NCBI GenBank assembly: GCA_030149525.1
Contig: JASBRJ010000031.1
Coordinates: 1-55,566 of the forward strand
Origin: a bacterium
Lineage (GTDB): Bacteria; Vulcanimicrobiota; Xenobia; Xenobiales; JADMJV01
Length of the DNA stretch: 55,566 bases
Reading direction: 5' to 3'
Shown in pieces: positions 1 through 55,566 of this stretch. Positions within the stretch are counted from its first letter, which is position 1; every line of letters starts with the position of its first letter. The translations under genes were made by a program, and so were the position numbers. Under the pieces are notes generated by a model, which worked only from the letters and a program-made list of their open reading frames with translations, did no database searches and had not been told where the DNA came from.

Positions 1-149
1 CCGAGACCGCCCCAGAGGCGGCCGTAGCCTCACCGATTTTTCCTCACGTGCGGCCAGGCACGCCGCGGAAAACCCGGTGAGCCTACAACCACCTCTGGAA
101 CGCCCTCGACTCCAAAATCTTTATGTGACAAACCACTAGAAGCATCCCG

Positions 150-815
150 TTAGTCAGAATTGACATCCCGACCGGCTCCGTGCATGCTCACCAATCGCGC
201 CACCAAACAGGCGAAGTAAAACTGACCCAGGATCCCTTCCAATGCGGCGAGATTCCGCGCTCCCGCATTGAGGGGAACAATATCTCCATAGCCCATGGAA
301 CTGATATTGACAAAACTGAAGTAGAGAAAATGGAGCAGTGTCGACTCGCGGTTGTCATTGGCCGCCGCGACGCTGAAAGAGCCTGGAAAACTCGCGTTGA
401 TCCAGTAGAAGCAAAAAGCAAAACCCAGGCCCACCAACAAGAGTCCCAGAACCGCTCCAAAGAAGGTGTCGATAACAACCTCTTCATGAAACCAGAGATC
501 GATCAAGAGTAAGACGGCACAGACGGCGAAAAAGGACGCCGAAACGAACTGTCCCAACAGCGACCAGTCCTCCAGGAAAACAGCCTCACCAATGGTGAAC
601 CCACCCAAAAGAACGAGTACCACCGCTCTCTTTCGAGTATTGAGAACGGCGGCCGCACAGGAAACCACCAGAACGGAGTAGGTGAGCGGCCCCAGGGGCA
701 AGAGTCCGTTCTTCATGAAGAACGGTTCCAGCACCGCCACGATGAAGAACCAAAAAGAGGCGTTGAGGTATCGGTAGCTTCGCCAGTCAAGTTGGCTCGG
801 GGAGTGCTCTTGCAT
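150..815 (-). CDS. Two-TM potassium-channel-like membrane protein (Ion_trans_2 pore)
   Basis: A 221-residue membrane protein with about six hydrophobic segments, at roughly residues 20-35, 44-57, 63-80, 88-106, 116-138 and 186-207. Between the last two lies a pore loop ending in GYGD at 175-178, the potassium selectivity filter. The filter is preceded by ISSM instead of the usual T-x-x-T, so conduction may be altered. The pore is near the C-terminus, and no RCK/TrkA regulatory domain follows. The extra N-terminal helices are unlike a minimal KcsA channel. The ATG at 815 has no strong ribosome site. It is transcribed away from the gene at 939. The filter makes the family fairly secure; ion and gating are inferred. 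Confidence 0.8.
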   Translation of the reverse strand: MQEHSPSQLDWRSYRYLNASFWFFIVAVLEPFFMKNGLLPLGPLTYSVLVVSCAAAVLNTRKRAVVLVLLGGFTIGEAVFLEDWSLLGQFVSASFFAVCAVLLLIDLWFHEEVVIDTFFGAVLGLLLVGLGFAFCFYWINASFPGSFSVAAANDNRESTLLHFLYFSFVNISSMGYGDIVPLNAGARNLAALEGILGQFYFACLVARLVSMHGAGRDVNSD

Positions 816-881
816 GGTGGTGTGTTACCCGAGACAAGCTTTTTACTAACCTTCTGCTGTTTCAGATGGTCGTAACATGAT

Positions 882-923
882 GTTAACAACAATGTGTTAA
901 CCTGATCTCAAATCGCTTATAAG
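882..923 (+). promoter_or_regulatory. Double GTTAAC site and candidate promoter upstream of 939
   Basis: Two GTTAAC palindromes (882-887 and 896-901) lie 8 bases apart in the divergent intergenic region, followed by TATAAG at 918-923, a plausible -10 element. An AGGAGG ribosome site follows, just before the GTG at 939. The same palindrome occurs in several other intergenic regions of this window. Whether it binds a regulator or forms part of a promoter is inferred. Confidence 0.35.
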
Positions 924-938
924 TCTGCAGGAGGCTTC

Positions 939-1505
939 GTGAAACTCAATCGCGCCGGATTGACGCAGTACGCTCAATCGACCATTTCCCATTTTCAATC
1001 TCAGATGCCGAGTCTCACCCACGAATGGCAGAAAGCTCTCTACACCCGACGTACAGAAGAGAATCAGCAATTTCTGGACAAGTTTGAACAAACACCCGGC
1101 GATTCTATCGAAAAGGTCGCAAAGAACAGTAAAAGCCGGGGACTGCGTAAGGGAGTCGGTCGCGCGCTTCTGGGAGTGGCCGGGGCAGCTGCCCTAGGAG
1201 CGGGAATGGTGTTCGCAGGGGGAATCTTGGGCCCTGTCCTTGTTCTCGGGGCCGCCGCCTCACTGACGGTAGGGGCCGCCGCAGCCTCTGAGGGTCTCGA
1301 TAGTGAAGTGAATTTCCGTCATCAATTGAAAGGCCTCAACCATGAGATGGAGAGCGGAATGAAGCCCTCTATCAAAAGCGGAAGCTTTCCCCCCGCCGCC
1401 GCCCCGTCAAAGTCCACTACCGACGACCTATTTGATCCGCTCAACCCAATAGGATTTATCCACCCAACCTCTCCCTTGAACCCCAACAACATACTTAATC
1501 GATAG
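939..1505 (+). CDS. Glycine-zipper hydrophobic-core protein, function unknown
   Basis: A 188-residue protein starting at GTG 939, supported by the upstream AGGAGG. Residues 1-65 are polar and probably helical. Residues about 66-110 form a Gly/Ala-rich hydrophobic block with small residues every three to four positions, as in glycine-zipper membrane segments. A proline/serine-rich tail follows. There is no signal peptide. Similar blocks occur in the proteins at 13586, 24096 and, more weakly, 33075. Glycine zippers can insert into membranes or oligomerise; which applies here cannot be told. The glycosyltransferase gene at 1541 starts 35 bases downstream and may be cotranscribed. Confidence 0.7.
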   Translation: MKLNRAGLTQYAQSTISHFQSQMPSLTHEWQKALYTRRTEENQQFLDKFEQTPGDSIEKVAKNSKSRGLRKGVGRALLGVAGAAALGAGMVFAGGILGPVLVLGAAASLTVGAAAASEGLDSEVNFRHQLKGLNHEMESGMKPSIKSGSFPPAAAPSKSTTDDLFDPLNPIGFIHPTSPLNPNNILNR

Positions 1506-1540
1506 CAGGTAAGCAGGCGGCGCGTTTTAATCTCTTCCTT

Positions 1541-2662
1541 ATGCGTCGTCACAAGGTTGCTTTGTTTTCCACTTCCGTGGGAGCCGGTCATACGCGAGCC
1601 GCCCAGGCCCTGGAATCGGTCGCTTCCGACTACCCACTGGAGGTCGAGCATGTCGATACGCTCAGCCTAATGCCTCGAGCCTTCGGCAAACTGTACCGCG
1701 ACGCATACCTGGATGTAGTGGAGCACGCTCCCCAGGTCTTTAGCTGGTTGTTCGAACTCACCGACAAGCCGTTTCAACCCGACGCCATAAGACTTGCCCT
1801 GGAAGAGGCCAGTGCGCGCAAGTTCTACAAATTTCTCAAAAGCTTCCAGCCGGATCTCGTTCTCTGCACCCATTTTCTGCCTACAACGCTCGCCTTCCAG
1901 GGCCGAGAAAAGGGTCGTGGGAATTATTGTATTGCCACTGTCATCACGGATTTCGATGTCCACGGGATGTGGCTTGCCGCCCCCTCCGACCACTACTTCG
2001 TAGCCGTCCCTGAAGCCCGAGCCTACCTTCGCTCTTTCGGTGTCTCCAGCCGAGCCATCACCGTCTCGGGGATCCCAACCCATCCGTCTTTCCACAGCCA
2101 CGGTGATCGAAAAGAGTTGGCCGTAAAGCTTGGTCTCAACCCAGAGCTTCCCACTATTCTGCTCTCTGCCGGAGGCCTTGGCAGCGGCCGTTTGGATGAG
2201 ACCCTGAAGGCGATTCGCGAGGTGAGAACGCGGCTTCAGATTATCGTCGTTTGTGGACGGAACGAAGAACTTCGCCGCTCCGTGGAAGAGTTGGCCACCC
2301 GCTCGGACGGGAAGGAACATCTTGTTCATCCCCTGGGATTTACTCACGAATTCCATCACTACATGACCTGTTCCGACGTCATGATCGGTAAACCCGGTGG
2401 AATGACAACCTGGGAGTCCATGGTCAAGGGATTGCCCTGGATTGTAGTCGATCCGATTCCCGGCCAAGAAGAACGAAATACCTATCATCTGTTGGAGGCC
2501 GGAATCGCAATGTGGGCCTACGAACCGCGCACCCTGGCCTACAAGATCGAAAAACTACTTGAAGGCGACCGTCTCCAGCGGATGACGCTGAACGCCCGCG
2601 CCTTGGCGAAGCCTGAGGCCGCTGCGGAGATTCTCAACGTCTGTTCCGAATTGCTCCACTAA
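1541..2662 (+). CDS. MGDG synthase/UgtP-like diacylglycerol glycosyltransferase
   Basis: A 373-residue GT-B enzyme of the monogalactosyldiacylglycerol synthase/processive diacylglycerol glucosyltransferase group, about the family's usual length. The N-terminal half has the lipid-acceptor motif S-x-G-A-G-H at about 12-17 and a T-H-F-L-P-T segment near 110. The C-terminal half has the glycine loop GGLGSG near 210 and the nucleotide-sugar motif G-K-P-G-G-M-T-T-W-E near 285. The family moves a sugar from a UDP-sugar to diacylglycerol on the inner membrane face. The sugar and the product lipid cannot be read from sequence. No strong ribosome site precedes the ATG. Confidence 0.85.
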   Translation: MRRHKVALFSTSVGAGHTRAAQALESVASDYPLEVEHVDTLSLMPRAFGKLYRDAYLDVVEHAPQVFSWLFELTDKPFQPDAIRLALEEASARKFYKFLKSFQPDLVLCTHFLPTTLAFQGREKGRGNYCIATVITDFDVHGMWLAAPSDHYFVAVPEARAYLRSFGVSSRAITVSGIPTHPSFHSHGDRKELAVKLGLNPELPTILLSAGGLGSGRLDETLKAIREVRTRLQIIVVCGRNEELRRSVEELATRSDGKEHLVHPLGFTHEFHHYMTCSDVMIGKPGGMTTWESMVKGLPWIVVDPIPGQEERNTYHLLEAGIAMWAYEPRTLAYKIEKLLEGDRLQRMTLNARALAKPEAAAEILNVCSELLH

Positions 2663-2677
2663 GATAGAAGTGCCTCA

Positions 2678-2730
2678 AGACTTTTTCAGCCTTTTTTAAG
2701 ACTCTTGTTATTTCTGGCAATCCGTTAACA
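2678..2730 (+). promoter_or_regulatory. Upstream blocks shared by the two large subtilase genes (copy A)
   Basis: Two short blocks upstream of subtilase A recur upstream of subtilase B: AGACTTTTTCAGC at 2678-2690 (14714-14727 in copy B, one T longer) and TCCGTTAACA at 2721-2730 (14735-14744 in copy B). The spacing between them differs. Conservation outside the genes suggests a retained control region, but no standard -35/-10 pair fits the 17-base spacing. Confidence 0.4.
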
Positions 2731-2822
2731 TCTAGGACCCAACACCTCGCCCTGCAGCTTATAGATTGTGCTCACACTTTAAGCTTCATCCGCTAAAAGT
2801 CCGAAAGAGAGAATTTTATAAT

Positions 2823-5066
2823 ATGCAGATCAATATCAATCGTTCTATCCTCAGTTCCCAGGCCGCCCGCCCTAAGGCCGCCGCAGCCGCGCCTGCCCAA
2901 GCAGCGCCCGCTGCCGCTCAAGCCGCCCCCGGCGAAAGCTCTTCTCTGAGCTCGGTGCCTGCCAGAATCGCCACGGTTTCTCCCCAGGCTGCCGCTGAAG
3001 TGGCCGCCAAATACGAAGGTGCCGAAGTGGTTCCCGGTGAGATGATGGTCAAGCTCCATCCTGGAATGGAAGCCGGCCTGATGGGCGACTTCGCCAGCGA
3101 GTACGGCGCGAAAGTCGTTGAGAAGTTCGACACCGGCGTTTTCAAAAGCTTCGGTGGTGAGCTCATTCGAATCAAGCTCCCCGCAGGAATCGACTACGCC
3201 GAAGCTGTGGCTGCTATGGCCGACGACAGCCGAGTCGCCTACGCCGAGCCCAACCTGGTCTACACTCTTCCCGAAGTACAACACGGACAAGAGCAGCAGC
3301 AAGGTCAGGAGCCTCCTAAGGATCCCACCAATCCTAACGACCCCGACTTCAACAAGCTGTGGGGCTTGAACAACGACGGCCAAACCGGTGGTACCGCCGG
3401 TGCCGACGTATCAGCCAAAGAAGCGTGGGCCATCACCACCGGTGACGGCTCCGACAACGGCCCTCTGATCGCGGTTATCGATACCGGTATTGACTACACT
3501 CACCCTGACCTTGCGGCCAACATGTGGACCAACCCCGGCGAAATCCCCGGAGACGGCATCGACAACGACAATAACGGAGTCATCGACGACGTACACGGCT
3601 ACAACGCTTTCGCCGACAACGGCGACCCCATGGACGGACACTCCCACGGAACTCACTGCTCCGGTACCATTGCCGGTGTAGGGAACAACGGAGTGGGCGT
3701 CACCGGTGTGATGCACGACGCCAACCTGATGGCCGTTAAGATTTTCTCCGACGCCGGTCGCACCAGCACCGACGCCATCGTTCGCGGTATCATGTACAGC
3801 GCTAAGATGGGTGCCGACATCACCTCCAACAGCTGGGGTGGCGGACCTCGCTCAGAAGCCATCTACGACGCGTTCAAATCCAACGACGCTCTGCACGTTA
3901 TCGCTGCCGGTAACTCCGGATACGACAACGACAAGCGCGACAACTTCCCCTCCAACTACGACCTGGACAATATCGTCGCCGTAGCCGCTATCGACCACAA
4001 CGATGCCAAGGCTCGATTCTCCCAGTACGGCGCGAAGAACGTCGACGTTTCGGCTCCCGGTGTGGACATCTACTCTACTATCAACGGTGGCGGATACGCT
4101 TCTTACAGCGGTACATCGATGGCAACCCCTCACGTTTCCGGCGGCGCAGGCCTCATCATGAGCCAGTACCCTGAAATGTCGAACGCCGAAATCAAAGATC
4201 GCTTGATCTTCGGTTCTGATCGCAAAGAAGCCCTCAACGACATTTCCGTGTCCGACGGTCGAGTGAACTTCGCCTCTTCTTTGGAAGACGACAAGGTTGC
4301 TCCCGGCGCTCCCAACGACTTCAAAACCAGCAACCTCACCAGCCGCGGCGGTACCCTCTCTTGGACCTCCGTAGGTGACGACAAGTGGGCCAACGGCGCT
4401 GCTCAAACCGTGGAGATCCGCGTTTCCGACCAGCCCATCACCGCCGACAACTTCGCTGAAGCCACCGCTTTCACCATGGCTGGTGCAGCTGAAGTGGGCG
4501 ACCTGGCTTCCATCAACTTCAGTTCCGCGCCCAGCGAAAACGCCTCAAGCGTACACTTCGCTATGCGCAGCATCGACAATGTGGGCAACAAGTCGGAGAT
4601 CCGCACCGCTTCGGCCAACGTTCCGGCGGCTGCTGTGGCTCTGGCTGAAAACTTCGACGGCGAGAGCAACGGCTTCACCGCAACCGGCGACTTCAAAACC
4701 GTGGAAGTTGAAGGACGCGGAAAAGTCTTCAGCTCAGCTTCCGGCGAAGGTGGTTCCAAAGGCGCTTCCGCCATCACCTCGGGTGCTATCGACCTCACCG
4801 AGAAGACCGGCGCTTACCTGAAGTTCGACGCCAAGACCTCCCTCAGCTGGGGTGAGAATGCGACCGTTCAGGTTTCTGAAGACGGTGGCGAAAACTGGAC
4901 CCGCGTGGGCGCTATGGAGCGTCGTTCCGACTGGAGCGAGCAGGGCATCGACCTGTCCGCTTTCGACGGCAAGAGCATCCAGATCCGCTTCGACGTACAG
5001 TCTCGTGAAGGCCGTAACTCGGCTGGAATGATGGTTGACAATGTGAAGCTTCTGGCCGACCAGTAA
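2823..5066 (+). CDS. Subtilisin-like serine protease A (S8), large, without signal peptide
   Basis: A 747-residue S8 protease. I place the start at ATG 2823, which has a GAAAGAGAGA leader and matches the start of the paralog at 14824; a longer TTG start at 2766 is unlikely. Order: Ala/Pro-rich leader (1-55); prodomain (about 60-145, opening P-G-E-M-M-V-K); catalytic domain (about 175-490) with D220, H275, oxyanion N364 and S432 in GTSMATPHVSG, plus an Asp/Asn/Gly-rich likely calcium loop; Fn3-like region (about 495-610); C-terminal jelly-roll-like region. The family cleaves proteins after autoprocessing. No hydrophobic export signal is visible, which is odd for this design. A strong terminator follows. 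Confidence 0.93.
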   Translation: MQININRSILSSQAARPKAAAAAPAQAAPAAAQAAPGESSSLSSVPARIATVSPQAAAEVAAKYEGAEVVPGEMMVKLHPGMEAGLMGDFASEYGAKVVEKFDTGVFKSFGGELIRIKLPAGIDYAEAVAAMADDSRVAYAEPNLVYTLPEVQHGQEQQQGQEPPKDPTNPNDPDFNKLWGLNNDGQTGGTAGADVSAKEAWAITTGDGSDNGPLIAVIDTGIDYTHPDLAANMWTNPGEIPGDGIDNDNNGVIDDVHGYNAFADNGDPMDGHSHGTHCSGTIAGVGNNGVGVTGVMHDANLMAVKIFSDAGRTSTDAIVRGIMYSAKMGADITSNSWGGGPRSEAIYDAFKSNDALHVIAAGNSGYDNDKRDNFPSNYDLDNIVAVAAIDHNDAKARFSQYGAKNVDVSAPGVDIYSTINGGGYASYSGTSMATPHVSGGAGLIMSQYPEMSNAEIKDRLIFGSDRKEALNDISVSDGRVNFASSLEDDKVAPGAPNDFKTSNLTSRGGTLSWTSVGDDKWANGAAQTVEIRVSDQPITADNFAEATAFTMAGAAEVGDLASINFSSAPSENASSVHFAMRSIDNVGNKSEIRTASANVPAAAVALAENFDGESNGFTATGDFKTVEVEGRGKVFSSASGEGGSKGASAITSGAIDLTEKTGAYLKFDAKTSLSWGENATVQVSEDGGENWTRVGAMERRSDWSEQGIDLSAFDGKSIQIRFDVQSREGRNSAGMMVDNVKLLADQ

Positions 5067-5084
5067 AATCTCTCAAATGGACTT

Positions 5085-5116
5085 AAAGGGAGCCGGGAAA
5101 CCGGCTCCCTTTTTTT
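5085..5116 (+). terminator. Rho-independent terminator after subtilase A
   Basis: A perfect stem, GGGAGCCGG (5088-5096) with CCGGCTCCC (5101-5109) and a GAAA loop, extendable by three A-T pairs and followed by seven T residues (5110-5116). It lies 18 bases after the stop codon at 5066. Confidence 0.93.
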
Positions 5117-5196
5117 GATCCCTCGGCATCCAGGGGAAATAAAGTAGCGCTCTTTGCGACCACAGGTTTATCCACTCAGAAAGGGCCTCACCATCC

Positions 5197-6747
5197 TTGG
5201 ACAACTCAGTTTGGAGCGCGTTTCGGGCCTACCGTCGAGGAACTCTCGGTGCCGACCACGCGCTTATTGAAGCAACCCTGCCTACCGTTCTTTTCCTGGC
5301 CCAGAGTGAACAGATTTCTGATATTTACCAGACTATAGGTGAACGAGCTCATCAGTTTAAAAAGCATGACGTCTTGCTTGATTGGCTCCGCCCAATTGTC
5401 GCTCAGACGGCTCCGGGAGGGGGCAGTGCCGTCGACTCCGAGCCGTTAAGACTGGCTCTATCAGGATTGGAGTCGGTGCGCTCGCAGCCCGAGCTTCTGA
5501 GCGCTCTGAAAGACTTTTACACTCGACTTACGGTCAACGGATTCATTCCCACCATGCTTTGCAGCGCAGTTCTATTGGCTTGTCTTGACCGTTGCTGGTA
5601 CTCCTCGTATGAACCGACCTCGTTGAACGGATCCGGATGGCTTACCTTGCTGACGGTAGGGGCCGCCCTCACCGGTTACTGTCTCACCGGAATAGTCGGA
5701 CACCTCTGGGGCGTCTTTCGTCAGGAGTGGTGCGGATGGGGAGCTATCTCGCTTTCCAGCGTCTACACCCTCACAAGTCTTTGCTATTTCCTCATCACCA
5801 TAGAAGGCCGTACGAATCACCGCGACAGCCTGGAACGGTTTCTTGAACTTGTCGTTTGCCTGCTCCTGAGCATCTTTATCTCAGCTCTTGTGCTGGCCCC
5901 CCACCTTGCCCTGGTCCGAAGTCGACCATGGGTATCCGGTGCCCAACCGTGGTGGCTCAAAATGCTCCTGAGGCTCACTCTTTTCTCGGCTTTCCTCCTT
6001 GCCTTGGCCTGGACTGGGAACTTCGTCTTCCAGAGAAGTCTGGGGTTTGAGTTAAGTAGAGCTTGTCGACACGTATCGCCGGTCAAGGGTGGGGAAGACT
6101 TCTTTCTCATCCGAGCGAGAGAGAATCGTCCGACTGCCGACTCACTCAATCTACAAAACCCCATAACCGATTCACAGAAAATTCCCATCATACGCTCGGC
6201 CAAACCAGGCTCGCAAGTAAACTGGATTCTGCTTGACCATCTGCTCTGTTCCACCGAAATCGAGTTCAAAAGCGGAAAACACCTTGACCCTCGGGTGCGA
6301 GGTGAGCTGATTGCCACCTTGAAGCACCGCCGACAACGCCGTCCGGTCGCTCATTTGAAACAGCGCCTACTCCAAGAGGCAGCCTTCGTCAACCAGGCTC
6401 CCCTCACTGCTCGTGTCCCCGCTCGGGTTAGACAAGCGGTTGAGGGTTGGCGCTTTCTGGAGGCTCATCCCAAATTTGAATCGCTGCAGCATTTTCTGAC
6501 CAAAGAACAGACGCTTCAATTGAGCGAGAGGTTTCCTTTCTGGTCGGGTCAACTTGCAGAGAACTGCCGATACTGGCAAGTGGAGCAATCCCTGTTGGAA
6601 ATTTTAGTTGCAGACGATCTCAGCTACCACAAGGGCGAAACGGTCAAGCTTTTAAGCGTCCTCAAACCGGAAACCTTAGAATTTCTGAAACAGGGAGACA
6701 TGGTGTTTGACTGGTCCGGCTTAGGGCCTGGACTGATTGAGGGCTAA
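5197..6747 (+). CDS. Multi-pass membrane protein of unknown function
   Basis: A 516-residue protein that I do not recognise. An N-terminal polar helical region (1-120) is followed by about five transmembrane segments between roughly 125 and 295, then a 220-residue soluble C-terminal part rich in Arg, Leu and Glu. No catalytic motif stands out. The start is TTG 5197, with AAAGGG about 11 bases upstream; no in-frame ATG lies near the front. It stands alone after the terminator of subtilase A. Confidence 0.65.
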   Translation: MDNSVWSAFRAYRRGTLGADHALIEATLPTVLFLAQSEQISDIYQTIGERAHQFKKHDVLLDWLRPIVAQTAPGGGSAVDSEPLRLALSGLESVRSQPELLSALKDFYTRLTVNGFIPTMLCSAVLLACLDRCWYSSYEPTSLNGSGWLTLLTVGAALTGYCLTGIVGHLWGVFRQEWCGWGAISLSSVYTLTSLCYFLITIEGRTNHRDSLERFLELVVCLLLSIFISALVLAPHLALVRSRPWVSGAQPWWLKMLLRLTLFSAFLLALAWTGNFVFQRSLGFELSRACRHVSPVKGGEDFFLIRARENRPTADSLNLQNPITDSQKIPIIRSAKPGSQVNWILLDHLLCSTEIEFKSGKHLDPRVRGELIATLKHRRQRRPVAHLKQRLLQEAAFVNQAPLTARVPARVRQAVEGWRFLEAHPKFESLQHFLTKEQTLQLSERFPFWSGQLAENCRYWQVEQSLLEILVADDLSYHKGETVKLLSVLKPETLEFLKQGDMVFDWSGLGPGLIEG

Positions 6748-6901
6748 AATCCCCGTCATAAGCGTGGTCAGAGAGAGTGCCATAAACGGTATGAAGAGAG
6801 TGAATGTGCTGTACATAGGCCTAGTTTAACCCCTCCATTTCCCCTCCTTCCGTGATAATTGATACAACGGGAAGCACTTGTCTTTATTTTCAAGGACGTT
6901 G

Positions 6902-7540
6902 ATGGGGAAGCACCAAGTATTCCGCATGGCCCAACGAGTTCTCAAGGAAGTCCAACTGACGTTCCGTCACACGACACCCACAAGCTTCGCTCCCGGTACG
7001 GAAGGCAAGAGATGGTTCTTCGAGGTTCCGGACGAGCGTGACAATCAGGAGAACTGGAGCGAGTTGCTTCACCGAATCACCTACAATGCCAACTGCCTTC
7101 TTCGTCAGGAGCAGCCCAGCGATAATGGATGGTGGGCGATGGAAAGCTTCCAGACCCAAACGGTGGATTCCGAAAAGGCTTTATCCTGGAACGGGGAAAC
7201 CACAGCCGAAAGCGCTCTGCCTACGATTCCATGGTGTGTCCTTCAGACCAGCTGGGAGCCGTCCATCTGCTACTGGGTCGACTCTCACGGCATCTATGAT
7301 GCTCTGGACTTCAACGCCTACTGCGAACTGCTCGCTTTTCGCTGGGCCGAGCAAGGAAAGCCCGTTGAAGCTGCCCGGGAATTCTTACGAAAGCTCTACC
7401 CGGATGCTTGGGAGCGTATCTGGAACGAAAGACTCCATAGAATGGAGAACATCGCCTGTATCAGAGAGCCCAATCCTATACCCGTTTTCCGCCGGCCCGG
7501 AGAGCGCCCCTGGACCTCCGGTCCGCCTCAAAGCCCCTGA
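6902..7540 (+). CDS. Hypothetical protein, soluble
   Basis: A 212-residue protein, unrecognised, rich in Trp and Arg, with no signal peptide or membrane segment. ATG 6902 is chosen because AAGGA lies about 6 bases upstream; a TTG at 6878 would add eight residues. The middle (about 125-180) looks helical, and the C-terminus is Pro-rich. The last 13 bases overlap, tail to tail, the end of the GspF-like gene on the opposite strand. Confidence 0.6.
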   Translation: MGKHQVFRMAQRVLKEVQLTFRHTTPTSFAPGTEGKRWFFEVPDERDNQENWSELLHRITYNANCLLRQEQPSDNGWWAMESFQTQTVDSEKALSWNGETTAESALPTIPWCVLQTSWEPSICYWVDSHGIYDALDFNAYCELLAFRWAEQGKPVEAAREFLRKLYPDAWERIWNERLHRMENIACIREPNPIPVFRRPGERPWTSGPPQSP

Positions 7541-8586
7541 ACGATTTTCGCCAGGGGAAGAAGGGCTGCCACAGCCGTGGTTCCAACGAGAACCCCCATG
7601 ATGAGCAAGGAGAGGGGCTCTAGCATGGCAACACAGGCATCGACTTTTCTTTCCAGATCGCCCTCGATGAGGGTGGCCGCGTGGCGGATCATCTTAACTG
7701 TGTCTCCACTCTCTTCCCCCACCCGAATGGCTTGAATAACAATATCCGGAAACGCCCCTGTCTCTTTCAGACTGTCGGAGAGATACTTGCCTTCAATCAC
7801 CGCCTGCACCGCCGAACTCGTTTTCGATTCGAAGTAAGGGTCGTCGGTGGATCTGAGCGCCAGCGGCAAAGCTTGGTGAAGAGGAAACCCCGTTTCCATC
7901 ATGAGAGCCAGACCGAAGGAAAACCGACCCACGGCAAGCCCCTCCCACACCTCCCCAAAAGCCGGCGCCTTATGAATCACCTCGAAGACGATAACACGGC
8001 TATCCGGATTTGTCGTGAGTTGCTGGACCAGGATTGTCACCAGAATGGCCGCCACGCAAAGACTACCCGAGACAGCCGGATTGGACAGACTGTGGGAGAA
8101 ACCGGCTACCAGGCGAGTGATGAACGGTAGCCCCACATCCAGAGAAATGAGGAAGTCGAACAGACCACGGAAAAGAAGCGGCGGCACGACCAAGGCCATC
8201 AGGATGCAAGCCACCATGAGAAAAATCGGGTAAATCAGCGCGCTTCGAACCTTCTGCTGAGTCTCATTATTCTTCTCACTGATCTCCGCCAGGCGCTCCA
8301 GAACGCGAGTTATGGAGCCGGTCTCAAACCCGATTTCTACCAGGCTCACATCGAATTTGGCGAAGGCTCGCGGATACTGTGCCATGGCATGATGGAGAGT
8401 TTGCCCTTGCTCAAGTTTGGTGCAGAGTTCCAAGATCACCAGGGAAAACTCTTCGTCGGCCGTGTCGGCCAGAGCTTCCAGGGCGTTCATCAGTTGAAGG
8501 CCGCTATTGAACATCAAGGACAAGGCACGGTAGAACGTTGCCTTCCGCGGCAAGTCGAGCTGAACTTTCCATGCCTCCCGAGCCAT
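7528..8586 (-). CDS. GspF/PilC-like inner-membrane platform protein (island A)
   Basis: A 352-residue protein with two T2SSF domains, each ending in transmembrane helices (hydrophobic stretches near 115-140, 165-190 and 320-345). The usual family signatures are present: G-x-x-L near the start, V-E-I-G-F-E-T-G in repeat one and I-R-V-G-E-E-S-G-D in repeat two, with E-P-L-S-L-L-I-M-G in the last helix. This protein forms the membrane platform under type II secretion pseudopili or type IV pili. It is divergent from the pseudopilin genes at 8644-11450. No assembly ATPase or secretin gene is in the window. It is slightly shorter than classical GspF (about 400 residues). Confidence 0.9.
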   Translation of the reverse strand: MAREAWKVQLDLPRKATFYRALSLMFNSGLQLMNALEALADTADEEFSLVILELCTKLEQGQTLHHAMAQYPRAFAKFDVSLVEIGFETGSITRVLERLAEISEKNNETQQKVRSALIYPIFLMVACILMALVVPPLLFRGLFDFLISLDVGLPFITRLVAGFSHSLSNPAVSGSLCVAAILVTILVQQLTTNPDSRVIVFEVIHKAPAFGEVWEGLAVGRFSFGLALMMETGFPLHQALPLALRSTDDPYFESKTSSAVQAVIEGKYLSDSLKETGAFPDIVIQAIRVGEESGDTVKMIRHAATLIEGDLERKVDACVAMLEPLSLLIMGVLVGTTAVAALLPLAKIVQGL

Positions 8587-8643
8587 CAGGATCTGTTTGC
8601 TATGTTTGGACCAAACCTTGCTTTTTGGCTACACTGTCTTGTA
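8587..8643. promoter_or_regulatory. Divergent promoter region between gspF-like and pseudopilin genes
   Basis: Only 57 bases separate the divergent start codons of the GspF-like gene (8586) and the first pseudopilin (8644). TACACT (8633-8638) is a possible -10 element for the plus strand. Both transcripts must start here or within the coding ends, so the genes are probably co-regulated. Confidence 0.3.
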
Positions 8644-9264
8644 GTGAAACACGGTCAAAGGAAATTCCATCGGGGGACGACACTCGTCGAGGTCCTTATC
8701 GCCACAGGATTGTTGGCCGGTTTGGCCACTCTGGTGACCGCGTTCTTCATCACCGTTCTTCGCTCCACAGGGGAAAACCATGAAAAGTCAGGCCTCCAGA
8801 GTGAGGCCTCAGTGATCCTTCGCTACATAGAATCCGACTTGGAAAGCGCCCACTCCAGCAAGATTCTCACTGCCCAGCCGGGTGGACCGGGAACAGACTT
8901 CTTTCTCTCTATCCAGCAAATCGACGGGGTGGATGTGAACGGGTTTCTCCGCTGGAAAAATCAAGCGGTCATCTATCGTTGGGACTCCACCCGGACGGCC
9001 CTCATCCGCAAAGTCTGGCCACCGGATACGGCCTCTCTGGGGATCGATTTTGAAACCTTTAGCCCTCCGACCCTCACCGAGACACAGCTCGAAACCATGG
9101 CCACCACACCCAACCAGACGGAGCGACAGTTCTCACAACGGGTGATTCTGTTTAGCTTTCGCCAGCAGCTGGAAGCCCTCTGGCAACTCCGCCTGATTCT
9201 CCATCACCCCTCCATCCCCAACTCCCGTATGGAATTCAGTCGAAGGATCTTTCTCGGCTCATGA
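8644..9264 (+). CDS. Pseudopilin, GspJ/PilW-like (island A)
   Basis: A 206-residue type IV prepilin-like protein. The prepilin peptidase site is clear: basic leader K-H-G-Q-R-K-F-H-R-G, cleavage after G11, then T-T-L-V-E with Glu at +5 and a 20-residue hydrophobic helix. GTG 8644 gives this short leader; the frame stays open upstream, but that extension reads through the antisense of the GspF-like gene. The size and soluble part fit a minor GspJ-type pseudopilin. Its stop overlaps the next start (ATGA), so translation is coupled to the second pseudopilin. Confidence 0.8.
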   Translation: MKHGQRKFHRGTTLVEVLIATGLLAGLATLVTAFFITVLRSTGENHEKSGLQSEASVILRYIESDLESAHSSKILTAQPGGPGTDFFLSIQQIDGVDVNGFLRWKNQAVIYRWDSTRTALIRKVWPPDTASLGIDFETFSPPTLTETQLETMATTPNQTERQFSQRVILFSFRQQLEALWQLRLILHHPSIPNSRMEFSRRIFLGS

Positions 9265-9677
9265 GACCTGGGAAACCTTGGTGGACGTCTTGCCGTGGAA
9301 TCACCCTGGCCGAGTTCCTAGTTTCCAGCCTCATTTTTTTGATCGTGCTCACGGCCGTCTTAACGTTGATGCCCTTCTCCGCCTTCGCCACCGCCCATTC
9401 CAGGGCCAAAGTCCAGGCGGAATTGGTAGCCAGATCGGTCCTGGACGAGTATCGCGCGCGGCCGTTCGAAAGTCTGACCATCGAGAGCCCCATCTCCCTC
9501 CCACCCACGAGAGTGGAGAACGGCCGAACTTTCACCCCCCGGGTGCAGGTTAAGGCGGTGGCAGGATACGACCCGACAAAGGTTCTGGAAGTCGAAGTTG
9601 AGATCCGATGGGAGGAACCGCGGGGGCGCAAAAATCTCAAGCGGAGTCTCGTGCTTTCCAATGTTTCAGGATTGTAA
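9261..9677 (+). CDS. Pseudopilin, GspI/PilV-like (island A)
   Basis: A 138-residue minor pseudopilin. Leader M1-G13, then I-T-L-A-E with Glu at +5 and a hydrophobic helix to about residue 38. The rest is a short beta-rich domain with E-V-E-V-E-I-R-W near the end, typical of the small GspI/PilV type. It overlaps the preceding gene by four bases and is followed after 54 bases by the PilX-like gene, so the three probably act in one pseudopilus tip. Confidence 0.8.
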   Translation: MRPGKPWWTSCRGITLAEFLVSSLIFLIVLTAVLTLMPFSAFATAHSRAKVQAELVARSVLDEYRARPFESLTIESPISLPPTRVENGRTFTPRVQVKAVAGYDPTKVLEVEVEIRWEEPRGRKNLKRSLVLSNVSGL

Positions 9678-9714
9678 ACATTATGCAACGCCCCTGAGAG
9701 ACAGAAAGTTTTAT

Positions 9715-9724
9715 GTTAACCTTT
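9715..9724 (+). promoter_or_regulatory. GTTAAC site just before the PilX-like gene
   Basis: GTTAAC at 9715-9720, within an AT-rich stretch, only 11 bases upstream of the GTG start at 9732. No ribosome site is clear, so either a leaderless transcript begins here or the site is part of an internal promoter. Confidence 0.25.
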
Positions 9725-9731
9725 AAGCTAA

Positions 9732-11450
9732 GTGCGGAGTCGGGAAAAGCAGTTAGGTAGCATTCTTCTGGTGCTCATAGTGGGTGCCCTGGCTGCCATG
9801 CTTGCGGTGATTGTGGCGGGTCTTTCTCTCAATCAATTAGCCCTGTCCAAACAATCAGCGTCTCGCGCTCTTTACCAACTCGCAGGAGATTCCGTTACTT
9901 CTCTGGCCCTTTCCGAACTTCAGGACGACCCCACGTTCGGCCAGCCCGGACATCCTCAACGGAATCGGCTTTTTCGCTGGACCGGCCCCGAAGGGGAAGA
10001 GGGGTTCTTGACGTTCGACCCGGGGGTCGCTGCTTCCAACGGCATCGAAGCTTCCGTCAACAACTTCACCGGTACCGTCGCTGTCGATGCGGGCACTCGC
10101 AAGGTTCCCCCCGGAATGATTCTTCTTCGAGGCTATGGCAAGTACGCCCATAATCAAGCTTGTGTCGAAGCCGTCGTTCATCGCCCTCCTTTCGCCTTCG
10201 CCATCTCCGCCACGGGCGACCTGAATTTGGAGGGAACAGCTGTGGTGGGCGAACTCCCTGCGGGCGCAAATGTTCAAAATTTTCCTAGTGGCAACCCCGA
10301 TCTTTTCAAAGATCTCCTGCCCGCCCATATTCGCGCCAACGGCGACATCACGCTCAGCGGGAATGTGGTCATACAAGGCAACGCCACCGCAGGCGGTCAG
10401 GTTGTTCTGAGCGGCACCTCGGAGGTGCGCGGTGACGTGGTCACAGAGGGGGGACCGATTGGAGTTTCACAACTCAATGTGTCGAGATATGACCCTCCCC
10501 CGGGGAGCTTTGAGGAGCTTACCACGAATTTTCTCAACTCAGCGACCCTTAGCGGCTATCATCGTTATCCCGCAACCACGGGTGGCGGTCTTCTGATCAA
10601 CGGCCCGCTCACCCTCAACGACGGCGTCCTTTTCGTCGACGGAGACTTAACGGTTCGTAACGGTCTGCATGGTAACGGTGCCGTCATTTCCACAGGAAAC
10701 ATCACTATTCAGGGAGCCACCAGAATAGAAGGCTTTGATCGAGTTGCTCTGATGGCGGATCAGGGAATCCTTCTTCAAGGCTCCGGCCCGGCTCAATTTC
10801 AAGGTGCGGTGTACGCCAACGGAAACATTACAGCCCGTGGAATCACCGTGGCCGGTTCCATCATTGGTGCCGGCTCGAAGAGCGATATCGAACTGGACAA
10901 CGCCCTCCTGGCTGCCGTCGACGGCAGCGTCGACCTGTCTGTCATGCGACAGGGCTTTCATCGGAACGCCGGACAGGGGAATCGCCCGGCCAGCGGATTT
11001 GGACCGGAGAACTATTCTTATGTCGAGGAAGCGGAGTTGCTGTCCCCCACCGAGGCGCGAGTGCGCAGAATGTCTTTCCACCCCAATGTCGGGACCCGAG
11101 AACTGGGGCTGGGTGAGGTGAATCTTTCCACCAATCAGGTCACCGGAGACTTGAGTCAAACGACACGTGAGAGTGGTGCCACGGCCGTCATCAACAATAT
11201 CAATCAGCAGAACAATGCTCGCCGCCGGGCTCAATTAGAGCGGAGTGAAGATAGGGTGCCGGCTTCGCCTATCCAAGCCCTCCACTATATCAATTTCTAC
11301 AGCAACCACCCGGCCGACGATTTCGACTGGATACGAAACCGAACCCCCGCCGACCCGGCACACAGCGCCACCAATTTCAAGTTCCGACCCAATGAAATCT
11401 TCAGCCCTGGTCAGAGCCTCAAAATCTATCATCGGAAGATTCAGTTCTAA
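9732..11450 (+). CDS. PilX-like pilin-associated protein with long beta-solenoid domain
   Basis: A 572-residue protein. The N-terminus (MRSREKQLG, then S-I-L-L-V-L-I-V) resembles a PilX/GspK class prepilin leader with a hydrophobic helix to about residue 30, but without the +5 Glu. From about 155 to 400 there are many short repeats of the type G-N/D-I/L-x-x-x-G with regular hydrophobic spacing (for example N-G-D-I-T-L-S-G and T-G-N-I-T-I-Q-G), the pattern of a bactofilin-like or right-handed beta-solenoid. The remaining 170 residues are polar. It is last in the pseudopilin run and is probably displayed at the pseudopilus tip (inferred). Its 3' end overlaps the opposite-strand gene by 32 bases. 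Confidence 0.75.
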   Translation: MRSREKQLGSILLVLIVGALAAMLAVIVAGLSLNQLALSKQSASRALYQLAGDSVTSLALSELQDDPTFGQPGHPQRNRLFRWTGPEGEEGFLTFDPGVAASNGIEASVNNFTGTVAVDAGTRKVPPGMILLRGYGKYAHNQACVEAVVHRPPFAFAISATGDLNLEGTAVVGELPAGANVQNFPSGNPDLFKDLLPAHIRANGDITLSGNVVIQGNATAGGQVVLSGTSEVRGDVVTEGGPIGVSQLNVSRYDPPPGSFEELTTNFLNSATLSGYHRYPATTGGGLLINGPLTLNDGVLFVDGDLTVRNGLHGNGAVISTGNITIQGATRIEGFDRVALMADQGILLQGSGPAQFQGAVYANGNITARGITVAGSIIGAGSKSDIELDNALLAAVDGSVDLSVMRQGFHRNAGQGNRPASGFGPENYSYVEEAELLSPTEARVRRMSFHPNVGTRELGLGEVNLSTNQVTGDLSQTTRESGATAVINNINQQNNARRRAQLERSEDRVPASPIQALHYINFYSNHPADDFDWIRNRTPADPAHSATNFKFRPNEIFSPGQSLKIYHRKIQF

Positions 11451-12828
11451 CAAAGACCTTATCGCGAAATTCCTTCCCAAGCCCGATCTCACCCGCTCCG
11501 AATAGGCCCGACTGAACCGCAGACACACCGACGTATAATCGACGAAAGCAGAAGATTCCTCGATCCTCCCCCAGCACAAAGTGGGCCAGAGCTACCACGG
11601 AATCCTCATCACCCTCCGAGGACAGCGATACGACGCCGGTTTTATCCTGGCCCAGGAACCTTGAGAGTTCGGCAGGGGGACTCGGCCAAGATTCTCCCAC
11701 AACTCCTCGCCAGCGAGGTTGACCTTGGTGAATATCGTAGAGGACGGCACCGCTTGCCTGCACAACCGTAAGAAAGTCCAGAACCTCTTCGGCCTCGGGG
11801 AAACCCTCGTCGACCCAAGAGTGGCGAACCCCTTGCCAGAGTTCAGACCATCTCACCGGCTCTAGCTCCAAAAAGAGTCGTGTGAGAGGTTGAGAGTCAT
11901 GGTGTCTTAACAGAAGCCGGGACCAATCCAAGGCGCTCCAATGCCCCAATCGAGAGCCGAATAGACACCAGGCTTTACCCTCCCACGCTTCGTGATAGCA
12001 AGACAAAAGCACCGGAAAATCTTCCTCTTGAAAACTCAGGTTGTTCATCACCTCGAAAAGGAAGCAGCAGAACAGGCGCAGTCTCGGAAATTCCACGGCC
12101 TGACGGAGCCAACGCCTCAATCTGGGGCTCCATCGGGGCGGACGCACCCGCATACCGGTGGCGAAGGTGTTGGAACCGGCAAAATGCCAGATCCACCAGG
12201 AATGAAGCTGAGGAGGCATCGATTGCCCCAACTTACAGAGGTCGCGAACTCGTTGACAGGGGTGGGTTCTCGCTTTTGTTACAACGTCGGGATGGGTTCG
12301 CTTGTCAAAAACCATGCATTCGGCGATGGTAAGCTCAAGAGTTGAGTCCTGAGAGTCAAGAAATCGCTGCTCTAGAATCGACTTTACTCTCAGTCGGATG
12401 TCGACCGTGCTAAAGTGGCCCGAGCCGTCTTCGCTGTCCAAGAGTCTAGCCAGGCTCACAAGCTCATCGCCAGTTCCGGTTCTAACCCGTTCAACCACTG
12501 TCTCCCAGAACTGAAAACTAGTGGCGGATAGGCGCGCACAATAGGCCAGTTCATGAAGCGTCGCGGTATCGACTCGTTCCTTCTGAAGTTCTATCAGGAA
12601 CCGGTCCAGACAGGCCTTGGAAAACTGAAAATAGGGGCGCTCTAAATAGTCGATAAGCTGAGCCAGGAAAAAGAGAAGAGACTCTTGCTCAAGCCCCAAG
12701 ATCAACTGCTTCTCGTTATAACTATGTTCTCTTTTGGCCCATGCCTCGGCAGTCCGGAGAAGAAGGACGTCTTGCTCCGCCTCCTCTGTCTGCCTATCGA
12801 ATATTGGAGCTAAGGTGGATAATCTCAT
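11419..12828 (-). CDS. Hypothetical helical protein
   Basis: A 469-residue soluble protein, unrecognised. It is Leu, Trp and Arg rich, predicted mostly helical, with HEAT-like spacing of Leu and Arg in the first 300 residues and a beta-richer last 100. No signal peptide, membrane segment or catalytic motif is visible. Its end overlaps the 3' end of the PilX-like gene. The ATG at 12828 lies upstream of the plus-strand dioxygenase start, so the two share the 12829-12923 region. Confidence 0.65.
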   Translation of the reverse strand: MRLSTLAPIFDRQTEEAEQDVLLLRTAEAWAKREHSYNEKQLILGLEQESLLFFLAQLIDYLERPYFQFSKACLDRFLIELQKERVDTATLHELAYCARLSATSFQFWETVVERVRTGTGDELVSLARLLDSEDGSGHFSTVDIRLRVKSILEQRFLDSQDSTLELTIAECMVFDKRTHPDVVTKARTHPCQRVRDLCKLGQSMPPQLHSWWIWHFAGSNTFATGMRVRPPRWSPRLRRWLRQAVEFPRLRLFCCFLFEVMNNLSFQEEDFPVLLSCYHEAWEGKAWCLFGSRLGHWSALDWSRLLLRHHDSQPLTRLFLELEPVRWSELWQGVRHSWVDEGFPEAEEVLDFLTVVQASGAVLYDIHQGQPRWRGVVGESWPSPPAELSRFLGQDKTGVVSLSSEGDEDSVVALAHFVLGEDRGIFCFRRLYVGVSAVQSGLFGAGEIGLGKEFRDKVFVRTESSDDRF

Positions 12829-12923
12829 GCCTCGGTCCCGACTGTTCGACTCTTCGATGTCCTGTTCATCCTCCCCAAGAACCTATCAAAGGGAACCTAA
12901 AATGGGAAATGGAAGACCCAGGC

Positions 12924-13484
12924 ATGATGACCAAACCTTTTAACCTGATGAAGTGGATCGACGACCACGCGGACGAGTTTAAGAAACCCGTCATGAATAA
13001 GCAGTTCTACAAGGAGGCCGATGACGTTATCGTCTTCGTCTCCCTGGGGCCCAACACTCGTAACGATTACCATGTGAACCCCACCGAAGAACTGTTCTAC
13101 CAACTGAAGGGCGATATCGCCGTCCGTGTCCGTCCCTTGGACGGAACGCCCCCTCACGATGTGATCATTCGAGAGGGAGAAATGTATCTGCTGCCCCGTC
13201 ATGTGCCGCACCGGCCGCAACGACCGGAGGGCACCATCGGCCTTATCGTCGAGTTTCCCCGCCCCAAAGGTACCACCGACAAACTTCGTTGGTACTGCCC
13301 GGACGACATCCACTTAGTTCACGAAGCCTCTTTCCGACTGGAGCATATCGACGAAGACCTCCACAAAGTCATGGACGAGTTCTGGAACGGTCCCGAAGAG
13401 ATCCGGACCTGTAAGGAAACGGGCAAGGTTATCGAGCGGGCCGGTCAGTTCAAGATCGAGGATGCCCAACCCCTCCACGCTTAG
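12924..13484 (+). CDS. nbaC: 3-hydroxyanthranilate 3,4-dioxygenase
   Basis: A 186-residue cupin of the HAO family. It opens the 3-hydroxyanthranilate ring with O2, on the kynurenine route to quinolinate or in 2-nitrobenzoate breakdown. Iron ligands fit H50, E56 and H96, in N-D-Y-H-V-N-P-T-E-E and H-V-P-H-R-P-Q-R-P. Bacterial enzymes usually carry a second iron held by two C-x-x-C pairs near the C-terminus. Here each pair keeps only the first Cys (W-Y-C-P-D-D and R-T-C-K-E-T-G), so that site looks lost, as in animal enzymes. No other kynurenine gene is nearby. Start 12924 is chosen for GGAAG 8 bases upstream; 12909 and 12927 are alternatives. Confidence 0.88.
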   Translation: MMTKPFNLMKWIDDHADEFKKPVMNKQFYKEADDVIVFVSLGPNTRNDYHVNPTEELFYQLKGDIAVRVRPLDGTPPHDVIIREGEMYLLPRHVPHRPQRPEGTIGLIVEFPRPKGTTDKLRWYCPDDIHLVHEASFRLEHIDEDLHKVMDEFWNGPEEIRTCKETGKVIERAGQFKIEDAQPLHA

Positions 13485-13585
13485 GAGTGATCGATCCGGG
13501 CTGAGAAGTTCATAATCTTTTAATACTTGAGTTTCGGAAATCACATAGGTTATGTGCGTCCAAACTATAGATATTCGAGGAAATT

Positions 13586-14050
13586 ATGAATATACAAAGC
13601 TCATCTCGACTTGCGTCGAAATCGACTCTTGCCAGGCCTAAGGCTTCCCAGCCCGAGCCACAGCAGAAACAAGATCCCGCTCCCCCTCAAGACGGTTTTC
13701 AGCCTGGAGACAAACCCGCTCCCGGTAAGAAACTGATTCCCGCCGTTCTGGCCCTCGGTGGAGCGGCCGCCGGGATTGTAGGGGGGTTCTCCAACGGAAT
13801 CGCCGGCGGCGTAGGGGGCGCTATCGCTCTCGGCGCAGCAGGTGCCACGGCAGCGACTGTGGCCGCCTCCTTTGAAGAGTTCGGAGGCAGCAAGCCCGAC
13901 TACGCCAAACGGGCCGCCATCGGTGGAGCTCTAGGAGCAGCCGCCGGTGTGCTGGTCGGAACCCTCTCCCAGTCGGGTGGAGTCGCTCTAGGGATGGCCG
14001 TGGCAGGAACCATCGGCGCCACTCTGGGATACTCGTTTTTGAAAGACTGA
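13586..14050 (+). CDS. Glycine-zipper membrane protein with Ser/Pro leader
   Basis: A 154-residue protein. Residues 1-50 are polar and Pro/Gln rich, starting MNIQSSSR and containing P-Q-D-G-F-Q-P-G. Residues about 52-90 and 110-150 are Gly/Ala-rich hydrophobic blocks with small residues at helix-packing spacing, the glycine-zipper pattern. They are separated by a short charged stretch (E-E-F-G-G-S-K-P-D-Y). No cleavable signal is visible. GAGGA lies 5 bases upstream of the ATG. A strong terminator follows, so this is a single-gene transcript. The leader resembles those of the two large subtilases. Role unknown. Confidence 0.75.
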   Translation: MNIQSSSRLASKSTLARPKASQPEPQQKQDPAPPQDGFQPGDKPAPGKKLIPAVLALGGAAAGIVGGFSNGIAGGVGGAIALGAAGATAATVAASFEEFGGSKPDYAKRAAIGGALGAAAGVLVGTLSQSGGVALGMAVAGTIGATLGYSFLKD

Positions 14051-14075
14051 TTCGCCCAGAAGTCCGTCCGTAAGC

Positions 14076-14105
14076 AAAAAGCCGACCCTCGCGGGTCGGC
14101 TTTTT
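14076..14105. terminator. Bidirectional-type terminator after the glycine-zipper gene
   Basis: Stem GCCGACCC (14081-14088) with GGGTCGGC (14093-14100), loop TCGC, flanked by AAAAA before and TTTTT after. It can stop transcripts from the gene ending at 14050 and from the minus-strand gene ending at 14123. Confidence 0.92.
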
Positions 14106-14122
14106 GAGATCTGCTCAGGCTT

Positions 14123-14656
14123 CTAAACTCTGGGGAAACGTCCGGAGTCGGAGGCGAAGGCGGGCCGGAAAGAGCCTGACTCCGAAGTGAGCGAGCGAGC
14201 AGCCAGACGGAGCGCTTCGGTTGCCGACTCCGCTGCTCTCTTCAATTTTTCTTCCGTAGCGATCTCTTCATCCAAGAGAGCACCTTGATGGACCAGTTGA
14301 CAGCCCAGGACGGCTCCGAATCCGACGACGAAGGTCACTCCTGCGGAAGGAACGATCCCCCCGGCACCGGCCACAGTGAGGAACCAAAGCAGAGATAGGA
14401 AAAAATTGGTGGCGTAACCGGTGGCGGTCAGGATAGGTTCGTCTCGACTCCCTCCCAGGCTTAAGAAGGTGAACGAGATGATTTGACAGGCCGCCAGGAT
14501 CGTGAGTTCCGTGCTGTAAACTTCCAGCGGCACAGCATATCTGGTGAGGAACCAGGTCGTGGCGAAAGTCCAGACGGTACCGATAGCTGCAAAAATTGTT
14601 GTTCGAGTCATAGAGGCTCCGTTCAAGGCCCAAGACACCACACTCGAGCTTCCCAT
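14123..14656 (-). CDS. Four-helix membrane protein, unknown
   Basis: A 177-residue protein with four hydrophobic segments at about 17-38, 47-65, 79-98 and 103-122, then a charged cytoplasmic-looking tail rich in Glu, Arg and Ser. The ATG at 14656 has GAGG about 7 bases upstream; an internal ATG (residue 16) is an alternative. I do not recognise a family. It is divergent from subtilase B. Confidence 0.65.
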   Translation of the reverse strand: MGSSSVVSWALNGASMTRTTIFAAIGTVWTFATTWFLTRYAVPLEVYSTELTILAACQIISFTFLSLGGSRDEPILTATGYATNFFLSLLWFLTVAGAGGIVPSAGVTFVVGFGAVLGCQLVHQGALLDEEIATEEKLKRAAESATEALRLAARSLTSESGSFRPAFASDSGRFPRV

Positions 14657-14713
14657 ACTCGCCTCAATTTATCACATCCCTTCAAAAGTCGTTGTGAGGC
14701 AGTTCACTATTTC

Positions 14714-14744
14714 AGACTTTTTTCAGCGTGACGGTCCGTTAACA
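14714..14744 (+). promoter_or_regulatory. Upstream blocks shared by the two large subtilase genes (copy B)
   Basis: AGACTTTTTTCAGC (14714-14727) and TCCGTTAACA (14735-14744) match the blocks upstream of subtilase A, with a 7-base gap here against 30 bases there. Nearer the start, an AATTTTATA element (14796-14804) and a GAAAGAGAGAG leader also occur in both genes, in opposite order. Confidence 0.4.
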
Positions 14745-14823
14745 CTATCGTCGCATGTGAGACGGGAGCCCTCGATACACTAGGTCTACAATAAGAATTT
14801 TATAGACACGAAAGAGAGAGTCC

Positions 14824-17073
<2,250 letters not shown>

Positions 17074-17085
17074 GACAACAGAAAC

Positions 17086-17124
17086 CAACAAGGAGGGACT
17101 CCCAAAAAGGGTCCCTCTTTGTTG
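17086..17124 (+). terminator. Terminator after subtilase B
   Basis: A long imperfect hairpin: about 14 pairs between 17086-17099 and 17111-17124, including one G-U, with an 11-base loop. The T-rich 3' arm and tail fit an intrinsic terminator, weaker than the one after subtilase A. Confidence 0.75.
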
Positions 17125-17197
17125 TGTGTTACAGGGGATGCGCCGTCAGTCGCTAAGCGCATGCGCGAAATCATGAATTTGAGGGTTGAGGTTTTAT

Positions 17198-18874
17198 ATG
17201 TCTAGTGAAGATATTGTAGAAAAACCCGGCGAACCCGAGATAAATCCCAATCAGGGTCAATCTCAACAGTGGGGCACCAAAGTCGGTGTGATCCTCGCTG
17301 TGGCGGGTTCGGCGGTAGGGCTTGGTAACTTTCTCCGCTTTCCGGGGCAAGCAGCCGCCAACGGAGGCGGTGCCTTTATGGTGCCGTACTTTATCGCACT
17401 TTTGTTGGTGGGTATCCCCATCGGTTGGGCGGAATGGACCATGGGTCGCTACGGCGGCAAACGCGGTTTCCACTCGGCACCGTTCATTCTAGGAGCGGTG
17501 GGCAAGAGCCGGGTTTTCCGATACATCGGAGTCCTGGGCGTTCTGATCCCAATGGCGGTCTCGTTCTACTACACCTACATTGAGGCGTGGTGTCTGGATT
17601 ACGCCATTATGTATATGACCGGTGAGTTGGATCTTTCGGCGGCCGGGGGAATTCCCGAACAGACGGAAATGGCCAGTAAGATTTTTTCCGACACGGTGGG
17701 CTTGAAGACTAACGGCATTCACGCCGGTGGCAATCTCCGAACATTCGTGCTGTGGGCCATCGTTTTCGCCATCAATATTACCCTGGTCTATCGGGGCATC
17801 TCCGGCGGTATCGAAAAGTTCTGTCAACTTGCCATGCCCACCATGGCCGTGTGCGCCGTCATCGTTCTCCTGCGAGTGCTCACCCTGGGTACCCCCGACC
17901 CTTCTTTTCCCGATCAGAACGTGATGGGAGGTCTTGGCTTTATGTGGAACCCGAACTTCCACGCTCTAGCCAACCCCCAGACCTGGATTGCAGCTGCGGG
18001 ACAGATCTTCTTCTCCCTGTCGGTGGGGTTCGGTGTGATCATCAACTACGCGTCCTACATGAAAAAGGACAGCGATGTTGTTCTCTCCGGTGTGACGGCG
18101 GCCGCCACCAACGAAGTCTTCGAAGTGAGCTTCGGCGGTATGATCACCTTGACCTCAGCCTTCGTCTTTCTGGGAGCGACTCAAGCGACACTGGTGGCAG
18201 GCAGCACCTTCGGACTGGGTTTTAACACCTTCCCCATCGTCTTCGCTCAAATGGGCGGCCTGGGCAAGATCATCGGGGCGGTATGGTTTTTCATGCTGTT
18301 CCTGGCAGCCATCACCTCATCTATCTCCATGTATCAGCCGTCCCTCGCCTTCTTTGAAGAAGCGCTGGGCAAGGGTCGAGCCGCAGGAACCGCCATTCTG
18401 GTAGTTTTCTGTCTCATCGGCTCTTTTATGACCATGTACTTTTCCAAAGGCCTGGTCTTCCTGGACACGGTGGACTCATGGGTGGGAACGCTTGGAATCT
18501 ATGTCCTGGCTATGATTCAACTGTGCGTTTTCAGCTACATCTTCGGCGTGAATCGAGGAATCGACGAGGCTCACGAGGGAGCCCATATTCGGATCCCCGG
18601 TTTCTATAAGCCCGTGTTGGCTTTCGTTTCCCCCGCCTTCCTGGTCATCTTGTTCGGAGTTTTCTCCGTCAGCAATTTGCCCAAATGGGTTGAGAACGTG
18701 GGCAACGAACCGGCAGCGCAGTATGCCATCGGACTGGTGGCCGCCTGTATTGTAGCCCTCTGTGGAATGGTCTACGTGGGCGAGCAGCGCTTGGAACGGC
18801 GCGGCATAGGACTGCTCGGAATCGACGAACCCGGCCCCAGTTCCGATTCCGGTCCAGCCGGGCTGGACGACTAA
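17198..18874 (+). CDS. LeuT-like sodium:neurotransmitter symporter (SNF family)
   Basis: A 558-residue integral membrane protein with about 12 helices. TM1 carries the family signature G-S-A-V-G-L-G-N-F-L-R-F-P with the unwound substrate/sodium region, and TM2 ends E-W-T-M-G-R-Y-G-G, close to LeuT. Members import amino acids or related amines with sodium. The substrate is not readable. The usual bacterial length is 440-510, so this one has longer loops. ATG 17198 has TTGAGG about 6 bases upstream; a TTG at 17186 would add four residues. The next gene starts 13 bases after the stop with a strong ribosome site, so a transporter-partner operon is likely. Confidence 0.93.
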   Translation: MSSEDIVEKPGEPEINPNQGQSQQWGTKVGVILAVAGSAVGLGNFLRFPGQAAANGGGAFMVPYFIALLLVGIPIGWAEWTMGRYGGKRGFHSAPFILGAVGKSRVFRYIGVLGVLIPMAVSFYYTYIEAWCLDYAIMYMTGELDLSAAGGIPEQTEMASKIFSDTVGLKTNGIHAGGNLRTFVLWAIVFAINITLVYRGISGGIEKFCQLAMPTMAVCAVIVLLRVLTLGTPDPSFPDQNVMGGLGFMWNPNFHALANPQTWIAAAGQIFFSLSVGFGVIINYASYMKKDSDVVLSGVTAAATNEVFEVSFGGMITLTSAFVFLGATQATLVAGSTFGLGFNTFPIVFAQMGGLGKIIGAVWFFMLFLAAITSSISMYQPSLAFFEEALGKGRAAGTAILVVFCLIGSFMTMYFSKGLVFLDTVDSWVGTLGIYVLAMIQLCVFSYIFGVNRGIDEAHEGAHIRIPGFYKPVLAFVSPAFLVILFGVFSVSNLPKWVENVGNEPAAQYAIGLVAACIVALCGMVYVGEQRLERRGIGLLGIDEPGPSSDSGPAGLDD

Positions 18875-18887
18875 GGAGGAGAAGAGA

Positions 18888-19454
18888 ATGATGAAAAAGC
18901 GAACGATTCTAAGATTCTTTATCCTGGCCACCCTACTGTTGTGTTCTTCCAGCGCTTGGGCTCAAGGGCACAGTTATCTCAAAACCGCAGCGGGTAAGAG
19001 CCTCCAAGCCGAGTTGGAGTTTCATCGAGATCCTCACCAAACATTTGCCGTTCGCGGCGACAATCTGGTCCTCGCCGGAGACCTCCCGGTCAACGTCAAC
19101 TACGATTTCGATTATTCTGTGTTGGAAGGCCAGACCCTCACCGTTGACGGCGAACAGCAACACGGAGGTCGCAATCTTGTCTCCATCGTCACAAGTCCCG
19201 GTGAAGTCCGGGTGGAGTCCGGTACCATGACCATCAACAAAGTCACCAAGGAAGGCGAAAAAGCTTTCCTGGAGGGCACCTATGAACTCACTCTGGAAGA
19301 AGGCAAAACCCTCTCCGGCGAGTTCAAACTCCACACCCAATTTCGAGACTATAACCTCAGTTCTCTGGGCTGGGTGTTCATGCTGGCAAGCATCGCCGGA
19401 GTTTGGTTGCTGGCCATCTTCTGCTACAAGAAACTGCTGTTCGACGCGGAGTAG
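18888..19454 (+). CDS. Secreted, C-terminally membrane-anchored partner of the SNF transporter
   Basis: A 188-residue protein: signal peptide 1-25 (basic start, hydrophobic core, cleavage near A-W-A-Q), a beta-rich outer domain of about 130 residues, then a transmembrane helix near 160-180 with a K-K-rich cytoplasmic end. AAGGAGGAGAAG lies just before the ATG. It is cotranscribed with the symporter gene. I do not recognise the domain. A role as an outward-facing subunit, chaperone or binding partner of the transporter is inferred from context. A terminator follows, so the operon has two genes. Confidence 0.75.
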   Translation: MMKKRTILRFFILATLLLCSSSAWAQGHSYLKTAAGKSLQAELEFHRDPHQTFAVRGDNLVLAGDLPVNVNYDFDYSVLEGQTLTVDGEQQHGGRNLVSIVTSPGEVRVESGTMTINKVTKEGEKAFLEGTYELTLEEGKTLSGEFKLHTQFRDYNLSSLGWVFMLASIAGVWLLAIFCYKKLLFDAE

Positions 19455-19480
19455 GTGAAGGCGTCGAGACCCTCTAGAAG

Positions 19481-19506
19481 CAGCCCGGACTCTTCCGGGC
19501 TGTTTT
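19481..19506 (+). terminator. Terminator of the transporter operon
   Basis: Nine-pair stem CAGCCCGGA (19481-19489) with TCCGGGCTG (19494-19502), a four-base loop and TTTTC. It lies 26 bases after the stop at 19454. Confidence 0.85.
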
Positions 19507-19557
19507 CGTCATGCCGTTGCAAAAGGTACCGCCGGGTGAATAGGAAACGCCATTTCC

Positions 19558-19950
19558 GTGCACTTAGAACTGATATCCCTCCTCGTTCATAACTACGATG
19601 AAGCCATCGCCTTCTTCGTCGACGTTCTTCAGTTTGAACTGATAGAAGACTCTCCGTCTCTCACCAACGACGGTCGCCCCAAAAGATGGGTGGTTGTGCG
19701 CCCCCCCTACCAGGTCACCGGGTTCCTCTTGGCTCAAGCCGACGGTGAGAGTCAGACCCGAGGGGTGGGAGACCAGGCAGCGGGAAGAGTGGGCTTCTTT
19801 TTGAGAGTGGACGACTTCCATCAGTCTTATGAGAAAATGAAGGCTCACGGAGTGGAATTTCTGACCGACCCTCGACAAGAGAGCTACGGATGGGTGGCTG
19901 TCTTTCGCGACATCGCCGGCAATAAGTGGGACCTGTTAGGGAACGCGTGA
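19558..19950 (+). CDS. VOC (glyoxalase/bleomycin-resistance) family protein
   Basis: A 130-residue single VOC-fold protein with the paired beta-alpha-beta-beta-beta pattern. The first half has Y-D-E-A-I-A-F-F-V-D-V-L after an N-terminal strand that includes H2. The second half has F-F-L-R-V-D-D-F and ends D-I-A-G-N-K-W-D-L-L. Members bind a metal and act on thioesters, diketides or aromatic rings, or sequester toxins; this one cannot be placed further. GTG 19558 is the start. Its end overlaps the next gene (GTGA), so translation is coupled. Confidence 0.82.
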   Translation: MHLELISLLVHNYDEAIAFFVDVLQFELIEDSPSLTNDGRPKRWVVVRPPYQVTGFLLAQADGESQTRGVGDQAAGRVGFFLRVDDFHQSYEKMKAHGVEFLTDPRQESYGWVAVFRDIAGNKWDLLGNA

Positions 19951-21161
19951 ACAAGGATCGTTGGGATATCGTGGTGGTCGGGGCCGGCGCTGCCGGGCTG
20001 TTTGCGGCGCTGCGCGCCAAAGAGCTCAGCCCTCACCTTCAAGTGTTGATCGTGGAGAAGGGGCCGAAGCCGCTCCGCAAGGTGTCCATTTCCGGTGGCG
20101 GCCGCTGTAATGTCACTCACGCCTGCCACGATCTGGATCGTTTGCTCACAAGCTACCCCCGGGGCGGCCATCGCCTGGAAGCGATTTTCGGGAGATTCAT
20201 GCCCCAGAACACCATCGACTGGTTTCAAGAACGGGGCGTCAAACTAAAGACCGAATCGGACGGGCGAATGTTTCCGGTCACCGACAGTTCTCAAACCGTT
20301 ATCGACTGTCTGCTCGGTCAAGCTCACAAGTTGGGGGTGAGTCTTGAAACCAAAGTCCGAGTGGAAAACATTGAGCCGTGCGGCTCCAACTTTCATCTTC
20401 AAGCAGGATCTCGCAAAATCATAGCCTCCAAACTACTCCTGGCCACCGGCGGCGCCTCTAAGGCCACCTCGTGGCTCAAGAGCCTGGGACACGAGGTCGT
20501 CGCAGATATCCCCTCGCTCTTTACCTTTTGTTGCAACGACCCGCTCTTGCAGGGACTCCAGGGGCTCTCGGTCGACCCGGTGGGGCTGACCCTGAAGACA
20601 GAGCCGGAATATGAAAGCACCGGTCCTTTTCTGATCACCCACTGGGGAGTCAGCGGCCCTGCCGTTCTTCGCCTGTCCGCCTTTGCCGCCCGAACACTGT
20701 TTGAGAACAATTACCGAGCGAGTCTCATCATCGACTTTCTTCCTGACATATCCGAATCGGAACTCCGACTCCAGATGGAAGGGTTGGTCTCGCCCAAACT
20801 GGTTCAGACAACAAGTCCCTTTCCGACGATCCCCAAGCGATTATGGCGGGAACTGGTCACTCGTGGCGGAGTCAAAAAAAACCAGAGTTGGCAAAGCCTG
20901 AAACCCCCTCATATTGAAAAACTCGTAATCACTCTCAAACAACTCCAAGTCGAACTGGACGGTAAGGGCGTCTTCAAAGAAGAATTTGTGACCGCGGGTG
21001 GGCTCCCACTCCACGAAGTTGATGTCTACACCATGGAGAGTCGTCGGGTTCCCGGACTTTACGTGGCGGGGGAACTACTCAACGTAGACGGCATCACCGG
21101 CGGATTCAACTTCCAAAACGCCTGGGCCACCGGCTATATAGCCGGTGAGGCCATGGCCTGA
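19947..21161 (+). CDS. HI0933/BaiN-type NAD(P)/FAD-dependent oxidoreductase
   Basis: A 404-residue flavoprotein. The Rossmann dinucleotide motif G-A-G-A-A-G-L lies near residue 12. The family hallmark S-G-G-G-R-C-N-V-T follows at about 50, T-G-G-A-S near 170, and the C-terminal FAD motif G-E-L-L-N-V-D-G-I-T-G-G-F-N near 380. Known members reduce bile-acid intermediates or oxidise aminoacetone, but most are uncharacterised. GTG 19947, overlapping the VOC stop, is the likely start. A run of eight A residues inside the gene (20876-20883) does not break the frame. Confidence 0.9.
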   Translation: MNKDRWDIVVVGAGAAGLFAALRAKELSPHLQVLIVEKGPKPLRKVSISGGGRCNVTHACHDLDRLLTSYPRGGHRLEAIFGRFMPQNTIDWFQERGVKLKTESDGRMFPVTDSSQTVIDCLLGQAHKLGVSLETKVRVENIEPCGSNFHLQAGSRKIIASKLLLATGGASKATSWLKSLGHEVVADIPSLFTFCCNDPLLQGLQGLSVDPVGLTLKTEPEYESTGPFLITHWGVSGPAVLRLSAFAARTLFENNYRASLIIDFLPDISESELRLQMEGLVSPKLVQTTSPFPTIPKRLWRELVTRGGVKKNQSWQSLKPPHIEKLVITLKQLQVELDGKGVFKEEFVTAGGLPLHEVDVYTMESRRVPGLYVAGELLNVDGITGGFNFQNAWATGYIAGEAMA

Positions 21162-21210
21162 GGAGACACCTCACAGTAAATCCCACAACAGCGTCGAACT
21201 CAAGGATTTG

Positions 21211-22569
21211 ATGAGTCAAGAGATTTCCGGTTTTCTTAAGTCCCAGAGCTCGAGCGGTCAGTATGAGTCGAGCGGTAGCTTCACGTTGGACACCCTGAGG
21301 ATGGGTCGCAAGTTGGCCGGGCACCAACTGCCGGCCCCCGGTCTCTGGCTGGTCAAACTGGTGCAAGCGGCCGTTGCTCTGGAGACCAATGAAATCAAGA
21401 TCTCTTTTGGTACGCGAGGAGTAAGCATCAGCTTTTGGAGGCACGACGAAGGTCCCACGGCCCAGGAGATCCTGGAGGAACTCTTTCGCCCCTCCCCCTC
21501 TCCTGGACGGGCTCTCAAGCATCTCGCCACCGGCTTGAGAGATTGCGTGGCTCGCGACGCCGTGCAGCTCAAATGGGAAGTGATGGATGCCGAGGAATGT
21601 CAAACGGTGACACTCACTAAAGATGCCACCACTTCTACCAGAAGTGGAAGCATCTTAAAAGATACGAGGCAGTTAAAGCTCTACCAGATTCACCTTGAAC
21701 GCCCGGCCCGACGCCCTCCTCTCAAGAAAGCTCTTCGCCAACGTGTGGTGGACATCATGCGAGAAGTTGGTGAGGAATACATGGAAGTGGTGTCTCGCTG
21801 CTGGTGCTGTCCCGTCCCCATCAACATCGACGGAATCGACCTAGAGACCGCTGTCCCACACCCGGGAATGCGTCACCTGACAGACTGTCGCGAAGTGGGC
21901 TGTGGAGTGGACAGATATCACATGGGAGATCACTGGCTGGCTTTGCGGGCGATGACCCTACCCCTCAACCTCACACCTCTACCCACGCCCTACTGGTCAA
22001 GTCTGCCAGAAGGCACCGTCACGGTCATGACCACACCCACCAAGCCGAAAGAGACCTTTCTCACCTGGCCCGTCTCTTCAGCCGCCCCCAACGCCCTGCT
22101 GCTGGTCAGCTTTGCCAGCCTCGCCATCCCCGGCGTGGACTTCATTCTCGACGGTGCCGTGGTCGATCAGTATGAAGTCCCCTATGACCGCCCTCTGGGT
22201 GCCTCGGAACGATTACTCCCCACCTATCAACGCCAGGCCACCGGCTACCGCTATTTCGCCTGTGTGGAACCGGAACAACTCGATCTTTCCGGCTTTTCCG
22301 TACGCCACAAAGAGGCCCTGGGCAGAGAGATTTTAGGAGCAGGTAAGCCCCAGTTGGAGGAGACTCTGGATTACCTCTCCCGTCATCTTGAGCACTATCG
22401 GTTTGCCCCTTCCCCCACGGAGAAGAACGGCCGCTGGTTCAATCGCTTGTTGGCTCCACTGGCCAGGCTCAATCAGGGCTTCACTGTGGGGGAGGCTCGG
22501 CGTACTCTGGGTCAATTGCAGGCCCATCTTTCCCAGGCCGGAAAGACACAGAGTGCCGAAGCCCGCTAA
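21211..22569 (+). CDS. Family P protein 1 (P1): unknown, one of four paralogs
   Basis: A 452-residue protein of a family I cannot name. Shared blocks: E-S-S-G-S-F-T-L-D near 20-28, then a helix L-V-K-L-V-Q-A-A-V; a central C-P-V-P-I-N-I-D-G strand near 205; and a late segment D-G-A-V-V-D-Q-Y-E ... L-D-L-S-G-F-S-V. The last 90 residues are a helical tail not shared in detail. No signal peptide or catalytic motif. The fold could be a degenerate GHKL/HSP90-like ATPase (a helix rich in small residues followed by strands), but this is a weak inference. Start ATG 21211 is chosen by alignment to the paralogs and AAGGA upstream; a GTG at 21145 is possible. The methyltransferase start overlaps its end. 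Confidence 0.65.
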   Translation: MSQEISGFLKSQSSSGQYESSGSFTLDTLRMGRKLAGHQLPAPGLWLVKLVQAAVALETNEIKISFGTRGVSISFWRHDEGPTAQEILEELFRPSPSPGRALKHLATGLRDCVARDAVQLKWEVMDAEECQTVTLTKDATTSTRSGSILKDTRQLKLYQIHLERPARRPPLKKALRQRVVDIMREVGEEYMEVVSRCWCCPVPINIDGIDLETAVPHPGMRHLTDCREVGCGVDRYHMGDHWLALRAMTLPLNLTPLPTPYWSSLPEGTVTVMTTPTKPKETFLTWPVSSAAPNALLLVSFASLAIPGVDFILDGAVVDQYEVPYDRPLGASERLLPTYQRQATGYRYFACVEPEQLDLSGFSVRHKEALGREILGAGKPQLEETLDYLSRHLEHYRFAPSPTEKNGRWFNRLLAPLARLNQGFTVGEARRTLGQLQAHLSQAGKTQSAEAR

Positions 22570-23677
22570 CTCTAGACCCACCATCCCCCGGGGAGACTCT
22601 CTCCCGCAACTGCCTGGTTTCTTCCGCCATCTCACAGAGTCCGACTTCACCTTCGATAACCTTTTAGAACTCTTCCCGGACACCACTCTCACCGGCCGCG
22701 ACTCCAGTCGCCAGGCAGCCTACCGTCTGAGCGCCTCCGAAAGCGGAAAGAGGGCCCATCAACTAGCCCGTCTGTGGCTTCTCAGAGAACCTTTATCTCG
22801 GCCAGACTGGGACTCTCTCCTTGGTTGCGATGTGGTGGAGCAAGGTCTGGAGTTAGGATTGATCAACGGCACTCTCAGGACTCATCTCGAAGCCTGCTTC
22901 GACGTGCAACCTGCTGTGGGAGACCTTTTCCTCACCGACCCGAAATTTCGCCATACCTGGGAGAGCGACAAGCACGGTGTCTACTATCTCGGCAGCGACA
23001 GTTATGCCCTGGCCTACACCGTTCCCCGTCAAGAGATCGAAGACACTCTCGACCTCTTTAGCGGAAGCGGGATCCACGCCGTTCTAGCGGCCAGTCACTC
23101 ACGCCGCGTGGTGGGCGTCGATATCAACCCGCGGGCCGTCTCCATGGGTTATGCCAATGCCGCTCTCAACCAGAAAACCAATATCTGCACCTTCCTTCAA
23201 GGCAACCTGTTCCAGCCCGTGAACGGTCGGAAGTTTGATCTCATCACCGCCAATCCACCCTTTGTCCCAACTCCCGATCAGGATCTTGCCCTCTATCGCT
23301 CCGGCGGAGAAAGCGGTGAACTGCTGACCGCAGAGGTCTTGGAAAAGCTTCATTTGTACCTGAAGCCGGGGGGGATGCTTGCCATGGTCACCAACTACCC
23401 CGTCTTTCAAGACCGAGGCATCCTTGAGCATCATCGTTCTCTGCTAGGAGAGCCTGAGCGATTCGGAATCGCTCTCCTCCATTCGTACACTTTTCCCAGA
23501 GAGATGTATATCCAGATGCATCTCGCTCCCACGGGCGACCCGGTCAAAGATGCAAAGGATCAACAACGTTGGCTGGAAAGCTATCACCGCCAAAAAATCA
23601 AGGCATGGGTTTCGGCGTCCTCTTTTTCTGCCACCTCCCTGAGGGGGAAGCCTGGTCGGTTCGAAAAGACAATGTGA
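22553..23677 (+). CDS. Class I SAM-dependent methyltransferase (frame-shortened)
   Basis: A 374-residue reading frame from GTG 22553, which overlaps the end of P1. After an N-terminal domain of about 150 residues comes a Rossmann methyltransferase: motif I L-D-L-F-S-G-S-G-I-H near 165, V-D-I-N-P-R near 188, and the N-P-P-F motif of amino-group methylation near 238. The frame ends in an atypical Ser/Arg tail. The overlapping -1 frame downstream encodes a sensible C-terminal domain (see 23569-23988). Restoring one A in the AAAAAA at 23593-23598 would give about 478 residues. Resembles two-domain methyltransferases common in Actinobacteria. The substrate is unknown. Confidence 0.8.
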   Translation: MPKPANSRPTIPRGDSLPQLPGFFRHLTESDFTFDNLLELFPDTTLTGRDSSRQAAYRLSASESGKRAHQLARLWLLREPLSRPDWDSLLGCDVVEQGLELGLINGTLRTHLEACFDVQPAVGDLFLTDPKFRHTWESDKHGVYYLGSDSYALAYTVPRQEIEDTLDLFSGSGIHAVLAASHSRRVVGVDINPRAVSMGYANAALNQKTNICTFLQGNLFQPVNGRKFDLITANPPFVPTPDQDLALYRSGGESGELLTAEVLEKLHLYLKPGGMLAMVTNYPVFQDRGILEHHRSLLGEPERFGIALLHSYTFPREMYIQMHLAPTGDPVKDAKDQQRWLESYHRQKIKAWVSASSFSATSLRGKPGRFEKTM

Positions 23678-23988
23678 ACCTGGTTCACAAGCCGATGTCC
23701 ACCGAGGTAGCTCGCTGGCTCCAAGGGGCCCGCGAGTTCGGGCCGGGTCGCTCTCTCCCTGAGAAACTCGTTTTTCACCCGGACTGCCGACTCTATCAAG
23801 AACAGCGAACGGGACAGGGAGTCATCGGTTGGGACTCCGAGTGGCCACCGCTCAAACTATCCGCGCAAGAGACGGAAACCGCCTGCAGAATGATGGAAAA
23901 CGAACCGTTCTCTCCGGCTCCCGAGAATGAGACCTTGATCAGAAAGCTCGGCTCCGAAGGGGCGCTTCAATCTATCTCGACGCTCTAA
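23569..23988 (+). pseudogene. C-terminal part of the methyltransferase in the -1 frame
   Basis: The frame continues the methyltransferase: after W-L-E-S-Y-H-R-Q of the upstream frame, this one reads N-Q-G-M-G-F-G-V-L-F-F, then V-H-K-P-M-S-T-E-V-A-R-W-L, the pattern I expect for the conserved end of such enzymes. No ribosome site supports an independent start (ATG 23605 has none). The switch point is a run of six A residues at 23593-23598. Either a real frameshift, a slippage site or an assembly error explains it. Confidence 0.6.
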
Positions 23989-24095
23989 TTTACACTGCGT
24001 CAACAAGTTCTCAACAAGCGAAGCTCGCTTGCTCAAAAGACGCCAGGGCTCATAGAGCATACTCCACTCAAATCCAAACAAACGGAGTCAAAACT

Positions 24096-24614
24096 ATGAG
24101 TACCATATCCAGCAATCCCACAAGAGTTGCCCCCTCTCCTCAAGGGATGAAGCCCCTCTTTAAGAAGGACGAAACCCCTACTATTCAAGACAGTGTCTTC
24201 TTTCGGCGCGGTGACGGTGTCGGGTCCGACGACTGGTCCTGTCATATGGAGCGTTTCAAAAGCATACGCGACCCGGACCACCCCGACTACATGCCTCGAA
24301 CCGAAGGCTTCCTTGCTGCTGCGGCTGCCATGGGCGCGGGCGCTGCCACAAGTCTTGTGAGTTTGCCCTACTCACTCAGCGTTATAGGCCCGGTGGTGGT
24401 CGGCACCGGATTGTGGGCTTCCGGAAACAGTGACCAGGGCTTGCTCGGAACCATAGGAGAGCATCTCTCGCTCCCCTTCAACGGAGCCTCTAAGGTGTCC
24501 GATGTTGTCTTCGAAAAGGTGGCTGGAAGTTTTTATGATGGGAAAGGGCCAACCCTAACGCTGCACCAGGATAGCGACGGACTGGCCTGGGGGATCCCCA
24601 ACCAGAACCGCTAA
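24096..24614 (+). CDS. Small hydrophobic-core protein with Ser/Pro leader
   Basis: A 172-residue protein. Residues 1-70 are polar, starting MSTISSNPTR and containing T-I-Q-D-S-V-F-F near 30, which recalls Q-D-G-F in the protein at 13586. Residues about 72-110 form an Ala/Gly/Val hydrophobic block able to make two helices. The tail is soluble. GGAG lies about 10 bases before the ATG. No signal peptide. It meets the oxidoreductase gene tail to tail, the two stop codons sharing bases. Function unknown. Confidence 0.65.
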   Translation: MSTISSNPTRVAPSPQGMKPLFKKDETPTIQDSVFFRRGDGVGSDDWSCHMERFKSIRDPDHPDYMPRTEGFLAAAAAMGAGAATSLVSLPYSLSVIGPVVVGTGLWASGNSDQGLLGTIGEHLSLPFNGASKVSDVVFEKVAGSFYDGKGPTLTLHQDSDGLAWGIPNQNR

Positions 24615-25654
24615 TCCGACCAGTCCACCCATCGTCGTTGAGCCTGGCTCTCAAGAGCCAACTCTAGAAAGCGAATGGTGTTGCGAGCCTGTCGTGCGGT
24701 CACGGCAGGCTCCTTCCTTTCTCGAATCGCTCGGGCGACATCGGCGTAATACTGCTCGTAAGCTCCTTTTTCGGTGGGAACTCTGATGACTCTAGACTTG
24801 CCGTCCGCCTCCGAGTGGAGACAGCCCCAAGAATCTTCCCCCTCTTCTCCGAAGCCCTCCTGTTCCGGGGAGCCTCCATTCTTGAGAGCCGCTTCTTGAG
24901 GGTCCAACTCATGTTTGAGGAAGGCGCCTTTGGTGCCGCGGAGATGAAATCTGACGCGCGGTTCGGCAGCCAGACAACTGGCTTTTAGAACAACTCTCAG
25001 CCCGGGGTAGTGTGCTATCACCTCAAAAAAGTCGTCGATCCGAGCCCCTTCCCGCTGACACCGTATGTCGGCCCAGAGACGCTCGGGCAGACCGAAAAGG
25101 CAGAGGGCCTGATCGACAAGATGTGAGCCGAGATCGTAAAGTACCCCGGAACCGGGTCGAGGCTCTTCTCGCCAACCGCCCTTTAAATTGGGACGAAACC
25201 TATCAAAACGGCTCTCAAACTCCACCAGTCGACCCAGTTGACCGCTCTCCAAAATCTTGGAAACAGTGAGAAAGTCGCTGTCCCAACGGCGATTCTGAAA
25301 AACGCTCAGAATTCGCTCAAACCGAGTGGCCGTGTTGATCACCTCGTCCGCTTCGACACTGGTGATGGTGAACGGCTTATCGACCACCACATGTTTTCCC
25401 GCTTCAAGAGCCTGGCAGGCCTGGGGCTTATGAAGTTCGTTGGGGGTAAGAATGACGACCAAATCCACCTCGGTCTTTAGCAACTCTTCCAGCGAGCGCA
25501 CAATCTCAACGCCCCGATAGTGCTCGCGAGCCGTATCGCCGTGGCGTTCTACAACATGAGTGATCTGCATGGTCGGCTGGGCAGAAATGAGAGGTCCATG
25601 AAAGACCCTCGCCACCGTGCCGAACCCCACCAGTCCAACCTTTATTCTGTTCAT
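24611..25654 (-). CDS. Gfo/Idh/MocA family oxidoreductase
   Basis: A 347-residue dehydrogenase of typical family length. The N-terminal Rossmann motif is V-G-L-V-G-F-G-T-V-A-R at about 6-16. The family motif E-A-G-K-H-V-V-V-D-K-P lies near 90, with the conserved Lys of E/D-K-P. The second half is the alpha/beta substrate domain, with Y-D-L-G-S-H-L-V-D near 170. It oxidises or reduces sugars or related compounds with NAD(P). ATG 25654 has GAAGGG about 9 bases upstream; a longer frame to 25789 lacks support. It resembles the YdgJ/YvaA branch, but the substrate is unknown. Divergent from the CarD-like gene. Confidence 0.9.
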   Translation of the reverse strand: MNRIKVGLVGFGTVARVFHGPLISAQPTMQITHVVERHGDTAREHYRGVEIVRSLEELLKTEVDLVVILTPNELHKPQACQALEAGKHVVVDKPFTITSVEADEVINTATRFERILSVFQNRRWDSDFLTVSKILESGQLGRLVEFESRFDRFRPNLKGGWREEPRPGSGVLYDLGSHLVDQALCLFGLPERLWADIRCQREGARIDDFFEVIAHYPGLRVVLKASCLAAEPRVRFHLRGTKGAFLKHELDPQEAALKNGGSPEQEGFGEEGEDSWGCLHSEADGKSRVIRVPTEKGAYEQYYADVARAIRERKEPAVTARQARNTIRFLELALESQAQRRWVDWSD

Positions 25655-25855
25655 ACTGCACGCCCTTCGCCTCCCGCAACGTCCTTCATCTTTTGACGTA
25701 AGAGCATATCTTCGATAAGCTAGAGGTGTTGGACCCAGACGCTCGTTGAGCCCAGCTCCGAGTTTGAGTTTGCCAGCTCTGCGGTCCATTCAGTTGTGTT
25801 AGGGAATGTGAGGTTTGGCTATTTCTATTGTCGTGCCCTAAGAAAGGATGGAACT

Positions 25856-26344
25856 ATGGTAAAAGATATGCCCTTTAAAATTGGTCAGGAGGTCATGGTC
25901 CCTATGCGTGGACTGTGCGAGATTGTCGACGTGAAGGTGGAGACGATTCTTGACCAGACCATCGGTTTTGTCCATCTCAAGCCTCGCAGCGGAGACTCTC
26001 TGGTGAAGATGCCGGTCAAACAGTTAGAAGAGCAAGGCGTACGCTCTCTGGTGTCTGAAGAAGAGATACTGTCTGCCTTGGAGCCCTCGGAGGAGGTCGA
26101 AGATCTCTGCGACGTCAACTTCATTGACCGCATCGAACGTTGGACTCATGTCCTAAGGGACGGGGACTATGGGGTTCGAGTTCAGGTTCTTCGAGAGATG
26201 CGACTGGTGGAGAAAAAAAGCGAACTGAGTAAACAGGAGAAAGCCCTCCAAAAAAAGACGCGATTGGCTGCTCGACGCGAAATAGAAACGGTTCTAGAGA
26301 CTTCGGCTGCGGCGGCGGGTCGACGGCTTAACCTGGCGCTCTAG
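25856..26344 (+). CDS. CarD/CdnL-family transcription factor
   Basis: A 162-residue protein, the size of CdnL/CarD. The N-terminal RNA-polymerase-interaction domain (K-I-G-Q-E-V-M-V-P-M-R-G at 7-18) is a Tudor-like barrel that binds the beta subunit; the C-terminal part is helical and binds DNA just upstream of -10. The family stabilises open promoter complexes, often at rRNA genes. ATG 25856 has AAAGGATGGA before it; a longer frame from 25796 is unlikely. The second half (from about 95) is rich in Arg, Lys and Glu, as expected. Single-gene context; no operon partner. Confidence 0.85.
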   Translation: MVKDMPFKIGQEVMVPMRGLCEIVDVKVETILDQTIGFVHLKPRSGDSLVKMPVKQLEEQGVRSLVSEEEILSALEPSEEVEDLCDVNFIDRIERWTHVLRDGDYGVRVQVLREMRLVEKKSELSKQEKALQKKTRLAARREIETVLETSAAAAGRRLNLAL

Positions 26345-26426
26345 AAGATAAGTTTTGGCAACAATTCGTCAACTTACCCGATAGCCACTCCAGATCCCGT
26401 TCAGGCACGATTCGTATACTGAAGCC

Positions 26427-26720
26427 ATGAATTGGAAACAAAGCAGCAACCGCAGCGGATTCGCCGGCGGTGCGATCAAAGTGAAACGAACGGATATCCC
26501 CGCCGAACTGGAGGTGATTGAATACTCCCCCAGGAGCGCGCGTCTGGCACTACCCGGCGATGCCCCCCGGGCCGGCTCCCAGTTTCCTATTGCCATATTG
26601 GGCCGTGAGGAGGGAGTTTGCCAATGCTGGGCTCGCGTTCAGTGGGTCAACGCAGTGAGCAGCGACTTCGTCATTGCGGGCGTGGAGTTTCTGGACGAAA
26701 ACTGCCAGGCGGCCGTTTAG
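26427..26720 (+). CDS. PilZ-like small protein lacking the RxxxR motif
   Basis: A 97-residue protein resembling a PilZ beta barrel: a strand pattern with S-P-R-S-A-R-L-A-L in place of the usual D-x-S-x-x-G, and V-Q-W-V-N-A ... V-I-A-G-V-E-F-L at the end. The N-terminal R-x-x-x-R for c-di-GMP is missing, so it may not bind the nucleotide. ATG 26427 follows an AT-rich leader. The assignment is weak; it could be another small barrel protein. Confidence 0.5.
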   Translation: MNWKQSSNRSGFAGGAIKVKRTDIPAELEVIEYSPRSARLALPGDAPRAGSQFPIAILGREEGVCQCWARVQWVNAVSSDFVIAGVEFLDENCQAAV

Positions 26721-26782
26721 CGTTTCGGCCCAAACGGAAAAACTTGTGGAGGGTATAAGAGAACGGCTCCAAAGTGGTCACT

Positions 26783-27703
26783 ATGCCTCTTCTCTTGTGC
26801 TTGCTGTTGATGTGTCTGGGGATGCCCACGATCGCCGACGAGCTTCCCAACACCGATATCTTGGTCTTCCAGATCCAGGCCGAAGGCGGCAGCTATCGAC
26901 TCAGCGACCCACAGGACGTAGCCCAAGCGAGCGGCTACGATAATCAACCCTCTTTCAGCGCCGACTCGAAGAACATCTTTTTCTCCAGAATCGAAGACGA
27001 CCAGTCCGACATCTGGCGCTGGTCACCGTCCGGGGAGGCCGAGAATCTCAGCAAGAGCCCCTGGAGCGAATACTCGCCCACTCCCATTCCCGGAACCCAA
27101 GACCTGCTCTCCACGGTCATGGTGGAGGAGACGGGAGTCCAAAGGCTCTGGACCTACTCTCCCTACGCCGGATTTCAACTTCTGTTCCCCACGGTTCAAC
27201 CCGTAGGCTACCACGCCTGGAGCGGTGAAAATGTCGCCCTTTTCGTGCTGGGCGTTCCCCACGAGTTGCGGGTAGCTCAGTGGGGCGTGGAGGGAGCCAG
27301 GAAAGTCGATGAAAATATCGGCCGATGCCTGCAAAAGGTTCCCCAGCGCAATGCGGTTAGCTACACAAAAATTGAAAACGGTGAGCACCGCCTCAAGATT
27401 TACGATTTCCAGACTCAAAAAACCACAAAACTGAGAAAGCTTCCCTCAGGCAGTCAGGACTACGCCTGGCTCGACCAGAGCCACGTCGTGACCTGGAACG
27501 GCACCACGCTGGTCTATGGAGACGCCAGGAGAAACACAGGTTGGAAAACACTTGCTTCGCCAAAGCCGTTGAGGGCGGTCACTCGGTTAGCGGTCTCTCC
27601 CGACGGCTCCAAACTGGCCGTTGTCTTCGAACCGGAAAGTGACGCTCTGCACCTCAAGTCCGAGACGGTATCTTGGACAACGCTCTTTCGGCCATGGCGG
27701 TGA
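26783..27703 (+). CDS. Exported TolB-like beta-propeller protein
   Basis: A 306-residue protein with a short hydrophobic leader (residues 2-18), probably a signal peptide with a weak basic start. Repeats of about 45 residues with W-S-P-S-G, S-P-T-P-I-P-G and L-A-V-S-P-D-G-S-K-L-A-V resemble WD40-like PD40/TolB blades; F-S-A-D-S-K-N-I-F-F-S-R near 55 is the best match. About five or six blades can be counted. It probably binds peptides or proteins in the periplasm. GTG 26774 is an alternative start. The last 50 bases overlap the GMC oxidoreductase gene tail to tail. Confidence 0.7.
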   Translation: MPLLLCLLLMCLGMPTIADELPNTDILVFQIQAEGGSYRLSDPQDVAQASGYDNQPSFSADSKNIFFSRIEDDQSDIWRWSPSGEAENLSKSPWSEYSPTPIPGTQDLLSTVMVEETGVQRLWTYSPYAGFQLLFPTVQPVGYHAWSGENVALFVLGVPHELRVAQWGVEGARKVDENIGRCLQKVPQRNAVSYTKIENGEHRLKIYDFQTQKTTKLRKLPSGSQDYAWLDQSHVVTWNGTTLVYGDARRNTGWKTLASPKPLRAVTRLAVSPDGSKLAVVFEPESDALHLKSETVSWTTLFRPWR

Positions 27704-29198
27704 TGGTAAGGGAGGGGTTCACTCCAAGGTTCGCCGACATGGCGGAACCATCGACTACGTAGAGTCCGGGATAGCCGAAGACTTCCTGATTGACGTCAAT
27801 CACGCCCTCCTCGGCGTTCGTTCCCATGCAACAACCGCCGAGGATATGAGCCGTGGTGGGTATGCCCAACAGAGTTTCCGTAATCAAACTGTGGGCGAAT
27901 CCGTCCACCTGACGAGCGTATTCTCGGGCCAATTCCGTCGCTTCCGGGATACTGTTGGTGGGCCGAGGCCCGGTGGTGTGCTCGGAACTCAACCCTCTTT
28001 GGAAACCCGTCCAAATGTTACGCCCAAGCTTCAATCGGAGATGTCCGTCGATGCTTCGCATGTAGAGCAAAATGGCCGTTCGCCTGGCGTGATCCGACTT
28101 AAAGATGGAGCGAAGATAACGAACAGGGTTGGTCACCAGAGTTCGCACCAGGTGAGCCAAGCGCTCCACGGCGTGGCTCCCGGGGACATGAGGGGCCGCC
28201 AAAAAACGGAAAAAATCGGAGCCCGGTGGATAGCGGCAAGGCTCAATGTGAGAGTGCTCATCGGTCTGAAGGATGGAGCCGATAGCCACTCCCTGGGAAA
28301 AGTCCAACTCGTGATTGTTGGAGACCACTCCGATGAGAGATTCCGAGTTTGTTCTGACAAAGTCTCCCAGTTGAGAGGAAAGCTTGGGAAGCCCCTGTGC
28401 ACTCTCTTTGAGTTTCAAGAGCAACGGAACGGTTCCCATCACCCCGCCACAAAGAAAGACTCTTCCGGTGGTGTACTCGCCTCTGGATGTGGCCACCCGG
28501 TACCCCTCTTGCAGGGGGTTGATCCAGGTCACCTCGGTATCGGCGAGGATCTCTGCTCCAAGGTTTTCCGCCAGGTAGAGGTAGTTCTTGTCTAAAGTGT
28601 TCTTGGAGTTGTAGCGACAACCGAGCATGCATCCGCCGCATCCGATGCAGCCGGTTCGCTCCGGGCCTCGGCCGTCGAAATAGGGGTCGGGGCTGGTCAC
28701 TCCTGCCTCCCCGAAATAAACACCCACCGGATTCATTCCGTACTGCTCTTCCCGACCCGTCGCTCTCGCCACAGCGGCCAGGGCGTGATCGGCGTCTCTT
28801 GGGAGCTTGTTCGTGGTGGCCCCCAACATACGACGGGCTGTTTGGTAATGAGGCTCAAGCTCTTTTTTCCAATCGGCCAGATGGGCCCAGCCTTCACCCT
28901 TAAAGAAACTGTCCGGGGGATGAGGGAGCGTGTTGGCGTAAACGAGCGAGCCCCCGCCGACTCCAACTCCCGACAAGGCCGTGATGTGAGGGAGAAAGGT
29001 CATCTTGAAGAGCCCCCTCCAGCCGAGCCGGGGGGCCCACAACCAGCGATTCACCTCGCGGTTGGTCTTAGGGAAATCTTCTGGAGCGAACCGCCGACCC
29101 TTCTCCACAACGAGGACTCGGTAGCCTTTCTCCGAGAGGCGGAGAGCGCTCACGCTGCCTCCAAAACCCGAGCCAACTATGATAGCGTCATAGTCCAT
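27654..29198 (-). CDS. GMC-type FAD oxidoreductase (cholesterol-oxidase-like)
   Basis: A 514-residue flavoprotein. The FAD-binding G-S-G-F-G-G lies at 9-14, S-G-V-G-V-G-G-G-S-L-V-Y near 75-86, a Cys-rich segment G-C-I-G-C-G-G-C-M-L-G-C-R-Y near 183, and a C-terminal G-G-C-C-M-G-T-N ... D-G-S-A-M-S-A-N-L-G-V-N-P-S-L-T-I. This matches the bacterial cholesterol-oxidase-like GMC branch, which oxidises sterol or long-chain alcohols. The four-Cys segment could hold a metal or FeS cluster. Family is sure, substrate is not. It lies just downstream of the coiled-coil gene at 29252 on the same strand. Confidence 0.9.
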   Translation of the reverse strand: MDYDAIIVGSGFGGSVSALRLSEKGYRVLVVEKGRRFAPEDFPKTNREVNRWLWAPRLGWRGLFKMTFLPHITALSGVGVGGGSLVYANTLPHPPDSFFKGEGWAHLADWKKELEPHYQTARRMLGATTNKLPRDADHALAAVARATGREEQYGMNPVGVYFGEAGVTSPDPYFDGRGPERTGCIGCGGCMLGCRYNSKNTLDKNYLYLAENLGAEILADTEVTWINPLQEGYRVATSRGEYTTGRVFLCGGVMGTVPLLLKLKESAQGLPKLSSQLGDFVRTNSESLIGVVSNNHELDFSQGVAIGSILQTDEHSHIEPCRYPPGSDFFRFLAAPHVPGSHAVERLAHLVRTLVTNPVRYLRSIFKSDHARRTAILLYMRSIDGHLRLKLGRNIWTGFQRGLSSEHTTGPRPTNSIPEATELAREYARQVDGFAHSLITETLLGIPTTAHILGGCCMGTNAEEGVIDVNQEVFGYPGLYVVDGSAMSANLGVNPSLTITAMAERALSKIPSRT

Positions 29199-29251
29199 CG
29201 GAGTAAGATTCGCGGGAGGAAACGGTTACCCTGGCGCTTGACCGGACCTCC

Positions 29252-30247
29252 TTAGTCGGCGTTGCGACGCTTGGCCAGGGAGGAAAGTGATCGCCTTAAG
29301 CTCTCTCGTTCACTCGAAAAGAGCACCTGGTTTTCCATATCTTCGTAACGTTCTTCGGAGGCCTTAAGGTCGTCGAGCGCCTGGGCCAGCTTCTCTTCGG
29401 TGTCGGCAAGCTTTGCTCGAGCTTCTTCCAGATTCTTGGTGAGCATCTCCCGTGACTCTCCCTCGGCGTAGGCCTGGAGAAGTTTGTTCTTGGCTTCGAA
29501 AGCGCGTTGCTCGGCTTCGTCCTTGGCTTTGACGGCTGCCTCGGCGATGTCCGTCTTTTCTTCGGCCAGGGCTTTGAGGCGCTTGTTGTCTTGCTCGCGA
29601 GCGACTGCCTCCGCCTCGTACTTCTTGGCTCGCTCAAACTGCTCCGACTGGGCTGTGGTCAACTCAGTCAATTCTTTGTTCTCGGCCTCCAGGGCGGCGA
29701 TCTTGGAAGCGGCGTCGGCGAGATTGTCGCAGGCCGTCTGAAGGGCCTCGACCTTCGTTTTCAGTTCCTCGTTCTCCGACTTAAATTGATTGAGTTCAAC
29801 CCTCATTTCCTTGAGTTGACCCAGCATTCGATGCTTCAACTTATCCAGCGATTCAAGCCTCTGCTCGGATTTGGCCAGGGATTTTTGAGTCTTGGCCAAC
29901 TCGCTATTGGCTCTGGTGAGCTTCCCGCGCAGATTGGAGAGTTCTTCGTCTTGCGACTCGGCTTCTGCTTGTTTGCTTCGAAGAAGTTCGGCCTGCTCGG
30001 ACTCCCATTTGGCCCTCTCCTCTTCCAACCGGCGGTCGGACGCCTCGATCTCTTCCAGCAAAGTGGCCTTATCGTCTTCCATGTCGCGGATCTGATCACG
30101 AAGTGCTCTCAGCTCTTTCTGATGGGAGGTCTGAGCTTCGGTAAGTTGATCTCGGAGTTTGCGGTTGTACTCAATAAGAGCACTCACACCTCTCTTGGGA
30201 GAGGCGTCTTGGTCTTCCCCGTCCGGAACTTGGTCTTCAGTGCTCAT
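29252..30247 (-). CDS. Long coiled-coil protein
   Basis: A 331-residue protein, almost wholly heptad-repeat coiled coil from about 20 to 310 (Glu, Lys, Leu, Ala rich) with short breaks. There is no signal peptide, membrane segment or enzyme motif. It could be a scaffold or cytoskeletal filament protein; the sequence does not decide. ATG 30247 is chosen because an acidic head (M-S-T-E-D) follows; the frame remains open to GTG 30340, but with little support. Convergent partner genes are absent; the GMC gene is next on the same strand after 53 bases. Confidence 0.7.
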   Translation of the reverse strand: MSTEDQVPDGEDQDASPKRGVSALIEYNRKLRDQLTEAQTSHQKELRALRDQIRDMEDDKATLLEEIEASDRRLEEERAKWESEQAELLRSKQAEAESQDEELSNLRGKLTRANSELAKTQKSLAKSEQRLESLDKLKHRMLGQLKEMRVELNQFKSENEELKTKVEALQTACDNLADAASKIAALEAENKELTELTTAQSEQFERAKKYEAEAVAREQDNKRLKALAEEKTDIAEAAVKAKDEAEQRAFEAKNKLLQAYAEGESREMLTKNLEEARAKLADTEEKLAQALDDLKASEERYEDMENQVLFSSERESLRRSLSSLAKRRNAD

Positions 30248-30392
30248 CGCCTGAATTTTCGGCCTTCTTTCCTTTGAACTTCTTTGGCGCAATTCGCTCT
30301 CTGTGACTGCCCCGACACAAGCCCAAAAACGTTCGCTCACGAAGGTACTTCGAAAAAAATCCCCGTCACCCTGGGAAGAAGCGGCTCAATAC

Positions 30393-30426
30393 AAAAAAAG
30401 AGACTACCAGGAGTGTAGTCTCTTTT
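30393..30426 (-). terminator. Terminator after the Met/Gly-rich peptide gene
   Basis: Read on the minus strand: a 12-pair stem between 30415-30426 and 30396-30407, loop of seven bases, followed by a T run (complement of A at 30393-30399). It lies just downstream of the stop at 30450. Confidence 0.88.
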
Positions 30427-30449
30427 CTGAGAGAAGTATATGGAGAGGT

Positions 30450-30737
30450 TTAGAAGCCGAAGCCCCGCACGCCTTGACCGACATTGATGTTGATTCCACC
30501 GGCTCCTTGACCAGGTCGCCCTCCGCCGCAGCAGGGGCATCCACCAGGATGTCCACCGGGTTGACCGGCTCCGCCGCCCATCATCTGCTGCATCATGCGC
30601 ATCATCATCTTCATCATCTTGAACATCATTCGACGAGGTCCGCGGGGCCCTCGAGGTCCGCCGAACCGACCAGGTCCACCAAATTGGCCTGCCCCGCCCA
30701 ACTGTCCGTTCTGTCCGTAGTTGATGTTCACATTCAT
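30450..30737 (-). CDS. Met/Gly-rich small protein with CPCC motif
   Basis: A 95-residue protein of unusual make-up. N-terminal M-N-V-N-I-N-Y-G; then G-G-P/G-P-R repeats (12-36); then an Arg/Lys/Met/Gln stretch (about 35-53) with 11 Met in 19 residues, able to form an amphipathic helix; then a Gly/Pro-rich segment with G-C-P-C-C-G-G; and an end with G-I-N-I-N-V-G-Q-G that echoes the start. AAGGAGA lies 8 bases before the ATG, and a strong terminator follows, so expression is likely. Met and Cys could bind copper or zinc; this is inference only. Confidence 0.75.
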   Translation of the reverse strand: MNVNINYGQNGQLGGAGQFGGPGRFGGPRGPRGPRRMMFKMMKMMMRMMQQMMGGGAGQPGGHPGGCPCCGGGRPGQGAGGININVGQGVRGFGF

Positions 30738-30862
30738 ATTGTTGTCTCCTTAGGGTTCGATGTCTTGTCCTTATTGTGCATCACGTTCAACGGTCTGGAG
30801 GGCGCCAAATGTAACCATTGAGTTACAAATGTTTCAAATTTGCAAAACCGGCGTTCACAACG

Positions 30863-30870
30863 GTTAACAT
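30863..30870. promoter_or_regulatory. GTTAACAT site in the divergent region before the YbjQ-like gene
   Basis: GTTAACAT at 30863-30870 in the intergenic region between the divergent genes at 30737 and 30932, in an AT-rich area with TTCACA at 30854-30859. The site could serve either gene. It matches the palindrome seen before other genes here. Confidence 0.3.
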
Positions 30871-30931
30871 AAGCTCTCCTTTTTAAAAGAGTCAGATTTG
30901 TAAACTTCGCCGGGCGCCTAACCTTTGAACC

Positions 30932-32119
30932 TTGATTCTTCCTTTCAGGTCGAGGGAGGTGGAAGGCGTTGCCAAAGCCCTTGGAATGTCCATCGTAACT
31001 GGTCTTTCCGGCAATGAAATCTACTGCATCCATCAGTTGGAGATGACCCCGGGCGATCTTGTCATCGGCAATAGCGTCTTTTCCATGGGATTCTTAGGCT
31101 CTATAGCGTCCGCTGCACGCACCCTGGCCGGCGGTGAGGTCACTCAAGTGACTCGAGTCATCCACGACGGTCGAAAACTGGCTTTGGACCGACTTCTCCA
31201 GGAAACGAAGCAGCGAGGCGGCACGGCTGTTACCGGTGTCACGAGCGAACTCCTTTGGCACGGAGGAGGCGTCGAGTTTTTGAGTGTGGGATCGTCGCTC
31301 AAACACCAATCCGGCGAGCTGGGAGAGTTCTCCACCTCATCGGGAGGACAGGAGCTGTTCTGTCAACTGGACTCCGGATTCAAGCCGCTTCACTTTGCCT
31401 TCGGCAACGTGGCCTACTCCATCGGCATCACCGGGGGATTGGGTGGATTCTTTCAGTCCCTTGCCCGGGGCGAAGTCACCCAATATTCCGAGGTCTTTAA
31501 CAAAACGCGCCACCTAGCTTTGGAGAGAATCGAAGAGGACGCAAAAAGCTACGGTGCAAACGCCGTCGTCGGTATTCGCACCTCGATTCTTCCACTCATG
31601 GGGACCACGGAAATGCTCATGATCGGTACCGCTTCACATCATCCGGCCTTGGGACCTCAGTTCAGCGAACGACCGATCACCAGCCACCTTACGTGCCAGG
31701 AGATGTGGAATCTCATTCACCTGGGCTATATGCCCGTTCGTCTGGTCCTGGGCGTGTCCGTCTACAGCCTCGGTTTCACCGGTGGCATTACGGCGGCTCT
31801 CCGCGGCTTCATACGAGGGGAAATCACCGAATTGACAACGCTCATCTATGATGCCAGGGAAAACGCCATTCTCCAGATAGCCAAGGAGGCCGATGCTTGC
31901 GGAGCCGACGAAGTGGTAGGAATCAAAACCTTCATCTCCCAGCTGGGCGGCAATATGATTGAGTTTATGGCGGTGGGAACGGCGGTCAAGAAAATGGACG
32001 GCATCGGAACCAAGAGTGAACAGCTACCACCTCAGGCGCTGGTCAAGGATGAGGACACCGTCATCAAGCCTTCGCGAGTCGCCGGCTATTCCGCGAAGAA
32101 TCTGAATACGGGCTCCTAG
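30932..32119 (+). CDS. Triple YbjQ/UPF0145 (DUF74) domain protein
   Basis: A 395-residue protein with three tandem copies of the YbjQ-type domain (about 105 residues each), roughly 20-130, 150-245 and 255-350. Each has S-M/I/L-G-x-x-G, R/G-G-E-V/I-T, A-L/I-L-x-x-x-x-E and A-V/D-V-G motifs. Single-domain YbjQ forms pentamers, is called heavy-metal-binding, and has unknown function; a three-domain fusion is unusual. The 45-residue tail is polar. The start is uncertain: TTG 30932, GTG 30959 and ATG 30986 are all open, none with a strong ribosome site. No signal peptide. Confidence 0.75.
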   Translation: MILPFRSREVEGVAKALGMSIVTGLSGNEIYCIHQLEMTPGDLVIGNSVFSMGFLGSIASAARTLAGGEVTQVTRVIHDGRKLALDRLLQETKQRGGTAVTGVTSELLWHGGGVEFLSVGSSLKHQSGELGEFSTSSGGQELFCQLDSGFKPLHFAFGNVAYSIGITGGLGGFFQSLARGEVTQYSEVFNKTRHLALERIEEDAKSYGANAVVGIRTSILPLMGTTEMLMIGTASHHPALGPQFSERPITSHLTCQEMWNLIHLGYMPVRLVLGVSVYSLGFTGGITAALRGFIRGEITELTTLIYDARENAILQIAKEADACGADEVVGIKTFISQLGGNMIEFMAVGTAVKKMDGIGTKSEQLPPQALVKDEDTVIKPSRVAGYSAKNLNTGS

Positions 32120-32135
32120 ATCCGGAAAGTGCCTG

Positions 32136-32957
32136 CTAGAGCATCCATAGAACTTCCCTCTTCAGCCGATTGGTGAAGTCCAGATAGTTCTGGTCGTGAA
32201 CAACCTGAAAGCCCGACAGGTCCGTGTGGAGTCCGAGAGCCTCAACGCTTGCGATCAGGCTGAGTCCGGGTCTCTCCAGTGTGTTCCGCTCTTCCTTGAT
32301 GAGAACTCCATGATGAACCCAACGAGCCTGAGACCAGGATTTCCCACTGGTGAAAGCCACCGCAGCCAAATGATCGCCCTGTGAGAGCTGGGTGATGCGG
32401 AACTCATCTTGGGCCATCCGTTCTGTGTCGGCGTCGAAGCTCAGCTGTGAAGTTGAGTCGCTATGGTAGAGTTGATATTTGCGGGCAAAGGGGAGGGCTC
32501 TCCGATTGACAAGAGAGTCGTTGAGCTGTACCGGAATCGGGCTGAAAGCGAGCACCGATCTGAGCATAGAGCGAAAATTGGCCGAGTCGCGATATCGCCT
32601 CCACACCGATCCAGTCCACTTCAACTGGAAAAGACTCAATTGCGGATCCCAAACGGCGCATCCAAACCACTCCAGATTCAGCCAGCCTAACAAAAAGCGG
32701 TCATGCCTTGCCAGCTCAGACAGCTCGGCCGTCACGCCTTCAGCTCGAATTTCCACCTTCTGCCGGTCAACTCGAAAACTCAGACCTTGAGGCTGAGCCT
32801 GATGGAATCCCTGTAGGAGAGAAATCCAGGCCTGCCAGGGATCGGTCAGCGCCCGCTCCGAGAGCAGCTTGCGTGCCCTATCTGCGGCAAGTGTGAAAGA
32901 CCCCTCGCCCTGAGAGTCGGAGCTACCTAGAGATTTTAGAAAGTCTTCAAGCCTCAA
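32136..32957 (-). CDS. Family P protein 2 (P2): short paralog
   Basis: A 273-residue member of the family also seen at 21211, 38117 and 53228. It has S-Q-G-E-G-S-F-T-L-A near 15-23, F-S-P-I-P-V-Q-L-N-D near 140 and H-G-V-L-I-K-E-E ... T-D-L-S-G-F-Q-V near 216-256. It lacks about 130 to 180 residues found in the others between and after these blocks. TTG 32957 aligns with the starts of the paralogs; the frame is open upstream into the antisense of the gene at 33075, but that part has no family match. Soluble, function unknown. Confidence 0.6.
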   Translation of the reverse strand: MRLEDFLKSLGSSDSQGEGSFTLAADRARKLLSERALTDPWQAWISLLQGFHQAQPQGLSFRVDRQKVEIRAEGVTAELSELARHDRFLLGWLNLEWFGCAVWDPQLSLFQLKWTGSVWRRYRDSANFRSMLRSVLAFSPIPVQLNDSLVNRRALPFARKYQLYHSDSTSQLSFDADTERMAQDEFRITQLSQGDHLAAVAFTSGKSWSQARWVHHGVLIKEERNTLERPGLSLIASVEALGLHTDLSGFQVVHDQNYLDFTNRLKREVLWML

Positions 32958-33074
32958 CGAACGGGCGCTTCGCTTCCTCTCGCCGACACCCTGGTCGACT
33001 CGAAATGAACAAAACGTGTCTAAGATGTAAATCTTTATGAGTTTTTTCAGACCGAACCGATACGTTAAGCTTAA

Positions 33075-33755
33075 GTGAACCTCGCCCAGATCAAAAATAC
33101 CACTCAGGATCCCAGGATTCAGCAGTTGCTGAGTCAGGCGGATGCCTGTCGTTCGAAGCACAAAGATCATGATGCGGTCAAACTTGAAGCCGAGGCGGAA
33201 GCGCTCTTTGCGGCAACCGAGCAGGTGTCTATCTCCATTCCTCGAGACCACCTGAAGGACCTCAAGCCGCTTCAAGCGATGAAAGCCCTCTTCACCGTCA
33301 AGAACGGGGCCACCAGGAAACCGATTCAAATCTTTGCCAGACAGGGCATCAAACCGGACACCGAAGAACAGGCCACAAGCCGGGAGATGGAAGCCGCCGA
33401 GAAGCGCCGATGGCAGGGACCTGAACGCTCCCGCGTGGTAGCCATGCTTGCCGCTCTCCCCCATTTCAATCCGATACTCCACCTCAACAAAGGTTCCAAC
33501 TCCGGAAATTCCAACAGCGAGGTCACCCAATTCGGCCTGGCCACTGCCGGTGCCGGGCTGATGGCCGTGGAACCGGCAGCAGGTGGAATTCTGCTGATGT
33601 TCAGTTGTGTTTTTCAAGCGGCAGCTTCGGAGGACGTCGACGAAGCGGAGGAGAGCGAATCGTCCAAAGACCCGGAGCAGGTCGAACAGAGCAAAGAGTC
33701 AGGGCTGTTTTTGGCGGACTCTGCTTCCCTCAAGTGGCTCATCAGCGACGCCTAA
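33075..33755 (+). CDS. Hypothetical protein with a short hydrophobic segment
   Basis: A 226-residue protein. Residues 1-125 are charged and helical. A Gly/Ala/Met hydrophobic stretch of about 27 residues (about 155-182) is the only possible membrane segment and resembles the zipper blocks at 939 and 24096 only in composition. An acidic Ser/Glu-rich tail follows. GTG 33075 lies close behind GTTAAGC (33064-33070) with no ribosome site, so a leaderless start is possible. Unrecognised. Confidence 0.55.
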   Translation: MNLAQIKNTTQDPRIQQLLSQADACRSKHKDHDAVKLEAEAEALFAATEQVSISIPRDHLKDLKPLQAMKALFTVKNGATRKPIQIFARQGIKPDTEEQATSREMEAAEKRRWQGPERSRVVAMLAALPHFNPILHLNKGSNSGNSNSEVTQFGLATAGAGLMAVEPAAGGILLMFSCVFQAAASEDVDEAEESESSKDPEQVEQSKESGLFLADSASLKWLISDA

Positions 33756-33882
33756 AAGACGATCTGGATCGAAACGGCAAACTCTTTTTAAAGGTCGTTT
33801 ACAAACTTTACACTCTCCTAACATCAGGGTCCGCCGCGCCGCGCCCGCTCTTTGTATATTGAGCTTACAAGCGAATAAAACA

Positions 33883-33954
33883 GCCGCCCAGTCAAGTAAG
33901 CGTTGTGGACCCTCCTGCTAATTATCCTCAATTCGACTGGGCGGCTTCTTTTTT
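33883..33954 (+). terminator. Long-loop hairpin with T run (terminator or attenuator)
   Basis: A perfect 11-pair stem, GCCGCCCAGTC (33883-33893) with GACTGGGCGGC (33935-33945), enclosing a 41-base loop and followed by TTCTTTTTTG. It lies in the 264-base gap between the gene ending at 33755 and pseudopilin island B. It probably terminates the upstream transcript. The long loop also allows an RNA leader; no known riboswitch class fits. The rest of the gap shows nothing else I can name. Confidence 0.6.
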
Positions 33955-34019
33955 GTGGCAAACGGGGGCAAGGCCAGTGCAGGTGGAACGGCGAAGCCTA
34001 CCGGACGGGGTCGAACTGA

Positions 34020-34439
34020 GTGACGAGTGCAAGACATAGACCGTGGCAGAACAAGACCGGTGTGTCTCTCATTGAGGTCATGTTAGCGCTTGGGCTGGTC
34101 GCGTCGGCTGTTCTCGCCATAATGGCCGTTTACACCATGGGGCTTCGCCAGTCGGTTAAAGCGGAGAAGATGCTGAAGGCCACAGAGATGTCGCGAGAAA
34201 TTATGGAACGCACTCGCGAACTTGACTTCAGCAAAATTCCCGATACCAATACAAGCTTCGACGGACGCCTCAACCAATCGGCCGTCAACGGATTCCCGCC
34301 GACTCCGTACCCCACCCGGGATGATTTCAAGGCGGTTGTGACAGTCGATCAGATCGCCCCTCAACTCAAGTCGGTGTGCGTGAAAGTCTTCTATGACAAA
34401 GGACAGAGTGTTGATTTCCAAACCTATTTCAAGCCGTAG
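34020..34439 (+). CDS. Pseudopilin, GspI/PilV-like (island B)
   Basis: A 139-residue prepilin-like protein. A basic leader ends at G14, followed by V-S-L-I-E with Glu at +5 and a hydrophobic helix to about 38. The remainder is a short beta-rich domain with F-K-A-V-V-T-V-D and V-C-V-K-V-F-Y-D. The size fits PilV/GspI. GTG 34020 has GGGG about 9 bases upstream. The next gene starts inside its 3' end, so the two are translationally linked. Confidence 0.8.
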   Translation: MTSARHRPWQNKTGVSLIEVMLALGLVASAVLAIMAVYTMGLRQSVKAEKMLKATEMSREIMERTRELDFSKIPDTNTSFDGRLNQSAVNGFPPTPYPTRDDFKAVVTVDQIAPQLKSVCVKVFYDKGQSVDFQTYFKP

Positions 34440-35022
34440 ACCAGTCGGCTTCGGACTGGTGGAATTGATGATTTCAAGCAGCCTGCTCATGTTGTTGATG
34501 GCGCTCGTTTTCATGCTCTACTTCAACTCTCATCGTGCCTGGAAAAAAAGCTCGGAACACCAGCAGGTCATGGGTGAAATGCAGGTTGCTCTGGCCTTTT
34601 TCGCAGAGGATCTGCAAGCCACATCGTTCGACAGTGTTTCCCTGACGCCCGACAAAAAAGCGATAGGTCTACTGACCATGAAGGACGGCAACGGAGACCG
34701 ACACTACGGGGTTGACGGACGCCCTATTTGGGATCACTGGGTGCTCTACTATGCTGAAGGTCAGTCTCTCTTGCGGCTCGACGTTCCCTGGCCTGTCCCT
34801 CAATCCAACCGTCAAACGCCCGTGAACATCACCGCTTTTTCAAGCCAACCTCTCTCCTCATTTCTCACCGGTGACGGCCGAATTCTCTCGAGAAATCTGC
34901 AAAACTTCGAAGTTGAGGTACCTCCGGGAAGCCGACTCGTCCACTATAAGCTCACCGTGGAAAAACAGGGTAAGACCAACCAAACTCTCACTCTAGAAGG
35001 GACAGTCCAACCCCGCAACTAG
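34393..35022 (+). CDS. Pseudopilin, GspJ/PilW-like (island B)
   Basis: A 209-residue prepilin-like protein overlapping the previous gene by 47 bases. The processing site is R-R-P-V-G19, then F-G-L-V-E with Glu at +5. A hydrophobic helix to about 42 is followed by a beta-rich domain of 165 residues. An internal GTG at 34408 (AAAGGA upstream) would give a shorter, more typical leader and is an equally good start. It is followed immediately by the GspF-like gene. Confidence 0.78.
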   Translation: MTKDRVLISKPISSRRPVGFGLVELMISSSLLMLLMALVFMLYFNSHRAWKKSSEHQQVMGEMQVALAFFAEDLQATSFDSVSLTPDKKAIGLLTMKDGNGDRHYGVDGRPIWDHWVLYYAEGQSLLRLDVPWPVPQSNRQTPVNITAFSSQPLSSFLTGDGRILSRNLQNFEVEVPPGSRLVHYKLTVEKQGKTNQTLTLEGTVQPRN

Positions 35023-36078
35023 ATGAAGGCAAAAGTCTCACGTCAAAAACTTTCCCGCTTCTTCCGGAGCCTGGCCGTTATGTTGGGTGGAGGCCTGGGA
35101 TTGCTACCCAGCTTGGAACACCTGACAAAGGATGAGTCGTTGGTGTTTTCCGAAACGGTTCGAGGGATCTGCGACACCTTAATTTCGGGACGGAGTTTCA
35201 GCTTCGCCCTGAAGAACTATTCCAATATCTTTCCCAAGGTGCGCTGCGATCTGGTCGCTGCAGGAGAGAAATCAGGCACGCTCCACAAATCTCTGGACAG
35301 ATTGGCCGACTATCTTGAGCGAAGCTCGACCCTAGAGAAGAAATTCAAAGCCGCCATGGTTTATCCCATGGTCATCATCATTCTCATGTTTATCATGATT
35401 TTGGTTATGGTCTGGTTCGTCTTCCCCCGGGAAAAGGAGTTGCTAGAGTCTATGGGAGCCGAAATGCCTCTCATCACTCGCATTCTTTTCGACTGGTTGG
35501 GCGTAGCGTTTCATCCTGGAGTTCTCCTCACACTCTTCGTGGCCGGGCTGAGCCTCTCCATCCTATACTCCCGCAATAACGAAGGGCGAGCCCAGGACGC
35601 CCTAAAGCGTTTGATCGATCGGAACATCCTCCATCTTCCCCTGATCGGACCACTGGTCTACAAGATGTCTGCGGCTCGAGTCCTGTCGGTCTTCGGCACG
35701 CTCCTAGACTCAGGAAGCACTATCGATCAGGCCATGCTCAACTCAGCCAAAATGATGGGGAACACCGAATTGGAAGAACGGCTCAACCTTGCTCAGGTGG
35801 ACCTTCTACACGGGTATCTCTTCAGCGAATCCTTGCAGCGGCATAAAGTCTTCCCGCCCCTGGCGATACAACTTTTTGCCGTGGCCGAGGAGAGTGGCGG
35901 TTTACCCGTCATGTCCGGGCGACTGGCCAGGATGTATGAGGAAGATGTGGAGAGCACGATAAACACCATGGCTTCCCTGGTAGAGCCGTTGGCGCTCATT
36001 GGAATGGGTGGCTTTGTGGGCATTCTGCTGCTGGCGACACTTCTGCCCACGGCCCAGGTTCTGGGCAATATCGGCTGA
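35023..36078 (+). CDS. GspF/PilC-like inner-membrane platform protein (island B)
   Basis: A 351-residue second GspF-like protein with two T2SSF domains. Membrane helices lie near 112-137 and 165-185, and the last near 322-345 (E-P-L-A-L-I-G-M-G). Domain signatures include L-V-A-A-G-E-K-S-G in repeat one and F-A-V-A-E-E-S-G-G in repeat two. The ATG follows the preceding stop directly, so island B is one transcript of two pseudopilins and a platform. Only distantly like the island A platform. No ATPase or secretin is nearby. Confidence 0.9.
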   Translation: MKAKVSRQKLSRFFRSLAVMLGGGLGLLPSLEHLTKDESLVFSETVRGICDTLISGRSFSFALKNYSNIFPKVRCDLVAAGEKSGTLHKSLDRLADYLERSSTLEKKFKAAMVYPMVIIILMFIMILVMVWFVFPREKELLESMGAEMPLITRILFDWLGVAFHPGVLLTLFVAGLSLSILYSRNNEGRAQDALKRLIDRNILHLPLIGPLVYKMSAARVLSVFGTLLDSGSTIDQAMLNSAKMMGNTELEERLNLAQVDLLHGYLFSESLQRHKVFPPLAIQLFAVAEESGGLPVMSGRLARMYEEDVESTINTMASLVEPLALIGMGGFVGILLLATLLPTAQVLGNIG

Positions 36079-36215
36079 CGGAACGAACTCCCAAAACGAG
36101 CCTATCCCTGAACAAGGTACCGATCGGATACCACATTTTCCCACCACATGACCCCGGAATAGGAAAGCGACCAGGCTATCCTAAAGTTAGAAAATTCATT
36201 CGACGGAGGACAGTG

Positions 36216-36428
36216 ATGTCAAATTTAATGTTATACATGATCGGTTTCGTTTTTCTAATCGGTGGATTGGCCTGGGGAGCATCGTTGCTGGGGGTTCCGC
36301 CAACCTGGATCGGTGTCGGTTGTATCGTGCTGGTCGGTCTGGCTATTATCTCAGGAGTGAACAACACGCGATACCGGGAAACGAGCCCGAGCGATCCGAA
36401 CGCCAAACGCGTGGTGGTGGAAGACTAA
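36216..36428 (+). CDS. Small two-helix membrane protein
   Basis: A 70-residue protein with two hydrophobic helices (about 3-24 and 29-48) and a polar C-terminus ending in V-V-V-E-D. GGAGGA lies about 5 bases before ATG 36216; GTG 36213 sits too close to the ribosome site. Short length and lack of motifs leave function unknown. A bidirectional terminator follows. Confidence 0.65.
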   Translation: MSNLMLYMIGFVFLIGGLAWGASLLGVPPTWIGVGCIVLVGLAIISGVNNTRYRETSPSDPNAKRVVVED

Positions 36429-36437
36429 AATTTCTGT

Positions 36438-36478
36438 AAAAAAAAAGAGTAGACGAACTCACGTCTACTCTTTTTTTT
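36438..36478. terminator. Bidirectional terminator
   Basis: Stem AGAGTAGACG with CGTCTACTCT (loop AACTCA at 36456-36461) bounded by nine A residues and nine T residues. It ends both the small membrane gene and the minus-strand SET gene, whose stop codon lies in the T run. Confidence 0.92.
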
Positions 36479-37064
36479 AGACCGACACCGGTTTGTAAAG
36501 ATGGTTTCTGATGGAGGGTACGAGTCTGTTGTCCTTCAAACACGCCTCCACCAGGGCACGGTCGGAAAGGTAAGCCCAGAGCGGTTGGTCCACCCTGGCA
36601 ATGTGAGGGAAGGCCTGTTGAAGATGCTTATCCCAAACATCGGCCAATCGATCAAAGTCTTCCGGTTTTGTGCAGCGCCGGCAGCGTGGACTTTGACACA
36701 GACAGGTCATCTCAAACTCGAGATTCAGAGAGCCGTAGTCGTTAGTGATCTCCTCCCCTTCCTCGATATCTCGAATGGCGATTTCAAAGTCCAGTCCCGG
36801 GCTGAGACAATTGGCTTCGCAATGATGATTCACGAAACGTGCGTAGTCCCAACAGAGGACGTAGTGTCCGTCACGGTTTCGAAAACTGTACCGCTCCAAC
36901 ACAGGCGGATAATCCCGGTACTCCGGATTTGAGTTCAGGTCGATGACCTGGTCGAGCGGATCCTGAACCCAGGTGATCGTGCCTTTCGGTATGAAAGCCG
37001 TTGCGTAGACCCCGCTTCCGACCTCGGGCCCCGAATAGCGAAGCTCGGCATTTGGATGAAGCAT
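36477..37064 (-). CDS. SET-domain protein (putative protein-lysine methyltransferase)
   Basis: A 195-residue SET protein. Family blocks are visible: S-G-V-Y-A-T near 16, R-F-V-N-H-H-C-E-A-N-C near 75-85 (the N-H-x-x-x-x-N core), and E-G-E-E-I-T-N-D-Y-G near 100-109. A post-SET-like C-L-C-Q-S-P-R-C-R follows at about 119, consistent with a zinc-binding cysteine set. SET enzymes move a methyl group from SAM to a protein lysine. Bacterial copies are often acquired from eukaryotes or act on secreted or ribosomal proteins; which applies is unknown. ATG 37064 (AAGGGG upstream) is preferred over the frame start at 37175. Confidence 0.85.
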   Translation of the reverse strand: MLHPNAELRYSGPEVGSGVYATAFIPKGTITWVQDPLDQVIDLNSNPEYRDYPPVLERYSFRNRDGHYVLCWDYARFVNHHCEANCLSPGLDFEIAIRDIEEGEEITNDYGSLNLEFEMTCLCQSPRCRRCTKPEDFDRLADVWDKHLQQAFPHIARVDQPLWAYLSDRALVEACLKDNRLVPSIRNHLYKPVSV

Positions 37065-37222
37065 GAAACCCCTTTTGAAAACCGCTCCCGGAGTAGCCTG
37101 ACCGGCAAGCCTCTGGTGGCGGTCCGATTGTTTATGCCTCAGATCATAGAGTAAAGACGGCCTTGCACAATACATCGCAAAGCCTATCTAGGATTCGTCA
37201 ACCGGACTAGAAGAGGGAGCCT

Positions 37223-37957
37223 CTAGTAGTAGTAAGCTCTCCCGCTGTCTTGAACATTGACCTTCCAGCCACTCTCGGCGCTCAGCTTCGCTCCGTCGGC
37301 GGTCTGTTCCATGTAGATAAGGTTTCCATCGGTGCTGAGAACCGACATCTCCTGGCCGTCTTCACTCATGGACATTCTGATGGGTCCGCTGGGGGAGCCG
37401 ATAGTGACATCGTTGTGATCATGACAGATAGAGCCGTTCCAGCCATCATTCAAATCTTGAGCCTGCTCGCAGAGGGTTTCGCCCACCTGATTCATCAAGG
37501 TACCGTGATCGGAGTTAGGAATCTGAGTGATAATGTCCCCGTTGGGAGAGAAGCTCATATCGTTGTTGGTTCCCAGATTGACCTCCACTTCTCCGGCGCT
37601 GTTTCGAAAAATCGTAAACTGTCCGACTCCATCTCGGTGCGCGTGATCGGCGGGGACGGTTTGCTCCACCTGACAACCGTCACTCAGGGAACAGATAGCC
37701 TGGGCTTGAACAGGCGGGGCCAGGGCTGTGGCGAGCGTGAGAGCGGCCATTCCTGCGACCAGACACTTGCTCAGGCGGCTCATTCCCTTCGAAGAGGCCT
37801 CTCGCGTGGCGCCGAAATTGATGTCGTTCCTCTCACTGACTGCCGCAGAACTTCCCTCGGCGATCGCCCTGGAAGTAGGACTGGAAACTCCAGATTTGAT
37901 TTGGGGACCCGTTGCCGACCGTCCGGAAAACGGGTTCAACGATGAAAGCTTAACCAT
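37223..37957 (-). CDS. Exported protein with recessed signal peptide
   Basis: A 244-residue protein. Residues 1-58 are polar (MVKLSSLNPF ... S-S-P-T-S-R), like the leaders of the subtilases and glycine-zipper proteins here. A typical signal peptide only begins at about 59 (M-S-R-L-S-K-C, hydrophobic to about 80, A-Q-A near 87). A Cys-containing, Asp/Gly-rich beta domain follows. AGGAGA lies 9 bases before the ATG at 37957; an alternative start at the internal Met 59 would give a normal signal. If the long form is made, the protein may be exported by an unusual route. Function unknown. Confidence 0.6.
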   Translation of the reverse strand: MVKLSSLNPFSGRSATGPQIKSGVSSPTSRAIAEGSSAAVSERNDINFGATREASSKGMSRLSKCLVAGMAALTLATALAPPVQAQAICSLSDGCQVEQTVPADHAHRDGVGQFTIFRNSAGEVEVNLGTNNDMSFSPNGDIITQIPNSDHGTLMNQVGETLCEQAQDLNDGWNGSICHDHNDVTIGSPSGPIRMSMSEDGQEMSVLSTDGNLIYMEQTADGAKLSAESGWKVNVQDSGRAYYY

Positions 37958-38026
37958 AGCGAATTCTCCTGCCCCTACAGGCTACAATAAAAACGCCGGT
38001 TGGGTTGCTAAATAACTTCGAAGCTT

Positions 38027-38054
38027 GTTAACAATCTGAAAACTCTTGTTAAGA
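38027..38054 (+). promoter_or_regulatory. GTTAACA/GTTAAGA sites before P3
   Basis: GTTAACA at 38027-38033 and GTTAAGA at 38048-38054, in the divergent region between the minus-strand gene at 37957 and P3. Similar to the sites before other genes listed. Function not established. Confidence 0.25.
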
Positions 38055-38116
38055 AATTGTTGCCGCCCGGTCAGACAGAGCAGGGAACTTCCAAACTTGG
38101 TCCCAAAACCTGCTCG

Positions 38117-39325
38117 GTGTCACTTGAGGCGTTTCTGCAAAAAAAGCGAAGCCAGGGCGGCCTCGATTCGAAGGGTCGCTTCACCCTGGATCTCGGCCGA
38201 GCCTCAGAACTGCTTTCGGCCCTTTCTCAGACAGATGATTATCACTGTTTTCTGAAGTTGGTCCAACTGGCCCATCGTCTGGGGGCCGACACCTGTTCCT
38301 TTCGAGTCGGAGTGGGCCAAATGTCTTGCAGTTTCGAGGCGCCTCCCCGAGAGGAATTCGAAGATTGGGGAGCCGTTCTTGAGGGGGTCACCTCCTACTA
38401 CGAAAGTCCACCGTCGCCCGCCTTGAGAGATCTGAGAGCGGCTCTTTTGGGAGGGACGCGCTTAGGGCCGTTGGTGAGTTGGAAAAGACAATCGAACCGT
38501 TCGGTCAACATCCTTGAGATCGAGTCATCAGGCCGCGTTCACACGCGAACGGACTCGCGCAGGGAGGAGGACAGGGAAACGGTGCTCTGGACCTACACGG
38601 TGAAGCTTTCTTCTCCCTGGCGGTTCTGGGAAATGGGTTCAAGGCTCGAAAAGCTCAAGAATCTTTTGGGGGGGAAGTGCCTCTTTAGCGCCGTTCTTCT
38701 CACCGTGAACGGCGACGAGATCCCAAGAGCGGACCTGTTTATCTTAAACTCCCATCTTCGAGAGTTCCATTCCACTCAGTTCAATGCAGCCATCGGAGCG
38801 ATGCAAAACCTCAAAAGTAAGGTGGCCCCATCGTGCATCGTGCTTCATCCTTGCCGCAAGGGGTTCGGCATCATAGGTCCCGACCCGAAGCTGTATAGCC
38901 GCCATCGAGAGGTCTACCTGTGGACTCAGGGCCTTCAACAGAACAATACCTACCGTCCCGATACCAGTGAAGCTCCAGCCTGGATGTTTCTATTGGAGGG
39001 TGAGGTCCGCCCACCTCAACAACCGTTGGTATGCGACGCTGTGGTGGCCTTGAATATCCACGGCCCAGGGAATCAGGATCGTCTTAGAATCAAAGTGGTG
39101 AGAGGTGGAGTTTTGATCCTGGAAGCCCAAATTCTCGATGACAATTTCGAAGCTTTTCGAGGGTGCAGTGTCCTTCTCGACGACGATGAGTTAACGACCG
39201 ATCTTTCCGGTCTCAAACTGGTGGAGAGCGAAGAACTGCTCAACAAATTGAACCACCTAAAAGACCTGGTGGACAAAGGTCACGAACATTTCGGAGTGGG
39301 CGAACACTACCTCCATTGGGCGTAG
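38117..39325 (+). CDS. Family P protein 3 (P3)
   Basis: A 402-residue member of the four-paralog family. It has L-D-S-K-G-R-F-T-L-D near 16-25, L-L-T-V-N-G-D-E near 196, and R-G-G-V-L-I-L-E ... T-D-L-S-G-L-K-L near 330-375. There is no signal peptide or membrane helix. GTG 38117 is chosen since V-S-L-E-A-F-L-Q matches the start of the paralogs; TTG 38057 would add 20 residues. It stands before a creatininase-like gene, 44 bases away, on the same strand. Confidence 0.6.
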   Translation: MSLEAFLQKKRSQGGLDSKGRFTLDLGRASELLSALSQTDDYHCFLKLVQLAHRLGADTCSFRVGVGQMSCSFEAPPREEFEDWGAVLEGVTSYYESPPSPALRDLRAALLGGTRLGPLVSWKRQSNRSVNILEIESSGRVHTRTDSRREEDRETVLWTYTVKLSSPWRFWEMGSRLEKLKNLLGGKCLFSAVLLTVNGDEIPRADLFILNSHLREFHSTQFNAAIGAMQNLKSKVAPSCIVLHPCRKGFGIIGPDPKLYSRHREVYLWTQGLQQNNTYRPDTSEAPAWMFLLEGEVRPPQQPLVCDAVVALNIHGPGNQDRLRIKVVRGGVLILEAQILDDNFEAFRGCSVLLDDDELTTDLSGLKLVESEELLNKLNHLKDLVDKGHEHFGVGEHYLHWA

Positions 39326-39369
39326 AACCCTCAGGGAGGAGTGGGCCCAGCCGAACATAATGGTCGGCC

Positions 39370-40143
39370 ATGCTTTCCTATCAAGAACTCAAGCCTCAAT
39401 CCACCGTAGCCCTTTTACCCATTGGGTGCATGGAACAGCACGGTCCCGTCCTTCCCCTCGAAACCGACAGCCTGATAGCCACTCACGCCTGTCGTAGGCT
39501 CCATTCGGCGCTCTCCTTCCCGACCTACGTCTACCCTACCATCCACTACACCACAACAACCCCGAACGCCGACTACGCGGGGACGGTGTCGGTCAGTTAT
39601 GATATCTTTCGAAGCTATCTCAAACAGGTGCTGGAAGGTCTTCTCCAGTCCGGCTTTCGGGCCGTTGCCATCGTCAATGCCCACGGCTCGGTGGTATCCG
39701 CCATAAAGGAAGTCGCTTTCAGCGTTGTTCACAACCAGTTCAAGGAGCTACGCGAGCCGGTGCGCCCGGTCACCTGTCACAACATCTTCGACTGCGACGA
39801 CCAGGTCCAAGCGCTCTTAGGGAAGGCGCCCGGTCGCCACGCGGAGTGGAAAGAGTTTCTTCTGGTCCACGGAATCCTCGGTGAGGACTACTTCACAGCT
39901 GAGCGCTTGGAAAGACTTCGGACCTTTGCTGCTCAGAACTGTTTCTCCAACGAATTCCCGCCCGTCCTGGGTATTCCCATGGAACATCGCTCCGTGTCCG
40001 GTGTTGTGGGTGATCCGCTTCCGCCTTCGGAAGACTACGCCGGACAGGCCGAGGCGCTGTGGAATCTGAGCATCGACCATCTCTCAAAGTCCATCAGCCG
40101 GAGCCTGGAAAGCTTCGAAGTTCGATTTTCCAAGAAAGAGTAA
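39370..40143 (+). CDS. Creatininase-family (creatinine amidohydrolase-like) protein
   Basis: A 257-residue protein. The motifs for the metal site are close to the family: G-C-M-E-Q-H-G-P-V-L-P-L-E-T-D (19-33), N-A-H-G-S near 103 (usually N-G-H-G-G-N) and G-R-H-A-E-W-K-E near 155 (usually H-A-G-x-x-E). The changes at the second and third motifs suggest altered substrate or weaker metal binding. The family includes creatininase, F420-pathway and mycofactocin-pathway hydrolases. No cofactor gene is nearby, so the role is open. Confidence 0.85.
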   Translation: MLSYQELKPQSTVALLPIGCMEQHGPVLPLETDSLIATHACRRLHSALSFPTYVYPTIHYTTTTPNADYAGTVSVSYDIFRSYLKQVLEGLLQSGFRAVAIVNAHGSVVSAIKEVAFSVVHNQFKELREPVRPVTCHNIFDCDDQVQALLGKAPGRHAEWKEFLLVHGILGEDYFTAERLERLRTFAAQNCFSNEFPPVLGIPMEHRSVSGVVGDPLPPSEDYAGQAEALWNLSIDHLSKSISRSLESFEVRFSKKE

Positions 40144-40189
40144 ACCTCAGGCTATTACCAAACAACTCACAACCTTCTATGCTTTTCCT

Positions 40190-40630
40190 GTGAGTCAAAA
40201 ACAACAACGACGGACCCTTCGGAGTCTCTCCCTTACCTCCAAGTATTTCATCCCCTACTTCGGCAATATCGTGTTCCTGATGCTGGGAATCCTGGTGCTG
40301 CTTTTTGTGATGATCGCTTTCTTCGTCACGAATACGGTCGGCTCAAGCGATCCTGAAGCCTACCGCCTGGTGATGCTGAGCGTGGCATTGGGTACCTTCT
40401 TGACGGCCGCCACCATCATTTTTGTTTGCGCCTTAACGGCTCACCGGATCGCCGGTGTTCATATCAAACTCAAGTCCACTTTTGATCGAATAGCAGCAGG
40501 CGATCTTAATTCCCGCCTCTACTTTCGAAAAGAAGACAATCTCGACGATGTAGCCGGCTCCTTCAATATCATGATGGAGAGTCTTCTCAGGCCAAAGCCT
40601 CCTCAAGAGCGACCTGCCGAAACGCTTTAA
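40190..40630 (+). CDS. HAMP-domain membrane protein, orphan
   Basis: A 146-residue protein with two transmembrane helices (about 26-48 and 63-84) followed by a HAMP domain (about 84-134, with P/G-x-H/I-K-L-K and D-L-N-S-R-L). No kinase, cyclase or methyl-accepting output domain follows. It could sense at the membrane and signal through partner proteins. Its 3' end overlaps by 44 bases the PilZ gene on the other strand. GTG 40190 is the start. Confidence 0.72.
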   Translation: MSQKQQRRTLRSLSLTSKYFIPYFGNIVFLMLGILVLLFVMIAFFVTNTVGSSDPEAYRLVMLSVALGTFLTAATIIFVCALTAHRIAGVHIKLKSTFDRIAAGDLNSRLYFRKEDNLDDVAGSFNIMMESLLRPKPPQERPAETL

Positions 40631-40976
40631 GCAAGCGGTCAAGTTGGCGCTCCGGAAGAAAAGTTATGGGCCGGCTCGTCTGAGGTCCGAGCTTGACTCC
40701 GAACTCTCGGCTGCCGTCTTGGTGCTCAATTTCCCATACAATTCGCCCCTGTTTAGCCAAAAACAGAGGCGACTCCGAATCGATAATCTCAAGTGACGTT
40801 CCAAGGGGACGGGCGCCGGAGGTCGTCAGTCGGAGACCCGAGTCACTGTAGTCGACAATCTTGGCAGTTTCGACTTGGAACCCGGTCCCGAAAGTCACGT
40901 AGACAGAGCAAGCTTTCCGAGGCTCACTGCGCCTCTCATTCCTAACATTGTTCACGGCTAAAACCTTTCTCACCAT
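40587..40976 (-). CDS. PilZ-domain protein (c-di-GMP binding)
   Basis: A 129-residue PilZ protein with the diagnostic R-R-S-E-P-R (RxxxR at about 15-20) and D-Y-S-D-S-G-L-R-L (D-x-S-x-x-G near 42-50), then a beta barrel ending F-G-V-K-L-G. Both c-di-GMP contact motifs are intact, so it should bind the nucleotide. The C-terminal helix carries basic residues. It overlaps the second PilZ gene upstream by seven bases (40970-40976), so the two are cotranscribed. Confidence 0.85.
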   Translation of the reverse strand: MVRKVLAVNNVRNERRSEPRKACSVYVTFGTGFQVETAKIVDYSDSGLRLTTSGARPLGTSLEIIDSESPLFLAKQGRIVWEIEHQDGSREFGVKLGPQTSRPITFLPERQLDRLLKAFRQVALEEALA

Positions 40977-41407
40977 TGAGTTTGTTGGGGGTCAAGAGGG
41001 AGTTCAAACTGTAAACCAAGGAGATAGCTCGACTCGCTCTCGGGCACGACACGACGCACGGTCGCGGCAAGACAGCGCAAAGCCAGGCTCCCTGATTCGA
41101 CAACCAGGGCCACCTGATGGCCCTGTTCTAGCGGTATCGGTGAGGCGACGAGCGCTCCACCTCGGGAGACGTTGACAGGCCGGGCCTTCGTTCGAGCCCC
41201 ATTTTTTTCGGTGTTCAGGTAAACTCGACATCGAGAATGGACCTCGCGCCTTGGATCTTGACGCCTCTCCTCGTTGGTAGCGTGGTCGTTGTGGGATGGC
41301 AACGGCAAGGCCAACCTCCAATCAAAGGAAGTCTGTTCGTCGGTGGGATGGTCGGTAGCGGGTCGACTGGCGAGTGGGCCAGGAAGGGAGGTCGGATGGC
41401 CAGGCAT
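40970..41407 (-). CDS. PilZ-domain protein (c-di-GMP binding), second copy
   Basis: A 145-residue PilZ protein. About 45 Pro/Ser-rich residues are followed by R-R-Q-D-P-R-R-E-V (RxxxR near 48-53) and N-V-S-R-G-G-A-L-V-A (N-x-S-x-x-G near 79-84). The start region may be too long, as no ribosome site is clear before the ATG at 41407. It is the first gene of a two-PilZ operon. Only modestly similar to its partner, so the pair may have different targets. Confidence 0.82.
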   Translation of the reverse strand: MPGHPTSLPGPLASRPATDHPTDEQTSFDWRLALPLPSHNDHATNEERRQDPRREVHSRCRVYLNTEKNGARTKARPVNVSRGGALVASPIPLEQGHQVALVVESGSLALRCLAATVRRVVPESESSYLLGLQFELPLDPQQTQW

Positions 41408-41500
41408 CGGTGAAAACCGGGGACAATGCTATGGTGCTCTCAGCTACCGGTCACTGAGAACTCTAACCCATCCCTTTTAGTCTACCCTCTCCCTGAGAAA

Positions 41501-42664
41501 CTAAACCTTTCTGGGCGTACTGGCTCGTCTCTTGGCCGACATCACGGCCCCCTTTATGTCCAGGCGGCCCGCCCCCTGAGCGGCTTTATCGAAGCCGGGA
41601 ATAGTATCGGCCGTCATCTTAAGTATTTGCTTGACTTCACGCTGGTTCAGATCGGGATTAGCCTCCAGCATCAAAGCTATAGTTCCGCTCACCATCGGGG
41701 CAGCCTGGCTGCTCCCGGCCAGAGCCACGTAGTTCGCCGACTTGGCCAGACCACGAGCGAAGCTCGACTTGGAAGCCAGGGGCGCCAGGACGTTGACTCC
41801 CTCGGCAATAAGATCCGGCTTGCCGCCGTTCTCTTTCCCTCGGCTGGACGTGGCGTAGACCACATCGTCCGACTGCTTGACCGTGCCTTTATCATCCAGG
41901 GCACCCACTGTGATGACGTCTGGAGAGATGCCAGGACTGGAGATGGTCGAGCGACAGCTGGTGCCGTGGCACTCGTTTCCTGCCGCAGCCACCACGATAA
42001 GACCGGCTTGAACAGCGCGCTCGGCTGCCTTTCGGAATTCGTCTTCCGCCGGATTCTTAGGAGCATCGACACCCAACGATAGATTGAGAATATCGATGGA
42101 ATACTTTTCTTTGTTGGCGATGGCCCAGTCGATAGCTCTGATCGCTTCTTCTTCAGAGTTGATCCGCAAGCCGATCAATTCAGCTTCCGGTGCTATCCCC
42201 GTGATCTCGCTTCCGTGACCGGCGATAATCCCCGCGACATGGGTCCCGTGACCTGTGGGGTCTAGGGGGCTTTTCTTCACGGTCCGTCGTCCGGAGGTAA
42301 AATCTCGGAAGGTCACGATTCGGTCCTTGAGATCCGGATGGGGAGCAATGCCGCTATCCACAACGGCCACGGTCACCCCTTTCCCGGTGATCCCCTGATT
42401 GTGAAGATTCTTGAGTCCCTCCGGTCGGGAGATGTGGGTCATCTCACCTTCGCTCATGGAATCCGTGATCTGGTGTTCGATGGGAAGTCGAGCACTCCGA
42501 ACGTAATCGGTAGAAAAGGCGCTCAGGTCAAGACCTTTTTGATGAACGTACTCTCGGAGAGCCTTGCGCACATCCGGTCGCTTCGAAAGTGCCGAGCGGA
42601 TGGCTGATGATTGAGCTTGCGTTATCCTCACGAGATCAGAGTAGCCAAACGGAATCGAACACAT
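41501..42664 (-). CDS. AprX-like subtilisin-family serine protease
   Basis: A 387-residue S8 protease distinct from the two large ones. Residues 1-75 form a helical head; catalytic D103 lies in V-V-D-S-G-I-A-P-H-P-D, H139 in T-G-H-G-T-H-V-A-G, N230 in A-A-G-N, and S319 in G-S-S-Q-A-A-P-M-V-S-G (normally G-T-S-M-A-A-P, but the Ser is kept). There is no signal peptide and no C-terminal extension, as in AprX-type intracellular enzymes. The residue change around S319 may affect substrate choice. ATG 42664 is assumed. Confidence 0.88.
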   Translation of the reverse strand: MCSIPFGYSDLVRITQAQSSAIRSALSKRPDVRKALREYVHQKGLDLSAFSTDYVRSARLPIEHQITDSMSEGEMTHISRPEGLKNLHNQGITGKGVTVAVVDSGIAPHPDLKDRIVTFRDFTSGRRTVKKSPLDPTGHGTHVAGIIAGHGSEITGIAPEAELIGLRINSEEEAIRAIDWAIANKEKYSIDILNLSLGVDAPKNPAEDEFRKAAERAVQAGLIVVAAAGNECHGTSCRSTISSPGISPDVITVGALDDKGTVKQSDDVVYATSSRGKENGGKPDLIAEGVNVLAPLASKSSFARGLAKSANYVALAGSSQAAPMVSGTIALMLEANPDLNQREVKQILKMTADTIPGFDKAAQGAGRLDIKGAVMSAKRRASTPRKV

Positions 42665-42807
42665 GTTTCAGATTTGTAAATCGCTGTGCCGTTTCGGACA
42701 GTTATTGAGCCTCACTAGTAGTTTTGACCCACCGGAAAACCCTCAAGAATTCGGGCTTCTAGAAAAAAGAGAAAGAGCCAGGGAAGAGACAATATAGATA
42801 TTGCAAA

Positions 42808-44541
42808 ATGTTTAACGTTGCAAGAAATGAAATCGAACACTTTTTTGATCGATTGGCTCGGGAGACCCTGAAAAGTTTCTCCCTGGTTCTCATTCTCATC
42901 TACTCGTTCTACATGGTGCATCGACTTTTTGCCTGGACAGGATGGAGTCGAGCCACCTCCATCGGTGTTCTCTTAGTGGCGATCGTTTTTCTCGCTCTGG
43001 TGAGAAAGTCTCTTCTGCACCCCAAACCCGATATACTCTGGGGCGGATATCACGGGATCGTGGTGAGCCTGTGGGTGGTGGTTGTCTCCAGTGTGCATTT
43101 TTGGGTGGGATTGGAACCCAGATATACCAATATTGTCTGTCTGGTGGTCATAGGATCCGGAGTTCTGCTTCTCCACAAGACTCTCACTCTTGTCGCGGAT
43201 CTTTGCCTGGTGGGTGTATGGACACTGGTTTATTACGCGAAAACAGGTGGAGCCCCGGCGGCGGATCTGATCGCTCTGGCTTCCTCGCTTCTGATAGCTT
43301 ACTTCTTTCTAATCGCTCGCCGGAAGGTGTTCACCGAGGAGTTCCTGTTGCTCCGTACGGAACAAGAGCAAAACGAACTCTTGCGTCAAACCGTTTCCAC
43401 CACAGAGCAATATCGACGGGAGTTGGAGAACAGAATCCCCGACTGGGCAGAAAGGGCTAAGCAGGCCCAGCAGGAGCTTCGTCAGATGACAAAAGAGCAT
43501 CTTCAACTGAGCCAAAGAGTCGAAGAACTCGGTTCAGGGGATCCGGTGGGTCAACTCGCCGGCGGGGTTGCTCATGATCTCAACAATCTGCTCTTCGTCC
43601 TCAACATCAACCTCGAAGATCTCTCCCTGGGCGACGACCCCGATATCCTTGATTTCCGAGATTCGATTCGGGCAAGCTGCTCAGAGATGGAAGATATCGT
43701 CTCTCAGTTGCTTGCTTTCAGTCGGAAACAGAAAATGGCTAGAAAACAGTGGGAAGCGGGGCCCCTGCTCGACGACTTCGTGTTCGGACTCGGGGGGCTG
43801 CTAAGTGAGAATATCAAGCTCAACTACACCGTGGAGCAACCGGAGACAAGAATTCTCATCGATAAGCCCCAGTTCTTTCAGGCCGTCCTGAATCTCTGTC
43901 TCAACGCGGCCGATGCCATGCCTGACGGGGGCACTCTAAGCTTGCGAGGAGAAAGGCAAGCAAACTCCTTCATTGTTTTGGTGGAAGACAATGGACAAGG
44001 GATGGATCAGCGCACCTCACAGCTTTGCGTAGAGCCGTTTTTCACCACCAAAGGCCTCCATTCCGGTCGTGGACTTGGCCTTTCGGTTGTGAACGGCATC
44101 ATATCTCAGCACGGAGGCAGCCTGGACATTCAAAGTCGTCCCGGCCAAGGTACCACGGCTCGCCTCATCCTCCCCATTTCCTCCGAGGCGAATAGCAAAT
44201 ACAAGACCGTGTTTTTGGTGGGGCGCAACGACTCGGACAAAGTCTTGCTCAATAAGTTTCTGAGGTACAACGGCTTCTCTGTCCGCTCCTTGGAGGGGAA
44301 AGACCTCCTACACCTTCGCCTGGATGCCGGTCAATCTACCGGAATCATTCTTGTCAAAGCAGGATGCGCCCAGGCCTTCAAGACCTATCTACTCGATCTC
44401 AAAAGAGACTGGCCCTCGCTGAGTCTTGTCGTTGTTGGAGACAAGTTGAATTCGGTTTTAGGACATCCGGACCAACGTCTCCGCTATATCAGCGAGCCTT
44501 ACAGCTTGAGCGAGCTGTTAAGCCTCCTGGAGCAACTCTGA
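42808..44541 (+). CDS. Sensor histidine kinase with degenerate C-terminal receiver
   Basis: A 577-residue kinase. About six transmembrane helices (to about 175), a coiled coil (about 175-240), a HisKA domain with H256 in G-V-A-H-D-L-N-N, and HATPase_c with N-L-C-L-N-A-A-D-A-M, E-D-N-G-Q-G-M and G-R-G-L-G-L-S. The last 115 residues look like a receiver (V-F-L-V-G-R-N-D-S-D-K near the front) but the phospho-Asp position lacks the usual D-V-x-M-P, so it is probably a pseudo-receiver. Its stop overlaps the next kinase (ATGA). Signal unknown. Confidence 0.88.
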   Translation: MFNVARNEIEHFFDRLARETLKSFSLVLILIYSFYMVHRLFAWTGWSRATSIGVLLVAIVFLALVRKSLLHPKPDILWGGYHGIVVSLWVVVVSSVHFWVGLEPRYTNIVCLVVIGSGVLLLHKTLTLVADLCLVGVWTLVYYAKTGGAPAADLIALASSLLIAYFFLIARRKVFTEEFLLLRTEQEQNELLRQTVSTTEQYRRELENRIPDWAERAKQAQQELRQMTKEHLQLSQRVEELGSGDPVGQLAGGVAHDLNNLLFVLNINLEDLSLGDDPDILDFRDSIRASCSEMEDIVSQLLAFSRKQKMARKQWEAGPLLDDFVFGLGGLLSENIKLNYTVEQPETRILIDKPQFFQAVLNLCLNAADAMPDGGTLSLRGERQANSFIVLVEDNGQGMDQRTSQLCVEPFFTTKGLHSGRGLGLSVVNGIISQHGGSLDIQSRPGQGTTARLILPISSEANSKYKTVFLVGRNDSDKVLLNKFLRYNGFSVRSLEGKDLLHLRLDAGQSTGIILVKAGCAQAFKTYLLDLKRDWPSLSLVVVGDKLNSVLGHPDQRLRYISEPYSLSELLSLLEQL

Positions 44542-46313
44542 TGACCCGAGAAGAGTATTTCGATAAAGCGGTCGCCGAGGGTATCCCCCACTGGTTTTTG
44601 GCCGCCGCAACTGTGACGTTCATCTATTTTTTCGTGGAGCCCGCGACCCTGAGTCCCTCTCTGCATAACGATGTCCTCCTGGTGAGGTTCATACTTTTTT
44701 CCGGAACCGGAACCGGCTACCTCTGGTTCAAATCCAACCCCCTCTCGCCCCGCTGGGGACATCCTGTCTTTCTGGCTCTTGTTGGCTGGATACTTCTATG
44801 GACTTCTGCCCGTAACTTTGTGGCCATGACCACCAATTTCACTTTCTTCATTCAGGTGATTCTTATGGGCATCGGCATGGTTGGACTGCGTCGAAACTAT
44901 GCGCTGGTGGCCGCAGTTCTCACCATCGGGGTCTGGCTCACCACCCTTCACAGCCTTCAGAAACCGCCCGAGATCGAAGATTCTTTTCTCGTCCTGGGTG
45001 CTATTCTTGTGGGCTTCCACTGTCTTCAGGAGCGACGTCGCGTCATCGGCGAGCAGCTCAACAAAAAAGTGCGAGAGTGGGAGAAACGGGAACAACTGAA
45101 TCAGGCCCTGCAGGAGGCTCAAATGGCCCGCACGACCCTGGACCTCCAACTCGAACGCTACAGCGACGAACTCTCAAACTCTCTGGTCGATCTCATGAAC
45201 ACCAACGAGCAGCGAGAGGCTCTCCACCGGGAACTCCTCCACAGCAATCGAATCCAAGCGGTAGGTCGACTCGCAGGCGGACTGGCCCATCGCCTCAACA
45301 ATCAATTGATGGTCTTGCAGGGCAACCTGGACATGCTCAAAGACACGGTGAACCGTCCGGAAACGGCCGAACTCTTGGAAGAGATGGTTGCAACGGCTGA
45401 ACGTGGGGCGAGGCTCACTGAGCAGTTGGTACCTCTTACCGGAAGTCAGTTCCTGACCCCCCGAGATATCCCGGTCTCCACCCTTCTCGGCGAGCTAAAG
45501 AACTCTTGTAAGTTTATGAGGAGCCGGCTGGAGATTATTGATAAAACCGAAGACTCCGCCGTTCATGTGGATTCCTCTGCCTGGTTCCAAATTATGACAA
45601 ACTTAATAAGGAACGCCGATCAGGCTAACCCTGAGGACGGAACGGTCACAGTTGCGGCGGAGCCGGACGGCGAAGAGGTTGTTTTTTCGGTGGAGGACGA
45701 TGGCGGGGGGATCCCCAGAGCCTTGAGAGACCGAATGTTTGAACCGTTCTTCTCCACCAAACTCGGCTCTGGAGGAACCGGACTGGGGCTTTCGATCGTT
45801 CTGGGCCTGGTGGAGCAGATGAAAGGGCATCTCAGCTGCTCCAACACAGCGGAGAGGGGAGCTCGTTTTGAAGTTTCCTTCCAATGCCGGAGCCGTCGAC
45901 AGACTCCGTCCGATCTGCCGGCAGCGGCCCCCAAACGAAGCGTTTTCTGCGGCAAAGCTCTGGTGGTCGAGGACGACAACAACGTTCGAAATGTTTTAAG
46001 CCGCCAACTCAGAGCGCTGGGTGTCGACACAGAGACCTCTCCCAACGGCAAGGATGCTCTCGCTCGTTTTCCGGATTTTCCCTTCGACGTGCTGATCACA
46101 GATGTGGTCATGCCCGAGATAGACGGTCCGACTTTGGTCAAAGAGGTGCGTCGCAAGAATCAAAATATCCAAGTCATTTTTACCAGTGGTTACTCCGACT
46201 CCCGTTTGCGACAGGCAGGCATCGACCCGTCGGACTATCGCTGGTTGGGCAAACCGTACGATCGAAATCGGCTGAAGGAAGCTCTGGAAGGGATTCTTCT
46301 CCCCTACTCCTGA
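44541..46313 (+). CDS. Hybrid sensor histidine kinase with receiver domain
   Basis: A 590-residue protein, paralogous to the kinase before it. Several N-terminal transmembrane helices (about 20-170), a short coiled coil, HisKA with H250 in G-L-A-H-R-L-N-N, HATPase_c with N-L-I-R-N-A-D-Q-A and E-D-D-G-G-G-I and G-T-G-L-G-L-S-I, then a full receiver with E-D-D near the start and D521 in I-T-D-V-V-M-P. The final K-P-Y near the end completes the receiver. ATG 44541 overlaps the preceding stop. No separate response regulator or output gene is nearby. Confidence 0.9.
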   Translation: MTREEYFDKAVAEGIPHWFLAAATVTFIYFFVEPATLSPSLHNDVLLVRFILFSGTGTGYLWFKSNPLSPRWGHPVFLALVGWILLWTSARNFVAMTTNFTFFIQVILMGIGMVGLRRNYALVAAVLTIGVWLTTLHSLQKPPEIEDSFLVLGAILVGFHCLQERRRVIGEQLNKKVREWEKREQLNQALQEAQMARTTLDLQLERYSDELSNSLVDLMNTNEQREALHRELLHSNRIQAVGRLAGGLAHRLNNQLMVLQGNLDMLKDTVNRPETAELLEEMVATAERGARLTEQLVPLTGSQFLTPRDIPVSTLLGELKNSCKFMRSRLEIIDKTEDSAVHVDSSAWFQIMTNLIRNADQANPEDGTVTVAAEPDGEEVVFSVEDDGGGIPRALRDRMFEPFFSTKLGSGGTGLGLSIVLGLVEQMKGHLSCSNTAERGARFEVSFQCRSRRQTPSDLPAAAPKRSVFCGKALVVEDDNNVRNVLSRQLRALGVDTETSPNGKDALARFPDFPFDVLITDVVMPEIDGPTLVKEVRRKNQNIQVIFTSGYSDSRLRQAGIDPSDYRWLGKPYDRNRLKEALEGILLPYS

Positions 46314-46376
46314 CCGAAGTTCCGCATTTCTTCCGGCCGACTCGACAAAAATCCACAACTCCTGTATCTTTTGCCG

Positions 46377-47750
46377 ATGGTCGACTGGCGGAAAGAGATA
46401 AAAGAGACGCTCATTCTAGGCATTCCCATGGCGGGAGCCCAGCTCTCGCAGTTGCTTATGACCACAACCGACGTGGCTCTGGTGGGCCGCCTCCGAGGCG
46501 AAGCGCTGGCTGCTATGGCGGTGGGACAAGCCAGCTACGGTATGGTCCTCTCTCTGGGTATCGGGCTCTGTAGCGCCATCGGTCCGTTGGTAAGCCAGGC
46601 TCACGGAGCAGAGAACAGACCGGCGATGGTGCGTTCGGTGGCCGTCGGTTCCGTGGTGGCCCTTCTGTTGGGCCTCCTCTGCTGGCCCTTACTCTACCAG
46701 GTGGATCTCCTGTACGGATGGCTGGAATACTCCCAGGAGATGGCTCAGTTGGCCACCGGATACACACGAGCCGCTGCCCTGGGACTCCCCTTCGCCTTTC
46801 TCTTTCTGGTTCTCAAAGGATATCTCGACGCCGTCTCTCGCCCTCGTTGGCCCATGGCAGTGGCCGTTGTGGGAATTCTCGTCAACGCCGTGGCCGACTA
46901 TGCCTTTATGTACGGCTACTGGGGATTTCCCGCTCTCGGTGTTACCGGCACCGGCCTTGCCACCTCAGCCGTCAACCTCTTTATGTCGATAGCGTTGCTT
47001 TTGATGATCTGGAGAGGGGAACATTTTCACGCTGTGACGCAAGCCAGACTCGCCGAGTGGAAGGAGTTCCTGGCCGTAGGACTCCCCATCGCAGGCTCCA
47101 TCGGAGTCGAAGTTGGGCTTTTCGTTATCGGCGCTCTAATGATGGGCAAGCTCGGTACCGACGAGGCCGCGGCCCACCAAATTGTCTTGACCTGTGCCGC
47201 GACAACCTTCATGGTTCCGCTGGGGGTCTCGTTTGCGGGCTCGACTCGAGTCGGTCAGGCGGTGGGTCGGCGAGACTTCCAGGCTGTTCGTCCGGCGGGC
47301 CTTGCCGCCATGGGAGTCGGCTTGACTTTTATGGTGATCACCTGCATGCTCTTCGTCTCTTTCCCCCACAAGATCGTCGAACTTTTTTGGGACCCCGCCG
47401 TAGAGAAGAGTCAAACGGTTCAGATGTTTGCCGTCCAGCTACTCTTCATCGCAGGCGTCTTTCAGATGATGGACGGGGTTCAGGTGACGGCCATCGGAGC
47501 CCTGCGGGGGCTCAAGGACGTCACTATCCCCATGCTCATAGCGGGCCTGTCGTATTGGGTGGTGGGCCTCAGCGCCGCCGTCTACCTCACCTTTCACACC
47601 CCCCTGAGACATCAGGGGCTGTGGGTCGGTTTCGTCTTGGGCCTCTCCACCGCCGCCGTGGGTCTGACCCTCAGGTTTCTCCTTCTGAGCAAGCGAGTCT
47701 GCTACGATAAAGAGCTTCAGCGACGGGTCTCCGTAGAGGCCGCCGCCTAG
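46377..47750 (+). CDS. MATE-family efflux transporter
   Basis: A 457-residue membrane protein with 12 helices and MATE features in the first half (L-I-L-G-I-P-M-A-G-A-Q-L-S-Q-L near 10-24, V-G-R-L near 34, plus G-P-L-V-S-Q-A-H-G near 67). Members export drugs, dyes or metabolites using sodium or protons. ATG 46377 is chosen; a TTG at 46371 gives the same frame. It meets the arginine deiminase gene tail to tail after 20 bases. Confidence 0.9.
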   Translation: MVDWRKEIKETLILGIPMAGAQLSQLLMTTTDVALVGRLRGEALAAMAVGQASYGMVLSLGIGLCSAIGPLVSQAHGAENRPAMVRSVAVGSVVALLLGLLCWPLLYQVDLLYGWLEYSQEMAQLATGYTRAAALGLPFAFLFLVLKGYLDAVSRPRWPMAVAVVGILVNAVADYAFMYGYWGFPALGVTGTGLATSAVNLFMSIALLLMIWRGEHFHAVTQARLAEWKEFLAVGLPIAGSIGVEVGLFVIGALMMGKLGTDEAAAHQIVLTCAATTFMVPLGVSFAGSTRVGQAVGRRDFQAVRPAGLAAMGVGLTFMVITCMLFVSFPHKIVELFWDPAVEKSQTVQMFAVQLLFIAGVFQMMDGVQVTAIGALRGLKDVTIPMLIAGLSYWVVGLSAAVYLTFHTPLRHQGLWVGFVLGLSTAAVGLTLRFLLLSKRVCYDKELQRRVSVEAAA

Positions 47751-47770
47751 AGCGGTTTGTCCATAAAGTA

Positions 47771-49039
47771 TTAGTCTCTCAAGAGAGGCATGGTCATACA
47801 GTGAGGACCGCCCCGGGCTCTTGAAAGCTCCGGACCTCCGATGAGAAAGACCGTCTTTTTTGCGGGATCGAAAATATGTCGACCGGCGGCCCGACTCTCC
47901 TGGGCCGTCACCACCCGGTACCCCTGTCTCATCAGTTCGTCGATAGTGCGATGATTGCGGGCATAGAGAATGATGTTGCCGGGCGCGATACAAACGGCGT
48001 TCGCTCCGTCCGTCCACTGCTCTCGCTGCTGATCGATGGGATCGTCACCGCCGCACAGGATAGGTTTGAGGTCGATCCCCTCTTCTTTGAGAGCGGAGAA
48101 AAGCGAGGGCTTGAGTTCGGAGTGAACATGACCTTGCCGGATATCCTTCTTGACCACAGGACACAGCTGAGGGGTATCCCCTACAAAGAGGGGTGGATAG
48201 ACTAAACACTCCTCTTCGCTTGTTAAACTGAAGACCGTATCCAGATGCATCAGCGCTCTCACTTGAGGCAACATGACAAGAAAGATCTTCTCGTAGGTGG
48301 AATTCTTCATCAGGGAGTTCGCCAACAGATCGACGGCCACTTCGCTGGTTCTCTCCGAACGACCGATGAGGAGAATCTTATCGCTCAAGACAGCGATATC
48401 TCCGCCCTCAAGACCCGGCAGCACGTTGCGGTGTAAATATTCGGGCTTGGCCAACTCATTGAACAAGAACTTTTTCTGCTCTGCCAGTTTGAGTTCGGGG
48501 TGAAACCCGTAGGCGAACTCCATTATCAGAGGCTCTCGCCGACGAGCTTTTCGGGCCATGGAGCCCACCATCACACCGTCCTGAGCCACCACGAGAGGGT
48601 CGCGGACGAACAGTAAGTTGGGGAGTGGAGTCAAGGACCAGCCGTAACTTCCGTCCTCATGCTCAAGTCCGCCGATAACCGCGTCGGCCAAAGCCATAGG
48701 TGACAAGGAGCCCAGTCGCTCAAGGGTCGCCGGCTCAAGTTGCTCCAAGTATCCTACCGTCTCGATGAAGTGCTCGCGCACCCCGGAATCTTCCAGAGTC
48801 CGCGCCAGGACGTCCTGAATCTCCAGCACATGCTCTGCAGAGAGGCCGAGCAGTTGTCGGAAATGATTGTGCTCCTCTCGGGCGGCCGCTCCGAACAGAA
48901 TGTCCTCGAACAGAAGATCATTCATCATAGCCGGAATCATGCGATCCACTTCCCGACCGGGGCTGTGGGTCATCACGGCACGAAGCCGCCCGGTCTCACT
49001 TCTTACTCCTAAACCGTTAGGAAATTGAGAATCCGCCAA
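47771..49039 (-). CDS. arcA: Arginine deiminase
   Basis: A 422-residue enzyme that turns arginine into citrulline and ammonia. Motifs: F-V-R-D-P near 145 (catalytic Asp region), L-E-G-G-D near 210, H-L-D-T-V near 265, and the catalytic C414 in G-G-P-H-C-M-T-M-P near the C-terminus. The start is TTG at 49039: a strong GGAGGAG lies in the last codons of the upstream M20 gene, with a good gap. No carbamoyl-phosphate/carbamate kinase or ornithine carbamoyltransferase gene is nearby, so the classical three-gene pathway is not shown here. Confidence 0.93.
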   Translation of the reverse strand: MADSQFPNGLGVRSETGRLRAVMTHSPGREVDRMIPAMMNDLLFEDILFGAAAREEHNHFRQLLGLSAEHVLEIQDVLARTLEDSGVREHFIETVGYLEQLEPATLERLGSLSPMALADAVIGGLEHEDGSYGWSLTPLPNLLFVRDPLVVAQDGVMVGSMARKARRREPLIMEFAYGFHPELKLAEQKKFLFNELAKPEYLHRNVLPGLEGGDIAVLSDKILLIGRSERTSEVAVDLLANSLMKNSTYEKIFLVMLPQVRALMHLDTVFSLTSEEECLVYPPLFVGDTPQLCPVVKKDIRQGHVHSELKPSLFSALKEEGIDLKPILCGGDDPIDQQREQWTDGANAVCIAPGNIILYARNHRTIDELMRQGYRVVTAQESRAAGRHIFDPAKKTVFLIGGPELSRARGGPHCMTMPLLRD

Positions 49040-49040
49040 A

Positions 49041-50282
49041 TCAGTACTCCTCCTGAGAGAGGTGAACTCGTTCGGTTCCGGCGGCGATTCTGGCCGCGGT
49101 ATAGAGCGAGAGTGCGCCTTTGGGAATCAGCTGGTCGGGGAAGTCGTACTCACTGGAGTGAAGCGGGGGGTGATCGACTCCTGACCCGAGAGCAAAAAAC
49201 GCACCCGGCATTCTCATGAGGAACTCTCCGAAATCTTCCGACCAGGGAAAGATCACGGGGATCTCTTCCGGCTCATAACCCAGTCGGTCAAAAGCTTGCT
49301 TGAGAATCTGCACCCCCTCGGGAGTATTGACCGTGGCCGGAAACGGGTCGTGACGAACGAACTCCATCTGAAGACCGTGGGCACTCCCTATGAGACTGGC
49401 CCGTTCCCGCATAGCGTTGACAAGAATGGCCAATTGCCGGTTGTTCTCCGCGCGGACAGTGAAACACAGTTCAGCCTCGCCGGGAGAAATTCCGAAGTCG
49501 TTATGACCCATATGAATAGAGGTAGGCGTGACCAGGCCCACGGAATTGAGCCCCCCCAATTCGCTGGGGAGTCCGCAGAAGGAGGATATCATTTGCGACA
49601 GCGCGCGGGCCGGATTCTTCCCTTTCTGCGGCTCACTGGCGTGGGAAGGAGCTCCGATGATCTTGATGGACATCCCCTCCGAGGCGGGACAGAAGGGACC
49701 GTCCTTGATAAGGATCTGCCCCAAAGGGTGTCCGGGAACGTTGTGCAGACCAAAGGCCCAACTGGCCTCCAACTTCGGGAAGCGGGTGTCGGCAAGGATT
49801 GCCCTGGCTCCCACACCGGTCTCCTCGGCAGGTTGGTAGAGCAGGATCGCCTTCCCGGCGGGCAGAGGATACTTCTCCAGCAGAACGGAGACGGCGGTGA
49901 CGATGGCTGCGTGTCCGTCGTGACCGCACTTGTGGGCGATACCCGGTCGTGTGCTGCAGTGCGGCAATTCCGGCGTATCGTCCATAGGGAGCGCGTCGAT
50001 CTCGGTGCGGATAATGACATTGGAGCCGGGTTTACCGGAGTCGAAGACGGCTGCTAATCCGGTCCCTCCGAAATTGCGTAGGATCTCGGTGGGATGGACT
50101 CTTTCCTTCAGCCAACGCTCGATGCGGTCGGCAGAATCCTGTTCGTCGGATGAAAGGCAGGGGTTTCTATGAAGATCCCATCTCAATTCCAGCACTTCCG
50201 AGGAATGGTGAGCTAGAAGGTCTTCCAGTTCCTTCATTGTCGGTTCAATGGTAGGGTCGGTTTGTTCTTCAGTGGATTGCAT
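49041..50282 (-). CDS. M20D-type amidohydrolase (aminoacylase/hippurate hydrolase-like)
   Basis: A 413-residue metallopeptidase-fold amidohydrolase. Motifs: R-T-E-I-D-A-L-P near 92, H-K-C-G-H-D-G-H-A near 112, E-E-T-G near 155, and a late C-terminal H-S-S-E-Y-D. The family hydrolyses N-acyl amino acids or peptide-like amides. Its stop precedes the arginine deiminase start by only one base, with the deiminase ribosome site inside its last codons, so the two are coupled. An N-acyl-arginine-type substrate is a reasonable guess but unproven. Confidence 0.88.
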   Translation of the reverse strand: MQSTEEQTDPTIEPTMKELEDLLAHHSSEVLELRWDLHRNPCLSSDEQDSADRIERWLKERVHPTEILRNFGGTGLAAVFDSGKPGSNVIIRTEIDALPMDDTPELPHCSTRPGIAHKCGHDGHAAIVTAVSVLLEKYPLPAGKAILLYQPAEETGVGARAILADTRFPKLEASWAFGLHNVPGHPLGQILIKDGPFCPASEGMSIKIIGAPSHASEPQKGKNPARALSQMISSFCGLPSELGGLNSVGLVTPTSIHMGHNDFGISPGEAELCFTVRAENNRQLAILVNAMRERASLIGSAHGLQMEFVRHDPFPATVNTPEGVQILKQAFDRLGYEPEEIPVIFPWSEDFGEFLMRMPGAFFALGSGVDHPPLHSSEYDFPDQLIPKGALSLYTAARIAAGTERVHLSQEEY

Positions 50283-50369
50283 TCTGGCCGCTTCTGGCGT
50301 GGACTGCCGTACCCTCTTATAGCCTCATTCCACAAAGGGACACCTACCCAGGTTAAGAAGCCTTCTCGG

Positions 50370-51857
50370 GTGACCTTTGGAACAGATTCCGGATATTCGC
50401 TCTACTGGGTAGTCGGCCCCGGTGCCGGCTCTGTCTTCGATCTCGCCACAGACACTCTCTCCATCGGGAGACTGGAGTATGAAAGAGAAGAGCGTGGTTG
50501 GATAAGAATCCCCGACCGAACCGTCTCAAGGCACCACGCCGACCTGGTGTGGCTGGAGGAACAGAACCTCTTTCAATACCGCCATAAATCCCAAACCAAC
50601 CCCTCTCGGATCGACGGACAGATCGTGACCCAGGACGTCCTGCTTCAGAACAACTCTCAACTGGCCATTGGCGCTTCGCAATTCTTACTCCAACGCCGCT
50701 GGGCAAGAGCCTCCACCCCACCCCACCCAATCAAGAAGCAGACCGACCAGGGGACGGAGTATTTCATCCAACTCCTTCCCGGTGGCTATTGCGAAACACT
50801 GTCCAAGGAAGAGGAAAACCGGCTGGGTCTCGATGTTTCCATCTACTGGGAGCCGAGATATCAGTGCTTCCTCGCCTCCGACGAAGCTGGAAGCCGTCCT
50901 GCTATCACTCGAAAGCTGGGCCCCAACACCTCGCAAAATTTTCCTTTCCGTAAGCCCACGGCACTGGAAGTGGGAGATATCCTCACTGTGGACTTTTGCC
51001 AATACCTTTTCTCCCAGCGTCCCAGTCAGTCCAGAGGCTCAAGCGTCAATTCGCTCCGTACCCCGAAGTCACTCATTCCGGGTTACCGTCGGCTCAAGAA
51101 ACTGGGTCAGGGAAGTTCCTCCGAGGTGTTTCTGATGCTCGATCCGGAAGGGAACAAGGTGGCGGCGAAATTTCTCCTTCCCCACCTGGTGAGAAATCCG
51201 GAAGCCCGGGCCAGTTTCGAGCGAGAAGGACAGATCGCGCTCAGCCTCAATCACCCTTGCCTCATCGATGTCATCCATGTGGGGACGAACGACGCGCAAG
51301 AGAAATACATCGTCTCCGAGTATCTTGAGCAAGGAACTGTCAGGGACTATCTCAAGCGTCAGGGTCGCCTGAGCTACAAAGAAGTGGTGGGACTTGCCAT
51401 GGACCTTGCCTCCGGCTTGAGCTTTCTCCATCAGCGGGGTCTGGTTCATCGCGATGTCAAACCGTCCAACATCTTCCTCCGAGGCCAACGAACAGTGTTG
51501 GCCGACTTCGGTATCGTCAAGGGTGTGGATCTGGACACAGCGCGGACAACGGGCTATACCGTGGGAACGCCGCACTACATGGCGCCCGAACACTTCAGAG
51601 GATTCACCGAGCCCCGCTCCGATCAATACGCCCTTGGAATTGTGCTGGTGGAGCTCTTGTCCGGTCGGCGACTTTTTGAAGCATCCGATCACCTGAGTCT
51701 TGCCCATCTTCATGTCCATCACGCCCCGGACCTAGAAGAGCTCTTACCGGACACTCCCCCCTCCGTCTTGGCGGCACTTCGGAAAATGCTGGCCAAGACT
51801 CCGGAAGAACGTTTCGACGACGCTCTCAGTGCCGCTCGAAGCTTCGCCAGGGTCTAG
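50370..51857 (+). CDS. Ser/Thr protein kinase with N-terminal FHA-like domain
   Basis: A 495-residue protein. The front (about 1-110) resembles an FHA domain: L-S-I-G-R near 29, V-S-R-H-H-A near 52. A second barrel-like region (about 115-230) is unclear. The kinase follows: G-Q-G-S-S-S-E-V near 250, K267 (A-A-K-F), H-R-D-V-K-P-S-N near 360-367, D-F-G near 380, and A-P-E. All catalytic residues are present. Start GTG 50370 is uncertain because the ORF extends upstream into the divergent M20 gene. No PASTA repeats or transmembrane helix are visible. Confidence 0.85.
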   Translation: MTFGTDSGYSLYWVVGPGAGSVFDLATDTLSIGRLEYEREERGWIRIPDRTVSRHHADLVWLEEQNLFQYRHKSQTNPSRIDGQIVTQDVLLQNNSQLAIGASQFLLQRRWARASTPPHPIKKQTDQGTEYFIQLLPGGYCETLSKEEENRLGLDVSIYWEPRYQCFLASDEAGSRPAITRKLGPNTSQNFPFRKPTALEVGDILTVDFCQYLFSQRPSQSRGSSVNSLRTPKSLIPGYRRLKKLGQGSSSEVFLMLDPEGNKVAAKFLLPHLVRNPEARASFEREGQIALSLNHPCLIDVIHVGTNDAQEKYIVSEYLEQGTVRDYLKRQGRLSYKEVVGLAMDLASGLSFLHQRGLVHRDVKPSNIFLRGQRTVLADFGIVKGVDLDTARTTGYTVGTPHYMAPEHFRGFTEPRSDQYALGIVLVELLSGRRLFEASDHLSLAHLHVHHAPDLEELLPDTPPSVLAALRKMLAKTPEERFDDALSAARSFARV

Positions 51858-51913
51858 CACAGCCTCTTGGAAGATGAGAGGCGTTCCTAAAACATTCAAA
51901 GAACCCAAACTCC

Positions 51914-53215
51914 ATGCAGTACCTTCCTCCTTTCCTTTGTCAGATTATCGACCTGACAGCCTTCGGTGGTCCACCTGAAGCTGTGGAACAAGCTCGAGAG
52001 GACTGGAACGCTTGGCGACAAGACTTCCAGCAATACTTCGAATCAGAGAGAGACTACTCACTTTCGAAAGAAGACGCTGCCGTGGTGGAGAATCTGCCTC
52101 ACCTCTTCAGGCAGTTAGAACAAACCGTGGAGCGCTCTTTCGGCTCTCCTGTTTCAGCGGACGACCTGGTTCAAAGTTCTCTGGCCTTTTTCGAAGCTCA
52201 TGACTCTTTCTTCCAGGAGCGGGAAAAGACGTATTTCGTCCAGAGCTCACCGTTAGACAAGCTTCTCAAAGTGGCGGTGGCCCACATTCAAGACCGGGCA
52301 CCTATTTCAGCGGTTCTGAAAAGGGGACCGGAGGCAGCTCTCGCTATCGAGGCCCTCCAGCAACTCTATCAGCAGACTCGCGAGCAACTCCCTCAAGAAC
52401 TGGTGGACGGAACTGTGGAGGGGTTTCGACGGGCCCAGAAAGGGCTCGACATTCTGGCAGAGTGGGGCGAAGAAGTGTCCAAGGACAAGTTGGAAGAGGC
52501 GATCTTCGAGCTCAAAAGTGCCGGCGAGTTGCTGGAGCATATACCTAATCTTTTTGACCGCTTTCAGAGGGAAGAGGGCTCTCCTATTCCGGTGATGGGG
52601 CCTCTTATCAATGTTCTTCGAGAAGAAGACGGCGAAGAGAATATCGCGCTCCTGCGCGACCAAGCCTGGCCCGACTTCATAGAACTGTGGGAGAGTCGAC
52701 GCGACGGCTGGATGTTGGAACCCGAGTTAGCTTATGAACTGTTGGGAGCTACCGAGGAAACCATCGGTCGGTTGGCCGATCTTCTGGAGCGCTACCCCGA
52801 ACAGGAAGACGAATTTTGGGACACGGTGGAGCTTCTCGAAGAGCAGTTCGATCAGATTCGAGAAAGCACCCTGAATCTCGATCATATGCCCTCCTCTCCC
52901 TACTGGCCGGAGACCCAGTTGGTGATCAACCTTCTGCAAGGCAGCGCCCCCATGTACGCCGCCCATACCCTGGCCCTGGGCATCTCTCAAGGTGGCCAGA
53001 AGGTGCCCCCCGCCATAGGCTTACTGGGCTCAGCCTTGAGGGAATTTCTGGAGCACCCGGAGCCGCTGCCGCTCTTGTTTGCTCTCAAGGCTTTGCGAGA
53101 CGACTTCGAACTCTCCAAGACGACCCGACTTTGCGGCTGCGGGTCACGGATTCCGCTGCAGGCTACCGTTTGCCCCGAGTGCGGGGGCCGATTGGAACTG
53201 TCCGTTTCCGGCTGA
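51914..53215 (+). CDS. Helical protein with C-terminal zinc ribbon, near the kinase
   Basis: A 433-residue protein, unrecognised, strongly acidic and helical, with no signal peptide. The last 30 residues have C-G-C-G-S ... C-P-E-C-G-G, a zinc-ribbon-like end. It starts 56 bases after the kinase stop. A role as kinase partner or substrate is suggested only by position. ATG 51914 lacks a clear ribosome site. Confidence 0.6.
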   Translation: MQYLPPFLCQIIDLTAFGGPPEAVEQAREDWNAWRQDFQQYFESERDYSLSKEDAAVVENLPHLFRQLEQTVERSFGSPVSADDLVQSSLAFFEAHDSFFQEREKTYFVQSSPLDKLLKVAVAHIQDRAPISAVLKRGPEAALAIEALQQLYQQTREQLPQELVDGTVEGFRRAQKGLDILAEWGEEVSKDKLEEAIFELKSAGELLEHIPNLFDRFQREEGSPIPVMGPLINVLREEDGEENIALLRDQAWPDFIELWESRRDGWMLEPELAYELLGATEETIGRLADLLERYPEQEDEFWDTVELLEEQFDQIRESTLNLDHMPSSPYWPETQLVINLLQGSAPMYAAHTLALGISQGGQKVPPAIGLLGSALREFLEHPEPLPLLFALKALRDDFELSKTTRLCGCGSRIPLQATVCPECGGRLELSVSG

Positions 53216-53227
53216 TGGTAACAGGTT

Positions 53228-54514
53228 CTAGTGCTCCACAGGCGGATGATTCTGCCAAAAGCTCTCCAACTCAGACGACACCTTCGACAGTTCCTGGGAC
53301 TTTACGACCCGCCTTTTCTCGAACGCCTTTCTTCGCAAGCGCCGACTGTACCAAAAGTAGAAATAGGCGGGCGACCCGTAGAGCAAACAAGGCAAGGTCC
53401 CGATAGGCCAGGCCAGAAAAGCGACTAGAGTGGCAAAGCCCCCCCAGGCACCCGGAAGAAGGTCGGCCCACCAGGGCATCTTTTCAGGCCGCATGAGAAT
53501 CTCCGCTTCCACCAAACTGTCACAAACCAATCCCACGACCTTATCCAGCGCCACACGCCGGGCAAGAAGTTCACTATACCCCCCGTCGGCCGTCTTAAGG
53601 GATAGTCCGCTCAGGTCCGTTTCTGCTTCACCACAGTCGTAAATCACTTCAAATCCGTGAGGGAAATCCGTCACTTCAAAAGGCTCCAGAAGACATCCTG
53701 ATTGCACCGGCCGAAAGAGAGAAGTTCCTTTGAACTCCGGTCGAACAAGAACCACGCATTCATGTTCGAGAGGCTCCTCGTCCCAATACTGAAAAGCGAT
53801 GGGACCGACTCCTCCGTAGGGCGACGTGACCTCGCCTTGAAAGTAAACAGCCCGAGACTGGCCCAGAGGCCTGTCCCGAAAACCCGGAGTCGCCTCGCCC
53901 TTAGCGTGCCACTCTATCCAATACTTGAGAGGCCCCCAGGAGGAGCCGACTATCGGATGGGCACCGCTTCGGTTGATAACCCCGTTGTAGATATTGATCT
54001 GCATGGGCGAGAAAAAGAAGCGTTCGGACCAGAGATAGTAAGGGAATTTTGGAGCCGTCCCCTCAAATCGGACGTTCAGAGTTGGAAAGCTCTCGATTGA
54101 CTCGGCTTCCCCCTCCCCCATCAACCAGGTCGCCCGACCTCCTTGCGACCAACAGACCGCCTCCAGGTCCCAACCGGAAATCCCACAAAGTCCAAGGACG
54201 ATTCGCTGAACAGGCCCTCCCCCCGAACGGAAACTGAGTCGGGCCGCGCTCAAATCCGCGAGAAGAGCGTCGGGGAGAGTTGGCGCCTCGGTCAACTCCA
54301 GGACCCACTCCCGTCGGTTGGTGGTGATGCTGAGATAACGACATCCCAACTCCAGAAACGCCATGCCCCACTGAAGCGTCCACAGTTCATCGTCGACCTG
54401 ACCGAAAGAAGCAAGCTTTCGCTTGGCTTCTTGCAGATCAACACGAAAGGCGCCACTGGACTCAAAATCACCCAGTGCCGCCTCTTGTTGAATGTAGTCA
54501 TCGAGCGAACCCAC
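53228..54514 (-). CDS. Family P protein 4 (P4), with hydrophobic C-terminus
   Basis: A 428-residue member of the four-paralog family: F-E-S-S-G-A-F-R-V-D near 17-26, F-S-P-M-Q-I-N-I-Y-N near 168, and S-G-C-L-L-E-P-F-E ... T-D-L-S-G-L-S-L near 275-305. Unlike the others it has a hydrophobic segment near 355-390 (with G-A-W-G-G-F-A-T-L-V), probably two membrane helices, and a basic tail. GTG 54514 is supported by GAAGAG upstream. It is directly downstream of the argininosuccinate synthase gene on the same strand (23-base gap). Confidence 0.65.
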   Translation of the reverse strand: MGSLDDYIQQEAALGDFESSGAFRVDLQEAKRKLASFGQVDDELWTLQWGMAFLELGCRYLSITTNRREWVLELTEAPTLPDALLADLSAARLSFRSGGGPVQRIVLGLCGISGWDLEAVCWSQGGRATWLMGEGEAESIESFPTLNVRFEGTAPKFPYYLWSERFFFSPMQINIYNGVINRSGAHPIVGSSWGPLKYWIEWHAKGEATPGFRDRPLGQSRAVYFQGEVTSPYGGVGPIAFQYWDEEPLEHECVVLVRPEFKGTSLFRPVQSGCLLEPFEVTDFPHGFEVIYDCGEAETDLSGLSLKTADGGYSELLARRVALDKVVGLVCDSLVEAEILMRPEKMPWWADLLPGAWGGFATLVAFLAWPIGTLPCLLYGSPAYFYFWYSRRLRRKAFEKRRVVKSQELSKVSSELESFWQNHPPVEH

Positions 54515-54537
54515 GGCGGGCTCTTCGACAAAAAGGT

Positions 54538-55566
54538 CTATTTCTTTCGCGAATCCATAATTGCTCTGTGAGCTTTCAAACGGATGGCGTTAATACGGAT
54601 AAAGCCCTCCGAGTGTCGGGGGTCGAAGTCGCCCTCAATCTCCATGGAAGCCAGGTCTTGGTTGTAAAGCGACGACGGAGACTTCCGGCCCACCGGGAGT
54701 GCTCTACCGCGGTACAGTTGAAGAGTGACCTCCCCGTCGATCAGTTCCTGAGCCTTCTCCATGGCGGCCATCAGGAACTCCATCTCCGGTGAGAACCAGA
54801 AACCGTTGTAAACGAGTTCGCTGAACTTAGGGCTCAGCATATCCCGAAGCCTCATCACTTCGCGGTCCATGGCGATCCCTTCGATGTCCATGTGAGCTTC
54901 TCTGAGAATGGTGGCGCCAGGCGATTCGTAGACGCCACGACTCTTGATACCGATGAAGCGGTTTTCCACGATGTCGATTCGACCGATGCCATGCTTACGA
55001 CCCAGAGCATTACAGGCCTTGAAAAGCTCCAGCGGGTCGGTGATCTCTCCCTCGCCTGTCTTGAGCTTAACGGGGGCGCCGTCTTTGAAGGACACAGTCA
55101 CGAGTTCCGGTTCGTCGGCCGCCTCGGTGGGGTCGAGAGTCATCCGGTACATGTCTTTGTTGGGCGAATGATTGGGGTCCTCCAGAACACCCGACTCGTA
55201 GGAAATATGATATAGGTTCTCATCCATGCTGTAGGGGCTTTTAGGCGAGGCATCGATGGGAATATTGTGCTCGGCACAATAGTTCATAAGGTCGGTTCGG
55301 CCTTTGAAACGGTCCAGAAACTCTCGCATACGCCAGGGGGCGATCACTTCCAAATCAGGTCGTAGGGCATGAAAAGCCAACTCAAATCGAACCTGGTCAT
55401 TCCCTTTACCGGTGGCGCCGTGGGAGAGAAACTTAGCCCCTACCTTCTCGGCCACATTCAGCATGGAGCGAGCAATACAAGGACGAGCGATGGAGGTACC
55501 CAGAAGGTAACGACCCTCGTAGAGCGCGTTAGCCTTGATAGCCGGATAGATGAAGTCGGTGACGAA
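54538..55566 (-). CDS. argG: Argininosuccinate synthase (5' end beyond the window)
   Basis: At least 342 residues; the N-terminus continues past the right edge, so about 60 residues are missing (full length about 400). The enzyme joins citrulline and aspartate with ATP in arginine synthesis. Visible motifs: [10 protein letters not shown] near the edge, [14 protein letters not shown] near the front, the [14 protein letters not shown] region, and [11 protein letters not shown]. The Ser-His-Gly and Gly-Asn-Asp substrate sites are intact. It uses citrulline, the product of the arginine deiminase in this window. P4 follows on the same strand. Confidence 0.95.

Follow-up and report, generated by a model that had tools for sequence, protein, structure and literature searches.

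Harpins are small, Gly-rich proteins that have no Sec signal and carry an amphipathic helix, and Met-rich copper- and silver-binding proteins combine M-x(2-3)-M spacings with nearby His or Cys residues. The Met-helix proteins described here resemble both groups in part. They are like harpins (XopA/Hpa1, NF041543) in size, Gly content, leaderlessness and helix but differ in having Cys-rich members, in lacking any injectisome that we could find and in their scores against NF041543, for which one of five members matched, at 19.2 bits where the cut-off is 100 bits. With Met-rich copper/silver-binding proteins, they share the M-x(2-3)-M spacings and the nearby His/Cys, but they have no export signal, and the helix is conserved instead of Cys and His. 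Eukaryotic Met-rich low-complexity redox sensors, as far as portrayed in the available part of the source, likewise have a Met-rich disordered chain, whereas Met lies here in a predicted ordered helix.

A DNA repeat found upstream of these genes, hereafter the box, is comparable to the PhoP/WalR (YycF) sites of Bacillota, which are likewise 17-bp direct repeats with an 11-bp period; this 17-bp repeat is seen at the family level, while the gene studied here reaches only 9 of 12 positions. PHO boxes are given as two 11-nt direct repeats in the available text of PMC4415409. The reverse complement of the box, TGTWAA-N5-TGTWAA, resembles the Staphylococcus aureus WalR motif, TGTHH-N6-WGTNDD in the available text of PMC10746227. 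Wall hydrolases occur in the WalR regulon and in the box gene set alike. In contrast to PhoP/WalR, the regulator of the box is putative, many targets are low-complexity leaderless proteins and the phylum is a different one. Of the phylum studied here, a cultivated member was first described in 2022 (available text of PMC9758169).

A small gene with relatives in a sister genus

The window, that is, the whole 55,566-nt stretch of DNA analyzed, belongs to a genome of 8.27 Mb (398 contigs, 97% complete). The gene of interest is encoded on the minus strand, from 30737 to 30450, a strand that the original prediction left unstated; the plus-strand frame over the same bases does not encode it. Every feature listed in the original prediction is present in this 95-aa ORF (Table 1): the 11-Met helix stretch, with all 11 Met within 17 residues (37–53), the G-P-R repeats as a G-P-R-G-P-R-G-P-R run, the C-P-C-C motif and the N-I-N-like ends.

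Table 1 Features of the window gene and its surroundings
Feature	Position	Strand	Basis or remark
CDS, 95 aa plus stop	30450..30737	(-)	Reading frame, homologues and sister-genus dN/dS
Ribosome binding site AAGGAG	30746..30751	(-)	Read in sequence, 8 nt before ATG
Met-rich amphipathic helix, residues 35-53	30579..30635	(-)	AF2 and alignments
Seam of helix: M38, M42, M45, M49, M52	within 30579..30635	(-)	Alignments
N-terminal N-V-N-I-N, residues 2-6	30720..30734	(-)	Translation; similar in several paralogues
C-terminal I-N-I-N-V, residues 82-86	30480..30494	(-)	Echoed in C379, C223 and C388
C-P-C-C, residues 67-70	30528..30539	(-)	Translation
Intrinsic terminator hairpin with T run	30393..30427	(-)	Read by eye and fold score
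Promoter region with degenerate TTWACA-like repeats	30800..30870	(-)	Best score 9/12
Divergent neighbour with YbjQ_1 domains (three stretches)	30932..32119	(+)	Pfam; functional link not implied

The ORF is a real gene, as had been proposed, because it combines a ribosome site and a terminator with paralogues and with sister-genus copies under purifying selection. The terminator stretch (30385–30432) folds at −18.1 kcal/mol (z = −3.3), a value equaled in 0 of 200 shuffles; a pattern scanner for terminators missed this hairpin and reported another site. The same-strand ORF downstream yielded only sub-cut-off Pfam matches of the coiled-coil type. The window protein itself matched nothing in Pfam or NCBIfam at E values up to 1, and no Rfam match was found for the window as a whole.

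Using a 15-row profile, we detected nine loci at E up to 0.001 in the window genome, the window gene among them; eight of the nine are rows of the profile itself. A single-sequence search had retrieved paralogues in C379, C212 and C325 (two in tandem), with C223 at an E value of 3.0; profile searches then turned up C117 and C305 as well and upheld C223, and C388 was first met through the promoter box. A further candidate, C341, is known only via the box and was left out of every family count. C397 (single-sequence search, E 0.058) was dropped because the profile search did not return it, as were weak matches in C335, C49 and genome G024 that were not regained with the 15-row profile.

Each of five sister-genus genomes searched contained two copies, and in all 20 sister-genus orthologue pairs dN/dS was 0.08–0.30, which makes purifying selection on these copies clear. 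An ortholog search, suggested as a check in the original prediction, thus returned homologues in relatives and not the lack of conservation that would have spoken against the gene. Across the phylum, matches at E up to 0.001 appeared in 8 of 149 genomes, comprising the window genome, all five sister-genus genomes, the distant G020 and, weakly, G130. The family-like protein of G020 (L111:1498-1851) has 38 Met among its 118 residues and is broken off at a contig end. Among the relatives on genome contigs, three of five loci were titled Candidatus Eremiobacterota, and the Met-rich profile gave no relatives in the genome contigs searched with it; none were found on the viral contigs or plasmids searched, and PDB sequences queried with the 15-row profile gave no match at E values up to 1. 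Our literature search found no paper with a Met-helix protein family in its title. The Met-helix proteins make up a previously undescribed bacterial family whose members are small, rich in glycine and arranged around one conserved Met-studded helix.

A conserved helix between variable tails

An AF2 model built on seven sequences predicts only helix 35–53 in the window protein and low-confidence coil elsewhere (mean pLDDT 84 over residues 41–50 and 52.5 overall). This helix is the constant part of the family. M38, M45, M49 and M52 are invariant in 15 of 15 aligned proteins and M42 is kept in at least 90%. In a block count over 19 members, Met occupies offsets 0, 4, 7, 11 and 14 in 19, 18, 19, 19 and 19 members, respectively, a 4-3-4-3 spacing along the helix face. 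Gln occupies offset 13 in 18/19 members, Gly comes next, and Leu occurs on the seam face at offsets 3 (10/19) and 10 (11/19). In the sister genus, Lys or Arg predominates at offsets 1, 2, 5, 6 and 9 and creates a basic face. The pattern would correspond to a hydrophobic face of the a/d/e type in which Met takes positions a and e. The block count was anchored with a preference for Met; MAFFT, which has no such preference, gave the same columns, with M42 variable in some rows. For C325a the block register differs from that of MAFFT, and the five positions are Met either way. C305, outside the 19-member count, has all five seam Met when its helix is inspected by eye.

The tails vary. The 19 members contain 0–11 Cys and 0–8 His each; eight window-genome members counted have 3–11 Cys, and 6 of 10 sister-genus members have none. 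Cys residues precede the helix in C223 and flank it on both sides in C379. Most own-genus members have a short N-terminus (N-I-N-I), sister-genus members a long one rich in Ala and Gly, and C-terminal ends are alike within each genus. By eye, six of the nine window-genome members begin with an N-I-N stretch (window gene, C212, C325a, C325b, C117 and C223), C379 has T-I-N-I, C305 has N-N-I-N further in and C388 has none. Motifs at both ends occur in the window gene, in C223 and loosely in C379, with C388 carrying the downstream one only; the mirrored ends noted earlier are therefore a trait of only part of the family. A simple hydropathy rule detected a Sec/TM-like start in 0 of 20 family members. 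The core that the family conserves is the helix and not the Cys motif.

These data bear unequally on the two functions first suggested for the protein. Membrane-surface or helix-driven association fits better because what is conserved is an amphipathic helix, one face of which is basic in the sister genus, while copper or heavy-metal binding is weakened by the wide range of Cys and His numbers and the shifting Cys positions. A metal site built on C-P-C-C was rejected since the Cys residues are not conserved. In a broader form, the metal hypothesis, a cytoplasmic buffer for soft metals (Cu(I)/Ag(I)) or oxidants made of the Met seam and Cys/His tails, appears doubtful. It could explain why seam positions are Met, not Leu, and draws on the Cys content of the window-genome members and on some neighbors: the YbjQ_1 domains encoded upstream of the window gene, whose Pfam name is 'putative heavy-metal-binding', an iron-dependent repressor and ABC transporter close to one paralogue, and NUDIX and thioredoxin genes divergent from another. 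However, most sister-genus members lack Cys altogether, Cys residues shift between the sides of the helix, and the neighbors differ, with no gene, metal-related or other, common to the copies whose surroundings were read (all but C388 and C305). Moreover, the 20 box-linked proteins scanned with Pfam (see below) included no metal-homeostasis family apart from a zinc carboxypeptidase. As a separate observation on gene context, a LytTR response regulator gene (L022:8900-9652) is convergent with the C212 family gene.

A direct repeat upstream of family members and many other genes

In seven family members, TTTACA/TTAACA words are abundant upstream of the gene. Arranged as an 11-bp direct repeat, TTWACA-N5-TTWACA, they form a box with 62 sites in the window genome, compared to four for a reversed control; a 10-bp spacing variant, for which the pattern also required a leading G, gave one site versus zero. 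An ORF with a ribosome site lies 60–135 nt downstream of 41/62 sites (40 distinct ORFs) versus 176/1160 random positions drawn from the fetched loci, counting ATG or GTG starts, and 21/62 sites have no well-placed ORF. Start codons fall 85–104 nt after the box at 26/62 sites versus 5.3% at random, often at about 95 nt. A −10-like hexamer 40–46 nt after the box accompanies 23 of the 41 sites, while 200 base shuffles gave a mean of 6.2 and a maximum of 13.

Each of the eight window-genome members identified by sequence scores at least 9/12 (window gene, C379 and C325a 9; C212 and C305 10; C325b, C117 and C223 12); C388 and C341, which came through the box, were kept out of these scores. Among background genes, 23/143 (16%) reach 9 or more and 1/143 reaches 12. 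Family promoters thus tend to carry the box of a large gene set, a result that is statistically strong at the family level, although the strict 12/12 form is limited to three of the eight. This suggests that the family is co-induced with dozens of further proteins, most of them without a standard export signal. The best box of the window gene itself, starting 120 nt before its ATG, is degenerate, and this gene is only weakly tied to the set since 23 of 143 background genes score as high or higher.

In five sister-genus genomes, the strict box shows a weak excess over the control (12/5, 9/3, 13/3, 6/3 and 8/1), and six sister-genus promoters scored 9–10 of 12. Elsewhere in the phylum, many but not all families have an excess, with box/control counts of 102/14 in G020, 87/13 in G026 and 66/9 in G033 compared to 62/4 in the window genome, while families f12 and f15 and one genus of f3 have next to no box sites. 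By eye, the AT-rich region upstream of the G020 family member contains no such repeat. In the distant G033, we read 22 of the 66 strict sites, located in 20 hand-picked stretches; 11 precede a well-placed frame, one of which has 10 codons and two of which share a gene. One box gene of G033 (L139) encodes another Met-run protein, outside the family profile matches.

Leaderless proteins behind the box

Many low-complexity proteins are encoded behind the box. By the hydropathy rule, only 1/40 box ORFs has a Sec/TM-like start versus 30/143 background genes (Fisher p = 0.004), and if box ORFs must have at least 120 aa, as the 143 background genes did, the count is 1/28 (p = 0.03). A Pfam run on a non-random choice of 20 box-linked proteins identified four PilZ proteins and left 10 without any match. 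Three leaderless enzymes were recognized, an M14 carboxypeptidase, an SLT-amidase protein and an M23 protein, in addition to an EF-hand protein and a weak DUF7305 match, the sole one with a TM-like start. The leaderless M23 peptidase at L049:731-1426 has a Met-rich helix of its own. The same 20 include a microviridin-like precursor (L062:3117-4043, G000 C232; Inhibitor_I10, E 7.6e-34) with several repeated T-M-K-F-P-S-D cores, whose gene is preceded by a strict box. A Pho regulon is unsupported because no phosphate uptake or phosphatase genes were recognized, either by eye behind the 62 sites or in the 20 Pfam scans.

Flagellar-type export genes

The window genome encodes two full-length export gates, which exceed the FlhA cut-off and fall short of the injectisome-gate cut-off, in two flagellar-type export gene sets (L099, G000 C27, and L100, G000 C177). 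No injectisome genes were found in this genome, and no type III secretin exceeded the cut-off there or in any of 14 control genomes. The available text of PMC10469934 contains no mention of type III secretion in the Eremiobacterota phylum. In C27, a methionine-synthase-like ORF (by eye) is situated between flhB and flhA. Many genomes have, besides full gates, FHIPEP matches that cover only the cytosolic part of the model (about 320–656), and FHIPEP matches of all kinds number 10 in the window genome and 19 in G001. When both gate loci were scanned for the box, a single site came up; it belongs to a box gene that one flhA precedes by about 2 kb.

Could the family be secreted accessory proteins of the harpin kind, used by a flagellar-type type III export system? 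The absence of Sec-like starts, the Gly-rich composition and the amphipathic helix would agree with this, as would the two gates, one of them close to a box gene, and a weak match of C223 to the XopA/Hpa1 model (E 0.0012). We nevertheless regard it as decidedly unlikely, given that the C223 score is far below the family cut-off, four other members tested had no match, both gates are of the FlhA type with no secretin above the cut-off, only one box site was found at the gate loci and Cys-rich members are unlike harpins. An injectisome effector in the strict sense was set low for the same gate and secretin results.

Precursors of ribosomal peptides, with the helix as leader and the Gly/Cys tail as modified core, are very improbable: multiple copies, Cys/Gly-rich tails, a G-G after the helix and the microviridin-like precursor behind the same box would suit them, but the 97% complete genome has no YcaO match and one marginal C39 peptidase match, Cys precedes the helix in C223 and C379 and is lacking in 6/10 sister-genus members, and C-terminal ends are alike within each genus. 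Azole peptides were rejected on the basis of zero YcaO cyclodehydratase matches in the window genome, and double-glycine peptide export was set low as the single C39 match lies exactly at the cut-off, within a 1,678-aa frame.

Proposed role of the family

The function of the family can only be inferred from its sequences. Our preferred reading, to which we assign a probability of roughly 45%, is a small helix protein, largely disordered, that assembles with itself or associates with membranes and is part of a response-regulator regulon of leaderless proteins, either exported or of the envelope. The protein would be made in the cytoplasm without a Sec signal and be disordered outside one Met-seam amphipathic helix. 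This helix would serve as the assembly element, driving association as a self-bundle, at the membrane surface or both, and the Gly/Pro/Asn/Cys-rich tails would provide a flexible, possibly disulfide-linked matrix. The box would be bound by a putative OmpR/PhoB-type (PhoP/WalR-like) response regulator. The products may act at or beyond the envelope via a non-Sec route, for which flagellar-type export is the only candidate seen; export of box-linked proteins is possible. Against this reading stands the degenerate box of the window gene, matched by 16% of background genes, and the PilZ proteins in the box set, expected inside the cell, count against export.

A wider scenario, unlikely in our view, would place the family in a regulon of leaderless exported or surface proteins that is widespread in Candidatus Eremiobacterota and perhaps served by the second flagellar-type gate. 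Its leaderless class would comprise low-complexity assembly proteins, wall hydrolases and the multi-core microviridin-like precursor, with Met-seam proteins as small structural or membrane-active members. As a defined element, the 4-3-4-3 Met seam in an otherwise disordered protein could be used, together with the box, to predict many uncharacterized leaderless proteins of the phylum. If exported, these products would constitute an undescribed non-Sec secretome that could bear on the predatory behavior which the available text of PMC9259500 suggests for Ca. Eudoremicrobiaceae, a marine family within this phylum.

Two further similarities among the encoded proteins were recorded. Three window ORFs (21145-22569, 32136-33617 and 38057-39325) and the box gene L078:3056-4426, which has no Pfam match, have a common N-terminal F-T-L region, with E values of 4e-7 between the 38057 and 32136 ORFs and 2e-17 between the 21145 ORF and L078. 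In G024, the protein at L019:1006-1932 joins a Met/Leu-rich helix to a C-terminal half that, by eye, is muramidase-like.
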